Positions 1 to 64,000 of a stretch of 64,000 nt of DNA are shown piece after piece. Below the pieces are notes generated by a model. It was not told where the DNA came from, did not search any database, and saw only the letters and a program-made list of their open reading frames with translations. The DNA is from Caulobacter sp. Root343 (GTDB taxonomy: Bacteria > Pseudomonadota > Alphaproteobacteria > Caulobacterales > Caulobacteraceae): contig NZ_LMDF01000009.1 of NCBI RefSeq assembly GCF_001425745.1, forward strand, positions 62,001 through 126,000. Reading direction: 5' to 3'. Made by a program: the position numbers and the translations under genes. Each line of letters starts with the position of its first letter. The stretch's first letter is position 1.

Positions 1-915
1 TCCGACCTCGCGCCGGCCTTGGGCCAGGCCCGGCTCCGCGCCTTCGCCGAGGTCGCCGCCCTGGACGAAGGCCTGGCGCGCCGCGATCCGGTCGAGGCCA
101 TGCGCGCCCTGCTGGCCCGGCTGCCCGACGGCGACGACCTGCCGACCGCCCTGCTGCTGATCGCCGCCCCCGCCGTCTTCACCCCCGCCGTGCTGCGCGT
201 CGCCGCTGGCCAGAGCCCTGTCGCCCCCGATCCGGCCCTGTCGCACGCCGCCGACATCCTGCGGATGACGCGCGGGACGCCGGCCACCGACGCCGAGGCC
301 GCCGCGCTCGACGCCTACCTCGTCACGGTCTGCGACCACGGCCTTAACGCCTCGACCTTCGCCGCCCGCGTGGTGGCCTCGACGCGAGCAGGGCTGACCT
401 CGGCCGTGCTCGCGGGACTATCCGCGCTGAAGGGCCCGCTGCACGGCGGCGCGCCAGGCCCGGTGATCGAGATGCTGGACGAGATCGGCGCGCCGGAAAA
501 CGCGCGGCCCTGGCTGGAGAAGGCCCTGGCGCGCGGCGACCGGCTGATGGGCTTCGGCCACCGGATCTACCGCGTCCGCGACCCCCGCGCCGACGCCCTG
601 AAGGCGGCCGTGCGCAGGCTGGCGGCGGCTTCGGGCGGCTTGCCCGGACGCCTGGTGTTCGCCGAAGCTGTCGAACGGGCGGCCCTGGAGATCTTGCGCG
701 AACACAAACCCGACCGGGCGCTCGACACCAATGTCGAGTTCTATACGGCGCTGCTGCTGGAGGCCTTGGGCCTGCCGCCCGCCAGCTTCACCTGCGTGTT
801 CGCCATGGGCCGCGTCGCGGGCTGGCTGGCCCACGCCCGCGAGCAGTTGGCCGGCGGGAGGTTGATCCGGCCGCAGTCGGTCTATGTGGGGCCTGAAGCG
901 CGGGCGGCGGCTTAG
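1..915 (+). CDS. Citrate synthase-family protein, 5' end cut by window
   Basis: The reading frame is open from base 1, so the start lies outside the window; about 304 residues are visible. Family hallmarks seen are GPLHGGAPG and GFGHRIYRVRDPR, which carry the two conserved His regions and the Arg-rich substrate pocket, and a C-terminal NVEFYTALLLEALG segment followed by RVAGWLAH. The family condenses an acyl-CoA with oxaloacetate (citrate or 2-methylcitrate synthase). In classical enzymes the catalytic Asp sits in an NVDFYSG motif; here that position reads Glu. The protein may be a secondary citrate synthase-like enzyme rather than the TCA-cycle one. The next gene starts 31 bp downstream on the same strand. 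Confidence 0.85.
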   Translation, partial: SDLAPALGQARLRAFAEVAALDEGLARRDPVEAMRALLARLPDGDDLPTALLLIAAPAVFTPAVLRVAAGQSPVAPDPALSHAADILRMTRGTPATDAEAAALDAYLVTVCDHGLNASTFAARVVASTRAGLTSAVLAGLSALKGPLHGGAPGPVIEMLDEIGAPENARPWLEKALARGDRLMGFGHRIYRVRDPRADALKAAVRRLAAASGGLPGRLVFAEAVERAALEILREHKPDRALDTNVEFYTALLLEALGLPPASFTCVFAMGRVAGWLAHAREQLAGGRLIRPQSVYVGPEARAAA

Positions 916-946
916 CCTTCGGCGCGGGGTGCGGTAGATAGGGACC

Positions 947-1876
947 ATGTCCCTGTCCGCCACCTCGCCCGAGACCCGCGCCGCCACCCGCCGTGTCGCC
1001 CTGCTGTCGGTGGCGACGGCGGCGATCCTGATCGTGGTCAAGGCCATCGCCTGGCGGGCCAGCGGATCGGTGGCCATCCTGGCCTCGCTGTCGGACTCGG
1101 CCCTGGACCTGATCGCCTCGCTGATCACCGTCTACGCCGTGCGCTACGCGGCCGAGCCGCCGGACGCCGAGCACCGCTTCGGTCATGGCAAGGCCGAGGC
1201 CTTTTCCAGCCTGATGCAGGGCGGCCTGGTCTTCGCCTCGGGAGCCCTGATCGGGCGGGAGGCGATTTCGGCCCTGCTGCATCCGCGCCCGGTCGAGCAC
1301 GGCTTGGCCGGCGTGATCGTGATGGTCGTGTCGATCGCGCTGACCCTGGGCCTGATCACCGCCCAGACCCGGGTGCTGAAGGCCAGCGGCTCGATCGCCA
1401 TCGCCGGCGACCGGGCCCACTACGCCGCTGACCTGGCGTCGAACGCGGTGGCCCTGGTCGGAGTCGCGGCGGCCGCCTGGCTGGGGCTTTCATGGGTCGA
1501 CGCCGCGGCGGGGCTGGTCGTGGCGCTGTGGCTGCTCTGGGGCGCGGTCGGGGTGTTTCGCGAAGCCTCGGCCCAGCTGATGGATCGCGAATTGCCCGAG
1601 ATCGAGCGCGAACGGATCGTCGCCCTGGCCGTCGCCGACCCTCGGGTGCTGGGCGTCCACCAGCTGCGCACCCGGGCATCCGGGCCCTATGTCCACATGC
1701 AGATGCACGCCGACCTTGCCGCCGACATCTCGCTGGCCGAGGCGCACAGCATCATCGTCGCCGCCGAGAACCGGCTACTGGAGGCCTTTCCGTCGGCCGA
1801 CATCATCATCCACCCCGACCCGAGGGGGCTGGCCGAGAAACACGGCGGCGTCTTCTCCGAGAGCGTCGAGGGTTGA
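947..1876 (+). CDS. Cation diffusion facilitator (FieF/YiiP-type) metal exporter
   Basis: A 309-residue membrane protein of CDF-family length. TM2 carries D50 and D54 in the motif SDSALD, and TM5 carries HYAAD, which together form the DD-HD metal site of YiiP-like Zn/Fe/Cd exporters. HRFGHGKAEA matches the family HGKxE cytoplasmic motif after TM3. The C-terminal third is the soluble ferredoxin-like dimerisation domain, with HVHMQMH-type residues around the stretch VHMQMHADL. It likely exports divalent metal from the cytoplasm in exchange for protons. ATG start at 947, just downstream of the citrate synthase-like gene, suggests possible co-transcription. Substrate cannot be assigned from sequence. 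Confidence 0.9.
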   Translation: MSLSATSPETRAATRRVALLSVATAAILIVVKAIAWRASGSVAILASLSDSALDLIASLITVYAVRYAAEPPDAEHRFGHGKAEAFSSLMQGGLVFASGALIGREAISALLHPRPVEHGLAGVIVMVVSIALTLGLITAQTRVLKASGSIAIAGDRAHYAADLASNAVALVGVAAAAWLGLSWVDAAAGLVVALWLLWGAVGVFREASAQLMDRELPEIERERIVALAVADPRVLGVHQLRTRASGPYVHMQMHADLAADISLAEAHSIIVAAENRLLEAFPSADIIIHPDPRGLAEKHGGVFSESVEG

Positions 1877-1907
1877 GTTTTCGGGGCGTGAGGGTACGGA
1901 ACTCCGT

Positions 1908-3365
1908 ATGACCGACACGCTCGCCGACCTGCCCCGCGCCTTCGCCGGCAAGACCGTCCTGGTGCTGGGCGACGTGATGCTGGACCGCTTCATCTACGGC
2001 GCGGTTGACCGCATCTCGCCCGAGGCGCCGGTGCCGGTGATCGCGGTCGAGAAGGAGACCGCCATGCTGGGCGGAGCCGGCAACGTGGCGCGCAACGTCG
2101 CCGCGCTCGGCGCCATGGCGGTGCTGATCGGCCTGGTAGGCCAGGATGACGCCGGCGCGGCCCTGCGCAGCATGATCGACGCCGAGCCCGGCCTGGAGGC
2201 CGACCTGGTCATCGACGCAGGGCGTCGGACGACCGAGAAGGTCCGCTACATCTCGGGTTCGCACCAGATGCTGCGGGTCGACCGCGAGGATCGCGGGCCC
2301 GGCGACGGCGCGGCGCTGCTGGCCGCGTTCAAGGCGCGGCTGGCGGCGGCCGATGTCGTGGTGTTGTCCGACTACGCCAAGGGTGTCCTGACCGCGCAGG
2401 TCGTACGCGGGGCGATCGACGCCGCCCGCGCGGCCGGCAAGCCGGTGATCGTCGATCCCAAGAGCCGCGACCTCGCCCGCTACGACGGCGCGACCCTGAT
2501 CAAGCCCAACCGCAAGGAAGCCGCCGAGGCCACCGGGATCATCGACAATAGCGACGAGGCTTCCGAGGAAGCCGGCGGGGCGATCCTGGCCATGGCGCCG
2601 GGGCTGGAGGCCGCCCTGATCACCCGCGGCGGCGCGGGCATGACCCTGGCGGCGCGTGGGCAAGCGCCGGTCCATCTGCCAGCGACGGCGGTGGAGGTGT
2701 TCGACGTCTCGGGCGCCGGAGACACCGTGGCCGCGACCCTGGCCCTGGCCGTGGCGGCTGGCGCCAGCCTGACGGACGCGGCGCGCCTGGCCAACCTGGC
2801 CGGCGGCCTGGTCGTGGCCAAGCTGGGCACCGATGTCGTCACCGCCGCTGAACTGGCCGCCCGCGCCGGATCGGTCGAGGGCGAGCCTGGCGAGATCAAG
2901 ATCGCCGACCGCGACCACGCCCGGCGGATCGTCGAGGGCTGGCGGGCGCGGGGTCTGAAGGTCGGCTTCACCAACGGCTGCTTCGACCTGCTGCATCCGG
3001 GCCACGTCTCGCTGTTGTCCCAGGCCAAGGCGGCCTGCGACCGGCTGATCGTCGGGCTCAACACCGACGCCTCGGTCTCGAAGCTGAAGGGCCCCAGCCG
3101 GCCCGTGCAGAAGGAGACGGCGCGGGCCACGGTGCTGGCCTCGCTGTCGTCGGTGGACCTGGTCGTGCTGTTCGACGAGGACACGCCGTTGACCCTGATC
3201 GAGGCTTTCCGGCCTGACGTGCTGGTCAAGGGGGCCGACTACACCGTCGAGACGGTGGTCGGCTCGGACGTGGTCCTGGGCTATGGCGGCAAGGTCGTTC
3301 TGGCGGCGCTGAAGCAGGGCCAGAGCACCACGGCCCTGATCGGACGCATGAACGCGGAATCCTGA
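1908..3365 (+). CDS. hldE: Bifunctional heptose-7-phosphate kinase / heptose-1-phosphate adenylyltransferase
   Basis: 485 residues in the usual HldE (RfaE) architecture. Residues about 1-320 form a PfkB/ribokinase domain (VLVLGDVMLDRFIYG near the N terminus; DVSGAGDTVAA is the catalytic GAGD motif). Residues about 345-485 form the nucleotidyltransferase domain with FTNGCFDLLHPGHVSLL, which has the HxGH motif. The enzyme phosphorylates D-glycero-D-manno-heptose 7-phosphate and later adenylylates the 1-phosphate, giving ADP-heptose for the LPS core. The ATG at 1908 is chosen because the kinase fold begins directly after it; the frame is open further upstream but overlaps the CDF gene. A gmhB-like gene for the intermediate step lies at about 32.4 kb. 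Confidence 0.95.
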   Translation: MTDTLADLPRAFAGKTVLVLGDVMLDRFIYGAVDRISPEAPVPVIAVEKETAMLGGAGNVARNVAALGAMAVLIGLVGQDDAGAALRSMIDAEPGLEADLVIDAGRRTTEKVRYISGSHQMLRVDREDRGPGDGAALLAAFKARLAAADVVVLSDYAKGVLTAQVVRGAIDAARAAGKPVIVDPKSRDLARYDGATLIKPNRKEAAEATGIIDNSDEASEEAGGAILAMAPGLEAALITRGGAGMTLAARGQAPVHLPATAVEVFDVSGAGDTVAATLALAVAAGASLTDAARLANLAGGLVVAKLGTDVVTAAELAARAGSVEGEPGEIKIADRDHARRIVEGWRARGLKVGFTNGCFDLLHPGHVSLLSQAKAACDRLIVGLNTDASVSKLKGPSRPVQKETARATVLASLSSVDLVVLFDEDTPLTLIEAFRPDVLVKGADYTVETVVGSDVVLGYGGKVVLAALKQGQSTTALIGRMNAES

Positions 3366-3475
3366 GCCGGACCGCCGCGCAAAAGCCTGGATTTCCTGAC
3401 TAAACGCGGTTCAGCAATCTGTTGTTAAGCAAAGCGGCGCATCGCTCTTTCGATGCAGCCTGAGCGCACCTGGGC

Positions 3476-4162
3476 ATGAGCGTCGAACGCACCCTTCACC
3501 ATTTCCCCCTCGACCCCGCCTCGCGGCAGGTGCGTCTGGCGCTGGGCGAAAAGCGGCTGCCGTTCGTCGAGGTGCAGGTCCGCTACTGGGAGGCGCCGCC
3601 CGATTTCGCGAGCCTGAACCCGTCGGGCCTGACCCCGGTGCTGGTCGAGACCCGCAACCAGCGCAACCTGGTGGTCTGCGAGACCCGGGCCATCCTCGAA
3701 CACGTCGAAGAGACCGAGCCGGAGCCGCCGCTGCTGGGCCGCGACCCGGCCGAGCGGGCTGAGGCCCGCCGCCTGCTGCAGTGGTTCGACCGCAAGTTCG
3801 ACAACGAGGTCAACGGCTTCCTGCTGCACGAGAAGATGGAGAAGCGCCTGCTGCGCATGGGCGCGCCGGACCTGGCCGCCCTGCGCCAGGGCCGCGAGGC
3901 GCTGCGGGCTCACCTGGGCTATGTCGATGGCCTGCTACAGACCCGCGACTGGCTGGCCGGACGGCGCATGAGCCTGGCCGACTTCGCGGCCGCCGCGCAC
4001 CTGTCGGTGATCGACTATTTCGGCGACGTCCCGTGGAAGGACTTCCCGACCGCCAAGACCTGGTACATGAAGCTGAAGTCGAGGCCGTGCTTCCGGCCGA
4101 TCCTGGCCGACCGCTGGCCCGGCCTCGCGCCGGCCGCGCACTATGACGACCTCGATTTCTGA
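3476..4162 (+). CDS. Glutathione S-transferase family protein
   Basis: 228 residues with an N-terminal thioredoxin-like half (about 1-85: TLHHFPLDPASRQVRLALGEKRLPF, then NPSGLTPVLVE with the cis-Pro before the GSH-binding loop) and an all-helical C-terminal half (SLADFAAAAHLSVIDYFGD). This is a GST fold; the enzymatic role and substrate are not clear. The ATG at 3476 is preceded by a 110-bp intergenic region following hldE. Its 3' end overlaps the start of queG by 20 bp, so the two are probably translationally coupled. Confidence 0.85.
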   Translation: MSVERTLHHFPLDPASRQVRLALGEKRLPFVEVQVRYWEAPPDFASLNPSGLTPVLVETRNQRNLVVCETRAILEHVEETEPEPPLLGRDPAERAEARRLLQWFDRKFDNEVNGFLLHEKMEKRLLRMGAPDLAALRQGREALRAHLGYVDGLLQTRDWLAGRRMSLADFAAAAHLSVIDYFGDVPWKDFPTAKTWYMKLKSRPCFRPILADRWPGLAPAAHYDDLDF

Positions 4163-5264
4163 CCCCGACTTGCAAACCATCAAGGACGAGATCCGCGCCG
4201 AGGCCTTGAGCCTGGGGTTCTCGACCTGCGGCTTCGCCGACGCGGCGGCGGCCTGGCCCAACGGCGAATGGCTGCGCGAGTTCGTCGTCGCCGAGCGACA
4301 CGGGGACATGGGCTGGATGGAGGAGACGCTGGAGCGGCGCTCGCATCCCACCACCATGTGGACGCAGGCGAAGTCGGCGGTGGTGCTGGGCGTCAACTAT
4401 GGCCCGGACATCGACCCGCTGGAGCAGCTGGCGCGCGCGGATCACGCCGCCATCTCGGTCTACGCCCAGGGCGACGACTATCACGAGGTGATCAAGAAGC
4501 GGCTGAAGCTGCTGGCCGGCTGGATGCATCGCCGGTTCGGCCAGGACGTGAAGGTCTTCGTCGACACCGCGCCCTTGATGGAAAAGCCGCTGGCCCAGCG
4601 CGCCGGCCTGGGCTGGCAGGGCAAGCACACCAACCTGGTCTCGCGCCAGTTCGGCTCATGGCTGTTCCTGGGCAGCGTGCTGACGACGCTGGACCTGCCG
4701 CCGGATACGCCGGAGGTCGACCATTGCGGCCGATGCAGCGCCTGCCTGGACATTTGCCCGACCAACGCCTTCCCCGCGCCCCGACAGCTGGATGCGCGTC
4801 GCTGCATTTCGTACCTGACGATCGAGCTGGCGGGCCCGATTCCGGCCGAGTTCCGACCGGCCTTGGGCAATCGGATCTATGGCTGTGACGACTGCCTGGC
4901 GGTCTGCCCGTGGAACAAGTTCGCCAGCCTTTCCAGCGAGGCCAAGCTGCGGGCGCGGGAGCAGCTGCGGCAGCCGTCCTTGGCCGAGTTGGCGGTGTTG
5001 GACGACACCGCGTTCCGGGCGCTGTTCTCGAAAAACCCGATCAAGCGGATCGGCAGGAACCGCTTCGTGCGCAACGTGCTCTACGCGATCGGCAACAGCG
5101 GGGATGCGGGGCTGATGGCGGTGGTGGAGCCGCTGCTAAGTGACCCGGCGCCAGTGGTGCGGGCCGCCGCCGTGTGGGCCGCGCGGCGGCTGGCCGGGGA
5201 TAGTGCGTTGGCGCTGAAAGGCGCCGAGGACGATCCGGAGGTATTGGCGGAGTGGGGCGCTTGA
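4143..5264 (+). CDS. queG: Epoxyqueuosine reductase
   Basis: 373 residues. QueG is a cobalamin-dependent iron-sulfur enzyme that reduces epoxyqueuosine to queuosine in the wobble position of GUN-decoding tRNAs. The two 4Fe-4S cluster motifs are visible as CGRCSACLDICPTNAF and YGCDDCLAVCPWNKF. The N-terminal part (VVLGVNYGPDID, LGWQGKHTNLVS) matches the catalytic B12-binding region, and the C terminus (VVEPLLSDPAPVVRAAAVWA) resembles a HEAT-like repeat seen in this family. The ATG lies inside the GST gene with a 20-bp overlap, indicating coupling. Confidence 0.93.
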   Translation: MTTSISDPDLQTIKDEIRAEALSLGFSTCGFADAAAAWPNGEWLREFVVAERHGDMGWMEETLERRSHPTTMWTQAKSAVVLGVNYGPDIDPLEQLARADHAAISVYAQGDDYHEVIKKRLKLLAGWMHRRFGQDVKVFVDTAPLMEKPLAQRAGLGWQGKHTNLVSRQFGSWLFLGSVLTTLDLPPDTPEVDHCGRCSACLDICPTNAFPAPRQLDARRCISYLTIELAGPIPAEFRPALGNRIYGCDDCLAVCPWNKFASLSSEAKLRAREQLRQPSLAELAVLDDTAFRALFSKNPIKRIGRNRFVRNVLYAIGNSGDAGLMAVVEPLLSDPAPVVRAAAVWAARRLAGDSALALKGAEDDPEVLAEWGA

Positions 5265-5268
5265 CCTG

Positions 5269-5375
5269 CTCCCTCCGGGCCTGACGGCCCTCCTCCCCCG
5301 GAGGGGGAAGAAGGCCGCGCGTTCCTTCCGCCCGCCTTTGGGGGCGGACGATCGCAAAGCGATCAGGTGGGGGAA
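5269..5375. repeat. Intergenic structured repeat, copy A
   Basis: This roughly 107-bp stretch lies between the convergent ends of queG and galU. It is clearly related to the sequence at 9179-9280: both share a CTCCTCCCCCGGAGGGG core, a GAAGAAGG spacer, a TTCCTTC stretch, GGGGGCGGACGA and a CAGGT end. It holds several inverted repeats, including GATCGC-AAA-GCGATC at 5350-5364. The matching hairpin in the other copy has a compensatory pair change. It probably acts as a transcription terminator-like element or is a small dispersed repeat. Confidence 0.75.
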
Positions 5376-5376
5376 G

Positions 5377-6258
5377 TTAAACCTTCAGCGCCGCCTCGAC
5401 CGCCGCCCGCGCCGCCACGCCGAGGTCCGGACGCTTCAGGGCCAGGGCCACATTGGCCTTCAGCAGGCCGATCTTGTCGCCGCAGTCGTGGGTGACGCCT
5501 TCGTAGACATAGGCGTGGAACGATTGCTGCGTCATCAGCTTGGCCATCGAGTCCGTCAGCTGGATCTCGTTGCCGGCGCCCTTCTCCTGGCTGGCCAGCA
5601 GTTCGAAGATCTCGGGCTGCAGGATGTAGCGGCCGGCGATCGACCAGTTCGAGGGCGCTGTGCCCTGGGCCGGCTTTTCGACCATGCCGGTCATGGTGGC
5701 CAGGCGGCCGTTCACTTCGCCAGGAGCGACGATGCCGTACTTGTGGGTCTCGCTGGCGGGGACTTCCTCGACGCCGATGACGTTGCCGCCGCCGACCTTG
5801 TCATAGACCTCGATCAGCTGACCGAGAGCCGAGGGGTCGGCGTCGACGATGACGTCGGGAAGCATGACCGCGAACGGCTCGTCGCCGATGATGTCGCGGG
5901 CGCACCAGACGGCGTGGCCCAGGCCCAGCGGGGCCATCTGGCGCACGAAGCTCATCTCGCCCGGCCGGGGCAGCTCGTCGCGCAGCTGCTTGAGGATGTC
6001 GAGCTTGCCCTTGGCCTCCAGCTGGGCCTCCAGCTCGATTTGATGGTCGAAATAGTCCTCGATCGCGCCCTTGGAGCGGCCCGTGACGAAGACGAAGTGC
6101 TCGATGCCCGCCTTGCGGCCTTCCTCGACGATGTACGACAGGATCGGCCGATCGACGACGTTCAGCAGCTCCTTCGGCGTGGTCTTGGTGCCCGGCAGAA
6201 CGCGGGTGCCGAGGCCAGCGACGGGAAGAACGGCTTTGCGGACGGGTTTCATGGACAT
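5377..6258 (-). CDS. galU: UTP--glucose-1-phosphate uridylyltransferase
   Basis: 293 residues, typical for bacterial GalU. The nucleotide-binding motif AGLGTRVLPGTKTTPKELL is near the N terminus, followed by FVTGRSKGAIEDYFD, then GVEEVPASETHKYGIV and MVEKPAQGTAPSNWSIAGRY. It makes UDP-glucose from glucose-1-phosphate and UTP for surface polysaccharides. Two in-frame ATGs (6258 and 6252) are possible starts. It is transcribed divergently from the FKBP lipoprotein gene across a 157-bp region that must hold both promoters. Confidence 0.95.
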   Translation of the reverse strand: MSMKPVRKAVLPVAGLGTRVLPGTKTTPKELLNVVDRPILSYIVEEGRKAGIEHFVFVTGRSKGAIEDYFDHQIELEAQLEAKGKLDILKQLRDELPRPGEMSFVRQMAPLGLGHAVWCARDIIGDEPFAVMLPDVIVDADPSALGQLIEVYDKVGGGNVIGVEEVPASETHKYGIVAPGEVNGRLATMTGMVEKPAQGTAPSNWSIAGRYILQPEIFELLASQEKGAGNEIQLTDSMAKLMTQQSFHAYVYEGVTHDCGDKIGLLKANVALALKRPDLGVAARAAVEAALKV

Positions 6259-6415
6259 CTCGCTCGAGTATTCGGGACGCCGTTTCTAGGAGGGCTTTTC
6301 ACCGAAAGCCACCATTGTTCCGTGAAAATTCCACTGTACGCGGCTGTGTTCGTTCGGAGATGGAATCCCGCGCGGTCCGTGCTAGCTGGACGGCCAGTTT
6401 CCGTCCGAGGTCTTC

Positions 6416-6913
6416 ATGCACCGCCGCGCCCTGCTTCTCACCCTCGCCGCCGCCGGCCTGACCCTGGCCGCCTGCGGTCCCGACAAGAAGGCGCAGGAAA
6501 ACCTCTCCGTCGCCGACGCCTTCATGGCCAAGAACGCCAAGGAGCCCGGCGTCGTCACCCTGCCCCAGGGCCTGCAGTACAAGGTGGTGCGCGAGGGACC
6601 GCAGGGCGGTCAACACCCGACGCAGGCCGACGAGGTCAAGGTTCACTACGAGGGCAAGCTGCTGGACGGCACGGTGTTCGACTCGAGCTACGAGCGCGGC
6701 GTGCCGGCCGTGTTCCCGCTGGACGGCCTGGTGCCGGCCTGGATCATCGCCTTGCAGCGCATGAAGGCCGGCGACGAGTGGATCCTCTACGTGCCGCCGG
6801 CCTTGGGCTACGGCGCCGAGGACAAGGGACCGATCCCGGCCAACAGCGTGATGATCTTCCGCATCGAGCTGCTGGACGTGAACCGGCTGGGTCCGGGCAA
6901 GCCGAAGGAATAG
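6416..6913 (+). CDS. FKBP-type peptidyl-prolyl cis-trans isomerase, lipoprotein
   Basis: 165 residues. The N terminus (MHRRALLLTLAAAGLTLAAC) is a lipoprotein signal peptide with an LAAC lipobox, so the mature protein should be lipid-anchored in the envelope. The FKBP domain covers about residues 60-160: DEVKVHYEGKLLDGTVFDSS, then VIP-loop equivalents (LVPAWIIALQRMKAGDEW) and VPPALGYGAED. Its role is catalysis of proline isomerisation in periplasmic protein folding. The start is supported by GAGG five bases upstream of the ATG. Confidence 0.92.
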   Translation: MHRRALLLTLAAAGLTLAACGPDKKAQENLSVADAFMAKNAKEPGVVTLPQGLQYKVVREGPQGGQHPTQADEVKVHYEGKLLDGTVFDSSYERGVPAVFPLDGLVPAWIIALQRMKAGDEWILYVPPALGYGAEDKGPIPANSVMIFRIELLDVNRLGPGKPKE

Positions 6914-6951
6914 GGGAATCTGCTCCCCCGGCTGGGGGAGCTGAGGCCGTT

Positions 6952-8154
6952 CTACACCACCCGCGGCGGGTAGCCGCTCTCGCGCAGCGCATCCATCACT
7001 TCCTGGGTGTGCTGGGCGTCGCGGGTTTCGATGGTGATATCGAACTCCGCGCCCTTGGCCGGAACGTCGAGGGCCAGGCGGTTGTGGTTGACCTCGATGA
7101 TGTTGGCGCCCATGGCCCCGATCACGTGGGCCACGGTCGACAGCAGGCCCGGACGGTCGTCGCCGATGATCCGCAAGCTGGCCAGGCGCTGAGCGCGGAC
7201 CAGTTCGCGGGTCAGGACCGAGGCCAGCAGGCGGGTGTCGATGTTGCCGCCGCACAGGATCAGACCGCACTTCTTGCCGCGGAAACGCTCCGGATAGGCC
7301 AGCAGCGCCGCCAGCGAGGCCGCGCCCGCGCCCTCGGCGATCGTCTTCTCGACATTGCAATAGAGGGCCACCGCCTGCTCGATGTGCGGTTCTTCCAGCA
7401 GCAGCACGTCGTCGATCAGCGGGCGGGTGACGCCATAGGTCAGGTCGCCAACCTGCTTGACCGCCACGCCCTCGGCGATGGTCTGGCCGCCGCAGTGGGC
7501 CGCGACGCCGCGCATCTTGGCGGTGAAGGACGGATACATGGCCGGCTCGCAGCCGATGATGCGGATGTCGGGCTTCAGCGCCTTGGCCGCCGTGGCCACG
7601 CCGCTGATCAGGCCGCCGCCGCCGATCGGCACCGGCAGGATCTCGAGATCCGGGGCGTCTTCCAGCATCTCCAGGGCGATCGTGCCCTGGCCGGCCATGA
7701 TGTCGTAATCGTCGAACGGGTGGACGAAGGTCAGGCCCTGCTCGTCGCGCAGTTTGCGGGCGTGGGCGTTGGCGTCGTCATAGGTCTCGCCCTCGATGAT
7801 CACGGTCGCGCCGAAATCGCGGGTGTGCTGGACCTTCACGAACGGCGTCGTGCGGGGCATGACGATGGTGACCGGCACGCCCAGACGGGCGCCATGATAG
7901 GCCAGGCCCTGGGCATGGTTGCCGGCGCTGGCGGCGATGACGCCCTGCTGCTTCTCGGCTTCCGACAGCAGCATCAGCTTGTTCAGCGCGCCACGCTCCT
8001 TGTAGGCGGCGGTGAACTGCAGGTTCTCGAACTTCACCCACACCTCGGCGCCGGTGATTTTCGACAGGGTGCGCGAGTGACGGCACGGGGTGCGCTCGAT
8101 CTGACCCTTCAGGCGGCCGGCGGCGGCTTGGATGGCGGCGAGGTCGAGGGTCAT
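6952..8154 (-). CDS. ilvA: Threonine ammonia-lyase (dehydratase) with C-terminal ACT domain
   Basis: 400 residues. A fold-type II PLP enzyme domain (about 1-320) has the Schiff-base lysine in FTAAYKERGALNKL, the phosphate-binding glycine loop PIGGGGLISG, and SAGNHAQGLAYHG. A C-terminal ACT domain (about 325-400, LRIIGDDRPGLLSTVAHVIG) senses an amino acid. It deaminates threonine to 2-oxobutyrate, the first step toward isoleucine; a catabolic TdcB-type role cannot be excluded. It ends 38 bp from the FKBP gene and is convergent with it. Confidence 0.9.
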   Translation of the reverse strand: MTLDLAAIQAAAGRLKGQIERTPCRHSRTLSKITGAEVWVKFENLQFTAAYKERGALNKLMLLSEAEKQQGVIAASAGNHAQGLAYHGARLGVPVTIVMPRTTPFVKVQHTRDFGATVIIEGETYDDANAHARKLRDEQGLTFVHPFDDYDIMAGQGTIALEMLEDAPDLEILPVPIGGGGLISGVATAAKALKPDIRIIGCEPAMYPSFTAKMRGVAAHCGGQTIAEGVAVKQVGDLTYGVTRPLIDDVLLLEEPHIEQAVALYCNVEKTIAEGAGAASLAALLAYPERFRGKKCGLILCGGNIDTRLLASVLTRELVRAQRLASLRIIGDDRPGLLSTVAHVIGAMGANIIEVNHNRLALDVPAKGAEFDITIETRDAQHTQEVMDALRESGYPPRVV

Positions 8155-8241
8155 CGGATCAGCACTCTGTCGCGGCGAAGAATGGCCGTGGCGGGGCCTC
8201 TAACACGGCCAAGCCGCCAAAACACCCCTTGGGCGCGCCCC

Positions 8242-9156
8242 TTAGGGCGCTTCCGCCAGCAGGTTTTCTATCGCCGCCCACGCTTGCGGCTCGGTCAGCA
8301 TCGGCGCGTGGCCGACGCCGGGGACCTCGGCATAGGCCATCGATGGCGCGGCGGCGCGCATGCGCTCGGCGATGCCCGCGTCGACCAGGTCCGAGATCCC
8401 GCCACGCACCAGCAGCAGCGGCCGGTCCTTGGCCAGCGCCCGGAACAGCGGGTACATGTCGGGCGGGGCCAAGGCCTGCCCTCCATTTGGGCCGCCTTCG
8501 GCCTGGGCTTTGGCCGCCGCTTCCGCCGCCGCCTTGATCGGGGCCGAGATGTCCGGATCGTAGGCCAGGACGAAGCCGCCATCCGCCTCGTCGAACAGGC
8601 GGCGGGCGAAGATGTCCCAGTCCTCGGCGCCGTAGTTTGGAAAGGCCGCGGCGTTGATGGCCTTGGCGTAGGCGACCGCCGCCTCCCAGGTCTCGAAGCG
8701 GCTGGCGCCGCCCGCGTAGCCCGCGATGCGTCCCAGGCCGACGGGCGACAGCTCGGGGCCGACGTCGTTCAGCACGGCCGCCGCGATCGCCTCGGGCTTG
8801 ATCGAGGTCAGGACCATGGTGACCAGCCCGCCCATGCTGGTCCCGACGAACACCGCGCGCTCGATCCCGGCCGCGGCGAGCAGCGAGATCACGTCGGCGG
8901 CGTAGGTCCCGGGATGGTAGTTCATCGGGTTCGGGTCGCGGGCCGACAGGCCTCGGCCCCGCACATCGGCGGCGAGGACGCGACGGCCCGTGGCGGCGAT
9001 ACGCGGCGCCAGGTCCTCGAAATCGCGAGCGTTGCGGGTCAGGCCGTGGAGGCAGATCACCGGCAGCTTCTCGGTTTCTCCCACGGCCGCGTAGTCACGA
9101 GCGTGCAGCGGCAGGCCTTCGTAGGAGGTCCAGAAGAAGTCGGTGAAGTCAGTCAT
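8242..9156 (-). CDS. Alpha/beta-fold hydrolase
   Basis: 304 residues. The nucleophile elbow GTSMGG is at about residue 107, the oxyanion region LHGLTRNARDF is near 36, and a C-terminal GVGHAP supplies the catalytic His. No secretion signal is seen, so it is likely cytoplasmic. Substrate is unknown; esterase, epoxide hydrolase and haloperoxidase-like enzymes share this pattern. It lies 87 bp upstream (in genome order) of the ilvA start and may be in the same transcription unit on the minus strand. Confidence 0.85.
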   Translation of the reverse strand: MTDFTDFFWTSYEGLPLHARDYAAVGETEKLPVICLHGLTRNARDFEDLAPRIAATGRRVLAADVRGRGLSARDPNPMNYHPGTYAADVISLLAAAGIERAVFVGTSMGGLVTMVLTSIKPEAIAAAVLNDVGPELSPVGLGRIAGYAGGASRFETWEAAVAYAKAINAAAFPNYGAEDWDIFARRLFDEADGGFVLAYDPDISAPIKAAAEAAAKAQAEGGPNGGQALAPPDMYPLFRALAKDRPLLLVRGGISDLVDAGIAERMRAAAPSMAYAEVPGVGHAPMLTEPQAWAAIENLLAEAP

Positions 9157-9178
9157 CGCGCGTCTCTTCCCGTCACTT

Positions 9179-9280
9179 GCCCCTCCGCGCCTGCGGCGCT
9201 CCTCCCCCGGAGGGGAAGAAGGAGCGCGGTTTCCTTCTGCCCCTCCGGGGGCGGACGACCGCGAAGCGGTCAGGTAGGGG
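9179..9280. repeat. Intergenic structured repeat, copy B
   Basis: Second copy of the element at 5269-5375, located between the hydrolase start and the rmlC stop. It has the same order of blocks, including CTCCTCCCCCGGAGGGG and GGGGGCGGACGA. The terminal hairpin reads GACCGC-GAA-GCGGTC at 9257-9271; relative to copy A a T-A pair has become C-G, keeping the stem. This suggests the structure itself is maintained. Confidence 0.75.
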
Positions 9281-9303
9281 CCCGCGGCGCTGGCCGCGCT
9301 TGC

Positions 9304-9861
9304 TCAATACGTAAACGGCGTCTCGATCTCCGCCAGCAGCGGCGCGGCGTTGTCACGGTCGTTGGCGGTGATCTCCGAAACGGGCAGCGGCCAGTCGATG
9401 CCGATCGCCGGGTCGCTCCAGCGCACCGCGCCCTCGGCGGCCGGAGCGTAGTAGTCCGTGACCTTGTAGAGCACCTCGCACGCATCGGTCAGGGTGACGT
9501 AGCCATGGGCGAAGCCCTTGGGAACCAGCAGCTGCTGGCGGTTCTCGGCCGACAATTCGGCCCCAACCCACTGGCCGTAGGTCGGCGAGCCCTTCCGGAT
9601 GTCGACCGCCACGTCGAAGATCGACCCGACCACGCAGCGCAGCAGCTTGTCCTGGGCATGCGGCGGACGCTGGTAATGCAGGCCGCGCTGGATGCCGCGC
9701 GTGGTCGACCGGACATGGTTGTCCTGGACGAAGGCGGCCTTAAATCCAGCCTCCTCCAGCGCCGATTGCCGGAAGGTCTCGGAAAACCAGCCGCGCTCAT
9801 CGCCATGGCGCGCGGGCGTGATAAGCAGCACTTCGGGGATCGCCAGCGGCGTGATCTTCAT
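9304..9861 (-). CDS. rmlC: dTDP-4-dehydrorhamnose 3,5-epimerase
   Basis: 185 residues, the normal RmlC length. Typical motifs are visible: DERGWFSETFRQSAL at the N terminus, FVQDNHVRSTTRGIQRGLHYQ with the catalytic His, GSIFDVAVDIRKGSPTYG, and VPKGFAHGYVTLTDACEVLYKVTDYY. It epimerises dTDP-4-keto-6-deoxyglucose at C3 and C5. The ATG at 9861 is preferred over an upstream in-frame ATG at 9939 because the beta-sandwich fold starts there and the longer form would run into the divergent glycosyltransferase gene. It is separate from the rmlB-rmlD-rmlA operon 4 kb away. Confidence 0.95.
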   Translation of the reverse strand: MKITPLAIPEVLLITPARHGDERGWFSETFRQSALEEAGFKAAFVQDNHVRSTTRGIQRGLHYQRPPHAQDKLLRCVVGSIFDVAVDIRKGSPTYGQWVGAELSAENRQQLLVPKGFAHGYVTLTDACEVLYKVTDYYAPAAEGAVRWSDPAIGIDWPLPVSEITANDRDNAAPLLAEIETPFTY

Positions 9862-9937
9862 GACGCGTACTTGAGTTCGAGGAATGAGTTGGCCACCGAT
9901 GCCGCCTGAGACAGAGGAAAACAAGAGCGGTCCGGCC

Positions 9938-10939
9938 ATGACCGTGGTGATCGTCTCCTACCAGAGCGGCCCGACCCTCGAGCCATGCCTCGCCCGATTG
10001 GAAGCCCAGACCTTCCGCGACTTCGAGACCATCCTGATCGACAACGCCTCGACCGACGGCGCGCCGCAGGCGGCCGCCAAGGCCCATCCGTGGGTCGATT
10101 TCGTCGAGGCGGGGGCCAATCTGGGCTTCGCGGCCGGCAACAACCTGGCCGCCCGCCGCGCCAGGGGGCGCTGGCTGGTCCTGCTCAATCCCGACGCCTA
10201 TGCCGAGCCGGATTGGCTGGAAGAACTGATGGCGGGCGTCGCGCGCCACCCGGCCGTGAAGAGTTTCGCCTCGCTGCAGCTGTCGGCCGATCGGCCGGGG
10301 CTGCTGGACGGGGCCGGCGACAACGTCACCAGCGCGGGCATACCGTTCCGGGGCGGGTATGGCCGCAAGCAACCGGCGGTCCTACCCGAAGGCGAGGTGT
10401 TCTCGGCCTGCGGCGCGGCCATGCTGATCGATCGCGACCTGTTCCTCGCGGTCGGCGGCTTCGACGAGCGGTATTTCTGCTACTGCGAGGACGTCGACCT
10501 GGGCTATCGCCTGCGCCTCTACGACCAGCCGACTCTGCTGCTGCCCAAGGCCAAGGTCGCCCATGTCGGTTCGGCCAGCACGGGCGTGCGGTCGGACTTC
10601 TCGATCTTCCACGGCTCGCGCAACCGCGTCTGGACCTTCGTCAAGAACACGCCCGGCTGGCTGTTTCCGGTGACCCTCCCGCTGCACGTGGCGGTGACGG
10701 CGGGCCTGTTGCTGCTGCACTGGCGACGCGGCGACGTCGCGCCGGCGATCCGGGGGATCAAGGCGGCGCTGAAGCGCGAGGATCTCGACCAGGTGCTGGC
10801 CGACCGTCGGACGATCCAGGCGAAACGCAAGGCCTCGCCCGGCGCGATCCTGCGGGTGATGTCGATCGACCCGGCCGCGTTCATCGGCAGGCGGTTCGTG
10901 ATCAGGAAATGGAGAGGTCCTCGATCAGCCGGCGCATGA
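9938..10939 (+). CDS. Glycosyltransferase family 2 (rhamnosyltransferase-like)
   Basis: About 333 residues from the ATG at 9938; in-frame ATGs at 9884 and 9899 would lengthen it by 18 or 13 residues and the start is uncertain. The GT-A fold begins VVIVSYQSGPTLEPCLARL, with the nucleotide-binding LIDNASTDG and a DxD-like NPDAYAEPDW. The form resembles WbbL-type rhamnosyltransferases, which fits its head-to-head placement with rmlC, but acceptor and donor are inferred only from that. The final 38 bp overlap the 3' end of argE on the other strand. Confidence 0.85.
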   Translation: MTVVIVSYQSGPTLEPCLARLEAQTFRDFETILIDNASTDGAPQAAAKAHPWVDFVEAGANLGFAAGNNLAARRARGRWLVLLNPDAYAEPDWLEELMAGVARHPAVKSFASLQLSADRPGLLDGAGDNVTSAGIPFRGGYGRKQPAVLPEGEVFSACGAAMLIDRDLFLAVGGFDERYFCYCEDVDLGYRLRLYDQPTLLLPKAKVAHVGSASTGVRSDFSIFHGSRNRVWTFVKNTPGWLFPVTLPLHVAVTAGLLLLHWRRGDVAPAIRGIKAALKREDLDQVLADRRTIQAKRKASPGAILRVMSIDPAAFIGRRFVIRKWRGPRSAGA

Positions 10940-12080
10940 AGGCCGCGCCGCGCTGCATCTGGCTGATTTCCACGTACTCGTCGGGCTGGTGGGCCTGGTC
11001 GATCGAGCCGGGGCCGCAGATCACCGTCGAGAAGCCCGCGCCCTGGAACTGGCCCGCCTCAGCCGCGTAGGGCACGACGCGAGGCGGGCCATTGTCGCCG
11101 GTCAGCTTGCGGGCGAAGGCCTCGGCGACGCCGTTCTCCTCGGGCGCGAAGGCGGGGGTCAGCGAGCGGCGCTCGACCTTGACGCCGCCTTCCGGGGCCT
11201 TGGCCTTGATCTGGGCGTCCATCGCCTCGGCCGCCGCGAAGAAATCGGCGAGCAGCGCCATCGGGTTCAGGTTGGCCGGGGTGCGCAGGTCGAAGACGAA
11301 TACGCACTCGCGGGCCAGGATGTTGACGGCCGTGCCGCCGTTGACCTGGCCGACGGTCAAGGTCGCGCCCTTGGGAATGAATAGCGACGCGGGATCGGCT
11401 TCGCGTTCCAGCTTTTCCGAGAGCTCGACCAGCATCGCCATCAGCCTGATCGCCGCCATGTTGGCCGAGACGCCCAGGTGGGTCAGGCTGGAATGGGCCT
11501 CGCGGCCGGTTACGGTGACGATGAAGCTGGCGATGCCCTTGTGGCCGCGCACGGCGACCATGTCGGTGGGCTCGCCGACCACCACCAAGGCGGGCCGGGG
11601 CAGGTCGTTTGCGATGATCTCGATCATGTCCGGCGCGCCCAGGCAGCCGACCTCCTCGTCATAGGAGAAGGCCAGGTGCACCGGCCTGGAAAGGGTCGCC
11701 CGGGCCAGGTCCGGCGCGGCGGCCAGGGCCAGCGCGAGAAACCCCTTCATGTCGCAGGTTCCGCGGCCATAGAGCCGGCCATCGCGCTCGGTCAGGGTCC
11801 ACGGATCGCTGGACCACGGCTGGCCATCGACCGGCACCACGTCGGTATGGCCGGACAGCACGACGCCGCCCTCGACCGCCGGGCCGATCGTGGCCATCAG
11901 ATTGGATTTGGTCCCGTCGGCGTTCGGCACGCGGCGCGAGGGGATGTCGAGATGGGCCAGATAGGCCTCGACCCATTCGATCAGCGCGAGGTTCGAACGG
12001 CGGGAGGTGGTGTCGAACGCCACCAGTGTCGCCAGCAGGTCGACGGCGCGGTCGGACAGGACTTCGGATGAGGAAACCAT
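10902..12080 (-). CDS. argE: Acetylornithine deacetylase (M20 family)
   Basis: 392 residues. M20 metallopeptidase motifs are in order: SGHTDVVPVDGQPW (first metal ligand His and Asp), GTCDMKGFLALAL (bridging Asp), SYDEEVGCLGAPDMI (catalytic Glu pair), then the lid domain with RGHKGIASFIVTVTG, and a C-terminal PGSIDQAHQPDEYV with a metal His. ArgE removes the acetyl group from N-acetylornithine in arginine synthesis; the SIDQAHQPDEY signature is typical of the ArgE branch. The 3' end overlaps the glycosyltransferase gene on the opposite strand. Confidence 0.9.
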   Translation of the reverse strand: MVSSSEVLSDRAVDLLATLVAFDTTSRRSNLALIEWVEAYLAHLDIPSRRVPNADGTKSNLMATIGPAVEGGVVLSGHTDVVPVDGQPWSSDPWTLTERDGRLYGRGTCDMKGFLALALAAAPDLARATLSRPVHLAFSYDEEVGCLGAPDMIEIIANDLPRPALVVVGEPTDMVAVRGHKGIASFIVTVTGREAHSSLTHLGVSANMAAIRLMAMLVELSEKLEREADPASLFIPKGATLTVGQVNGGTAVNILARECVFVFDLRTPANLNPMALLADFFAAAEAMDAQIKAKAPEGGVKVERRSLTPAFAPEENGVAEAFARKLTGDNGPPRVVPYAAEAGQFQGAGFSTVICGPGSIDQAHQPDEYVEISQMQRGAAFMRRLIEDLSIS

Positions 12081-12090
12081 GGCCCGAACC

Positions 12091-12139
12091 TAGAGCCTGT
12101 CCGCTTTGGATGAAATCCAAAGCGGATAAACAGGCTCTA
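12091..12139. repeat. Palindromic intergenic element (TAGAGCCTGT...ACAGGCTCTA)
   Basis: Left arm TAGAGCCTGT (12091-12100) joined to CCGCTTTGGAT (12101-12111); right arm ATCCAAAGCGG (12115-12125), a four-base ATAA bulge, then ACAGGCTCTA (12130-12139). The 21-bp stem is perfect apart from the bulge, with a 3-nt loop. It lies 11 bp upstream of the argE start in the divergent argE/GST intergenic region. It looks like one member of a dispersed palindromic repeat family; no function can be seen. Confidence 0.8.
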
Positions 12140-12300
12140 ATTCTTACATTCGAAGCGTGGCGGGCGCCGAAACCGCTCACACTTTCGGCTGCCACGCTTC
12201 GGACCCGTTCTCGCCGCGCCGCCTACCCGGGCGCAGCAAGATCGCGGTCCTAAGCGTTGTTGATCACGAAAAGCGCCGAAGTTTTCCTGGGAGACGCCCG

Positions 12301-12936
12301 GTGATCGATCTCTACACCTGGACCACGCCGAACGGCCGCAAGGCCTCGATCATGCTGGAGGAGGTCGGCCTGCCGTATCGGGTCCATCCGGTGGACCTGT
12401 CCAAGGACCAGCAGTTCGAGCCGAACTTCCTGGCCATCTCGCCCAACAACAAGATCCCGGCCATTGTCGATCACGACGCGCCGGGTGGGCCGCAAGCCAT
12501 CTTCGAGAGCGGCGCGATCCTGGTCTATCTGGCCGAAAAGACCGGCCGGTTCCTGGCGCCGGAAGGCTCCGAGCGCTGGGCGGCTCTGGAATGGACCTTC
12601 TGGCAAGTCGGTGGCCTTGGTCCGATGGCCGGCCAATACGGCTATTTCGCCATGCGCGCCGAGGAGAAGATCCCGGCCGCGATCCAGCGCTTCGGCGGCG
12701 AGGTCGCGCGGCTGCTGGGCGTGCTGGACCGGCGGCTTAACGACCATCCGTGGATCGCCGGCGAGCACTATTCGATCGCCGACATCGCCTCGTATAGCTG
12801 GACCAAGGCCGTGCTCGCCGCCATGGGCAGGGCCGAGCCGGACCGCGACGCGGGTGTGCCAGCGGTCGAGAACTGGCTGATGGCCATGGAGGCCCGTCCG
12901 GCCGTCCAGCAGGGCATGGCCGTGCCGAAGGTTTAG
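12301..12936 (+). CDS. Glutathione S-transferase (YfcG/Nu-class-like)
   Basis: 211 residues starting with GTG at 12301; a GGGAG Shine-Dalgarno sits 7-8 bases upstream, and the frame upstream lacks homologous-looking sequence. The N-terminal thioredoxin domain starts IDLYTWTTPNGRKASIMLEEVGLPY, with the TPN motif and ISPNNKIPAIVD cis-Pro loop of Nu-class disulfide-bond reductases; ESGAILVYLAEKTGRFL follows. It likely acts as a glutathione-dependent disulfide reductase. Divergent from argE. Confidence 0.88.
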   Translation: MIDLYTWTTPNGRKASIMLEEVGLPYRVHPVDLSKDQQFEPNFLAISPNNKIPAIVDHDAPGGPQAIFESGAILVYLAEKTGRFLAPEGSERWAALEWTFWQVGGLGPMAGQYGYFAMRAEEKIPAAIQRFGGEVARLLGVLDRRLNDHPWIAGEHYSIADIASYSWTKAVLAAMGRAEPDRDAGVPAVENWLMAMEARPAVQQGMAVPKV

Positions 12937-13026
12937 GAAAACTCCGGCCGCCGCGCGAAAATCGGCCTCGCCCCACGCGCTCAGGCGCTTTTCTTCGCCG
13001 CCGGGGTTCTCTAGAGGGAGCGGACC

Positions 13027-13869
13027 ATGATCCTGACCCTCTCCTGCCCCGACCAGCGCGGCATCGTCGCCAAGGTCTCCGCCTTCCTGTTCGAGCGCGG
13101 CTGCAACATCCTCGACGCCCAGCAGTTCGACGACCAGGAGACCGGTCAGTTCTTCATGCGCGTGGTGTTCGACGCCGATGGCGCGGATCGTGAAGCGCTG
13201 CGCGGCGCGTTCGGCGACCTGGCCGCGCCGCTGAAGATGAAGTGGACCCTGCGCGACCGCGCCGAGCGCTATCGCGTGCTGCTGCTGGCCAGCAAGTTCG
13301 ACCACTGCCTGGCCGACCTGGTCTATCGCTGGCGGATCGGCGAGCTGCCGATGGACATCGCCGGCGTCGTCTCCAACCACCCGGCCGAGACCTACGAGCA
13401 CATCGACCTGACGGGCCTGCCCTTCCACCACATGCCGGTGACCAAGGAGACCAAGTTCGAGCAGGAAGCCGACCTCTGGAAGCTGATCCAGGAAACCAGG
13501 ACCGACATCGTCGTGCTCGCCCGCTACATGCAGGTGCTGTCCGACGGCCTGTCGGCCAAGCTGCAGGGTCGCTGCATCAACATCCACCACTCGTTCCTAC
13601 CGGGCTTCAAGGGCGCCAAGCCCTATCACCAGGCCCACGCGCGCGGCGTGAAGCTGATCGGCGCCTCGGCCCACTACGTGACCGGCGACCTCGACGAAGG
13701 CCCGATCATCGAGCAGGACGTCGAGCGCATCAGTCATCGGGACACGCCCGAGGACCTGATCCGCAAGGGCCGCGACATCGAGCGCCGTGTGCTGGCCCGG
13801 GCCTTGCGCTATCGCCTGGAGGACCGGGTGCTGTTGAACGGCCGCAAGACGGTGGTGTTCACCGACTAA
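13027..13869 (+). CDS. purU: Formyltetrahydrofolate deformylase
   Basis: 280 residues. An N-terminal ACT domain ([21 protein letters not shown]) is followed by a formyltransferase-fold catalytic domain with [39 protein letters not shown], containing the conserved Asn-His-Asp catalytic residues. It hydrolyses 10-formyl-THF to formate and THF. A GGGAGCGG Shine-Dalgarno lies just upstream of ATG 13027. Confidence 0.95.
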
Positions 13870-13940
13870 GCGGTGAGAGTTGCGCGTACACTAAAAACTG
13901 GATACGGGCAGGCTCTTCGACGGCCAGGACTTTCCAGCGA

Positions 13941-15008
13941 ATGTCGCAGCAGAATCTCCGCGTGATGGTGACCGGCGGGTCGGGCTTCATCGGCTCGGCC
14001 GTGTGTCGCCACCTGGCCGGCCAGAACGACGTCGCGATCCTCAACTACGACAAGCTGACCTACGCCGCCTCGCCGGCCAGCCTGGCCATGCTGGAGGGCA
14101 AGGCCGACTACCAGTTCGTTCAGGGCGACATCGCCGACGCGGAAACCGTCGCCCGGACGATCAAGGCGTTCCGGCCCAATGTGATCATGCACCTGGCCGC
14201 CGAGAGTCACGTCGACCGCTCGATCACCGGTCCCGGCGACTTCGTCCAGACCAATATCGTCGGCACATATGTGATGCTGCAGGCGGCGCTGGAGCACTGG
14301 CTGAGCCTGGAGGGCCTGGAGAAGGACAGCTTCCGCTTCCACCACATCTCGACCGACGAGGTGTTCGGCAGCCTGGGGGCCGGGGGCCTGTTCAGCGAGA
14401 CCACGCCGTACGATCCACGCTCGCCCTATTCGGCGTCGAAGGCCTCGTCCGACCATCTGGCCCGCGCCTGGCATCACACCTACGGCCTGCCGGTGGTGGT
14501 CTCCAACTGCTCCAACAACTACGGGCCCTATCATTTCCCCGAGAAGCTGATCCCGCTGGTCACGCTGAACGCGCTCGAGGGCAAGCCGCTGCCGGTCTAC
14601 GGCAAGGGCGACAATGTCCGCGACTGGCTGCACGTCGAGGATCACGCCCGCGCCCTGCACCTGATCGCCTCCAGGGGCGTCCCCGGCGAGAGCTACAATG
14701 TCGGCGGCCGCAACGAGCGCACCAATCTTCAGGTGGTCGAGGCGATCTGCGACGTGCTCGACCAGCTGCGCCCGATCCCGGGCCAGAGCCGCCGCGACCT
14801 GATCACCTTCGTCGCCGACCGTCCCGGCCACGACGCCCGCTACGCCATCGACGCGACCAAGCTGGAGACCGAACTGGGCTGGCGGGCGCAGGAGACCTTC
14901 GAGACCGGCCTGCGCAAGACCATCCAGTGGTACCTCGACAACGAGGCCTGGTGGCGGCCGCTGCGCGAGCGCTATGCGGGCCAACGCCTGGGGCTGAAGA
15001 CGGCCTGA
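13941..15008 (+). CDS. rmlB: dTDP-glucose 4,6-dehydratase
   Basis: 355 residues. Extended SDR family: NAD-binding [26 protein letters not shown], the catalytic [10 protein letters not shown] (Thr-Asp-Glu triad) and [13 protein letters not shown] with Yxxx[20 protein letters not shown] is diagnostic of RmlB. It converts dTDP-glucose to dTDP-4-keto-6-deoxyglucose. First gene of rmlB-rmlD-rmlA; its TGA overlaps the ATG of the next gene by one base. The ATG at 13941 directly precedes the SDR fold. Confidence 0.96.
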
Positions 15009-15877
15009 TGCGTATCGCCCTCTTCGGCGCCAACGGCCAGCTGGGATCGGACCTCGTCGCGCTCGCCGCTCGGCGTGGCCTCGATCTCACGCCGGTGACC
15101 CGAGCTCAGCTGGACGCGACGGATCCTTCGGCGAGTTTCGACGCCCTGGCCTTCGACGTCGCCATCAACTGCGTGGCCGCCACGCGGGTCGACGACTGCG
15201 AAAAGGACCCCGCTCCGGCCGTGGCGATCAACGCCCACTTCGCCGGCCGCCTGGCCAAGGCCTGCGCCGCCAAGGGCGCGCGGCTGGTCCAGGTCTCGAC
15301 CGACTATGTCTATGGCGGCCAGGTCGAGCGGGTGGCGCTGACCGAGGGCGTCGGCCGCGCGCCGGTCAATGTCTACGGCGCGACCAAGGCGCTCGGCGAG
15401 GACCTGGCTCGGCTGGAGCATGACGACGTCATCGTCGCCCGCGTCGCTTCGCTGTTCGGGGTGGCCGGGGCCAGCGGCAAGGGCGGCAACTTCGTCGAAA
15501 CCATGATCCGGTTGGGCAAGCAGCACGGTCGTCTGACCGTGGTCGACGACCAGGTCATGTCGCCGACCGCTTCGTGGGACGCCGGCGAGGCCCTTCTCGA
15601 CCTGATCGCCGCCGAAGTCCCGGCGGGCGTCTATCACGTGGTCAATGCGGGCGTGGCCAGCTGGCGCGACTTCGCCCGGGACATCATCGTCAAGGCGGGC
15701 GTGGCCGCCGAGGTGGTTCCGATCCCGACTAGCCAGTTTCCGACCCCCGCCCGGCGGCCGCCCTACAGCGCCTTGTCGAACGCCAAGCTCGAGGCGGCGA
15801 TCGGCCGCGCGATGCCGCATTGGACCGACGCCCTGGATCGCTACCTGGCGGCCAAGGGCCACACCCAAGGCCGATAA
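15008..15877 (+). CDS. rmlD: dTDP-4-dehydrorhamnose reductase-family protein (divergent RmlD)
   Basis: 289 residues. The Rossmann motif FGANGQLGSDLV and the catalytic VSTDYVYGG and NVYGATKALGE (YxxxK) are present. It departs from typical RmlD elsewhere: NCVAATRVDDCEKD instead of the NAAAYTxVDxAE pattern, RVASLFGV instead of RxSWVYG, and VDDQVMSPTAS instead of VxDQxGxPT. By position between rmlB and rmlA it should be the NADPH-dependent last step to dTDP-rhamnose. A second, more canonical copy lies at 32933. The gene overlaps rmlB by 1 bp. Confidence 0.8.
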   Translation: MRIALFGANGQLGSDLVALAARRGLDLTPVTRAQLDATDPSASFDALAFDVAINCVAATRVDDCEKDPAPAVAINAHFAGRLAKACAAKGARLVQVSTDYVYGGQVERVALTEGVGRAPVNVYGATKALGEDLARLEHDDVIVARVASLFGVAGASGKGGNFVETMIRLGKQHGRLTVVDDQVMSPTASWDAGEALLDLIAAEVPAGVYHVVNAGVASWRDFARDIIVKAGVAAEVVPIPTSQFPTPARRPPYSALSNAKLEAAIGRAMPHWTDALDRYLAAKGHTQGR

Positions 15878-15992
15878 CGCCAAAATTTCCGCGAAATCAT
15901 CGTGTTGAAACGCCGGCCTCGGAGCGAAAGGGCTCACGCTCTGGTGAATTCCGCTCTAGGTTCCGGCCGTCAGGACTGAAGAAGAAGACGTA

Positions 15993-16877
15993 ATGAAGGG
16001 TATCATCCTCGCGGGCGGGTCGGGCACGCGCCTCCATCCCGTGACCATGGCGATCAGCAAGCAACTGCTGCCGGTCTTCGACAAACCCATGATCTACTAT
16101 CCGCTGTCGGTGCTGATGATGGCTGGGGTGCGCGAGGTGATGATCATCTCGACCCCGCGCGACATCCCGCTGTTCCAGGGGCTGCTGGGCGACGGCGCGC
16201 GGTGGGGGATCGACATCACCTACGCCGAGCAGGCCAATCCGAACGGCCTGGCCGAGGCCTACCGCATCGGGGCCGATTTCGTCGGCGCCGAACCCAGCAT
16301 CCTCGTGCTGGGCGACAACCTGTTCTACGGCGCGGGCCTTGGCCGCATCCTGCAGGGCGCCAAGGAGCGCTCCAAGACCGGCGCCAGCGTCTTCGCCTAT
16401 TTCGTCAACGACCCGCAGCGCTACGGCGTGGTCGAGTTCGACGCCACCGGCAAGGCCGTCTCGATCGAGGAAAAGCCTGAAAAGCCGCGCTCGAACTGGG
16501 CGGTGACGGGCCTCTACATGTACGACAAGCGGGTCGTCGACTTCGCCCGCGACCTGCAGCCTTCGGCGCGCGGCGAGCTGGAGATCACCGACATCAACCG
16601 GCTTTATCTCGAGGCCGGGGACCTGTCGGTCGAGCGCATGGGCAGAGGCTTCGCCTGGCTGGACACCGGCACCCACGACAGCCTGCTGGAGGCCTCGGAG
16701 TTCGTGCGCACGCTGGAGCACCGCCAAGGCTTGAAGATCGGCTGCGTCGAGGAAGTCGCCCACCAGAACGGGTGGATCTCGACCGAACAGCTGCTGGGCC
16801 TGGCGCACGACTTGGCCAAGTCGCCCTATGGGGCCTATCTGAAGATGATCGCTTCTCAGGGCGATCATCAGGCCTGA
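15993..16877 (+). CDS. rmlA: Glucose-1-phosphate thymidylyltransferase
   Basis: 294 residues, standard length. The N terminus reads [18 protein letters not shown], then [33 protein letters not shown] and [18 protein letters not shown]-type segments, all RmlA signatures. It forms dTDP-glucose from dTTP and glucose-1-phosphate, the first step of the dTDP-rhamnose pathway. It is last in the rmlBDA group, separated by 115 bp that include possible promoter sequence, so it may be partly independent. Confidence 0.96.
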
Positions 16878-16971
16878 TCCCCCGAGCTTGATCTACGACC
16901 ATCGCGCGCTGGAAAAGCGCCGGACCGTAAGCGACAGTCCAACGCAGTCACAAGAAGCGTTGGGAGGCCGC

Positions 16972-18252
16972 GTGTCCAAGAAGATGATCCTCGCCGCCGT
17001 TGCGGCGGCGGCGCTGTCGGTCCACGCCGCGCCCGTCCTGGCGCGTCCCGCCCCGCCTCCGGCCGCGGAGACGGCCTCGGTCAAGATCGACAGGGCCCGC
17101 ATCGACGCGGCGCTGAAGACGATGGTGGACAGCGGCCGGGCGGTCGGGGTCTCGGCCCTGGTCTGGCAGGACGGCCAGGAGCGCTATTTTGGCGTGGCGG
17201 GCATGGCCGACCGCGAGGCCGGCAAGCCGATGCGCCGCGACACCCTGGTGCAGATCTTCTCGATGACCAAGCCGGTCACGGGCGTGGCCCTGATGCAGCT
17301 GTGGGAGCAGGGCAAGTTCGGCCTCGACGATCCGCTGTCGCGCTACCTGCCCGAGTTCGCCGACATGAAGGTGATCGATGGCCAGGGCGGCGTGCGTCCG
17401 GCGGCGCGGCCGATCGTGATCCGCGACATCCTCCGCCACACGGCCGGCTTCTCCTATGGCATGCGCGACACCGCCGCCGACGCCGCCTTCAAGGCCGCCG
17501 ACCCGCTGAACCTGAAGAACGACCTGGCCGAGTTCAGCCGCCGCCTGGCCACCGTGCCGCTGATGTATGACCCGGGCGAGCGTTGGAGCTACAGCGCCGC
17601 CGTCGACGTCCAGGCGCGACTGGTCGAGGTGCTGAGCGGCCAGCCGTTCGAAGCCTATGTGAAGGCTCACATCCTCGAGCCGCTGGCCATGAAGGATACC
17701 GCCTGGACCCAGCCCGAAACCGCCTTCGCCCGCTTGGCGGCGACCTACAACAAGGGGCCTGACGGCAAATTGGCTCGCGAGGACAGCGCCGAGACGCGGA
17801 AGCTGAACTTCGATCCCGCCCGCCGCATGACCATGGGCGGGGCCGGCCTGGTCGCCTCGATCGACGACTACGCCCGCTTCTCGCGCATGCTGCTGGCCGG
17901 CGGGACGCTGGACGGGGTCCAGATTCTCAAGCCGTCGACCGTGCGCCTGATGGCCACCGATCATCTCGACCCCCGCGTCAACGACCGCTGGTGGCTGCCG
18001 GGCAAAGGCTCGGTCGGCTTCGGCCTCGACTTCGCCGTCCGCAAGCAGCAGCCGCGGACGGCTGAGGAGAACAGGGGCGCGGTCGGGGAATTTTTCTGGG
18101 ACGGCCGCGACAGCACCCTGTTCTGGGTGGATCCCGCCAACAGGCTGACGGCTGTCTTTTTCGTCCAGACCTACCCGTTCGACGGCACGCTGCACCACGA
18201 CCTGCGCGCGGCGGTGTACGGGCCGAACTATCTAGGGCCCAAGGGCGACTGA
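16972..18252 (+). CDS. Exported serine hydrolase, beta-lactamase (class C/EstB) family
   Basis: 426 residues from a GTG at 16972, chosen because GGGAGG sits 4 bases upstream and a signal peptide (KKMILAAVAAAALSVHAAPVLA) follows; an ATG at 16888 in frame is less likely. The catalytic SxxK is SMTK in QIFSMTKPVTGVAL, the second element is YSAAVD, and the third motif is FFWDGRDSTLFWVDP. This pattern fits periplasmic esterases/transpeptidase-like enzymes rather than resistance beta-lactamases. Substrate unknown. Confidence 0.85.
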   Translation: MSKKMILAAVAAAALSVHAAPVLARPAPPPAAETASVKIDRARIDAALKTMVDSGRAVGVSALVWQDGQERYFGVAGMADREAGKPMRRDTLVQIFSMTKPVTGVALMQLWEQGKFGLDDPLSRYLPEFADMKVIDGQGGVRPAARPIVIRDILRHTAGFSYGMRDTAADAAFKAADPLNLKNDLAEFSRRLATVPLMYDPGERWSYSAAVDVQARLVEVLSGQPFEAYVKAHILEPLAMKDTAWTQPETAFARLAATYNKGPDGKLAREDSAETRKLNFDPARRMTMGGAGLVASIDDYARFSRMLLAGGTLDGVQILKPSTVRLMATDHLDPRVNDRWWLPGKGSVGFGLDFAVRKQQPRTAEENRGAVGEFFWDGRDSTLFWVDPANRLTAVFFVQTYPFDGTLHHDLRAAVYGPNYLGPKGD

Positions 18253-18256
18253 CGGA

Positions 18257-18694
18257 TTACGGCTTCGGCTGGGCGGCCAGGTCCTGGGTCTTCGAGGCGC
18301 AACCCTTCAAGGTCTCCCCGTCGATCCAGACCTCGGCCAGATAGCCGTAGTGGCGGTCGGACATGCCGTCCGAGCAGTCGCCGGGCGTCAGCCGCAGGAC
18401 GAGGCGCTGTTCGCCCGCCATGGCGTCGAACACGCCCTGCTCGCCGTCTATCCGTACGCCGGAATTGCCGGTCGTGACGTCCGGATGGTCGGGACGGCTC
18501 AAGGTCATGCCGGCGGCCCGCACCTTGACGTTCCAGAACGGCTCGGTCCCAACCGCGTCGAAGTCGCCGGAGTAGTCGGGGCCGACCACGATCGGCGCGT
18601 CGGCTGGCGGCGGCGCCTCCTCGGTCGAGCCCATGGGCGACTGCCCGCACGCGGTTATCAACAGGGCGACGGCGATCAGGACGATGGTGCGCAT
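18257..18694 (-). CDS. Putative lipoprotein (COG3650-like)
   Basis: 145 residues. The N terminus MRTIVLIAVALLITACGQ is a lipoprotein signal with LITAC lipobox (Cys16). The rest (about 40-140) has FDAVGTEPFWNVKVRAAGMTL, DCSDGMSDRHYGYLAEVWIDGETLKGCA, with the FW and DGMSDxxY features of uncharacterised COG3650-type lipoproteins. Function unknown; expected at the inner face of the outer membrane or inner membrane. Convergent with the serine hydrolase (4-bp gap) and divergent from the methyltransferase gene. Confidence 0.75.
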   Translation of the reverse strand: MRTIVLIAVALLITACGQSPMGSTEEAPPPADAPIVVGPDYSGDFDAVGTEPFWNVKVRAAGMTLSRPDHPDVTTGNSGVRIDGEQGVFDAMAGEQRLVLRLTPGDCSDGMSDRHYGYLAEVWIDGETLKGCASKTQDLAAQPKP

Positions 18695-18741
18695 GTCTTT
18701 GGCTATCCCCTCCAGGCATGGTGAGGCTAGACTCCCCGGCG

Positions 18742-19866
18742 ATGAATCGGAACGTCGGCCCCACTTTCCTGGAATTCTTCGCCGGCGGCGGCATGGCCCG
18801 GGTCGGCCTGGGTGAGCGCTGGACCTGCGCCTTCGCCAACGACTTCGATGCGGTGAAGGCGGCGACCTATCGCGCCAACTTCGCCGACGGCGAGGGACAC
18901 TTCCATGAAGGCGACGTCTTCGCCCTGACGCCCGAGGCCCTGCCGACGGCTGATCTCGCCTGGGCCTCCAGTCCCTGCCAGGACTTCAGCCTGGCCGGGG
19001 CGCGAGCGGGCCTGGCGGGCGGCAAGTCGTCGGCCTTCTTCGGTTTCTGGACCCTGATGAAGGCCTTGTCGGCGCAAGGCCGCGCCCCACCGGTGATCGT
19101 CATCGAGAACGTGGTCGGCCTGCTGACCTCGCATCACGGCGACGACTTCACGGCGCTGTGTGGCGTGCTCGGTGAGGAGGGCTATCGTTTCGGGGCGTTG
19201 GAAATCGACGCCGGCGCCTTCGTGCCGCAGTCACGGCCGCGGGTCTTCGTGGTCGCCACGCGCCTGCCGACGGGAGGCCTGGAAGGCAGTAGCGCCTTCC
19301 ACACCCGCGCCGTGCGCGAGGCGGCCGCCCGCCTGCCGGAGGATCTTCAGGCCAGCTGGATCTGGTGGAGCGTTCCCTCGCCGCCGGCCCGCAACACCGA
19401 CCTGGCCGTCGTGCTCGAGCCCGACGCCGATGTGAGCTGGAACCCGCCGGAGCGCACAGAGGCGCTGCTGGCCCTGATGGCGCCGGCCCACCGCCAGGCG
19501 GTCGAGGATCGCGTCAAGGCTGGCGGCCGCGCCGTTGGGGCCGTGTTCCGGCGCATGCGTGGCGGCCAGCAACGGGCCGAGGTGCGGTTTGACGGCCTGG
19601 CGGGATGCCTGCGCACACCTCGCGGCGGCTCCTCGCGCCAGACCCTGCTGGTCATCGAGAACGGCGAGGTGCGCTCGCGCCTGGTCACCCCGCGCGAGGG
19701 CGCGCGGCTGATGGGCCTGCCCGACGGCTACCGGCTGCCTCGCGCGCAAACGGCCGGTCTGCAGGTGATCGGCGACGGGGTGGCGGTCCCGGTGGTGCGC
19801 TGGTTGGCGGAAAGCCTGCTGGAGCCCTTGCTCGATAGCAAAACTGCAAGCCTCGCCGCCGAATGA
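18742..19866 (+). CDS. DNA (cytosine-5)-methyltransferase
   Basis: 374 residues from ATG 18742 (an ATG at 18718 is also in frame). C5-methyltransferase motifs in order: I (FFAGGGMARVGLG, AdoMet loop), IV (SSPCQDFSLAGAR with catalytic Cys79), VI (VIENVVGLL), VIII (FVPQSRPRVFVVA, with QSRPR) and late motifs (PREGARLMGLPDGYRLP, then VIGDGVAVPVVRWL). A compact target-recognition region lies between VIII and IX. No cognate restriction gene is adjacent, so it appears to be an orphan methyltransferase. A Vsr-type repair gene follows one gene later. The Caulobacter crescentus orphan C5 enzyme is known to modify a YGCCGGCR site; orthology here is an inference. Confidence 0.9.
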   Translation: MNRNVGPTFLEFFAGGGMARVGLGERWTCAFANDFDAVKAATYRANFADGEGHFHEGDVFALTPEALPTADLAWASSPCQDFSLAGARAGLAGGKSSAFFGFWTLMKALSAQGRAPPVIVIENVVGLLTSHHGDDFTALCGVLGEEGYRFGALEIDAGAFVPQSRPRVFVVATRLPTGGLEGSSAFHTRAVREAAARLPEDLQASWIWWSVPSPPARNTDLAVVLEPDADVSWNPPERTEALLALMAPAHRQAVEDRVKAGGRAVGAVFRRMRGGQQRAEVRFDGLAGCLRTPRGGSSRQTLLVIENGEVRSRLVTPREGARLMGLPDGYRLPRAQTAGLQVIGDGVAVPVVRWLAESLLEPLLDSKTASLAAE

Positions 19867-19938
19867 CCCCCTGACAGCTGGGGTTTGCCGGTCTAGGGTT
19901 GCCCGCTTTCCGCAATCTAAAAGGCTCAGGTGCCTCCG

Positions 19939-20925
<987 letters not shown>

Positions 20926-20944
20926 GCACGACGAGTCGAGCGCC

Positions 20945-21403
20945 TTGACCGATGTCTATGATCAGGCCAAGCGCTCGGCCGTCATGGCGCGGGTCAAGAG
21001 CAAAGACACCACGCCCGAAAAGGCGTTGCGCCGCCTGCTGACCGGCCTGGGCGCCCGATATCGCCTGCACCGCAAGGACCTGCCCGGCAATCCCGACCTG
21101 GTGATGCCGGGCCGGCGGCTGGCCTTCTTCGTCCATGGCTGCTTCTGGCACGGCCATGACTGCGCGCGCGGCTCGCGGGTGCCCAAGGCCAATCGCGACT
21201 ACTGGCTGGCCAAGGTGGCGCGCAACGTCGCCCGCGACCAGCGGTCGATCGAGGCGCTGACGGCGGCCGGCTGGCGGGTCGAGGTGATCTGGGAGTGCGA
21301 CTTCAAGGACGAGGCGGCGCTGACGGCCCGCCTGGAGGCGGTGCTGGATCAGGCCGCGGCGTCGTCGGGAGCGGCCAAGGCTTTCTCGCCCGCCAGCACC
21401 TGA
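20945..21403 (+). CDS. vsr: Very short patch repair (Vsr) endonuclease
   Basis: 152 residues with a TTG start that matches the family N terminus (DQAKRSAVMARVKSKDTTPE, close to the Vsr pattern xxRSxxMxxIxxKDTxPE). Catalytic and zinc residues are present: LPGNPDLVM (catalytic Asp), FFVHGCFWHGHDC (His, Cys, His ligands), NVARDQRSIEAL, and VIWECDF (last Cys). Vsr nicks T:G mismatches created by deamination of 5-methylcytosine. It is separated from its expected partner methyltransferase by cysK. The last 55 bp overlap the hybrid kinase gene on the other strand. Confidence 0.92.
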   Translation: MTDVYDQAKRSAVMARVKSKDTTPEKALRRLLTGLGARYRLHRKDLPGNPDLVMPGRRLAFFVHGCFWHGHDCARGSRVPKANRDYWLAKVARNVARDQRSIEALTAAGWRVEVIWECDFKDEAALTARLEAVLDQAAASSGAAKAFSPAST

Positions 21404-23091
21404 GCCAAGGCTCCGAACAGCTCGGCCGGATCGATCGGCTTGGCGACGTGGGCGTTCATGCCGGCGGCGGCGCAGGCCTCCCAGTCCTTGGGCGTGGACG
21501 AGGCGGTGACGGCGATCACCGGCGTGTCGCGATTGGGTCCGGCGGCGGCGCGCAGGATGCGGGTGGCCTGGCGGCCGTCCATGCCGGGCATGTAGACGTC
21601 CATCAGCACGGCGTCGAACACCTCCGAACGGAGTAGCTCCAAACCCTCCTCCGCCGACTCGGCCAAGGTGGCGTCGACGCCGAACGGCTGCAGAACGAGC
21701 TCGATGGCCCGGCGGTTGACGACGTGGTCGTCGACCACCAGCACCCGCAGGCCGGTGATCGAACGACTTAGAGCCTCGGCGCGCGGCGCTTCCGCCGCTT
21801 CCAGGGCCATGGTGAGGGTGAAGTGGGCGCCGTGGCCGCGCGCGCTGGTCGCGATCAGGTCGCCGCCCATGCGTCGGGCAAGCTCGCGGCTGATCGCCAG
21901 CCCCAAGCCCGAGCCGCCATGCTGACGCACCACGGCGGCGTTCAACTGGTCGAACGGGGTGAACAGACGCGGCAGGGCCGTCTCGGGAATACCCGGGCCG
22001 GTATCGATCACCTCGATCGACAGCAGCGCCGGCTGGGCGTGCAGGACCACCGTGATCTCGCCGCGGTCGGTGAACTTGATGGCGTTGCTGAGCAGGTTGT
22101 TCAGCACCTGCTTCAGGCGCATGGCGTCGCCGGCGACCCAGCGCGGCAGGGTCGCGGCGCCCTTCACCCGCAGTTTCAGGCCCTTGCGGGCGATCTCGGG
22201 CCGCCACAGGCGCAAGGTGTCCGACAGCGTCTGGCGCAGGTTGAAGGGGGTCTTCTCGACCGACATCCGGCCGGCCTCCAGGCGCGAGAAGTCCAGGAGG
22301 TCGTTGAGCAGGGTGCGCATCAGACCGCCGGCGTCGGCGATCAGCTGGGCGTGGATCTTGGAGCTGGCCTCCGGGACCTCGCTGTGCAGGCGGGCGGCGC
22401 CGGCCAGGATGGCGCTGATCGGGGTGCGCAGCTCGTGGCTGATCATGGCGACGAAGGCGGACTTGGCGGCCACGGCCTCCTCGGCCTCATGGCGCCGGCG
22501 CTCGGCCTCGGCCTTGGCGTCCGCCTCGGCCTTCAGGGCCGCGTGCAGGGTGCGGCTGGCGAGGGTGACGGCGACAATGAGCAGCAGCGCCCCGAACCAC
22601 AGGGCGTCGGCGAGGTTGGTCCCGGGATTGGCCGTCTTGGCCACGAAGGGCGCGAACAGGAGGTAGAGGGCGTGCGGCGCGGCGGCCATCACGGTGGCCG
22701 AGCGGCTGCGGGCGTTGACGACGACCACGTTCAGCAGGGCGCCGGCCAGCAGCATCCCGGCGAGGGTCGGGGCGAAACGGATATGCGAGGCGAACAGGGG
22801 TATCGACACCGCGCCGAACGCCGTCGAGGTGACGAAGGGCGAGACGAACGCGAGCAGCCGTCGCCAGGCGGCGATCGGGGCGTTCGGATGGATGACCAGG
22901 GGATGGCTCACCCAAAGCTCGAAGACATGGGCCAGGGTGTAGAGGCCTGCCCAGAGCCAGCACCACGGTTCGTGGACATAGACCTGCAGAAGCGTGGCGA
23001 TGGATAGCGACGCGCCGATACGCAGATACGTGTTCGCGCGCCGCGAGGCGGCGGCGCGAGCCACGTCCCTGTGCACTGCGGTCCCGATCAT
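21349..23091 (-). CDS. Hybrid sensor histidine kinase / response regulator
   Basis: 580 residues. About six hydrophobic segments fill residues 20-180, with no recognisable extracytoplasmic sensor. A coiled-coil (ALKAEADAKAEAERRRHEAEEA) leads to the dimerisation domain with phospho-His219 in MISHELRTPISAIL, then the ATP domain (N box LNNLLSNAIKF, G box GSGLGLAISREL), and a C-terminal receiver (VLVVDDHVVNRRA, acceptor Asp near 498 in LMDVYMPGMDG, KP in VAKPID). No partner regulator is next to it. It overlaps vsr tail-to-tail by 55 bp. Signal and target unknown. Confidence 0.92.
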   Translation of the reverse strand: MIGTAVHRDVARAAASRRANTYLRIGASLSIATLLQVYVHEPWCWLWAGLYTLAHVFELWVSHPLVIHPNAPIAAWRRLLAFVSPFVTSTAFGAVSIPLFASHIRFAPTLAGMLLAGALLNVVVVNARSRSATVMAAAPHALYLLFAPFVAKTANPGTNLADALWFGALLLIVAVTLASRTLHAALKAEADAKAEAERRRHEAEEAVAAKSAFVAMISHELRTPISAILAGAARLHSEVPEASSKIHAQLIADAGGLMRTLLNDLLDFSRLEAGRMSVEKTPFNLRQTLSDTLRLWRPEIARKGLKLRVKGAATLPRWVAGDAMRLKQVLNNLLSNAIKFTDRGEITVVLHAQPALLSIEVIDTGPGIPETALPRLFTPFDQLNAAVVRQHGGSGLGLAISRELARRMGGDLIATSARGHGAHFTLTMALEAAEAPRAEALSRSITGLRVLVVDDHVVNRRAIELVLQPFGVDATLAESAEEGLELLRSEVFDAVLMDVYMPGMDGRQATRILRAAAGPNRDTPVIAVTASSTPKDWEACAAAGMNAHVAKPIDPAELFGALAQVLAGEKALAAPDDAAA

Positions 23092-23123
23092 GGACGCCCG
23101 TACCCCCGAGGGCCCCCCAGGCC

Positions 23124-23152
23124 CTTCTCGCGACCAGGCTAGTCGCGAGGGG
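23124..23152. other. Perfect hairpin in the leader region of the hybrid kinase gene
   Basis: CTCGCGAC (23127-23134) pairs with GTCGCGAG (23142-23149) around a 7-nt loop, with three further (partly G-U) pairs outward to 23124-23152. It sits about 35 nt upstream of the kinase start and downstream of the DUF167 gene on the same strand, with no T tract. It could stop readthrough or be an operator; no evidence decides. Confidence 0.5.
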
Positions 23153-23275
23153 CTAAAAGGAAGTGAAAGAACGCCGTCACGTCAATAGGTTGGCCCGAAA
23201 TAGGGTTCAGGCAGGATCGTGCGCGATGGCGGCGTTTCTAGCTTTGAAGGGGAAGGATTTGCCCCTCGGCCGCCG

Positions 23276-23560
23276 CTAGGGGCGAGGGCCGAACGCCCGC
23301 GCCAGGTCCGCGGCCGTGACGCCGTCCAGCTCAAGCCGTTTGAGTCGCGCGGTGTCACCGGCGGCCAGCCGCACGGCCGAACGCGGGACCTTCAGGGTCT
23401 TGGCCAGAAAGGCCAACAGGGCGGCGTTGGCCGCGCCGTCGACGGGCGGACTGGCCACCCGCACCTTAAGATAAGGCCGCCCGTCGGCGTCCAGCGCCCA
23501 GCCGTCGACGGCGTCACGGCCGCCGCGCGGCGTCAGGCGGACGGCCAGGATCTCAGCCAA
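23276..23560 (-). CDS. DUF167 / YggU family protein
   Basis: 94 residues. The DUF167 core is visible: LAVRLTPRGGRDAVDGW, then LKVRVASPPVDGAANAALLAFLAK, RSAVRLAAGDTARLKRLELDG. Cellular role is not established. Its start overlaps the YggT gene end by 8 bp on the minus strand; the yggT-yggU pair is a common conserved arrangement in proteobacteria. Confidence 0.88.
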   Translation of the reverse strand: MAEILAVRLTPRGGRDAVDGWALDADGRPYLKVRVASPPVDGAANAALLAFLAKTLKVPRSAVRLAAGDTARLKRLELDGVTAADLARAFGPRP

Positions 23561-23867
23561 GCAGGTTCAGGAGCGTGTTCTGCAGGGCCGGAAGAATGAA
23601 CAACTGCACGCCGCGCAGCAGCAGCAGAACGATGATCGGGCTGATGTCGACGCCGCCGATCGTGGGGATGATCCGACGGAAGGGCCGCAGAATCGGGTCG
23701 GTGACCCGGTCCAGGAAGGTGGCGACATTGTAGACGAACTGGTTTCGGCGATTGATCACGTCGAACGCGAACAGCCAGCTGAGGATCGCCGAGATGACGA
23801 TGGCCCACCACAGCAGGTCCAGCAGGGCGTTGAGGATGAAGAAGACGAGATTGATGATGGGAGCCAT
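23553..23867 (-). CDS. YggT family integral membrane protein
   Basis: 104 residues with two strongly hydrophobic segments (LVFFILNALLDLLWWAIVISAILSWL in part, and ISPIIVLLLLRGVQLFI) flanking the conserved RVTDPILRPFRRIIP motif typical of YggT. Members are linked to osmotic shock tolerance or to cell-division/photosystem membrane organisation, but no biochemical activity is known. First gene of the yggT-DUF167 pair on the minus strand, upstream of tRNA-Ala(CGC) on the other strand. Confidence 0.9.
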   Translation of the reverse strand: MAPIINLVFFILNALLDLLWWAIVISAILSWLFAFDVINRRNQFVYNVATFLDRVTDPILRPFRRIIPTIGGVDISPIIVLLLLRGVQLFILPALQNTLLNLLG

Positions 23868-23979
23868 GGGTTTCCGTCCGGACGCCGAAGCTTCTTGCCG
23901 CGCCTGGAGGTTGCTGGCAAGGCGCGGTGAGAACCCCGCTTGACGCGCGCGCTCTGTCGCCGTATCTCCGCCGCTCCTT

Positions 23980-24055
23980 GGGGCCGTAGCTCAGATGGTA
24001 GAGCGCCTCGTTCGCAATGAGGAGGTCAGGGGTTCGATTCCCCTCGGCTCCACCA
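23980..24055 (+). tRNA. tRNA-Ala (anticodon CGC)
   Basis: 76 nt with an encoded CCA end. Acceptor stem GGGGCCG/CGGCTCC has the G3:U70 pair that identifies alanine tRNA; the D arm is GCTC...GAGC; the anticodon arm CCTCG-TTCGCAA-TGAGG puts CGC at the anticodon; the T arm has GGTTCGATTCC. It reads GCG codons. Confidence 0.97.
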
Positions 24056-24241
24056 AGGACCTTTCCGACAGAGACGATTGAACGCGCCGGGCTTTTTAAG
24101 CTTGGCCGTGCACGTTCATGCCCTTGCCGCGCACGTCAGCGTCATCTCGCCGCAGGCCCGGAATCCCTGGCGCGGGGCTCGACTGCGACCACGCGCCACA
24201 GCCGCGATTTACCGAATGGCGCCGCGCCGCGCGGCAGGTTC

Positions 24242-24269
24242 GCCCCGACGTCCGATCGAACATCGGGGC
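24242..24269 (+). other. Hairpin in the leader of the porin gene
   Basis: GCCCCGA (24242-24248) pairs with TCGGGGC (24263-24269); inner GT/AC and CG/CG pairs continue the stem with two C-A mismatches. It ends 12 bases before the porin ATG and so lies in the 5' leader of its mRNA. It may affect translation or simply stabilise the leader. Confidence 0.4.
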
Positions 24270-24281
24270 AGCGGGGCCAGA

Positions 24282-25472
24282 ATGCGCCAGACCAAGACCA
24301 ATCAGGCCGTCCATAGGATGGCGGCCGCTTCATTCCTGATCGCCACCGGGTGCCTGGCCGCCGACAGAGCCAGCGCCGAGGACGGGGCTTTCAAGCTCAG
24401 CGGCGGCTATACGGCCGATGTCGTCGGGACGGTAAGCGGGGGCTTGGCCAAGCGCGGCCGGGTGCTGGATGACCTGCAGCTGTTCGGCGACCTCGATCTG
24501 GACAAGGCTGTCGGCTGGAAAGGCGCGACCGGCCATTTCGAGGTGCTCAACAACAGCGGGGCCATGCCTAACGACGACGCCGGCACCTTGCAGGGCGTCG
24601 ACAATATCGAGGTGACTCGCCAGCGCCTGCGCCTGTTCGAGGCCTGGGTCGAGCAGGGCTTCGGCGACAAGGGTTCGGTCCGCGCGGGCCTCTACGACCT
24701 CAACAGCGAGTTCTATGCCAACGACAGCGCCGGCCTGCTTATCGCCCCGGCGTTCGGCATCGGGTCGGAGCTGGCGGCCACCGGACCCAACGGCCCCTCG
24801 ATCTTCCCATCCACCGCCCTGGCCGTGCGCGCCCGCTGGACGCCGACCGAGGCCGTCTACGCCGAGGTCGCCGCGCTCAACGCCAATGCCGGGGTGCTGG
24901 GCGATCCGGGCGGGATCAAGACCTCGTTCGACAACGGCGTCCTGATGATCGCCGAGGCCGGCTGGCAGGGCCGGGGCAAGGTGGCCTTCGGGACCTGGCG
25001 CTACACCGACAAGCAGGACGACATCCGCGTGTTGGCCCCGGCGGGCGGTCCGGTCCGCACTACCGCCAAGGGCGCTTATGTGCTGCTGGAGCGTCACCTG
25101 AGCGGCGCCGGCGAGGACACGGTCCGCAAGACCACGGCCTTCGCGCGCCTGGGCGTCTCGGATGGCGACACGACCGCCTTCAAGGGCGGTTGGCAGGCCG
25201 GCGTGCTGGTCGAGCACGTGTTCGAGAGCCGCCCCGACAGTGCTTTCTCGATCGGCGTCAACCAGGCGTTCCTGTCGGGAAAATATCGCGACAACGCCTT
25301 CGACGCGGGCCAGCGGCTCGAGCGCGCGGAAAGCGCCATCGAGCTGACCTATGCCGACAAGATCGGCCGGATCACGATCCAGCCCGACGTGCAGTATGTG
25401 AAGAACCCGGGCGCCGACAGCGACGTCGGCCACGCCCTGGTGGCGACGGTCCGGTTCTCGGTGGAATTCTAG
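24282..25472 (+). CDS. OprB-like carbohydrate-selective porin
   Basis: 396 residues from ATG 24282. The frame is open upstream to 24078, but the signal peptide (AAASFLIATGCLAADRASAE) begins only after this ATG. The body has alternating strands and typical OprB features: LSGGYTADVVGTVSGG, LDLDKAVGWKGATGHFEVL, a LRLFEAWVEQGF segment, and a C-terminal ATVRFSVEF ending in Phe, the outer-membrane insertion signal. It should be a beta-barrel for sugar or small-solute uptake. Between the upstream tRNA and this gene is about 226 bp without any other gene. Confidence 0.85.
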   Translation: MRQTKTNQAVHRMAAASFLIATGCLAADRASAEDGAFKLSGGYTADVVGTVSGGLAKRGRVLDDLQLFGDLDLDKAVGWKGATGHFEVLNNSGAMPNDDAGTLQGVDNIEVTRQRLRLFEAWVEQGFGDKGSVRAGLYDLNSEFYANDSAGLLIAPAFGIGSELAATGPNGPSIFPSTALAVRARWTPTEAVYAEVAALNANAGVLGDPGGIKTSFDNGVLMIAEAGWQGRGKVAFGTWRYTDKQDDIRVLAPAGGPVRTTAKGAYVLLERHLSGAGEDTVRKTTAFARLGVSDGDTTAFKGGWQAGVLVEHVFESRPDSAFSIGVNQAFLSGKYRDNAFDAGQRLERAESAIELTYADKIGRITIQPDVQYVKNPGADSDVGHALVATVRFSVEF

Positions 25473-25483
25473 TCGATGGAAAC

Positions 25484-25521
25484 TGTCATCCCGGACCGCG
25501 CAAGCGCGGTCCGGGATGACA
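25484..25521. terminator. Bidirectional hairpin terminator between porin and tkt
   Basis: Perfect 17-bp inverted repeat TGTCATCCCGGACCGCG (25484-25500) and its complement (25505-25521) around a 4-nt loop. It lies 11 bp after the porin stop and 5 bp before the end of the convergent transketolase gene. No long T tract; the TGTCATCCCGGA motif is typical of a dispersed repeat in Caulobacter-like genomes (inference). Confidence 0.75.
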
Positions 25522-25525
25522 ACCT

Positions 25526-27484
25526 TTACTGAGCCGCTTCGGCGACGGCCTCGGCGGTGATGCCGAATTCCTTGTAGAGGCGCTCGAACGGGGCCGAGGC
25601 GCCGAAGCTCTTCATGCCGACGAACTTGCCGTTCTCGCCGATGAAGCGTTCCCAGCCCATGCGGATGCCGGCCTCGACGGCGACGCGCACCGGCGCCTTG
25701 CCGATGACCGCGGCCCGGTAGGCGGCGTCCTGCTTGTCGAACAGCTCCCAGCAGGGGGTCGAGACGACGCGGGTCGGCTTGCCCTTGGCCTGCAGGATGT
25801 CGCGCGCGGCCACGGCCACGCCGACCTCGGTGCCCGAGGCGAAGATCGTGACCTGGGCCTCGCCGCCTTCAGCCGCCAGCAGCTCGTAGGCGCCCTTGGC
25901 CGACAGGTCGCCGCCCGAGGTCCGCACGTGGGCGGTCTTCTGGCGCGATAGGGTCATGACCGACGGGGTGCGCTGGCTTTGCAGGGCGACCTTCCAGCAC
26001 TCGGCGGCTTCCACCGCGTCGGCCGGACGGAAGACCAGCAGGTTGGGGATGGCGCGCAAGGACGCCACCTGCTCGACCGGCTGGTGGGTCGGGCCGTCCT
26101 CGCCCAGGCCGATGGAGTCGTGGGTCATCACGTGGATGACGCGGGCTTCCATCAGGGCGCCCAGACGGATCGCCGCGCGGCTGTAGTCGGCGAAGGCCAG
26201 GAAGGTGCCCGAATACGGGATGATTCCGCCGTGCAGGGCCATGCCGTTCATCGCCGCGGCCATGCCGAACTCGCGCACGCCGTAGTGGACGTAGCGGCCG
26301 GTATAGGCGGGCGCGTCGAACGCGCCCATGCCCTTGACCAGGGTGTTGTTCGAGCCGGTCAGGTCGGCCGAGCCGCCGATCATCTCGGGGATCGCCGGGA
26401 TCAGCTGGTCCAGGGCCGCGCCGGAGTGGACGCGGGTGGCGTTGACCGGCTTGGTCTCCAGCGCCTTGGCGATGTGGGCGTCGAGCGCCTCGAAGGCGCT
26501 GGCGGGCAGCTCGCCCTTCATGGCGCGGGTGAAGTCCGACGCGTGGGTCGAGGCGGCCAGCTTGGCTTCCCAGGTCTTGCGGACCTTGGCGCCGCGACGG
26601 CCGACGCTCTTCCAGGCCGCCGCGATGTCGCCCGGCACGGTGAACGGCGCGGCGTCCCAGCCCATCGCCTCGCGGGCGGCTTTGATCTGGTCGTCGAACA
26701 GGGTGTAGCCGTGGCTGTGGGGGTCGCCTTCCTTGGGACCGGCCCCCTTCGAGATCAGCGTCTTGCACGCGATCATGGTCGGGCGGTCCTGCTTGGTCGC
26801 CCAGCGCATGGCGGCGGCGATCTTGCCGTGGTCGTGACCGTCGACGGCCTTCACCGCCCAGCCGGCGGCCTTGAAGCGGGCGACCTGGTCACCGGTCTCC
26901 GAGATCGTGGCCTCGCCGTCGATGGTGGTGTTGTTGTCGTCGAACAGCACCGTCAGCTTGTTCAGCTTCAGGCGGCCGGCGATGCTGATCGCCTCGTGGC
27001 TGACGCCTTCCATCAGGCAGCCGTCGCCGGCGATCACCCAGGTGCGGTGGTCGACTAGCTCAGAGCCGAAACGGCCGGCCAGATGCGCCTCGGCCATCGC
27101 CATGCCGACGGCCGTGGCCAGGCCCTGGCCCAGCGGGCCGGTGGTGGTCTCGACGCCGGGGGTGTGGTGGACTTCCGGGTGGCCGGGGGTCAGCGAGCCC
27201 CACTGACGGAAGTTCTCGATCTCCTTCATCGTCACGGCCTTGTAGCCGGTCAGGTGAAGCAGGCTGTACAGCAGCATCGAGCCGTGGCCGGCTGACAGCA
27301 CGAAGCGGTCGCGGTCGGCCCAGTCGGGCTTGCTGGCGTCGAACTTCAGGAACTTGCCCCACAGGACCGTCGCCACGTCGGCCATGCCCATCGGCATGCC
27401 TTGGTGTCCGGACTTGGCCTTGTGCACGGCGTCCATGGAAAGGACGCGGATCGCGTCGGCCATCTTGATGGGCGAAACGGGCAT
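25526..27484 (-). CDS. tkt: Transketolase
   Basis: 652 residues, standard length. ThDP and catalytic motifs are seen: KSGHQGMPMGMADVA, LSAGHGSMLLYSLLHLTGY, GHPEVHHTPGVETTTGPLGQG, the ThDP motif GDGCLMEGVSHEA, and the C-terminal TGSNNTLVKG, DSIGLGEDGPTHQPVEQ. It transfers two-carbon units in the pentose phosphate pathway. The ATG at 27484 is preferred over an in-frame ATG 18 codons upstream because it matches the conserved N-terminal start. It faces the nadE gene across 211 bp. Confidence 0.96.
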   Translation of the reverse strand: MPVSPIKMADAIRVLSMDAVHKAKSGHQGMPMGMADVATVLWGKFLKFDASKPDWADRDRFVLSAGHGSMLLYSLLHLTGYKAVTMKEIENFRQWGSLTPGHPEVHHTPGVETTTGPLGQGLATAVGMAMAEAHLAGRFGSELVDHRTWVIAGDGCLMEGVSHEAISIAGRLKLNKLTVLFDDNNTTIDGEATISETGDQVARFKAAGWAVKAVDGHDHGKIAAAMRWATKQDRPTMIACKTLISKGAGPKEGDPHSHGYTLFDDQIKAAREAMGWDAAPFTVPGDIAAAWKSVGRRGAKVRKTWEAKLAASTHASDFTRAMKGELPASAFEALDAHIAKALETKPVNATRVHSGAALDQLIPAIPEMIGGSADLTGSNNTLVKGMGAFDAPAYTGRYVHYGVREFGMAAAMNGMALHGGIIPYSGTFLAFADYSRAAIRLGALMEARVIHVMTHDSIGLGEDGPTHQPVEQVASLRAIPNLLVFRPADAVEAAECWKVALQSQRTPSVMTLSRQKTAHVRTSGGDLSAKGAYELLAAEGGEAQVTIFASGTEVGVAVAARDILQAKGKPTRVVSTPCWELFDKQDAAYRAAVIGKAPVRVAVEAGIRMGWERFIGENGKFVGMKSFGASAPFERLYKEFGITAEAVAEAAQ

Positions 27485-27635
27485 GGAAGTTCCGTCTTGT
27501 CTTTGTTTTGCAGGGCTGCGCGAGGGGCGCAGTCGCATGGGAACCCGTGGGGGTCAACCCGCGTCAAAGGCTTAGGCCGGGAGCCGAACGCCCGTCGTGG
27601 GCGCTATGCAACATCGTCCGAGGGCGCTATAGCTG

Positions 27636-27652
27636 GAGCATGGCTTATGCTC
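27636..27652. promoter_or_regulatory. Possible operator, GAGCAT-N5-ATGCTC
   Basis: A 6-bp inverted repeat GAGCAT/ATGCTC around 5 nt, followed by a further AGCAT at 27659-27663, in the divergent tkt/nadE promoter region about 45 nt before the nadE start. It is a candidate regulator site (NAD metabolism regulators use palindromes of this type), but no regulator gene is nearby. Confidence 0.4.
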
Positions 27653-27695
27653 ACTTTTAGCATAACTCGTCAGCCCGTTGGGAAAGGCCGATCGC

Positions 27696-29732
<2,037 letters not shown>

Positions 29733-29825
29733 CGAAAATTCTTCGTTCCTTGGGACTTCCCCTTTAAACCCCCTTCGCAATCACGCCCTATCAGGGCCGA
29801 AGACTGAAGTGTGTGGGGACAAGTC

Positions 29826-31136
29826 TTGAGTGCGATCTATCCGGTGATCCTGTGCGGCGGCTCGGGCACGCGTCTTTGGCCCGCGTCGCGAAGCGACCAG
29901 CCCAAGCAATTCCTGAAGCTGGTCGGCGACCGCTCCTCGTTCCAGGAAACGGTGCTGCGGGTGAAGGACATCCCCGGCGTCGCCGAGATCGTCATCGTCA
30001 CCGGCGAGGCCATGATCGGCTTCGTGGCCGCCCAGACCGCCGAGATCGGCGTCTGGGTCACCATCCTGGTCGAACCCGAGGCGCGTGACTCGGCCCCCGC
30101 CGTGGCCGCCGCGGCCGCCTATGTCGAGCGCCAGGATCCCGACGGCGTCGTGCTGATGCTGGCCGCCGACCACCACATTTCCCAGCCCGAAATCTTCGGC
30201 GAGGCGGCCGTCGCCGCCGCCAAGGCCGCCGAGCAGGACCTTATCGTCACCTTCGGCGTGCAGCCGACCGTGCCGGCCACCGGCTTCGGCTATATCCGGC
30301 CGGGCGCGCCGCTGCTGGACGGCTCGGTGCGCGAGGTCGCCGCCTTCGTCGAGAAACCCGACCAGGAGACCGCCGAACGCTACCTGCTGGAAGGCTATCT
30401 CTGGAACAGCGGCAACTTCGCCTTCAAGGCCTCGACCCTGATGGGCGAGTTCGAGGCCTTCGAGCCGTCGGTCGCCGCCGCCGCCAAGGCCTGCATCGCC
30501 ATCCTGGAACTTGAGGCCGGTCTCGGCCGCCTGGACCGCGCGGCCTTCGCCGGCGCGGCCAAGATCTCGCTGGACTACGCCGTGATGGAGCGGACCACGA
30601 AGGCCGCCGTCGTGCCGGCCGCCTTCGCCTGGTCGGACCTGGGCGCCTGGGACGCGATCTGGGAGGCCTCGGTCCGTGACGGCGAGGGCAACGCCCAGGA
30701 CGGCGACGTCGACCTGCACGGCGCCTCGAACGTCCTGGTGCGCACGACCGGCCCCTATGTCGGCGTGATCGGCGTCAGCGACATCGTGGTGGTGGTCGAG
30801 CCGGACGCCGTCCTGGTTTGCCACCGCAAGGACAGCCAGGCGGTGAAGACCCTGGTCGACAGCCTGAAGGCCAAGGGCCGCTCGATCGCCTCGCGCAAGA
30901 GCGCCGCGCCGAACGGGATCGAGACCCTGGTCACCACCGACGGCTTCGACGTCGAGCTGCGCCGCGCCCCGGCCGGCGAGGCCTTCGCCCTGCCGGTCTC
31001 GACCGTGCAGCTGCTGGAAGGCGCGCTGGAGATGGACGGCGACGTCTACGCCGCCGGCGCGATCATCCCGCTGGACGTTGAGGTCATGGCGCGAGCGATC
31101 GGCGCGGCGACGCTGCTGGTCACGAGGCCGCGTTAA
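29826..31136 (+). CDS. manC: Mannose-1-phosphate guanylyltransferase, with degenerate PMI domain
   Basis: 436 residues from a TTG at 29826 with GGGGA upstream; a GTG at 29811 is an alternative. The pyrophosphorylase half has CGGSGTRLWPASRSDQPKQF, AAYVERQDPDG, and FVEKPDQETAERYL with the FVEKP motif. It makes GDP-mannose from mannose-1-phosphate and GTP. Classic ManC/AlgA is about 480 residues with a phosphomannose isomerase cupin at the C terminus (QxHxHRxEHW). Here the last 65 or so residues keep a beta-strand pattern but no His metal ligands, so isomerase activity is unlikely. Ends 17 bp inside the convergent AGE-family gene. Confidence 0.9.
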   Translation: MSAIYPVILCGGSGTRLWPASRSDQPKQFLKLVGDRSSFQETVLRVKDIPGVAEIVIVTGEAMIGFVAAQTAEIGVWVTILVEPEARDSAPAVAAAAAYVERQDPDGVVLMLAADHHISQPEIFGEAAVAAAKAAEQDLIVTFGVQPTVPATGFGYIRPGAPLLDGSVREVAAFVEKPDQETAERYLLEGYLWNSGNFAFKASTLMGEFEAFEPSVAAAAKACIAILELEAGLGRLDRAAFAGAAKISLDYAVMERTTKAAVVPAAFAWSDLGAWDAIWEASVRDGEGNAQDGDVDLHGASNVLVRTTGPYVGVIGVSDIVVVVEPDAVLVCHRKDSQAVKTLVDSLKAKGRSIASRKSAAPNGIETLVTTDGFDVELRRAPAGEAFALPVSTVQLLEGALEMDGDVYAAGAIIPLDVEVMARAIGAATLLVTRPR

Positions 31137-32277
31137 CGGCTCTGTCCAGTTCCACGATGGCGCAGAGGATGTGGTAGAACGAGCTGGCCGGAGCCGGCTC
31201 GTCGACGAAGTCGCCGCCCGGCGAGAGCTTGTCGCGCCACAGGCCGGGGACGGGCGTGCGCAGATAGGCCATCAGGCCCTCCGCGCCGGCTGCGGCCATG
31301 GCCCACCAGCGCGGCTCGCCGGTGATCTCGGCCGCCAGGGCGCCGGCCTTGATCCGCTCGGTCTGCGGCCACAGGCGGGCGTTGGGATCGTCGATCGAAA
31401 AGTCGTCGAGCAGGGCGTTGATCGCCACGCCGTTGTCTTCGTTGATCCCGTGGGTCTCGCCGGCCTCGATCATCCGCAAGGCGGCGGCCGTCGCGTCGGC
31501 GCGGCCGGTGAGCTTGCCCCAGCGCAGCAGCAGCCAGCCCCATTCGAATTGATGGCCCGGCTCGCAGATGCGGCCCTCGCGCCCTGGGGCCGGGTTCCAA
31601 TCCAGGTCGAAGAACTCGCGCAGCATGCCGCTCTCGGCCTGGATAAAGCGCGACAGGGTCAGCTCGGCGATTTCGTCGGCCAGGGCGCGCCAGACCGGAT
31701 CGCTGTCGATCTCGGACCAGGCCAGGCACGCTTCCAGCAGGTGCATGTGCTCGTTGGAGCCCTGCGGGGCGCTGGGCGGATCGGTCAGGTAGAAGCCGCC
31801 TAGCGGATGCTTGCGCGTGGCGATCAGCTTGGTCCGCACCTCGGTCGCCAGGCGACGCATCTCGTCGGCCCGTTCCGGCGCGATCCGGGCCACGGCGGCG
31901 GCGGCGAACATCGAGAAGGCCTGGTCGTAGAGGGCCGCGGTGTCGTCCAGGCTGGCGCCGTCAGGTCCGACCAGGGCGCGGAACAGGCCGTCGGGCCGGC
32001 GATAGGCCTCCAGATAGAAGGACAGGCCATGCTCGACGGCTTCGCGCCAAGCACCGGTCCAGCCGAGGTCGCTGGCCACCGAATACGAATAGATCTGGCG
32101 CGGCAGGACGCGGCCGCGACGCGGTCCCTGGACCGGTTTGCCATCCTGGCCGAGCTTCTCGAAGAAGCCGCCGGCCGGATCGGCCCCCGTCTTCCACCAC
32201 AGCGGATAGGCCGCCTCGACGGCCCAGGTCTTGAGGCGGTCGCGCAGGCGGCTGGCGTCGGCGAAGGCGTTGGTCAT
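31120..32277 (-). CDS. AGE (N-acylglucosamine 2-epimerase)-family isomerase
   Basis: 385 residues from ATG 32277. It fits the alpha/alpha-toroid AGE superfamily: WWKTGADPAGGFFEKLGQDG, GRVLPRQIYSYSVASDLG, PDGASLDDTAALYDQAFSMFA, LEACLAWSEIDSD, and RICEPGHQFEWGWLLLRW with the conserved His. Members isomerise or epimerise N-acyl-glucosamine, mannose or related sugars. Its location tail-to-tail with manC hints at a mannose/fructose phosphate isomerisation supplying GDP-mannose synthesis, which is an inference. Confidence 0.85.
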   Translation of the reverse strand: MTNAFADASRLRDRLKTWAVEAAYPLWWKTGADPAGGFFEKLGQDGKPVQGPRRGRVLPRQIYSYSVASDLGWTGAWREAVEHGLSFYLEAYRRPDGLFRALVGPDGASLDDTAALYDQAFSMFAAAAVARIAPERADEMRRLATEVRTKLIATRKHPLGGFYLTDPPSAPQGSNEHMHLLEACLAWSEIDSDPVWRALADEIAELTLSRFIQAESGMLREFFDLDWNPAPGREGRICEPGHQFEWGWLLLRWGKLTGRADATAAALRMIEAGETHGINEDNGVAINALLDDFSIDDPNARLWPQTERIKAGALAAEITGEPRWWAMAAAGAEGLMAYLRTPVPGLWRDKLSPGGDFVDEPAPASSFYHILCAIVELDRAVNAAS

Positions 32278-32375
32278 CGAGGGCTCCCAGAGGTGAGCCT
32301 TTCTAGAGCGCATCGCGTGTCCAGGCCAAGACGGCGGCTTGGCGATTTGGCGCCGGTCGGGGTAGTGCTCGGGTC

Positions 32376-32921
32376 ATGACCAGCGTCCTTGCTCCTCCGC
32401 CGCTGAAGGCCGTGTTCCTGGATCGGGACGGCGTGCTGAACATCGACCACGGCTATGTCTTCGATCCGGCCAGGCTGGACTGGATCGACGGCGCCCGCGA
32501 GGCGGTGGCGGCGATGACCGCGGCGGGACTGAAGGTGCTGGTCGTCACCAACCAGTCGGGCATTGGCAGAGGCTATTTCGACGAGGCGGCGATGAACCGC
32601 TTCCATGCGGCCATGCAGGACCAACTGGCCGAACTGGGCGGGCGGATCGACGCCTTCTATCACTCTCCCTTTCACGAAACGGCGGTCATAGAGGCCTATC
32701 GGGTCGCCGATCATCCCGACCGCAAGCCGAACCCGGGCATGATCCTGCGCGGCCTGGCCGACTGGGGGCTGACGCCGGACGAGGCGGTGATCATCGGCGA
32801 TCGCCACATCGACGTGGAGGCCGGCAATCGGGCGGGCATGGCTGGCTACCTGTTCAAGGGCGGAAACCTCAGGACCTTCGTCGGCGAGGTGCTCGGCGAC
32901 CGGGTCCCGATGCTCAAGTGA
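32376..32921 (+). CDS. gmhB: HAD-family histidinol/heptose phosphatase, GmhB-like
   Basis: 181 residues. HAD motifs are I FLDRDGVLNID, II VVTNQSGIGRGYF, III K in PDRKPNPGMI, and IV IIGDRHIDVEAG, the HisB-N/GmhB arrangement. GmhB removes the 7-phosphate of D-glycero-D-manno-heptose-1,7-bisphosphate. Canonical GmhB has a zinc site (CxH...CxC) in the segment before RKP; here that segment reads HSPFHETAVIEAYRVADHPD and lacks cysteines. Substrate is thus probable but not certain. Its stop codon overlaps a GTG and lies 11 bp before the ATG of the next gene, so the two are coupled. Confidence 0.82.
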   Translation: MTSVLAPPPLKAVFLDRDGVLNIDHGYVFDPARLDWIDGAREAVAAMTAAGLKVLVVTNQSGIGRGYFDEAAMNRFHAAMQDQLAELGGRIDAFYHSPFHETAVIEAYRVADHPDRKPNPGMILRGLADWGLTPDEAVIIGDRHIDVEAGNRAGMAGYLFKGGNLRTFVGEVLGDRVPMLK

Positions 32922-32932
32922 GACGGGCTGAC

Positions 32933-33814
32933 ATGAGGATCCTGCAGTTCGGCAAGACCGGCCAGGTCGCCACCGCCGTCCAGGCCGCAGCGCTAGGCAA
33001 GGCCGAGATCGTCGCCCTGTCCCGCGCCGACTGCGACCTGGAAAACCCGGAGGCGGTGCGTGCGGCGGTGCTGGGCGCCGATTGCGACCTCGTCCTCAAC
33101 ACCGCAGCCTTCACCCACGTGGATCCGGCCGAGGTCCGGCCCGACGAGGCCTTCGCGGTCAATGCGACGGCGCCGGGGGCCATGGCCGCCGCCTGCGCCG
33201 AGCGGGGCCTGCCGTTCGTGCATCTCTCCACCGACGCGGTGTTCGACGGCCTGACCGACCGCGCCTATGTCGAGACCGACGAAGCCCGACCCATCAATGT
33301 CTACGGCCGCTCGAAGTTGGCCGGCGAACAGGCGGTGCTGGCCCATCCCAAGGCGGTGGTGCTGCGGATCTCCTGGGTGTTTTCGAGGTATGGTCGAAGT
33401 TATGTCAGCTTCATGCTGCGCCTGGCCCGCGAGCGGGAGGTGCTGAAGGTGGTGGCCGACCAGCTCGGCACGCCGACCGACGGCGAGGCCTTGGCCGACT
33501 TCCTGATCGCCAGCGCGCCGCGCTGGGCTGCCGCGCCGGCCGCCGATCCAGCGTTCGGCCTGTTCCATTTCGCCAACGCCGGCGAGACCAGCCGCTTCGA
33601 CTTCGCCAAGGCCGCGATCGATCGCGATCCGCTGAGCAAGGCGCGCCTGGAGCCGACCACCCAGGCCGCCTTCGCCGAGCCGGCCCCGCGCCCGCCACGG
33701 TCGCCACTCGATACCGGCAAGCTTCAAAGCGTGTTCGGTTTCGCGCCGGAGCCCTGGCGGACGGCCGTCGAACGCATCGCCGATCGCCTGATCGCGGCCG
33801 GTTTCCCGGCCTAG
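32933..33814 (+). CDS. rmlD: dTDP-4-dehydrorhamnose reductase (canonical RmlD paralogue)
   Basis: 293 residues from ATG 32933 (a GTG at 32918 overlaps gmhB). Motifs follow the RmlD pattern: [50 protein letters not shown] (YxxxK) and [11 protein letters not shown], then [19 protein letters not shown]. It reduces the 4-keto sugar with NADPH. It sits in a two-gene unit with the gmhB-like gene rather than with rmlABC, so it may work on another 6-deoxyhexose or be the main RmlD. Confidence 0.85.
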
Positions 33815-33885
33815 GCGCTGGCGCCGCTGGCGCGCTCGCGATAAACCGGGGCCAACTTTTCCAGAAAAAACAGCGCAAGAGACCC

Positions 33886-34539
33886 ATGCAGATCTTCCTC
33901 GACAGCACCGACACCAAGGTCATCGCCGATCTGGCCTCGACCGGCCTGGTCGACGGCGTGACCACCAACCCGACCCTGATCGCCAAGTCGGGCCGCCCGA
34001 TGCTGGAAGTGATCGCCGAGATCTGCGACCTCGTCCCCGGCCCGATCAGCGCCGAGGTGGCCGCCACCACGGCCGACGCTATGATCGCCGAAGGCAAGAA
34101 GCTGGCCGCCATCGCCCCCAACGTGGTCGTCAAGATCCCGCTGACCCGTGACGGCCTGATCGCCTGCGCCGCCTTCGCCGACGAAGAGATCAAGACCAAC
34201 GTCACCCTGTGCTTCTCGGCGACCCAGGCCCTGCTGGCCGCCAAGGTCGGCGCGACCTACATCTCGCCGTTCATCGGCCGCCTGGACGACTACGGCTTTG
34301 ACGGCATGGACCTGATCCGCGACATCCGCGCGATCTACGACAACTACGGCTACGAGACCGAGATCCTGGCCGCCTCGGTGCGCCACGCCGCCCACGTCAA
34401 GGAAGCGGCGATCATCGGCGCCGACGTCGTCACCATCCCGCCGGCCGTGTTCGCCGAACTCTACAAGCATCCGCTGACCGACAAAGGCCTGGAGCAGTTC
34501 CTGAAGGACTGGGCCTCGACCGGCCAATCCATCCTGTAA
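33886..34539 (+). CDS. tal: Transaldolase (short TalC/MipB type)
   Basis: 217 residues of the class I aldolase, transaldolase-like family. The N terminus is [31 protein letters not shown]; the Schiff-base Lys is in [11 protein letters not shown]. The residue before VAATT is Glu (ISAEVAATT) and the later motif reads [11 protein letters not shown] with Phe; in fructose-6-phosphate aldolase these are Gln and Tyr, so transaldolase activity is more likely. It works with the nearby transketolase in the pentose phosphate pathway. Confidence 0.9.
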
Positions 34540-34567
34540 CTTGGCGGTCATGTAAGGGGTTGCGCGT

Positions 34568-34595
34568 TCCCGGGCGGGTTTTCGCTCGCCCGGGA
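34568..34595 (+). terminator. Hairpin terminator after the transaldolase gene
   Basis: TCCCGGGCG (34568-34576) pairs perfectly with CGCCCGGGA (34587-34595) around a 10-nt loop holding TTTT, 29 bp after the transaldolase stop. There is no T tract after the stem, so efficient termination is uncertain. Confidence 0.55.
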
Positions 34596-34693
34596 GGCGA
34601 TCAAGTGATCACAGTTTATTTCGCAATGGCGAAGCTGGTTCGCAAATGCGTTCTGGCGCGTTAAAGGTGGTCCGTTCACAGAGGGCCACACTT

Positions 34694-34927
34694 ATGGTTC
34701 CGACTCCCGCAGAGACCGAAGTCCGTTTGACCGGTCCCGAAGAAGCCGATCGCTTCTCGCGATTCCTCCATGGATTCCTGTCGTCCAACGGCTTTCCGTT
34801 CGTGATCGTCCACGACACGCCCGAGCTGCTGGGCCAGCTGCGCAAGGTCGTGTTCGAGGACATCGGCCTCAGCCGCAAGTTCGCCAGCGAGTGGCTCAAC
34901 CAGCGCGGAACCGCTGGGGCGGCCTAG
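34694..34927 (+). CDS. Small protein of unknown function
   Basis: 77 residues, start supported by GAGGG 8 bases before ATG 34694. The sequence is well structured rather than low-complexity: VRLTGPEEADRFSRFLHGFL, FPFVIVHDTPELLGQLRKVV, FEDIGLSRKFASEWLNQ. It has no signal peptide or transmembrane segment and no domain I recognise. It stands alone between the transaldolase and cystathionine beta-synthase genes, with its own upstream region of 150 bp. Confidence 0.65.
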   Translation: MVPTPAETEVRLTGPEEADRFSRFLHGFLSSNGFPFVIVHDTPELLGQLRKVVFEDIGLSRKFASEWLNQRGTAGAA

Positions 34928-34944
34928 AGCGCGCCGACGCGCTC
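34927..34944 (+). terminator. GC-rich hairpin just after the small protein gene
   Basis: GAGCGCG and CGCGCTC pair perfectly around CCGA, starting in the last base of the stop codon. Likely ends transcription of the small gene, though no T tract follows. Confidence 0.45.
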
Positions 34945-34950
34945 CAGCGT

Positions 34951-34987
34951 CCCAGGCTTGGAGTATGTCCGAGGTCATACTCCTGGG
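34951..34987 (+). promoter_or_regulatory. Long hairpin upstream of cystathionine beta-synthase
   Basis: The left arm CCCA-GGCTT-GGAGTATG (34951-34967, GGCTT bulged) pairs over 12 bp with CATACTCCTGGG (34976-34987) around TCCGAGGT. It ends about 68 nt before the ATG of the following gene, so it may lie in its promoter or leader and could be an operator or attenuator. I do not see a SAM-riboswitch consensus here. Confidence 0.4.
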
Positions 34988-35055
34988 GGCTTCCCTTATT
35001 CCAAGAACCGCGCCTAGCTAGGGGAAATCGTTTCACCCTGCAGCGGAGCTGCGCC

Positions 35056-36456
35056 ATGAACGACCCCAAATCCGGTTATCTTTCGATCGCCGGCTCTGCC
35101 CTGGACTTGATCGGCCGCACGCCGATGGTCGAGGTCAAGCATCTCGACACCGGCCTTTGCCGTCTCTTCCTCAAGCTCGAAAACCAGAACCCCGGCGGCT
35201 CGATCAAGGACCGGGTCGCCCGCTCGATGATCGAGGCGGCCGAGACCGACGGCCGGCTCAAGCCTGGCGGCACGATCATCGAAGCCACCGCCGGCAACAC
35301 CGGTCTTGGCCTGGCCCAGGTGGCGACCTTGAAGGGTTACAAGCTGATCCTGATCGTCCCCGACAAGATGGCGCGGGAGAAGATCCTGCACCTGCGAGCC
35401 ATGGGCGTGGACGTCCGCCTGACTCGCAGCGACGTCGGCAAGGGTCATCCGGAATACTACCAGGACATGGCCCAGACCCTGGCCCAGTCGATCCCCGGCG
35501 CCCTGTACGCCAATCAATTCGAGAACCCGGCCAACCCGCTCGCTCACGAAACGACGACCGCCCCGGAACTTCTGGCCCAGATGGACGGCGACATCGACGC
35601 GATCGTCGTCGGGGTCGGCTCGGGCGGCACCCTGACCGGCGTCGGCCGCTACATGAAGGCTCACTCGCCGAAGACGAAGATGGTGCTGGCCGATCCCGTC
35701 GGCTCGATCCTGCGCGACTATGTCGAGACCGGGACGTTCGGCGAGGCCGGGTCGTGGATCGTCGAGGGCATCGGCGAGGACTTCATTCCAGCCAACGCCC
35801 AGATGGACCTGGTGTCCAAGGCCTATTCGATCAGCGACCGCGAGAGCGTCGAGACCGCCCGCGAGCTGCTGCGCAAGGAAGGGATCCTGGCCGGGTCGTC
35901 CTCGGGCTGCCTGCTGGCCGCGGCGCTGAAATACTGCCGCGAGCAGACCGAACCAAAGCGGGTGGTGACCCTCGTCTGCGACACCGGCTCGAAATACCTG
36001 ACCAAGATGTTCAACGACCTGTGGCTGGCCGCTCACGGCTTTGACGGGCGCGAGATACACGGCGATCTGCGCGACCTGATCGCCAAGCGCTACGCCGAGG
36101 GTGGGGTGATCGCCATCGGGCCCGACGACACCTTGATGACCGCCTACAACCGCATGCGCTCGTCCGACATCAGCCAGCTGCCGGTCGTCGACCACGGCCG
36201 GCTGGTCGGCATCCTCGACGAGAGCGACATCCTGGCGGCGGTCGAAGGGACGGACGACCATCGCGGCGCGCGCTTCAAGACGCCGGTCGGCGACGCCATG
36301 ACCCGTGAGGTGCGCACCCTGCAGGCCCACCAGTCGGTCGACGCCCTGCCCGAGGTGTTCGACCGCGACGAGGTCGCCCTGGTCGTCGACGGCGAGGAGT
36401 TCCTGGGCGTCATTACCCGGGTCGACCTGATCAACCACTTGCGGATGAGCGCTTAG
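35056..36456 (+). CDS. cbs: Cystathionine beta-synthase
   Basis: 466 residues from ATG 35056. Residues about 1-325 form a PLP fold-type II domain: LKLENQNPGGSIKDRVARSM (Schiff-base Lys), EATAGNTGLGLAQVA, GVGSGGTLTGVGRYM, LAGSSSGCLLA. Residues about 340-466 hold two CBS domains (MRSSDISQLPVVDHGRLVGI; EVRTLQAHQSVDALPEVF). This domain order identifies cystathionine beta-synthase, which joins serine and homocysteine. It is followed by a toxin-antitoxin pair and then by a cystathionine gamma-lyase-type gene, all on the same strand. Confidence 0.9.
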   Translation: MNDPKSGYLSIAGSALDLIGRTPMVEVKHLDTGLCRLFLKLENQNPGGSIKDRVARSMIEAAETDGRLKPGGTIIEATAGNTGLGLAQVATLKGYKLILIVPDKMAREKILHLRAMGVDVRLTRSDVGKGHPEYYQDMAQTLAQSIPGALYANQFENPANPLAHETTTAPELLAQMDGDIDAIVVGVGSGGTLTGVGRYMKAHSPKTKMVLADPVGSILRDYVETGTFGEAGSWIVEGIGEDFIPANAQMDLVSKAYSISDRESVETARELLRKEGILAGSSSGCLLAAALKYCREQTEPKRVVTLVCDTGSKYLTKMFNDLWLAAHGFDGREIHGDLRDLIAKRYAEGGVIAIGPDDTLMTAYNRMRSSDISQLPVVDHGRLVGILDESDILAAVEGTDDHRGARFKTPVGDAMTREVRTLQAHQSVDALPEVFDRDEVALVVDGEEFLGVITRVDLINHLRMSA

Positions 36457-36515
36457 ATGTTGCGGAAATGTTCTCTTCGCGCCATCTTGCCTTCGTGCAC
36501 CGAGACGAGGATCGC

Positions 36516-36788
36516 ATGACCTTAAAGGTCGAGCTCTCGCCGGACCTTGAGCGGTTCGTCGAGCAATCCGTGGCCGCAGGCCGTTTTGCGAACACCAGCG
36601 AAGCGGTCAGTTTCGGCCTGCGCCTACTGCGCGACCAGGACGCGCGCAAGGAAGCGTTCATGGCGATGCTGCACGAGGCCGAGGCCGAAGCGGAGCGTGA
36701 CGGCTATTTCACCGCGGAGCAGGTGATGGCCGAACTCGACGCGTTCATCGACGCCGTCGAGGCAGAGAAAACGGCCGCAGCCGAGTAG
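36516..36788 (+). CDS. ParD-like (CopG/RHH) antitoxin
   Basis: 90 residues from ATG 36516, with GAGG 5 bases upstream. A ribbon-helix-helix N terminus (TLKVELSPDLERFVEQSVAAG, then FANTSEAVSFGLRLLRD) matches type II ParD antitoxins; the acidic, Glu-rich C terminus (MLHEAEAEAERDGYFTAEQ) is the part that normally wraps the toxin. Its stop codon is directly followed by the toxin ATG. The pair looks lower in GC than its neighbours, consistent with acquisition (an impression, not computed). Confidence 0.88.
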   Translation: MTLKVELSPDLERFVEQSVAAGRFANTSEAVSFGLRLLRDQDARKEAFMAMLHEAEAEAERDGYFTAEQVMAELDAFIDAVEAEKTAAAE

Positions 36789-37109
36789 ATGCCGGCGGCG
36801 ATCCTAGCGCCCGGCGCGCGACGCGATGTGCTGAATGCGGCTCGCATCATCGCGCGAGACAATGTCTCCGCCGCGCGTCGCTTGCCTCGGACAGTGGTGG
36901 CGTTGGCGCAGCGGATTGGCGATTTTCCGGACATCGGGATTGAACGTCTTGATCTCGCCTCGCCGCCCTACAGGTTCGTGGCTCTGCCTGGCTTTCCTCA
37001 TATCGTGGTCTACGACGCCGCCCGCAGACCGCCAGTCATCCTGCGCATTCTTCACGGATCGCGGGATCTCCAAAGCATACTGAAAAATCTCCCTCACCGC
37101 GGAAGCTGA
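36789..37109 (+). CDS. ParE/RelE-superfamily toxin
   Basis: 106 residues, ATG immediately after the antitoxin stop. The C-terminal half carries the ParE signature: PPYRFVALPGFPHIVVYDAA and PPVILRILHGSRDLQSIL. RelE/ParE-fold toxins block gyrase or cleave mRNA; this sequence resembles the ParE side. It ends 15 bp before the cystathionine gamma-lyase/synthase gene, so the toxin-antitoxin pair is embedded in a metabolic operon. Confidence 0.87.
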   Translation: MPAAILAPGARRDVLNAARIIARDNVSAARRLPRTVVALAQRIGDFPDIGIERLDLASPPYRFVALPGFPHIVVYDAARRPPVILRILHGSRDLQSILKNLPHRGS

Positions 37110-37124
37110 AGCGAAAGACCCTTC

Positions 37125-38300
37125 ATGACCGACATCCCCGGCAAGAACCGCCTGGACTTCGCCACGCGGACCATCCACGGCGGCCAGTATCCCGACCCGA
37201 CCACCGGGGCGGTGATGGTGCCGATCTACGCGACTTCGACCTATGTCCAGTCCAGCCCGGGCGAGCACAAGGGCTTCGAGTACAGCCGCAGCCACAACCC
37301 GACCCGGTTCGCCTTCGAGCGTTGCATCGCCGACCTGGAGAGCGGGACCGCCGGCTTCGCCTTCGCCTCCGGCCTGGCGGCGGCCTCGACGATCCTGGAA
37401 ACCCTGGACAGCGGCGCGCACGTGATCGCCAGCGACGACCTCTACGGCGGCTCGTTCCGGCTGTTCGACAAGGTGCGCAAGCGCTCGGCGGGCCTGACCT
37501 TCAGCTTCGTCGACATGGGGGACCTGGCGGCGGTCGAGGCGGCGATCACGCCGGCGACGCGGATGATCTGGGTGGAGACCCCGACCAATCCGATGCTGCG
37601 CCTGGCCGACCTCGCCGGGATCGCGGTGATTGCGAAAAGGCGCGGCCTGGTCACGGTCGCCGATAACACCTTCGCCAGCCCCTACATCCAGCGGCCGCTG
37701 GAGCTGGGCTTCGACGTGGTCATGCATTCGGCGACCAAGTACCTGAACGGCCACTCCGACGTGGTGGCGGGCGTGGCGGTGGTCGGCGACAACGCCGCTC
37801 TGGCCGACCAGATGAAGTTCCTGCAGAACGCCGTGGGCGCCGTGCTGGGGCCGTTCGACAGCTTCCTGGCGTTGCGTGGGGTCAAGACCCTGGCCTTGCG
37901 CATGCAGCGGGCCTGCGACAGCGCCCTGGAGATCGCCCGCTGGCTCGAGCAGCACCCGGCGATCGAGCGGGTCATCTATCCGGGCCTGGAAAGCCACCCG
38001 CAGCACGACCTGGCCAAGCGCCAGATGACCGGCGGTTTCGGCGGGATCATCTCGGCCGACGTGCGGGGCGGTCTCGCACCGGCCCGGAAAATGCTGGAGC
38101 GCACCCGCCTGTTCACGCTCGCCGAAAGCCTGGGCGGGGTCGAGAGCCTGATCGAACATCCGGCGATCATGACCCACGCCTCCATACCCGCCGATCAGCG
38201 GGCGGCGCTGGGAATCTCGGACGGCCTCATCCGGCTTTCTGTGGGGATCGAGTCTTGCCGGGATCTGATTTCCGACCTCGACGCGGCTTTATCAGGCTGA
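37125..38300 (+). CDS. Cystathionine gamma-lyase / gamma-synthase family (trans-sulfuration) enzyme
   Basis: 391 residues. A Cys/Met-metabolism PLP enzyme: RTIHGGQYPDPTTGAVMVPIY, FEYSRSHNPTRFAFERC, the Schiff-base Lys in VMHSATKYLNGHSDVVAG, and RLSVGIESCRDLISDLD at the C terminus. Gamma-synthase, gamma-lyase and beta-lyase all share these features. Proximity to cystathionine beta-synthase favours the gamma-lyase step of reverse transsulfuration (cystathionine to cysteine), but this is by context only. Its 3' end overlaps the mscS-like gene on the opposite strand by 74 bp. Confidence 0.88.
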   Translation: MTDIPGKNRLDFATRTIHGGQYPDPTTGAVMVPIYATSTYVQSSPGEHKGFEYSRSHNPTRFAFERCIADLESGTAGFAFASGLAAASTILETLDSGAHVIASDDLYGGSFRLFDKVRKRSAGLTFSFVDMGDLAAVEAAITPATRMIWVETPTNPMLRLADLAGIAVIAKRRGLVTVADNTFASPYIQRPLELGFDVVMHSATKYLNGHSDVVAGVAVVGDNAALADQMKFLQNAVGAVLGPFDSFLALRGVKTLALRMQRACDSALEIARWLEQHPAIERVIYPGLESHPQHDLAKRQMTGGFGGIISADVRGGLAPARKMLERTRLFTLAESLGGVESLIEHPAIMTHASIPADQRAALGISDGLIRLSVGIESCRDLISDLDAALSG

Positions 38301-39219
38301 GCAGATGATGGTGCTCGCCCTCGCCCGGCATGACCGGCGAAGGGTCGATCGCCTTGGACGGGCGCGGCGGCGGCAGGTCCGCGCGCGCCGGGTCGTCGGC
38401 CAGCAGGTGGGCCGCCAGCATCAGGTCGGTCTTGACCGGTCCGAAATCGGCGGCCGCCACCCAGACGCGGATCGCGGCCTGGGCGAAGGCTTCCGACAGG
38501 TCGGTGACTTCGATCATCGGCGCGGGGTCCTTGCGGATCCGCGGATCGCTTTCGGCCCGTTCGCGCAGCCGCTTCAGGACCGGCACCAGATCGGTCTTCA
38601 GCGGCACCTTGAACAGCACGTCGACCCGCCGGTTGCGGTGGGCCGAATAGTTCAGGATCACGTCGCCGAACACCTTGCTGTTGGGGATCATCACCTTGAC
38701 GTTGTCCGGCGTGGCGATCTCGGTGAACAGCAGGTCCAGGGCCTTGACGGTGCCCTGGCGGGTGGAGCTCTCGATCAGGTCGCCGACCTTATAGGGGCGG
38801 ATCAGCAGGATCATCACCCCGGCCGCCACGTTGGACAACGCCCCTTGCAGGGCCAGGCCGATGGCCAGGGAGGCCGCGCCCAGGACGGCGATGATCGAGG
38901 TGGTCTGCACGCCCAGCTGCTGCAGCACGGCCACCAGGCCCACGGCGATGATCGCGTAGCGGGTCAGGGAGGCGCTGAAGCTTTCCAGCGTTGCGTCGGG
39001 CGCGTTGCGGTGCACCTTGTTCAAGGCCCGGCGCACCACGCGGGACATCCAACCGGCGACCCAGAAGGTCACCGCCAGGATCAGGGCGGCGACCACCAGG
39101 TTCACCGCCAGCCTGCCCAGCCAGTCCAGGAAATGACTGAACATGGTCTCGTCGGCCTTCACGTTCGCGAGCGACGGCAGGGACGCGTCCGCCGGGATGA
39201 TACTGGGCTTGGTCTGCAT
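38227..39219 (-). CDS. Small-conductance mechanosensitive channel (MscS family)
   Basis: About 330 residues from ATG 39219 (an ATG at 39249 is also in frame). Three transmembrane segments occupy the first 130 residues; TM3 has the MscS pore motif GAASLAIGLALQGALSNVAAG. The conserved middle domain follows (RPYKVGDLIESSTRQGTVKALDLLFTE, MIPNSKVFGDVILNYS), then a C-terminal mixed domain and a basic tail. It should open under membrane tension to release solutes. It converges on the cystathionine gamma-lyase/synthase gene with a 74-bp overlap. Confidence 0.92.
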   Translation of the reverse strand: MQTKPSIIPADASLPSLANVKADETMFSHFLDWLGRLAVNLVVAALILAVTFWVAGWMSRVVRRALNKVHRNAPDATLESFSASLTRYAIIAVGLVAVLQQLGVQTTSIIAVLGAASLAIGLALQGALSNVAAGVMILLIRPYKVGDLIESSTRQGTVKALDLLFTEIATPDNVKVMIPNSKVFGDVILNYSAHRNRRVDVLFKVPLKTDLVPVLKRLRERAESDPRIRKDPAPMIEVTDLSEAFAQAAIRVWVAAADFGPVKTDLMLAAHLLADDPARADLPPPRPSKAIDPSPVMPGEGEHHHLLSLIKPRRGRKSDPGKTRSPQKAG

Positions 39220-39362
39220 GGAGTTCTCGATAGGCGCCCCCACGCCCATCGGTCAACGACAAGGCGAACCAACCGTTCCGCTCCGCGCATTTCGAGGCGG
39301 GAAACAGTCGGTTACATCAATTGGCTCGAAATCGTCATCAACCGACACTAGAGCGAGCGCCC

Positions 39363-40523
39363 ATGAGCATGTCCTTCATCGACCTCGCCGCGCAGCAGCG
39401 CAGGATCCGCGACAAGATCGACGCCGCCATCGCCAAGGTGCTGGACAGCGGCGCCTATGTGATGGGTCCGCAGGTCCGTGAGTTCGAGGCCAAGCTGGCG
39501 GACTTCGGCCAGGCCAAGCTGGCCCTCTCCTGCGCCAATGGCACCGACGCCATCGCCCTGCCGCTGATGGCCTGGGGCGTGGGCCGGGGCGACGCGGTGT
39601 TCTGCCCGTCCTTCACCTTCGCCGCGACGCCCGAGGTCGTGCCGTGGGTCGACGCCACGCCGGTGTTCGTCGACGTGCTGCCCGACACCTACAATCTCGA
39701 TCCGGCCAGGCTGGACGCCGCCATCGCCGCGGTGAAGGCCGAGGGCCGCCTGACGCCGAAGGTGGTGATCGCCGTCGACCTGTTCGGCCAGCCGGCCGAC
39801 TATCCAGCCATCAAGGCCATCTGCGACCGCGAAGGTCTGAAGCTGATCGCCGACAGCGCCCAGGGCTTCGGCTGCACGCTCGAGGGCAAGCACCCGCTGC
39901 ACTGGGCCGACGTCGCCACGACCAGCTTCTTCCCGGCCAAGCCGCTGGGCTGCTACGGCGACGGCGGCGCGGTGCTGACCAACGACACCACCCTGTGGGA
40001 CCTGATGGACAGCTATCGCGTCCACGGCAAGGCGGTCGGTCCGGACCTCGAGGGCAAAACCTTCGACCACGACCCCAAGTACCTGAACACCCGCATCGGC
40101 ATGAACTCGCGCCTCGACACCATCCAGGCGGCGATCCTGATCGAGAAGCTGGCCCTGTTCGCCGAGGAGATCGCGCTGCGTCAGGTCGTGGCCGACCGCT
40201 ACGCCGAGGGCCTGCGGGGCGCGGTGCTGTCGACCCCGACGGTGATCGACGGCGGGGTTTCGGTCTGGGCGCAATATGTGATCGAGCATGCGGACCGCGA
40301 CGGCCTGGCCGCGCACCTGAAGACTCAAGGGATCCCGACTGCCGTCTACTATCCCGTGCCCATGCATGTGCAGGCGCCGTACGCCCACTTCCCGCGCGGC
40401 GCCGGCGGCCTGCCGGTCACCGAGGCCAAGGCGCGGACCGTGCTGGCCCTGCCGATGCATCCGTATCTGGGCGAGGCCGATCAGACAAAGATCATCGACG
40501 CGATCCGGGCCTACAACGGCTGA
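39363..40523 (+). CDS. DegT/DnrJ/EryC1-family sugar aminotransferase
   Basis: 386 residues from ATG 39363. Resembles WbpE/WlbC-type enzymes: SFIDLAAQQRRIRDKIDAAI, SGAYVMGPQVREFEAKLA, SCANGTDAIALPLMA, PSFTFAATPEVVPWVDATPVF, and the PLP Lys in TSFFPAKPLGCYGDGGA. It aminates a keto-sugar nucleotide (3-keto or 4-keto) for surface polysaccharide. Candidate substrate is a UDP-hexuluronate or GDP-4-keto sugar; context does not decide. It is transcribed divergently from mscS. Confidence 0.88.
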   Translation: MSMSFIDLAAQQRRIRDKIDAAIAKVLDSGAYVMGPQVREFEAKLADFGQAKLALSCANGTDAIALPLMAWGVGRGDAVFCPSFTFAATPEVVPWVDATPVFVDVLPDTYNLDPARLDAAIAAVKAEGRLTPKVVIAVDLFGQPADYPAIKAICDREGLKLIADSAQGFGCTLEGKHPLHWADVATTSFFPAKPLGCYGDGGAVLTNDTTLWDLMDSYRVHGKAVGPDLEGKTFDHDPKYLNTRIGMNSRLDTIQAAILIEKLALFAEEIALRQVVADRYAEGLRGAVLSTPTVIDGGVSVWAQYVIEHADRDGLAAHLKTQGIPTAVYYPVPMHVQAPYAHFPRGAGGLPVTEAKARTVLALPMHPYLGEADQTKIIDAIRAYNG

Positions 40524-40616
40524 TCGCACCGTTAGGTCTGGCGTCGCGCGCCCCAGGCCCTATATGCCGCGCGTATGCGTCTCGTGGCTGGGGCGTCAGC
40601 CCAGGCGAGAAAATCC

Positions 40617-41867
40617 ATGTCCGACACCGCTCCCTCGCCGCACCCCGGCATGGGCTTTGGCCAGTTCGTCGCCCTGATCGCGGCGATGATGGCCACCAAC
40701 GCCCTGGCCATCGACTCCATGCTGCCGGCCCTGCCGCATATCGGCGAGGCGCTGGGGATCCATGATCCGAACGCCCGCCAGTGGGTGATCACCTCCTACC
40801 TGCTCGGCTTCGGCGTCGCCCAGCTGGTCTATGGCTCGCTGGCCGACCGCTATGGCCGCAAGCCGGTGCTGATGGTCGGGCTGACGCTCTACACCCTGTT
40901 CGCCGCCCTCTGCGCCTTCTCGACCTCGTTCGAGATGCTGCTGATCGCGCGGTTCCTGACCGGCCTTGGCGCGGCCTCGACCCGGGTGCTGGCGGTGTCG
41001 ATCGTCCGCGACTGCTATGCCGGCCGCCAGATGGCGCGGGTGATGTCGCTGGCCTTCATCGTCTTCCTGGCCACCCCGGTGATCGCGCCGTCGCTGGGCC
41101 AGGCGATCATGCTGTTCGCCTCGTGGCGGTGGATCTTCGGCGTGCTGTCGATCTTCGGCTTGATCGTCATCGCCTGGGCGGCGATCAAGCTGCCCGAGAC
41201 CCAGCACCCGGAGGATCGCATCCCGATCTCGGTGGCGGGCGTCACCTCGGCCTTCAAGATCGCGCTCACCGACCGTATCGCCATGGGCTACACCCTGGCC
41301 GCGGCCCTGGTCCTGAGCGGCTTGTTCGGCTTTCTCAACTCGGCCCAGCAGGTGTTCGTCGACGTGCTGGGCGCGGGCGACATCTTTCCGCTGATCTTCG
41401 CCGGCATCGCCGGCGCCATGGCCGTCTCGTCGCTGCTGAACTCGCGGATCGTGGAACGGCTCGGCATGCGCAAGGTCTCGCACTGGGCGCTGATCGGCTT
41501 CATCGGCGTCGCGGCCGCCCATGCGGTGGTGGCGATGACCGGTCACGAGACCCTGTGGACCTTCGCCCTGATGCAGGCCGCCATGATGTTCTGCTTCGGC
41601 CTGGTCATGTCGAACTTCGGGGCCATCGCCATGGAGCCGCTGGGCCATGTCGCGGGCGCGGCCGCCTCGATCCAGGGTTTCATCACCACGATCGGCGGGG
41701 CCCTGTGCGGCTTCGTCATCGGCCAGCTGTTCGACGGCACCACCGTGCCGCTGACCTTGGGCTTCACCGGTTTCGGTTTGGCGGGCCTGCTGATGGTGCT
41801 GGCCACCGAGAAGGGCAAGCTGTTCCAGACGGGTGCGGTCTCGCCCGCCCCGGCGGCGGCGCACTAG
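40617..41867 (+). CDS. Bcr/CflA-family multidrug MFS transporter
   Basis: 416 residues from ATG 40617 (AGGCGAGA upstream; an ATG at 40575 lies in frame but is unlikely). It has 12 hydrophobic segments and DHA1 motifs: motif A GSLADRYGRKPVL, motif B LLIARFLTGLGAASTRV, motif C AFIVFLATPVIAPSLGQ. Bcr/CflA proteins export bicyclomycin, drugs or peptides using the proton gradient. The final 4 bp overlap the stop of the DNA ligase gene on the opposite strand. Confidence 0.9.
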   Translation: MSDTAPSPHPGMGFGQFVALIAAMMATNALAIDSMLPALPHIGEALGIHDPNARQWVITSYLLGFGVAQLVYGSLADRYGRKPVLMVGLTLYTLFAALCAFSTSFEMLLIARFLTGLGAASTRVLAVSIVRDCYAGRQMARVMSLAFIVFLATPVIAPSLGQAIMLFASWRWIFGVLSIFGLIVIAWAAIKLPETQHPEDRIPISVAGVTSAFKIALTDRIAMGYTLAAALVLSGLFGFLNSAQQVFVDVLGAGDIFPLIFAGIAGAMAVSSLLNSRIVERLGMRKVSHWALIGFIGVAAAHAVVAMTGHETLWTFALMQAAMMFCFGLVMSNFGAIAMEPLGHVAGAAASIQGFITTIGGALCGFVIGQLFDGTTVPLTLGFTGFGLAGLLMVLATEKGKLFQTGAVSPAPAAAH

Positions 41868-43468
41868 TCCAGCATCGCCTCCAGCGTCGCCAGCTCGTCG
41901 GCTTCGCGCGAGGGCTTGTCCCAGCGGATGCGGTTGATGCGCGGAAAGCGCATGGCCACGCCGGACTTGTGGCGGGTCGAGCGCTGTAGGCCCTCAAATG
42001 CCACTTCGAACACCAGGCCGAACTCCTGGTCGGCCCGCACCGATCGCACCGGGCCGAAGCGCTCGATCGTGTGGTCGCGGACGAACTTGTCGATCAGCTT
42101 CAGCTCCTCGTCGGTGAAGCCGAAATAGGCCTTGCCGACGGGGGTCAGGCCGCGTCGGCCCTCCTCGTCCTCGCGCCAGACGCCGAAGGTGTAGTCAGAA
42201 TAGAAGCTGGAGCGCTTGCCGTGACCGCGCTGGGCGTACATCAGCACCGCGTCGATCAGGTGCGGGTCGCGCTTCCACTTGAACCACGGACCCTTCGGCC
42301 GCCCCGGCTCGTAGACGCTGTCACGGCGCTTCAGCATCAGGCCTTCGGAGAGGCGCGCATCGCCCTCGGGCGGGTCCAGGCGCAGAGCGGCCAGGTCTTC
42401 CCAGCTTGAGAAGGGCTGCAGCGGCGACAGGTCGATGCGCGTGGTCTTCAGCCGCGCCACGAACGCCTCCAGCCGCGCGCGGCGCTCGACGAAGGGCAGG
42501 CCGCGCAGGTCCTCCTCGCCGTCCAGCATCAGGTCGTAGGCGCGGATTCCGGCCGGGAAGCTCGCCAGCTGCTTGGCGTCGACGGTCTTGCGGTTCAGCC
42601 GCTGCTGCAGGTCGCCGAACGGAGCCAGGGCGCCGTCGCGCAGGACCAACAGCTCGCCGTCGATCGCGCCCTCGAAGTCCAGCGCCTCGACCACGTCGGG
42701 GAAGCTGGCCGAGATGTCGTCGCCGGTGCGGGTGTAGAGCCGCCGCTCGCCGCGCTCGCTGACCGCCTGGACGCGGATGCCGTCCCACTTCCATTCGGCC
42801 ACATAGTCGGCGGGATCCAGCTTGGCGAAGTCGACCACCTCGTCGATCGGCTGGGCCAGCATCACGGGCCTGAAACGCCCCGGCGCGTCGGGCGAGGGGC
42901 GTTCGGACCGTCCCTCCAGCCAGGTGAACAGGTCGCCATAGGGTGGCGCCATCGCGTGCCAGACCTCCTCGATCTCGCCGATCTCGACCCCGCCGAAATT
43001 GGCGCAGGCCTGCTTGGCCAGGCGCGAGGACACGCCGACCCGCAGGCCGCCGGTCATCAGCTTCAGCAGCGCCCAGCGGCCGTCCGGGTCCAAGGCGTCC
43101 AGCCAACCTTCGATCAGCCGCTGGACCTCGGTCCGCGAAGCCGAGTGCAGGGCGTCGACGACCTCGGACAGCTCCGGCGGGCGATTGGCCCCGGGCTTGG
43201 CGGGCCAGACCAGGGCGACGGTCTCGGCCAGGTCGCCGACATAGTCGTAGGACCAGGCGAACAGCTGGGCGTCCATCCGCGCCTCGACCGCCTTGCGGAT
43301 GAAGGCCGGCTTGGCGGCGTTGAACGACAGGGCGCCGGTCAGGGCCGCCAGGGCGTAGCCGCGATCGGGGTCCGGCGTCTGGCGCAGGTGGTCCTCGATC
43401 AGGGTCAGCTTGGCGTTGCGCGAGGCCGTCAGCGACAGGCGATCCAGCAGGTGAGCGAAGGCGCGCAT
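41864..43468 (-). CDS. ATP-dependent DNA ligase (Lig associated type)
   Basis: About 534 residues from ATG 43468 (43474 also possible). An N-terminal DNA-binding region (FAHLLDRLSLTASRNAKLTLIEDHL) precedes the nucleotidyltransferase domain with the adenylated Lys in YVAEWKWDGIRVQ, motif III AIDGELLV, motif IV SEGLMLKRRDSVYEPG, motif V KGPWFKWKRD, and a C-terminal OB fold with GLVFEVAFEGLQRSTRHKSGVAMRFPRI. It seals nicks using ATP and is of the bacterial repair type often found with an Lhr-family helicase and an exonuclease; none of those is visible here. Confidence 0.92.
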   Translation of the reverse strand: MRAFAHLLDRLSLTASRNAKLTLIEDHLRQTPDPDRGYALAALTGALSFNAAKPAFIRKAVEARMDAQLFAWSYDYVGDLAETVALVWPAKPGANRPPELSEVVDALHSASRTEVQRLIEGWLDALDPDGRWALLKLMTGGLRVGVSSRLAKQACANFGGVEIGEIEEVWHAMAPPYGDLFTWLEGRSERPSPDAPGRFRPVMLAQPIDEVVDFAKLDPADYVAEWKWDGIRVQAVSERGERRLYTRTGDDISASFPDVVEALDFEGAIDGELLVLRDGALAPFGDLQQRLNRKTVDAKQLASFPAGIRAYDLMLDGEEDLRGLPFVERRARLEAFVARLKTTRIDLSPLQPFSSWEDLAALRLDPPEGDARLSEGLMLKRRDSVYEPGRPKGPWFKWKRDPHLIDAVLMYAQRGHGKRSSFYSDYTFGVWREDEEGRRGLTPVGKAYFGFTDEELKLIDKFVRDHTIERFGPVRSVRADQEFGLVFEVAFEGLQRSTRHKSGVAMRFPRINRIRWDKPSREADELATLEAMLD

Positions 43469-43523
43469 GGACATGGAATGTCGAGCGGCCTCCGTTCGTT
43501 CAACCGACGTCCTAACCAAGCCG

Positions 43524-43553
43524 CCGTGACCCTCTCGCGCAAGAGGGGTGAGG
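43524..43553. repeat. Short palindromic unit related to the 44029-44198 element
   Basis: CCCTCT and AGAGGG (43530-43535 and 43542-43547) form a hairpin around CGCGCA, followed by GTGAGG. The block resembles one end of the larger repeat 500 bp away and appears to be a solitary unit, upstream of the thioesterase gene and just before the ligase start on the other strand. Confidence 0.45.
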
Positions 43554-43564
43554 ATGCTAGATTA

Positions 43565-43576
43565 AAACAATTGTTT
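43565..43576. promoter_or_regulatory. Perfect 12-bp palindrome AAACAATTGTTT
   Basis: An AT-rich perfect palindrome centred 26 bp upstream of the thioesterase start and between it and the divergent ligase gene. It fits a dimeric repressor operator; no regulator is encoded next to it. Confidence 0.45.
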
Positions 43577-43596
43577 GAAGTCGATGCGAGGCGGTC

Positions 43597-44028
43597 ATGG
43601 ACGAGATCCCCGAGGGCTTCGGCCCGCACACCCGCAAGAGCCCGCTGACCGATCCGTGGGAGCCGCTCTACGCCAAGCCGACGGCGGACCGCCTCGTGCT
43701 GGGCGCGCGGGTGCGGGAGGCGCACTGCAACTCGCGAGGCATGCCGCACGGCGGCTTCCTGGCCGCCCTGGCCGACAACGCCATGGGCCTGTCGCTGGGC
43801 GTGAACCTGGCGGTCGCGCGCCAGCCGGTTGGCGGCCTCGTCACCGTGTCCCTGACGCTCGACTATCTGGGCGCGGCCAAGCTGGGCCAATGGCTCGAGT
43901 TCGACACCGACTTCGTCAAGCTGGGCCGCTCGATCTGCTTCGCCGAGGCGACGGTGCGCGCGGACGGGGTGGCCGTGGCCCGGGCGCGAGCGACGTTCAA
44001 GGTCCTGGAGGCCAAGGCGGCGGCATGA
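43597..44028 (+). CDS. PaaI-type hotdog-fold thioesterase
   Basis: 143 residues. The hotdog fold's central helix carries GMPHGGFLAALADNAMGLSLG, with the HGG and catalytic-acid (D in ADNA) of PaaI-like acyl-CoA thioesterases; strands GGLVTVSLTLDYLGAAKLGQW and FVKLGRSICFAEATVR follow. It likely hydrolyses an acyl-CoA thioester. The stop codon abuts a large inverted-repeat element. Confidence 0.88.
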   Translation: MDEIPEGFGPHTRKSPLTDPWEPLYAKPTADRLVLGARVREAHCNSRGMPHGGFLAALADNAMGLSLGVNLAVARQPVGGLVTVSLTLDYLGAAKLGQWLEFDTDFVKLGRSICFAEATVRADGVAVARARATFKVLEAKAAA

Positions 44029-44198
44029 GTTTCCTTCTCCCCTTGCGGGAGAAGGTGGCGACGTCAGGCGACGGATGAGGGGTCGCACGAACAGAAACGC
44101 CGCGACCAGCGGTCAAGCCGGTCGCGGCGGATCCTGTCTTCAACCCCTCACCCGACCGCCTACGGCTGCCACCCTCTCCCGCAAGGGGAGAGGGAAAC
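44029..44198. repeat. 170-bp nested inverted-repeat element (MITE/BIME-like)
   Basis: The first about 54 bp (from GTTTCC at 44029) and last about 54 bp (to GGAAAC at 44198) are imperfect inverted repeats, sharing CTCCCCTTGCGGGAGA and TGAGGGGT blocks. The 60-bp centre holds its own inverted repeat CGCCGCGACC/GGTCGCGGCG (44098-44107 and 44120-44129). It lies exactly between the convergent thioesterase and gltB genes and encodes no protein. It may act as a two-way terminator and looks like a non-autonomous mobile repeat. Confidence 0.75.
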
Positions 44199-44205
44199 CG
44201 GATGA

Positions 44206-48729
<4,524 letters not shown>

Positions 48730-48748
48730 GGTCTTCAGGTCCTCTCTC

Positions 48749-50197
48749 TTATTCCGCCGCGATCAGCGCGGGCGCGCCGACCTTGGCCTGCAGGTAGCGG
48801 TGGATGGCGTCGGCGGCGTCGCGGCCATCCTTGATCGCCCAGACGACCAGCGAGGCGCCGCGGACGATGTCGCCGGCGGCGAACACGCCGTCGAGATTGG
48901 TCATCTGGTTGCGGACGTCGGCCTTGACCGTGCCCCAGCGGGTGACCTTCAGGTCGGGGGCCGACCAGGCTTCCGGCAGGTTCTCGGGCTCGAAGCCCAG
49001 GGCCTTCAGCACCAGCTGGGCCGGACGGTCGAAGTCGCCGCCGGGGATTTCCTCGGGGCTCTGGCGGCCCGAGGCGTCAGGCGCGCCCAGGCGCATGCGG
49101 ATGGCGCGCACGCCGGTGACGGCCTCGGCCTCGCCGGACAGGGCGCGGGGGGCGGCCAGCCATTCGAAGGTGACGCCTTCTTCCTCGGCATTGGCCACTT
49201 CGCGCATCGAGCCGGGCATGTTGGCCTTGTCGCGGCGATAGAGGCAGGTGACCGAGGCCGCGCCCTGGCGGATGGCGGTGCGCACGCAGTCCATGGCGGT
49301 GTCGCCGCCGCCGACCACGACGACGTCCTTGCCCTCGGCGTTCAGCTCGCCCGACTCGTAGGCCGGCACGGCGTCGCCCAGGCCCACGCGGTTGGAGGCG
49401 ATCAGATAGTCCAGCGCGGGCGCGACGCCCTTGCTGCCGCCGCCGGGCACGGTCAGGTCACGGGCGGCATAGACGCCGACGGCGATCAGCACCGCGTCGT
49501 GCTTGGCGCGCAGGTCTTCCAGGGTGGCGTCCTTGCCGACCTCGAAGCCCAGCTTGAACGCGACGCCGCCGTCGGCCAGGCGCCGGGTGCGGCGCTCGAC
49601 GACGTCCTTTTCCAGCTTGAAGCCGGGGATGCCGTAGATCAGCAGGCCGCCGGCGCGGTCGTGACGGTCGTAGACGGTGACGTCATAGCCGTCCTCGCGC
49701 AGCTTCTCGGCGGCGGCCAAGCCGGCGGGGCCGGCGCCGATCACGCCGACCGATTGACCGCGCGCCGCACCGGCGACCAGCGGCTTTACCCAGCCCATCT
49801 CCCAAGCCTTGTCGGTCAGATAGCGTTCGACCGAGCCGATCGTCACGGTGCCGTGACCCGATTGCTCTATGACGCAGTTGCCTTCGCACAGACGATCCTG
49901 GGGGCAGATCCTGCCGCAGACTTCCGGCATGGAATTGGTCGCCTGCGACAGGGCGTAGGCTTCTTCCAGGCGGCCTTCGGCCGTCATCCGTAACCAGTCG
50001 GGAATGTTGTTGTGCAGCGGGCAGTGGGTCTGACAGAACGGCACGCCGCACTGCGAGCAACGCGAGGCCTGCTCGTTGGCCTTGGCGTCGATGAAGTCCG
50101 CATAGATTTCGTGGAAGTCGCCAGAACGCTCGGCCGCCGCACGCTTTTCAGGCGTCTTGCGGGCCACCGTCGTGAATTTCAGCATGCGCTCGGCCAT
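48749..50197 (-). CDS. gltD: Glutamate synthase (NADPH), small subunit
   Basis: 482 residues. The N-terminal cysteine-rich Fe-S region reads SRCSQCGVPFCQTHCPLHN and CGRICPQDRLCEGNCVIE. FAD- and NADPH-binding Rossmann motifs follow: GVIGAGPAGLAAAEKL and VVVGGGDTAMDCVRTAIRQGA. The subunit delivers electrons from NADPH to gltB. It is the first gene of the minus-strand gltD-gltB unit; the promoter should lie in 50198-50425, shared with uppP. Confidence 0.96.
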   Translation of the reverse strand: MAERMLKFTTVARKTPEKRAAAERSGDFHEIYADFIDAKANEQASRCSQCGVPFCQTHCPLHNNIPDWLRMTAEGRLEEAYALSQATNSMPEVCGRICPQDRLCEGNCVIEQSGHGTVTIGSVERYLTDKAWEMGWVKPLVAGAARGQSVGVIGAGPAGLAAAEKLREDGYDVTVYDRHDRAGGLLIYGIPGFKLEKDVVERRTRRLADGGVAFKLGFEVGKDATLEDLRAKHDAVLIAVGVYAARDLTVPGGGSKGVAPALDYLIASNRVGLGDAVPAYESGELNAEGKDVVVVGGGDTAMDCVRTAIRQGAASVTCLYRRDKANMPGSMREVANAEEEGVTFEWLAAPRALSGEAEAVTGVRAIRMRLGAPDASGRQSPEEIPGGDFDRPAQLVLKALGFEPENLPEAWSAPDLKVTRWGTVKADVRNQMTNLDGVFAAGDIVRGASLVVWAIKDGRDAADAIHRYLQAKVGAPALIAAE

Positions 50198-50425
50198 GCG
50201 ACTTCCCTCGCCCCCGTCACGGGAGAAAAATTGCTCAGGCGGGCCTAATACGGACTCTTTGGGGCAATAAGAATGTGGTGGTCAAAAATATAGACTTATA
50301 TCGCCCTGCCGGGGGTGTGGTCATTGAGATCGACTCGCAACATCCGAGCGAATTAGTCCACTTTGTGGATTTACCGCCTATTTACCCTATCGGGCGCACG
50401 CCAAGGCGGGGTTTGGAGCCGAACA
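50198..50425. promoter_or_regulatory. Divergent gltD/uppP promoter region
   Basis: 228 bp, clearly richer in A+T than the flanks. It contains an inverted repeat ATATA-GACT-TATAT at 50288-50301 and two GANTC sites near 50254 and 50332, the target of the CcrM methyltransferase in Caulobacter. No ORF is present. Promoter elements for both genes are expected but I cannot assign -35/-10 boxes with certainty. Confidence 0.5.
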
Positions 50426-51229
50426 ATGCCTGACTGGTTGAGCGCTATCATTCTGGGTCTGGTCGAGGGGCTGACGGAGTTCATTCCCGTCTCCTCGACC
50501 GGCCACCTGTTGCTGACCAAAGAGCTGATGGGGCTGAAGGACCCCTCCTGGGACACCTTCATCGTGCTGATCCAGCTGGGCGCGATCCTGGCGGTGGTGG
50601 CGCTCTATTTCCAGAAGCTGTGGAAGGTGCTGATCGGCCTGCCGACCCGCCCCGAGGCGCGGCGGTTCGCCCTGAGCGTCATCGTCGCGGTCATTCCGGC
50701 CTTCGTGGCCGGCCTGCTGCTGCACGACGTGATCAAGAAGTTCCTGTTCGAGAGCCCGTTGATCATCTGCTGGTCGCTGCTGATCGGCGGGATCATCCTG
50801 TTGGCCATCGACAAGAAGGCTCCGCCGGCCGTCGATCACGACGCCATGGACCTGCCGCTGCACAAGGCGCTGATCGTCGGCCTGTTCCAGTGCCTGTCGC
50901 TAGTGCCCGGCGTGTCGCGCTCGGGCTCCACCATCGTCGGCTCCATGCTGTTCGGCATCGAGCGCCGGGCCGCGGCCGAGTTCAGCTTTTTCATGGCCAT
51001 CCCGATCATGGTCGGGGCCTTCGCCCTGGACGTCTACAAGAACCGCGACGCCCTGGACGCCGGCCATGTCGGCATCGTGGCGATCGGCTTCGTCGTGTCG
51101 TTCCTGTCGGGCCTGGTGGTGGTCAAGTACATGCTCGACTTCGTCGGCAAGCGCGGCTTCGCCCCGTTCGCCTGGTGGCGGATCGCCGTCGGCATCGGCG
51201 GCCTGGCGGTGCTGTACCTGCGCCACTGA
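50426..51229 (+). CDS. uppP: Undecaprenyl-diphosphate phosphatase
   Basis: 267 residues from ATG 50426, with GGAG 7 bases upstream. Multi-pass membrane protein of the BacA/UppP family: GLVEGLTEFIPVSSTGHLLL and the second motif PGVSRSGSTIVGSMLFGIER hold the conserved Glu-rich and PGxSRSG residues. It recycles undecaprenyl diphosphate to the monophosphate carrier used for peptidoglycan and surface sugars. Divergent from gltD. Confidence 0.95.
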   Translation: MPDWLSAIILGLVEGLTEFIPVSSTGHLLLTKELMGLKDPSWDTFIVLIQLGAILAVVALYFQKLWKVLIGLPTRPEARRFALSVIVAVIPAFVAGLLLHDVIKKFLFESPLIICWSLLIGGIILLAIDKKAPPAVDHDAMDLPLHKALIVGLFQCLSLVPGVSRSGSTIVGSMLFGIERRAAAEFSFFMAIPIMVGAFALDVYKNRDALDAGHVGIVAIGFVVSFLSGLVVVKYMLDFVGKRGFAPFAWWRIAVGIGGLAVLYLRH

Positions 51230-51254
51230 GCCAGCGGCGAGGCCGCTGAAGCAA

Positions 51255-51286
51255 AAAGGGCGGGCGCCTCGCGGCGTCCGCCCTTT
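51255..51286. terminator. Rho-independent terminator between uppP and the NDUFA9-like gene
   Basis: AAAGGGCGGGCGCC (51255-51268) and GGCGTCCGCCCTTT (51273-51286) pair with one G-U over 14 bp around TCGC. The stem ends in TTT on both strands, so it can stop the convergent uppP and downstream genes. Confidence 0.85.
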
Positions 51287-51310
51287 GTCGTTTGGCCTTG
51301 GCTGAAAGGC

Positions 51311-52276
51311 CTAGAACGCCCCCGCCGGGGTCTCGGCGTACTGGCCGCCCTTGCGGAAGCGGTAGAGATAGGTCGGGACAACGGCCTCGACGGCGGTCGG
51401 GATCACGCCGGCCTCGGCCAGGCCGGGCAGGCCGCCGTCGGCGACGTTGTCGCTCTTCAGCATCTCGACTTGGTCGGAGGTCACCGGCGGGGCCAGCGGG
51501 ACGATCCCGGCCAGGATGTCGCCCACCGAGCCGAGCAGCGAGGCGATCGGCCACGGCAGCGGGGCCAGCGGCCGGTCGCGGCCGGTCTCGGTCAGCACCA
51601 GCTGAAGGATCGCGCGCATCGTATAGACGGTCGGGCCGCCCAGCTCGTAGGTGACGCCGACGGCGGCGGGGCTGGCGACGGCCTTGGCGATCACCGCGGC
51701 GACGTCGCCGACGAACACCGGCTGGACGCGGCTGTCGCCGCCGACCAGCGGCACGACCGGGGCCAGGGCCGCCATCTGGGCAAACTTGTTGAAGAACTTG
51801 TCGTCGACGCCGAACACCAGCGAGGGCCGCACGATCGTCGCGCCCGGGAAGGCGGCGCGCACGGCGGCCTCACCCTCGGCCTTGGTGCGGAAATATTTCG
51901 ACTCCGAGGTCGTTTTGGCGCCCAGGGCGCTGACATGGACCAGATGCTTGACGCCAAGCTGGGCGGCTGTCTCGGCCACGGTCTTGGCGCCCATGACGTG
52001 CAGCGACTGGAACTTCTGGCGGCCGCTCTCCCAGAGCACGCCGACCAGGTTCACGCAGGCCTCGGCCCCGTCCAGGGCGCGGGCGACCGAAGCGGGATTG
52101 CGGACATTGGCCTGGACCACCTCGATCTGGCCGACGTCGCCCATCATGCGCATGCGATAGGCCAGGTTGGGCTGGCGCACGGCCACTCGCACCCGATGGC
52201 CCGCCTTGGCCAGAGCGCGCACGACCTGGCCGCCCACGAAACCCGTGCCGCCGAACACCGTGACCAGACCCTGCAT
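51311..52276 (-). CDS. NDUFA9-like NAD(P)-binding protein (complex I-associated)
   Basis: 321 residues from ATG 52276; GAGG sits 7 bases upstream, whereas ATGs at 52282 and 52294 have no such spacing. An atypical SDR: the N-terminal TVFGGTGFVGGQVVRAL is the NAD(P)H-binding loop; ALGAKTTSESKYFRTKAEGE includes the Y-xxx-K-like region; RPSLVFGVDDKFFNKF follows. It resembles the accessory NDUFA9 subunit of respiratory complex I and related quinone-linked proteins. Whether it joins complex I in this organism is not shown. Confidence 0.88.
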   Translation of the reverse strand: MQGLVTVFGGTGFVGGQVVRALAKAGHRVRVAVRQPNLAYRMRMMGDVGQIEVVQANVRNPASVARALDGAEACVNLVGVLWESGRQKFQSLHVMGAKTVAETAAQLGVKHLVHVSALGAKTTSESKYFRTKAEGEAAVRAAFPGATIVRPSLVFGVDDKFFNKFAQMAALAPVVPLVGGDSRVQPVFVGDVAAVIAKAVASPAAVGVTYELGGPTVYTMRAILQLVLTETGRDRPLAPLPWPIASLLGSVGDILAGIVPLAPPVTSDQVEMLKSDNVADGGLPGLAEAGVIPTAVEAVVPTYLYRFRKGGQYAETPAGAF

Positions 52277-52446
52277 CTTCATTCCTCGTCGCATGCGATG
52301 ACGCCACCGCGATAAACGCGGGGATTAGACGACCACGGCCTTGTTCGCAACGAAATCACGATTTGTCGATTTTTGGCTGTTGACGCGGCCAGAGGCTTTC
52401 CCTAAACGTCCCGGCCTCGCGGCGACCTAACCGGTTGCTACCGCGG

Positions 52447-52533
<87 letters not shown>

Positions 52534-52696
52534 CCCTTACAGAGCTTCTAGGAAGCAGGGTGGCGCCGAACTTCTCAAACGGCCAAACTTCCAACGGATA
52601 GATATCCCGTTCATCGTGAGTATAAGTGACGCGCGCCTATAACAGGCGCGTGGTTCGACGCGTTGCGGGCGGACCCGAGCCGGAGATTTCTGAGAC

Positions 52697-53314
52697 TTGG
52701 CCAATTTTGTTCACGAGGGCGACCTGCCCGACGGCGCGTTCGCCGGGGCGAGCATCATCGCGATCGATTCCGAGACCATGGGCCTGCGCCTGGGTCGCGA
52801 CCCGCTGTGCGTGGTCCAGCTGTCGTCGGGCGACGGCGACGCCCACGTGGTGCGTCTGAAGCGTCCGGCCTACGACTGCCCCAATCTCAAGGCCCTGCTG
52901 ACCGATGCGAACGTGCTGAAGCTTTTTCACTTCGGCCGCTTTGATATCGCCATGTTCGAACTCCATCTGGGAGTCGTGACCGCACCTGTCTACTGCACCA
53001 AGATCGCCTCGAAGCTGGCCCGCACCTATACCGACCGCCACGGCCTGAAGGACGTGACGCGCGAGCTGCTGAGCGTTGAGCTGTCCAAGGCCCAGCAGTC
53101 GTCGGACTGGGGCGCGGCCGCCCTGAGCGCCGAGCAGGTGGCCTACGCCGCCTCGGACGTGCTGCATCTGCACGCTTTGCGCGAAAAGCTGAACATCATG
53201 CTGGAACGTGAAGGCCGCATGGCCCACGCCCAGGCCGCCTTCGACTACCTCCCCCACCGCGCCTCGCTCGACCTGGCCGGCTGGGAGGAGGTCGACATCT
53301 TCGCGCACACCTGA
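52697..53314 (+). CDS. rnd: Ribonuclease D-type 3'-5' exonuclease
   Basis: 205 residues from TTG 52697. The DEDD exonuclease fold has its motifs in place: I IAIDSETMGLRL (Asp, Glu), II LFHFGRFDIAMF (Asp), III YAASDVLHLHAL (Tyr and Asp). The HRDC domains of longer RNase D are absent, as in many alphaproteobacterial versions. It likely matures or degrades small RNAs/tRNAs. It lies downstream of tRNA-Leu and 10 bp before lptC. Confidence 0.88.
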   Translation: MANFVHEGDLPDGAFAGASIIAIDSETMGLRLGRDPLCVVQLSSGDGDAHVVRLKRPAYDCPNLKALLTDANVLKLFHFGRFDIAMFELHLGVVTAPVYCTKIASKLARTYTDRHGLKDVTRELLSVELSKAQQSSDWGAAALSAEQVAYAASDVLHLHALREKLNIMLEREGRMAHAQAAFDYLPHRASLDLAGWEEVDIFAHT

Positions 53315-53324
53315 CGGAAGGCGG

Positions 53325-53945
53325 ATGCACCCCACCGCGGTCATGACCGGACGAGCGATAAGCGCCGACCTCGCGCGCTGGCGCCGCCGCTCGCGCCGGG
53401 TGCTGGCCGCGCGCATCGTCCTGCCGGCCGCGATCGCGATCCTGCTGCTGATCGTGGCCTCGCAGGTCGGCTGGCGCACCTACATGTCCGCCACCCATCC
53501 GCCGGCCGAGGCCAAGACCGAGATCCGCCTGATCACGCCGCGCTTCTACGGCCAGTCGACCGACGGCCGCAGCTTCATGATCACCGCGCGGTCGGCGATC
53601 CGCGACGACAATGATCCGCGCCGCATCATCCTGGACGACCCGGCCCTGACCCTGGATCTCGGCTCGCCGACGCCCACACGGATGACCGCCAAGCACGGCG
53701 TCTATCGCCAGGACAACTTCGGCCTGAACCTGAAGGACGACGTTCGGCTGGACGATGGCACCGGTTACCGCTTCGCGTCGGAGGAGTCCTTCGTGGACAC
53801 CAAGACCGGAAACGTCTCGGGCGAAAGCACGATGAATGGCGAAGGTCCCAGCGGACAGGTGCAATCTCGCGCTTACTCCGTATATGACAAGGGCGATCGC
53901 ATCGTCTTCCGCGGCGGGGTTCGCGCGCGGTTCGAACGGCAGTAG
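53325..53945 (+). CDS. lptC: LPS export ABC transporter periplasmic protein LptC
   Basis: 206 residues from ATG 53325. A single N-terminal transmembrane anchor (RIVLPAAIAILLLIVASQVGW) is followed by a periplasmic LptC/OstA-like beta-jelly-roll: EIRLITPRFYGQSTDGRSFMI, GVYRQDNFGLNLKDDVRL, GESTMNGEGPSGQVQSRAY. It passes LPS from LptBFG to LptA. Frame and position directly before lptA and lptB support the call. Confidence 0.9.
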   Translation: MHPTAVMTGRAISADLARWRRRSRRVLAARIVLPAAIAILLLIVASQVGWRTYMSATHPPAEAKTEIRLITPRFYGQSTDGRSFMITARSAIRDDNDPRRIILDDPALTLDLGSPTPTRMTAKHGVYRQDNFGLNLKDDVRLDDGTGYRFASEESFVDTKTGNVSGESTMNGEGPSGQVQSRAYSVYDKGDRIVFRGGVRARFERQ

Positions 53946-54007
53946 TGAAGACAAATGGCGCAGGTTCGCGTAAGCCGCGAGCGGCGACGGATGAGGACAT
54001 GGTTCTG

Positions 54008-54586
54008 ATGAAGCGATGGACGGCTGCGGCGGCGACCGCGTTGATCCTGTCAGGGATGGGGGCCGGCGGCGCGGCCTTCGCCCAACAAGGCGACTCGAGC
54101 GCGCCGATCGACGTGTCCGCTGACCAGCAGGAAACGATCAACAGCAAGTGCATCACGATCTTCCGCGGCAACGTGGAGATCCTGCAGAACCGCTCGCGGA
54201 TGCGGGCCAAGCAGGTGACGGTGTACAGCGCCCGCAAGGCCGGGGCCGCGGCCGACAACGCCAACGCGTGCGGCAACGCCCAGCGGATGGAAGCCGAAGG
54301 CAATGTGTACCTGGTCAGCGACCAGCAGCAGGCCCGAGGCGATCGCGCGGTCTACACCTTCGACAACAACATCGCCGTCGTCACGGGCGACGTGGTGCTG
54401 GTCAAGGGCAAGGACGTGGCGCGGGGCGACCGCCTGACCGTCAACACCAAGACCAACGACGCCAAGCTGGAATCCAGCACGCCCGGGCGGACCGCGCCGC
54501 GTCGGGTGCGCGCGGTGTTCTATCAGGACGACAACAAGAAGACCTCCGACGCGCCGGCCGCGGCCGAACAGCCCGCCCAGCGCTAG
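54008..54586 (+). CDS. lptA: LPS transport periplasmic protein LptA
   Basis: 192 residues from ATG 54008 (an ATG at 53999 would add three residues). A signal peptide (MKRWTAAAATALILSGMGAGG, then AAFA) precedes the OstA-like repeat domain: INSKCITIFRGNVEILQNRSRMRAKQV, RMEAEGNVYLVSDQQQARGDRAVY, VVTGDVVLVKGKDVARGDRLTV. LptA bridges the periplasm with LptC. It lies between lptC and lptB. Confidence 0.92.
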   Translation: MKRWTAAAATALILSGMGAGGAAFAQQGDSSAPIDVSADQQETINSKCITIFRGNVEILQNRSRMRAKQVTVYSARKAGAAADNANACGNAQRMEAEGNVYLVSDQQQARGDRAVYTFDNNIAVVTGDVVLVKGKDVARGDRLTVNTKTNDAKLESSTPGRTAPRRVRAVFYQDDNKKTSDAPAAAEQPAQR

Positions 54587-54595
54587 GACCCCTTC

Positions 54596-55354
54596 ATGAC
54601 CCTGACCCCCAACGACATGGACGGCTTGTTCGTCGATTCCGTGGGCAAGTCGTTCGGCGACCGTCCGGTCGTCAAGAACGTCTCGCTGCGGCTGAAGCGC
54701 GGCGAAGTCGCCGGCCTGCTCGGCCCGAACGGCGCCGGCAAGACGACCTGCTTCTACATGATCACCGGCCTGATCGCCGCCGACTACGGCGCGATCTATC
54801 TGGACGGCGAGAACATCACCGCCCAGCCGATGTTCCAGCGCGCCCGCCTTGGCGTCGGCTACCTGCCGCAGGAAGCCTCGATCTTCCGGGGCATGACGGT
54901 CGAGCAGAACGTCATGGCCGTGGTCGAGATGCGCCAGAAAGACCCGCGCAAGGCCCGCGAGCAGGTGACCAGCATCCTCGAGGAGCTGCGCATCACCCAC
55001 ATCCGCAAGTCGCCGGCCGTGGCCCTGTCGGGCGGCGAGCGGCGTCGCGTGGAAATCGCCCGCGCCCTGGCCAGCGAACCGTCGTTCATGCTGCTGGACG
55101 AACCGTTCGCCGGCATCGACCCCCTGGCGATCGCCGACATCCGCGAGGTGGTCGGCTATCTCAAGAGCCGCGGCATCGGCATCCTGATCACCGACCACAA
55201 CGTGCGCGAGACGCTGGACATCATCGACCGCGCCTCGATCATCCACGCCGGCGAAGTGCTGTTCGAGGGCTCGCCGCGCGAGATCGTCGACAACCCTGAG
55301 GTCAAGCGCGTCTACCTTGGCGATAGCTTCTCGGAGCCGCGTCTCGGCGGTTAA
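54596..55354 (+). CDS. lptB: LPS export ABC transporter ATP-binding protein LptB
   Basis: 252 residues, a lone ABC ATPase. Walker A GPNGAGKTTCFYMI, Q-loop GYLPQEASIFRGM, signature LSGGERRRVEIARAL, Walker B FMLLDEPFAGIDPLAI, switch His in TDHNVRETL. LptB powers LPS extraction with LptF and LptG, which are not in this window. Starts 9 bp after lptA. Confidence 0.96.
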   Translation: MTLTPNDMDGLFVDSVGKSFGDRPVVKNVSLRLKRGEVAGLLGPNGAGKTTCFYMITGLIAADYGAIYLDGENITAQPMFQRARLGVGYLPQEASIFRGMTVEQNVMAVVEMRQKDPRKAREQVTSILEELRITHIRKSPAVALSGGERRRVEIARALASEPSFMLLDEPFAGIDPLAIADIREVVGYLKSRGIGILITDHNVRETLDIIDRASIIHAGEVLFEGSPREIVDNPEVKRVYLGDSFSEPRLGG

Positions 55355-55362
55355 GCATGTTC

Positions 55363-55388
55363 GGCGGGAGGCCGAAGGGCCTTTCGCC
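55363..55388 (+). terminator. Hairpin downstream of lptB
   Basis: GGCGGGAGGCC and GGCCTTTCGCC pair over 11 bp (two G-U pairs) around GAAG, 8 bp after the lptB stop. No T tract follows the stem, so read-through into rpoN is possible. Confidence 0.5.
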
Positions 55389-55556
55389 AGCTTCCGCGCG
55401 CGCCAACCCCTTGTTCTGCAAGGGCTTGCCGGATCGGAACGCGGTTTTTCGGGACACTCGGTCGCACCGGCCCGATAATTGCAAGCGTTCGCCTCCCGTT
55501 AACCAGAACCGCCCTTCAATGGCGATCGAAGTTGTTCGATTTGTCAGGAGGGCGCA

Positions 55557-57062
55557 TTGGCGCTCAGCCACCGACTAGAGCTCCGGCAGGGCCAGGGCCT
55601 CGTCATCACCCCGCAGCTGCAGCAGGCTATCAAGCTGCTGCAGTTGTCGAACATCGAGCTGGACGCCTTCGTCGAGGCGGAGCTGGAGCGCAACCCGCTC
55701 CTGCACCGTGACGAAGGCGAGTCCGAGCCCGCCGGTGAGGTCGAAGCCGAACGCGCCGCCAGCCAGACCCAGCTCGACGCGGTGGCCGACACCACGGCGG
55801 GCCGCGAAATGGACGCGCCGGCCGAAGACGTATCGCCCGGCGAGCGCGCCACCGGCGACGGCGCCGAACCCGACCAGGGCGCCGAACACGCCGGCGGACA
55901 GATCGACTGGTCGCGGGCCGGCGGCGGCGGTTCGTTCGAGGGCGATGACAGCTACGAACGCGCCCTGACCGACACCCCGACCCTGGCCGCGCACCTGCGC
56001 GCTCAGCTGGTCCAAGCCGCGCTTTCGCCGGCGCGCAACGCCATCGCCGAGATCCTGATCGACGCCGTCGACGACGGCGGCTACCTGCGCCTCGACGTAG
56101 TCGAGCTGGCCGCCCGCCTGGGCTGCAAGCTGGAGATGGTCGAGGAAACCCTCACGGTCCTGCGGGGCTTCGAGCCGGCCGGCGTCTTCGCCCGCGACGT
56201 CCGCGAGTGCCTGGCGCTGCAGCTGCAGGACCTGAACCGCTACGATCCGTGCATGGCCGCCCTGCTCGACAATCTCGAGCTGCTGGCCAAGCGTGACATG
56301 GCCGCCCTGCGCCGCCTCTGTGGCGTGGACGACGAGGATCTGCGCGACATGGTCGCCGAGATCCGTTCGCTGTCGCCCCGCCCAGGCGCGGCCTATCATA
56401 CCGAACCGGCCGAGACCCTGGTGCCCGACGTCATGGTCCGTGAAGGCCTGGGCGGCATGTGGCATGTCGAGCTGAACACCGACACCCTGCCGCGCGTGCT
56501 GGTCGACCAGCGCTATCACGCGCGGATTTCCAAGGGCGCGCGCACCGATCAGGAAAAGACCTTTGTTTCGGACTGCATGGCCACGGCCAACTGGCTGGTG
56601 AAGAGCCTGGACCAGCGCGCCAAGACCATCCTGAAGGTCTCCAGCGAGATCGTGCGCCAGCAGGACGGCTTCTTGGCGTTCGGTGTCGAGCACCTGAGGC
56701 CGCTGAACCTGAAGACGGTGGCCGACGCCATCGGCATGCACGAGAGCACGGTCAGCCGGGTCACCTCGAACAAGTACATCGCCACGCCGCGCGGCGTGTT
56801 CGAGCTGAAATTCTTCTTCACCTCGGCCATCCAGTCGTCGGAAGGCGGCGAGGCGCACTCGGCCGCCAGCGTCCGGCACAAGATCAAGGGCCTGGTCGAC
56901 GCCGAGCGGACCGAGGCCGACGTCCACTCCGACGACGCCATCGTCGAAATTCTCAAGGCCGCCGGGGTCGACATCGCCCGCCGGACCGTGGCCAAGTACC
57001 GGGAGGCCATGCGGATCCCCTCCTCGGTCGAGCGTCGCCGCTTGATGAAGGAAGCGGTCTGA
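55557..57062 (+). CDS. rpoN: RNA polymerase sigma-54 factor
   Basis: 501 residues from a TTG start backed by AGGAGG 5 bases upstream. Region I (LRQGQGLVITPQLQQAIKLLQ) is the Gln-rich activator-responsive segment, followed by an acidic region II, then the core-binding domain (LDVVELAARLGCKLEMVEE). The HTH is TVADAIGMHESTVSRVTSNK, and the C terminus has the RpoN box ARRTVAKYREAMRIPSS. It directs transcription of nitrogen, flagellar and other genes with activator proteins. It precedes the ExoD-like, hpf and ptsN genes. Confidence 0.97.
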   Translation: MALSHRLELRQGQGLVITPQLQQAIKLLQLSNIELDAFVEAELERNPLLHRDEGESEPAGEVEAERAASQTQLDAVADTTAGREMDAPAEDVSPGERATGDGAEPDQGAEHAGGQIDWSRAGGGGSFEGDDSYERALTDTPTLAAHLRAQLVQAALSPARNAIAEILIDAVDDGGYLRLDVVELAARLGCKLEMVEETLTVLRGFEPAGVFARDVRECLALQLQDLNRYDPCMAALLDNLELLAKRDMAALRRLCGVDDEDLRDMVAEIRSLSPRPGAAYHTEPAETLVPDVMVREGLGGMWHVELNTDTLPRVLVDQRYHARISKGARTDQEKTFVSDCMATANWLVKSLDQRAKTILKVSSEIVRQQDGFLAFGVEHLRPLNLKTVADAIGMHESTVSRVTSNKYIATPRGVFELKFFFTSAIQSSEGGEAHSAASVRHKIKGLVDAERTEADVHSDDAIVEILKAAGVDIARRTVAKYREAMRIPSSVERRRLMKEAV

Positions 57063-57113
57063 GCGCCAAAAGCGCCCCTCGCGCGTTCCTGAGCGGGCCG
57101 TGACGAGGTTTTG

Positions 57114-57725
57114 ATGATCGAGAAAAGTCTGGCGGACGTGATCGAGGGGTTCGGCGAGGACGCCAGCCCCGTCCTGACCGTCGGCGAGATGCTGGAGGCG
57201 TTCGACAGCCGGGCCTTCGGGGCCATGCTGCTGGTCTTCGGCCTGCTCAACACCCTGCCCTTGCCGCCGGGCTCCTCGACGGTGCTGTCGCTGCCGATCC
57301 TGTTCCTGGCCCCACAGATCGCCATGGGCGCCGACACGCCGTGGCTGCCCCGCGGCCTGATCGAGAAGCCCCTGAAGCGCGACGACCTGCGCGGCCTGTT
57401 CCGACGCCTGGCGCCGATCGTCCGCAGCATGGAGCTGATCACCCGTCCCAGGCTGCGGCCAATGTTCGCACCGCTGGGCGAGCGGGCGATCGGCGTGGTC
57501 TGCACCTTGCTGGCCCTGGTGCTGGTCCTGCCCATCCCGCTCGGCAATCTGGCGCCCGGCGCGACGGTCGCCGTCCTGGCCCTGGCGCTGCTTCAGCGAG
57601 ACGGCGTCCTGGCCCTCCTGGGCTACCTGATGGCGCTCGGAAGCGGGGCCCTATTGTTCGTCAGCGCCCATGTCGTGATCATGGCCGTTCGCAAGCTTTT
57701 GAGCGTTTTTTCGGGCCTCGTCTGA
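57114..57725 (+). CDS. ExoD-like exopolysaccharide synthesis protein
   Basis: 203 residues from ATG 57114 (TTG 57111 just before). It matches the ExoD family: LTVGEMLEAFDSRAFGAMLLVFGLLN, LPLPPGSSTVLSLPILFLAPQ, PWLPRGLIEKPLKRDDLRGLF, and three to four hydrophobic segments at the C terminus. Members affect exopolysaccharide and alkaline tolerance; the mechanism is unknown. Lies between rpoN and hpf. Confidence 0.85.
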   Translation: MIEKSLADVIEGFGEDASPVLTVGEMLEAFDSRAFGAMLLVFGLLNTLPLPPGSSTVLSLPILFLAPQIAMGADTPWLPRGLIEKPLKRDDLRGLFRRLAPIVRSMELITRPRLRPMFAPLGERAIGVVCTLLALVLVLPIPLGNLAPGATVAVLALALLQRDGVLALLGYLMALGSGALLFVSAHVVIMAVRKLLSVFSGLV

Positions 57726-57787
57726 CGACTTCGCAAGGACCGATGGCGCCGCTTGACACCCGTCTCGGACAGGCGCGTTGTTAGGTC

Positions 57788-58420
57788 ATGCAAGTCCAAG
57801 TTTCCGGCAAGCATGTCGACGTTGGCGAGGCTCTGCGAGCGCGAGTCTCCGACGAAATCGCCCTGAGCATTGGGAAATACTTCGACCGAGGTGGAGCAGC
57901 CGAGGTCGTGGTCAGCAAGGACGGCTATGCCTTCCGTGTCGATTGCTCGGTAAAGCTGGCTTCGGGTCAGCAACTCATCAGCCATGGATCGGGAGGCGAC
58001 GCGCACGCGGCGTTCGACTCGGCGTTGTCCAAGATCGACACCCGGATTCGACGATACAAGAGGCGGCTGAAGAGCCACTCGGCGGCGGCCACGGCCAAGC
58101 AGGTCGAAAACGCCGCCATGTTCGTCCTCCGGGCGCCGGAGATAGACGAAGGCGAGGAACACGACTGGGAAGCCGACGCCGACCACCCGACGGGCGCACC
58201 CGCGGCGATGGTCATCGCGGAGACCCAGGCGGCGGTGAAGACCATGACTGTTTCCATGGCGGTCATGGAACTGGACTTGACCGCGTACCCGGCAATCGTG
58301 TTTAGGAACGCCGCCCACGGCGGATTGTCCGTGGTCTACCGGCGTCCAGACGGAAATATCGGCTGGATCGACCCCGAACGCACGAAGTCGCTGAACGGGC
58401 ACGGGTCAACCGCGAGCTAA
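57788..58420 (+). CDS. hpf: Ribosome hibernation promoting factor, long form
   Basis: 210 residues, the long form. The N-terminal domain (about 1-110; QVSGKHVDVGEALRARVSDE, VDCSVKLASGQQL, AAFDSALSKIDTRIRRYKRR) binds the 30S decoding region. The C-terminal dimerisation domain (about 155-205; VMELDLTAYPAIVFRNA, GGLSVVYRRPDGNIGWIDPE) causes 100S ribosome formation. Placed between the ExoD-like gene and ptsN, the usual alphaproteobacterial rpoN-associated context. Confidence 0.94.
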   Translation: MQVQVSGKHVDVGEALRARVSDEIALSIGKYFDRGGAAEVVVSKDGYAFRVDCSVKLASGQQLISHGSGGDAHAAFDSALSKIDTRIRRYKRRLKSHSAAATAKQVENAAMFVLRAPEIDEGEEHDWEADADHPTGAPAAMVIAETQAAVKTMTVSMAVMELDLTAYPAIVFRNAAHGGLSVVYRRPDGNIGWIDPERTKSLNGHGSTAS

Positions 58421-58486
58421 CCTGACCATGGCATGGTGGGTGGCGTCGTCGGCGGATCCGCGGCGACGGCGCCAAGGCGGTCGACA

Positions 58487-58972
58487 ATGAGCGAGCGTTG
58501 GAAGTCCATGACCATCGGCGATCTTCTCGACCCGGGAGCGGTGGCGCTACGCGTCTCCGCGCCCGGTAAGCGCCAGGCTCTTTCCATGGTCGCCGACGTC
58601 GCCGCCCGGGTTCTGGGCGTCGACGCCGACGCCGCGCTGGAGGGTCTCGTCGAGCGCGAGGCCGCCGGCTCGACCGGCGTGGGCGAGGGCGTGGCCCTGC
58701 CGCACGCGCGCCTGGACGGCCTGGATCGCGTCCGCGCGGTGCTGGTGCGCCTGGACACGCCGGTGGCGTTCGACGCCCTCGACGACAAACCCGTGGACCT
58801 TCTGGTGGCGCTGTTCGCGCCGCGCGAGGCCAATGCGCAACATTTGCGGGCCCTGGCCCGGGTGGCGCGGATGATGCGCCAGCCCGAGACGCGGTCGGCC
58901 CTGCGCCAGGCGCGTTCAGCCGACGCCATCCACGTCCTGCTGACGCACGAAGCGACCAGCACGGCGGCTTAG
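58487..58972 (+). CDS. ptsN: PTS IIA-like nitrogen-regulatory protein PtsN (EIIA-Ntr)
   Basis: 161 residues from ATG 58487, preceded by AAGGCGG; an ATG at 58508 (MTIGDLLDPG) is also possible. The IIA domain has STGVGEGVALPHARLDGL with the phosphorylatable His73. EIIA-Ntr relays the nitrogen phosphotransferase signal and controls potassium and stringent-response proteins. It is last in the rpoN cluster. Confidence 0.94.
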   Translation: MSERWKSMTIGDLLDPGAVALRVSAPGKRQALSMVADVAARVLGVDADAALEGLVEREAAGSTGVGEGVALPHARLDGLDRVRAVLVRLDTPVAFDALDDKPVDLLVALFAPREANAQHLRALARVARMMRQPETRSALRQARSADAIHVLLTHEATSTAA

Positions 58973-59020
58973 CCCTTCCGGGGGCTCTGGAGGGCCGCCT
59001 AGGGCCCGCGTTGCTCTTAG

Positions 59021-59290
59021 CTAGTGGACAGACACCGGCGCCAGTTCGTGGGCGAGGGCGGCGGCGATCGCCGTGTCACGGTCGATCATGACGGCCAGGC
59101 GGGCCCCGTCGGCGCGGCACACGGCGTACAGTGTCTGATCCGGCGACAGGCTGAAGTCCTCCACGCCTTCCGGAACGTCGGCGAGGATCTCGGCCGCCTT
59201 GATCGGGCGGACATAGACGAGGTCTGGCGCGCCGAGGGCCGCGAACGCTTCGCTCGTGAAGAGCGGGTTGTGGTGGGTGTTGGGCGTCAT
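59021..59290 (-). CDS. DUF1150 family protein
   Basis: 89 residues from ATG 59290, with AAGGAGG 8 bases upstream. The sequence (FAALGAPDLVYVRPIKAAEIL, then LSPDQTLYAVCRADGARLAVMIDR) matches DUF1150, a small conserved alphaproteobacterial protein usually next to a small heat shock protein gene, as here. Function unknown. Transcribed with hsp20 (84-bp gap). Confidence 0.88.
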   Translation of the reverse strand: MTPNTHHNPLFTSEAFAALGAPDLVYVRPIKAAEILADVPEGVEDFSLSPDQTLYAVCRADGARLAVMIDRDTAIAAALAHELAPVSVH

Positions 59291-59374
59291 GATGACCACC
59301 TCCTTGGTGAGGGAACGCGCCGTTTCCCGGCCGGTTCAGCGCCGGGCGGGAAGGGACGAGTTCCGCGCGGCCGT

Positions 59375-59800
59375 TCAGCCCGCGCTACGAATGGGAATCT
59401 TTTTAATCAGGCGCTCAGGTTCGGGGCGCGCCAGGTCGATGTGCAGGAGGCCGTGCTCCAGGGTCGCGGCGGTCACCTCCATGCCCTCGGCGAGGACGAA
59501 GGTGCGCACGAAACCCCTGGCGGCGATGCCTCGGTGCAGGAAGGCGCGCTCGGCCTCCGAACGGCCGTCGGCGTCGCGCTTGCCCGCCACGATCAGCTGG
59601 CCGCCCTCGATGGTCACCTGCAACTGGTCGGGCGAGAAGCCGGCTACGGCCAAGGTGATGCGCACGCCGCCGGTGTCGGACTGCTCGACATTGTAAGGCG
59701 GATAGCTTTCCGAGGCGGCCTTGGCGGCGCGCTCGATCAGGTCTCGGGTGTGTTCGAAGCCCAGCAGGAAGGGGCTGTCGAACAGGATCGTCCGGGTCAT
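59375..59800 (-). CDS. Small heat shock protein (Hsp20 family)
   Basis: 141 residues from ATG 59800. The alpha-crystallin domain spans about residues 35-125: YPPYNVEQSDTGGVRITLAVAGF at its start, QLQVTIEGGQLIVAG, FVLAEGMEVTAATLEHGLLHIDL. The short N terminus MTRTILFDSPFLLGFEHTRD fits IbpA-like proteins. It holds unfolded proteins in soluble complexes under heat stress. Its leader contains a ROSE-like thermometer and a sigma-32-like promoter, and DUF1150 follows. Confidence 0.93.
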   Translation of the reverse strand: MTRTILFDSPFLLGFEHTRDLIERAAKAASESYPPYNVEQSDTGGVRITLAVAGFSPDQLQVTIEGGQLIVAGKRDADGRSEAERAFLHRGIAARGFVRTFVLAEGMEVTAATLEHGLLHIDLARPEPERLIKKIPIRSAG

Positions 59801-59872
59801 CGCGAAGTCCTCGCTCAAGCGACTTCGTTCGTGGAGACAAACCCGAGGATCGGCGAAGGTCCCCACGACACG
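59801..59872 (-). promoter_or_regulatory. ROSE-like RNA thermometer in hsp20 leader
   Basis: On the mRNA strand a first hairpin pairs GTGGGGAC with GTCTCCAC (59866-59859 and 59838-59831). The second pairs CGAAGTC with GACTTCG (59827-59821 and 59809-59803) and holds the Shine-Dalgarno GAGG, 8 nt from the AUG. The strand facing it includes UCGCU, matching the U(U/C)GCU of known ROSE elements. Melting with heat would free the ribosome site. ROSE elements are known before alphaproteobacterial small heat shock genes; this one is inferred by reading only. Confidence 0.6.
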
Positions 59873-59879
59873 GATCCAG

Positions 59880-59908
59880 AAATGGCGACCGCGGCCAATC
59901 GGTTCAAG
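59880..59908 (-). promoter_or_regulatory. Sigma-32-like promoter for hsp20
   Basis: On the minus strand CTTGAA (59908-59903) is followed after 15 nt by CGCCATTT (59887-59880), close to the heat-shock consensus CTTGAA-N13-17-CCCCATNT. The predicted transcript would begin around 59872, giving a leader of about 70 nt that matches the ROSE-like structure. Confidence 0.5.
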
Positions 59909-59939
59909 AGGAGGGGGAAGCTAAGGTCCAGAAATGGAC

Positions 59940-59967
59940 AAGGCCCGGACGTTTCCGTCCGGGCCTT
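59940..59967 (-). terminator. Hairpin after tRNA-Ala(GGC)
   Basis: AAGGCCCGGAC and GTCCGGGCCTT form a perfect 11-bp stem around GTTTCC, 3 bp beyond the 3' end of the minus-strand tRNA, so it should end the tRNA transcript. Confidence 0.7.
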
Positions 59968-59969
59968 GA

Positions 59970-60045
59970 TGGTGGAGCTAAGCGGAGTCGAACCGCTGAC
60001 CTCTTGAATGCCATTCAAGCGCTCTACCAGCTGAGCTATAGCCCC
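59970..60045 (-). tRNA. tRNA-Ala (anticodon GGC)
   Basis: 76 nt on the minus strand with encoded CCA. The acceptor GGGGCTA/TAGCTCC has G3:U70; the anticodon arm CTTGA-ATGGCAT-TCAAG gives GGC; the T arm has GGTTCGACTCC. It reads GCC and GCU codons. Confidence 0.97.
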
Positions 60046-60213
60046 AAATTTTTCGAAGGGAACCTTACGGTAACTCTCGGAAATCCTTGGTCTCTTCGGC
60101 GTTTCGACTGGTGTCGCTCCCCGAAGAGGCGCGGAACCTAGTCCGGGATTTTTTTGGGATCAAGCCTCTTCTCGAAGTTTTTTCGAGAAAAATGTCGCAC
60201 CCCGAAAAACCCC

Positions 60214-60255
60214 TGTGGACGACCGGTTCCGGCAAGCCCGAAACCGGTCGTCACA
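60214..60255 (-). terminator. Terminator for the TIGR02300 gene
   Basis: GACGACCGGTT (60218-60228) and AACCGGTCGTC (60242-60252) form an 11-bp stem extended by TGT/ACA with one bulged G. On the minus strand the stem is followed by GGGGTTTTT, and a second smaller hairpin (TTCTCGAA...TTCGAGAA) lies further on toward 60171. Convincing intrinsic terminator. Confidence 0.75.
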
Positions 60256-60272
60256 GAGACGGATCCAATGGA

Positions 60273-60788
60273 TCAGTCTTCTTCGCCCTCGCCGGGCAGA
60301 CCTTCGATCTCGTCCTCGAGAATGTCGTCGTCGTCCTCGTCCTCCAGGAACGGAACGTCGTCGGCTTCGTCCTCGGCGAGGTCTTCGTCCTCGGCGAAGT
60401 CGACACCCAGGTCGTCGCCGCCCGCGGGGGTCGGCGCGCCGGGATCGACGTCTTCGTCCTCGGTTTCGATGACGTCCGGCTCGACCTTGTCGATTTCCGG
60501 CGTTTCATCGACCTCGTCCTCGAAGCCGTCCTCGTCCTTGGGAGCGGGGGCGGGCTTCTCGTCCTCGGCGTCATAGTCCGGCGTGATCGAGCGAGCCCGG
60601 ACGCGGCGCGACTTCAGCGCCTCTTCCGGGTCGAAAGACTCACCGCACTTGGGGCACACGGCCGGACGACGGCCGAGATCGTAGAATTTGGATTGGCAGT
60701 TGGGGCAAATTTGTTTTGCGCCCAATTCGGGATTGGCCAATTGGCGACCCTTTGATCCGGATGGGAAAAGCGGCGGGTCACTTGCCAT
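60273..60788 (-). CDS. TIGR02300-family protein (FYDLN-type, acidic tail)
   Basis: 171 residues. The N-terminal 60 contain a zinc-ribbon-like CPNC...CPKC pair and the conserved SKFYDLGRRPAVCPKCG, the TIGR02300 signature. The remaining 100 or so residues are highly acidic low complexity, rich in Asp and Glu (for example EDEDLAEDEADDVPFLEDEDDDD). The family is an alphaproteobacterial conserved protein of unknown function near aroA, as here. Divergent from aroA across 70 bp. Confidence 0.85.
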   Translation of the reverse strand: MASDPPLFPSGSKGRQLANPELGAKQICPNCQSKFYDLGRRPAVCPKCGESFDPEEALKSRRVRARSITPDYDAEDEKPAPAPKDEDGFEDEVDETPEIDKVEPDVIETEDEDVDPGAPTPAGGDDLGVDFAEDEDLAEDEADDVPFLEDEDDDDILEDEIEGLPGEGEED

Positions 60789-60858
60789 GGCGAGAGCCCG
60801 CTGTCAAAAGCAATCCCCTTCGCGCAACCACCTGTATCTTTGAGGAGCCGGTTTCGGC

Positions 60859-62190
60859 ATGACGGCGGCTGGATTGAGGAGCGCCCCCGGAGGCGCTCTG
60901 CGAGGGACTGTTCGCGCTCCGGGCGACAAATCCATTTCACACCGATCGATGATCCTGGGCGCGCTGGCGACCGGGACGACGACGGTCGAGGGCCTTCTCG
61001 AGGGCGACGACGTTCTCGCCACCGCGCGGGCCATGCGGGCCTTTGGCGCGCGGGTCGAGCAGGAGGGCGGCGGACGCTGGCGGATCGAGGGCCAGGGCGG
61101 CTTCTCCGAGCCGGCCGACGTGATCGACTGCGGCAACGCCGGCACCGGCGTGCGCCTGATCATGGGCGCGGCGGCGGGTTTCGCCATGTGCTCGACCTTC
61201 ACCGGCGACGCCTCGCTGCGCGGCCGCCCGATGGGCCGGGTGCTGGAGCCGCTGGCCAAGATGGGCGCGACCTGGATGGGCCGCGACCGGGGCCGCCTGC
61301 CCCTGACCCTGAAGGGCGGCAATCTGCGCGGCCTGAACTACACCCTGCCGATGGCCTCGGCCCAGGTGAAGTCGGCCGTGCTGCTGGCCGGCCTGCACGC
61401 CGAGGGCGGCGTCGAGGTGATCGAACCGGAAGCCACCCGCGACCACACCGAGCGCATGCTGCGCGCCTTCGGGGCCGAGGTGCTGGTCGAAGACCGCAAG
61501 GTCGGCGACAAGACCGTCCGCCACGTGCGGCTGCCCGAGGGCCAGAAGCTGACGGGCACGCACGTCGCCGTGCCTGGCGACCCGTCCTCGGCGGCGTTCC
61601 CGCTGGTGGCCGGCCTGCTGGTCCCCGGATCCGAGGTCACGGTCGAGGGCGTGATGCTCAACGACCTGCGCACCGGCCTGTTCACGACCTTGCAGGAGAT
61701 GGGCGCGGATCTGGTCATCTCGAACCGCCGGGTGGCCAGCGGCGAGGAGGTCGGCGACATCACCGCTCGCTATTCGAAGCTCAAGGGCGTGGTCGTGCCG
61801 CCCGAGCGGGCGCCGTCGATGATTGACGAATATCCGATCCTGGCCGTCGCGGCCGCTTTCGCGCAGGGCGACACGGTGATGCGCGGCATCGGCGAGATGC
61901 GCGTCAAGGAAAGCGACCGGATCGCCCTGACGGCGGCCGGGCTCGAGGCCTGCGGCGTCGACGTCGAGGAGGAGCCGGAAGGCTTCATCGTCCACGGGAC
62001 GGGCCAGCCGCCGCGCGGCGGGGCGACAGTCGAGACGCACGGCGACCACCGGATCGCCATGAGCCACCTGATCCTGGGCATGGCCGCCGAGAACGCGGTG
62101 GCCGTGGACGAGCCGGGCATGATCGCCACCAGCTTCCCGGGCTTTCCCGACCTGATGCGCGGCCTGGGCGCGACCCTGACCGAGGCCTGA
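60859..62190 (+). CDS. aroA: 3-phosphoshikimate 1-carboxyvinyltransferase (EPSP synthase)
   Basis: 443 residues. Six-fold inverse alpha/beta repeats; signatures [39 protein letters not shown] (the phosphoenolpyruvate-binding segment), [17 protein letters not shown], and [16 protein letters not shown] with the catalytic Asp/Lys region. It is of the class II type (alphaproteobacterial), likely with glyphosate-tolerance features. It joins shikimate-3-phosphate and PEP. cmk starts 4 bp downstream. Confidence 0.95.
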
Positions 62191-62194
62191 GATC

Positions 62195-62845
62195 ATGGGT
62201 TTCGTGATCGCCGTCGACGGACCGGCCGCCTCGGGCAAGGGCACCATCGCCGCGCGCCTGGCGGCGGCCTATGGCCTGCCGATGCTGGACACCGGCCTGC
62301 TGTACCGCGCCGTCGGCGTGCGCATCCTGGCGGCCGGCGGCGATCTGGACGACCCGACGACCGCCGAGGCCTCGGCGCGCGGCCTCGACCTAGCCGAGCT
62401 GGAGAAGCCCGAGGTCCGCACCCGCGCCGCCGGCGAGGCCGCCAGCCGCTGCGCCGTGCACCCCGGCGTCCGCGCGGCCCTGTTCGACCTGCAGCGCGCC
62501 TTCGCCGCCCGCGAGCCCGGCGCGGTGCTGGACGGCCGCGACATCGGCACGGTCATCGCCCCCGAGGCCCCGGCCAAGCTGTACGTGACCGCCAGCCCCG
62601 AGGTGCGCGCCGACCGTCGCTGGAAACAGCTGCTCGGCCAGGGCGAAAGTGTCACCTTCGACGAGATTCTGGCCGATATCCGCAAACGCGACGAACGCGA
62701 CGGCGGCCGCAAGGACGCGCCGATGACACAGGCGGCTGACGCCGTCTTGCTCGATACGTCGAAAATGACTATAGAGCAGGCCTTCGATGCGGCCCGCCGT
62801 ATCGTCGAGACGGCGCGCGCCCGGTCGGGAAACCTCCCGGGCTAA
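62195..62845 (+). CDS. cmk: Cytidylate kinase
   Basis: 216 residues. P-loop GPAASGKGTIAARLA, then the CMP-specific LDTGLLYRAVGVRIL, GAVLDGRDIGTVIAPEAPAKLYVT and RRWKQLLGQG. It phosphorylates CMP and dCMP. Four bases separate it from aroA; rpsA follows 134 bp later, the aroA-cmk-rpsA order being widespread in bacteria. Confidence 0.95.
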   Translation: MGFVIAVDGPAASGKGTIAARLAAAYGLPMLDTGLLYRAVGVRILAAGGDLDDPTTAEASARGLDLAELEKPEVRTRAAGEAASRCAVHPGVRAALFDLQRAFAAREPGAVLDGRDIGTVIAPEAPAKLYVTASPEVRADRRWKQLLGQGESVTFDEILADIRKRDERDGGRKDAPMTQAADAVLLDTSKMTIEQAFDAARRIVETARARSGNLPG

Positions 62846-62979
62846 TCCACCGCCCGCCTCGCCGCCCGCTAGGAACGCGCGCGGGACCGCAGAAAAACCA
62901 CTTCATCCGGAATCCCGAGAACCGCTTTCCGGCGGCGCTCACCATAGGGCTTCCCCCAACCTAGAGACTAAACATCAGC

Positions 62980-64000
<1,021 letters not shown>

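Follow-up and report, generated by a model that had tools for sequence, protein, structure and literature searches.

ROSE-like elements are known in alpha- and gamma-proteobacteria, Caulobacter crescentus included, and are defined by a U(U/C)GCU sequence that pairs with the Shine-Dalgarno (SD) sequence in the 3'-proximal hairpin (PMC3669281). The element preceding ibpA of E. coli K-12 is an established thermometer of the ROSE type (PMC3669281), and ROSE-like examples have also been described for S. meliloti ibpA (PMC2873474) and in M. loti (PMC3989490). Deletion of the bulged G that lies opposite the SD abolishes ROSE translation (PMC4288164). Global melting of the MiniROSE RNA occurs only at 60-70 °C, with little change below 60 °C without ribosomes, and the element still functions when ribosomes assist (PMC4288164). 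Conversion of G-U to G-C beside the bulged G, through a U-to-C substitution, cost the P. putida element its thermal response (PMC3669281).

The sHSP2-larA operon of C. crescentus has been described as a direct target of sigma-32, and LarA, a DUF1150 protein, activates Lon (PMC10665427). Cells that lack lon contain detectable LarA already at 30 °C, and stresses other than heat, such as exposure to amino-acid analogues or ethanol, raise its level (PMC10665427). In that study, from 2023, a section on LarA explains its control by sigma-32 and proteolysis only, and the word 'thermometer' is absent from the main text (PMC10665427). Within an open-licence library, no paper was found that joins DUF1150 with a thermometer. 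The Caulobacter gene that has been tested for ROSE is reportedly CC2258, which is of the sHSP1 type, and ROSE candidates are said to have been reported by Waldminghaus in 2005.

We analysed a stretch of 64,000 nucleotides (the window) from the 5.36 Mb genome of Caulobacter sp. Root343, in which an hsp20 gene is followed by a gene of the larA type (Table 1). On the basis of its conservation, its covariation and its likeness to described elements, we judge it highly probable that the leader at 59801-59873 is a two-hairpin ROSE-like RNA thermometer located behind a sigma-32 promoter. The start codon of hsp20 was set from the conserved N-terminus, and the ATG lies at 59800; the first-pass annotation had placed it one base off, at 59801. 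In the mechanism we envisage, a sigma-32 promoter would transcribe the leader together with hsp20 and larA, hairpin I would act as a stable scaffold, and the imperfect UCGCU/AGGA pairing of hairpin II, with its single bulged G, would cause poor 30S loading at normal temperature. Warming would loosen the SD/anti-SD pairs, so that hsp20 is translated from mRNA that sigma-32 is concurrently making, and the co-transcribed larA would use its own SD. The melting, the ribosome access and the use of sigma-32 in this scheme are drawn by analogy from known ROSE elements.

Table 1. Features of the hsp20-larA locus, with positions in the window.
Feature	Positions	Strand	Basis or remark
hsp20 (sHSP2 type, 141 aa)	59375..59800	minus	Pfam HSP20 PF00011, 3.9e-15
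larA-type DUF1150 gene (Lon activator), which follows hsp20 as the operon's second gene	59021..59290	minus	PF06620, 1.9e-26
larA SD AAGGAGG, partly open (predicted 0.39-0.45 at 28 °C)	59299..59305	minus	Sequence and folding
SD GAGGA of hsp20, inside hairpin II	59812-59808	minus	AGG predicted about 93-95% paired at 28 °C
UCGCU anti-SD (ROSE motif), bulged G at 59820	59822-59818	minus	
Hairpin II, presumed thermosensor, CGAAGUC-G-CU / AG-GACUUCG	59827-59803	minus	Folding, 9-pair count (71 leaders), structural alignment
Hairpin I, covarying stem, unpaired G in GGC-G-CCG..CGG-GCC (consensus of relatives)	59868-59829	minus	
-10 CGCCATTT, sigma-32-like	59887-59880	minus	15 nt after the -35
-35 CTTGAA, sigma-32-like	59908-59903	minus	CTTG and 15-nt spacer in 71/72 leaders
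GC-rich hairpin between tRNA-Ala(GGC) and the hsp20 promoter	59940-59967		
tRNA-Ala(GGC), upstream of the hsp20 promoter	59970..60045	minus	

When the leader is folded with Vienna, hairpin II forms by pairing of CGAAGUC with GACUUCG, with one G bulged and CUU paired with the GAG of the SD. UCGCU thereby stands opposite the AGGA of the SD across the bulged G, which is the hallmark of ROSE elements, and the hairpin is predicted to have an energy of -11.1 kcal/mol at 37 °C with flanks. This is the arrangement proposed by the first-pass annotation, namely two hairpins of which the start-adjacent one closes GAGG with UCGCU opposite, and the hairpin over GAGG that it demanded of any folding is present. 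The leader therefore carries the U(U/C)GCU-SD pairing and the unpaired G opposite the SD, and it forms the 5' UTR of a small heat shock gene (PF00011) in which two hairpins, I and II, fall within the two to four expected. A UCGCU-type motif with at least six outward pairs occurs twice in the 64-kb window, both strands taken together, and one of these occurrences is at the hsp20 start. Nevertheless, single-sequence energy evidence is weak: the folding energy has a z of -1.52, with 17 of 200 shuffles equally stable, and when the upstream part is shuffled, 77 of 300 sequences conceal AGG at 28 °C at least as well. These energy statistics were given no weight in favour of the element.

Comparison among related genomes, in contrast, gives strong evidence that lies far beyond chance. 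A search of the genus with the hsp20 protein gave matches in 75 of 75 genomes, of which 72, at 180 bits or more, were taken as larA-type orthologues, and one leader was collected from each of these 72 genomes. Genome G081 has three copies, one of which was taken; of these three hsp20 loci, two face each other as inverted copies within one contig of 5.5 kb (L064, C5), possibly an assembly artefact. The arrangement T[CT]GC[TC], a loop of 4-11 nt, and AGG, with at least four outward pairs, was observed in 71 of the 72 leaders (the exception is L121), with UYGCC rather than UYGCU in a few. Even the strict UYGCU..AGG form is present in 69 of 72, where shuffles give 2.1. In the MAFFT alignment A1 (71 distinct rows), the column of the bulged G does not vary. 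That the loop is free to vary in length while the pairing is kept supports the ROSE-like reading, and the conservation in related genomes that the first-pass annotation called for was found.

Support from covariation is unevenly distributed between the two hairpins. By a 9-pair count over the 71 distinct leaders, 93.9% of hairpin II cells are paired, compared with 28-57% when the structure is slid and 89.9% in shuffles, and one pair is A-U in 45 leaders and G-C in 26. Across these 71 leaders, hairpin II has 2 pairs that change on both sides and 6 further pair types, neither of which is above shuffles, and only the cell counts and the score exceed them; the score is equalled when the structure is slid by -1, though 57% of cells are paired there versus 93.9%. 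Hairpin II is invariant among the 18 closest leaders, which are uninformative for or against it because there is no variation there.

A covariance model (R1) built from 18 close leaders recovered, at E values up to 0.0031, 59 of the 72 leaders, its own 18 included; its matches amount to 60 rows, one being the second copy in L064. At E 1 it matched 68 of the 72 larA-type leaders and none of 19 sHSP1 leaders, along with 15 further matches outside right-strand leaders, nine of which are antisense echoes of leaders. RNAalifold applied to A1 found just 8 pairs, 2 of them changed on both sides. Because the length of hairpin I varies in A1, a structural alignment (A5; 60 matches, 58 distinct) was built, and in it 94.5% of cells are paired, against 30-51% for slid structures. 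Changes on both sides affect 15 of 26 pairs and 147 cells, compared with 40.0 cells in shuffled and 12-22 in slid controls, although fitting the alignment to the structure helps this compensatory count. Fourteen of the 15 compensating pairs belong to hairpin I, and seven of the 10 hairpin II pairs are invariant. Compensatory change, a criterion of our own, is thus evident in the leader, as are flips beside the SD in other families, and the ROSE-like hairpin that had been proposed before hsp20 gains from both conservation (71/72) and covariation (15/26 pairs).

Some members of the genus depart from the typical arrangement. In 16 distant leaders the paired AGGA is located 16-21 nt before the ATG, which is far for an SD. 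In eight of these 16 (L107, L109, L118, L120, L123, L124, L131 and L132), where AGGA precedes the ATG by 18-21 nt, another SD-like string lies off the stem, so that the SD actually used may escape the hairpin there. Among 30 close leaders, three (L068, L072 and L075) have an SD predicted to be 0.36-0.56 open at 28 °C.

The promoter elements listed in Table 1 conform to a sigma-32-type pattern, and the CTTGAA/CGCCATTT promoter that had been proposed for hsp20 is corroborated by fixed spacing. Specifically, exactly 15 nt separate CTTG from an xCCA box in 71 of the 72 genus leaders, while the distance of the promoter to the ATG varies between 76 and 96; where several promoter pairs fitted, the one nearest to 15 nt was chosen. 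The rhizobial RpoH1 consensus is CTTGAA-N15-16-CCTATAT (PMC4843759), with which the -10 sequence agrees in part only. By analogy with known ROSE elements, transcription would start near 59874, giving a leader of about 75 nt. Scanning 59000-60100 revealed no sigma-70-like promoter and no T-rich terminator. The tRNA-Ala(GGC) gene is found upstream of hsp20 by ARAGORN in 19 of 29 genus loci and was not found in the other 10. A similarity search of plasmid DNA returned, among its best 20 matches, only pieces in or around hsp20 or the tRNA.

A significant match to an Rfam ROSE covariance model, which the first-pass annotation had named as supporting evidence, was not obtained. The ROSE model (RF00435) aligns to the leader over its full length (model 1-94) with 19.5 bits, against a gathering threshold of 45 bits, and with an E, calculated for 4227 families, of 0.88 or 0.35 according to which stretch was supplied. 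ROSE_3 (RF02523; gathering threshold 43 bits) gave no match to the leader up to E 10, and the sHSP1 leader of L001 scores a sub-threshold 22.2 bits with it. When 18 larA-type and 2 sHSP1 loci were compared with Rfam, sub-threshold ROSE matches at E up to 1 appeared in two alone, L149 and, counting a match anywhere in the locus, L247. The Rfam ROSE models miss the hsp20-larA branch at their cut-offs.

Related leaders were also sought beyond the genus. A second model (R2), used with strict filters, matched in 76 of 199 family genomes, and hsp20 is nearby in 19 of 20 such places that were examined (it is absent at L196). Searches for DUF1150 were positive in 97 of 150 genomes of the order, in 70 of 142 of the class and, among 14 control genomes, only in that of Caulobacter vibrioides. 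We read 29 DUF1150 loci of the order (L203-L231) and, of the 70 found in the class, 28 (L232-L259), and tblastn located hsp20 near DUF1150 in 22 of the 29 and 26 of the 28, respectively. For the other 9 of these 57 loci, tblastn found no hsp20 within about 1.5 kb. Seven of the nine (L212, L214, L221, L226, L227, L229 and L230) are all the loci read from another family, f5, of the same order, which speaks against an operon of hsp20 and larA that is found everywhere.

Of 41 leaders from the family and the order, 39 contain the anchored motif string, but 19 of the 41 were selected through an R2 match, seven come from genomes already counted in the genus and one duplicates another locus. The remaining 14 contain it in 12 cases; it is missing in L203, where the start was not located, and in L213. 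The class supplied 26 leaders, all from families outside that of the window; the motif string was found in 23, with at least three contiguous outward pairs in 22. At the edge of the SD, the base pair is UA in 16 leaders, UG in 3, CG in 3 and mismatched in 1, and the next pair is GC in 13, CG in 8, AU in 1 and mismatched in 1, the best-pairing register being used where a choice existed. A looser pattern within the last 45 nt is found in 22 of the 26 leaders versus 3.24 in shuffled sequences (maximum 9 in 200 rounds), and strict UYGCU..AGG in 18 versus 0.77. In L249, L253 and L255 the start is misplaced, and CUCGCU is visible by eye nearby.

We also considered how far translational control might extend into the operon. 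DUF1150 lies beside hsp20 in 29 of 30 genus loci, and in these 29 larA starts 59-119 nt past the hsp20 stop (84 nt in the window). The larA SD, mostly AAGGAGG, has a predicted opening that averages 0.29 at 28 °C and 0.32 at 42 °C over the 29 loci, and the hsp20 SD is predicted to be less than 0.1 open at 28 °C in 23 of 30 (range 0.003-0.56). At 26 of the 29 loci the larA SD is predicted to be the more open of the two; in L068, L072 and L075 it is the less open. In the window, the predicted change from 28 to 42 °C is from 0.039 to 0.113 (2.9-fold) for hsp20 and from 0.386 to 0.455 (1.2-fold) for larA, and the absolute rise in opening is alike. Given this separate and, by prediction, more accessible SD, larA probably lies largely outside control by the thermometer in the genus. 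Such an escape fits the presence of LarA at 30 °C in delta-lon cells and its induction by amino-acid analogues (PMC10665427); the same 30 °C detection and the non-heat induction indicate that the leader does not shut the operon off tightly. The first-pass annotation had two layers of heat control converging on the hsp20-DUF1150 unit, of which the hairpin and the promoter before hsp20 are supported; a translational layer over the whole unit is less well supported, as larA has its own SD that is predicted to be more accessible.

Other arrangements are seen in the gap between the two genes. On folding, the gap in the window (59291-59374) gives strong GC-rich hairpins, which could either attenuate transcription into larA or lend stability to that portion of the mRNA. 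In four loci from other alphaproteobacterial families (L244, L246, L256 and L259), larA overlaps the hsp20 stop by 4 nt, and there the thermometer could reach larA through translational coupling.

These observations lead us to a tentative picture, one that we consider possible rather than probable, in which the operon is split in Caulobacter-like bacteria: the chaperone would be gated by temperature, larA would follow sigma-32 alone, and the leader would be old and widespread across many alphaproteobacterial families. If this were so, heat would yield both proteins, non-heat protein stress would yield LarA with less chaperone, and the thermometer would set the balance between holding and degrading damaged proteins. 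A thermometer on hsp20 combined with a separate accessible site for larA offers a testable route to differing ratios of chaperone to protease activator.

A different reading of the leader, which we consider less likely but worth weighing, is that it serves mainly as a docking site for Hsp20 itself, which would repress its own synthesis until misfolded proteins draw it off, either alone or on top of a thermometer. In that case the leader would respond to unfolded protein rather more than to temperature. There is precedent in E. coli, where IbpA represses itself via the ibpA 5' UTR, which it binds through R93, and needs R93 and an aromatic residue at 34 to do so (PMC10474464); positive charges at positions 97 and 98 complete the pattern. 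The equivalent residues, R95 and Y33, are present in 78 of 78 hsp20 loci (30 from the genus and 48 others, some repeating genus genomes), and the equivalent of position 97 is R or K in all 78. Induction of LarA by amino-acid analogues or ethanol is also in keeping with docking, though sigma-32 explains that induction too (PMC10665427). However, K98, whose replacement in K98A leaves E. coli IbpA inactive (PMC10474464), corresponds to T in 30 of 30 genus loci, and position 98 is basic in just 1 of the 48 others (1 of 78 overall), so that the Caulobacter proteins do not show the full IbpA-type pattern. R95 and Y33 may be retained for other reasons, and the conserved pairing of the SD with a bulged G suits melting that is free of protein. 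Self-repression by a small heat shock protein is nevertheless compatible with a thermometer, and the two may share the leader.

It is also conceivable, although we regard it as improbable, that the hairpin is a static attenuator that holds hsp20 translation low at every temperature, leaving heat control to sigma-32 alone. The predicted strength of hairpin II (median -10.2 kcal/mol for the 72 leaders) agrees with this idea, and between 28 and 42 °C the predicted opening of AGG in the window leader increases only from 0.065 to 0.115 (from 0.047 to 0.134 with a shorter downstream flank), reaching just 0.15 at 50 °C (0.22 with the shorter flank). A strong hairpin II that opens little between 28 and 42 °C counts against a thermometer. 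Yet the AGG of the proven thermometer of E. coli K-12 ibpA is predicted to open from 0.097 to 0.157 over the same interval, and because an established element is predicted to be similarly shallow, the melting prediction for hsp20 neither proves nor refutes the local melting of the SD region between about 30 and 45 °C that is expected of a ROSE-like thermometer. MiniROSE likewise functions with ribosome aid despite its high global melting temperature, and retention of the unpaired G that ROSE elements need makes a static attenuator less likely (PMC4288164). Finally, chance folding of GC-rich sequence, or constraint on the DNA of a different kind (promoter, start region), would fit the unremarkable single-sequence statistics (z -1.52; 77/300) but is contradicted by the covariation counts (147 versus 40.0 cells), by compensatory change in 15 of 26 pairs with pairing kept while loop length is free, and by the same motif before hsp20 in other families of the class, and we give it almost no credence.

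Returning to the thermometer as the preferred interpretation, the leader of the window has in common with the classical small heat shock ROSE elements (B. japonicum hspA ROSE1, E. coli ibpA and S. meliloti ibpA) a U(U/C)GCU sequence set against the SD, an unpaired G, a small heat shock gene and a sigma-32-type promoter (PMC3669281, PMC2873474). Those elements have three to four hairpins, whereas the leader described here has two and falls below the Rfam ROSE cut-offs. With E. coli ibpA in particular it shares the same UCGCU, the same AGGA and a similarly shallow predicted opening, and at the position of the P. putida U-to-C change it has a C, which counts against a thermometer but is also the case in E. 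coli ibpA. The short ROSE-like element of Pseudomonas ibpA likewise has a stable hairpin I and U(U/C)GCU over the SD in hairpin II (PMC3669281). It differs in that its UTR is 61-62 nt long (PMC3669281) and gamma-proteobacterial, compared with about 75 nt in the window, and hairpin I of the window has an extra unpaired G and an apical stem.

A closer parallel exists within the same genome, where a second hsp20, of the sHSP1 type (L001:1914-2050, contig C1), has its own ROSE-like hairpin. Here UUGCU lies over AAGGA in the start-proximal hairpin, and CTTGAA is seen upstream by eye. This hairpin is weaker than hairpin II of the window, and its type is the one that R1 does not match. Predicted hairpins are weaker for the 19 sHSP1 leaders in general (median -5.9 versus -10.2 kcal/mol), which suggests that a single cell has two thermometers, each with its own set point. 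The alignments and models prepared in this study could help annotators to locate the element in relatives. RNA thermometers of the ROSE type are already known, and the hsp20-larA leader is very likely a further, well-conserved example of them.
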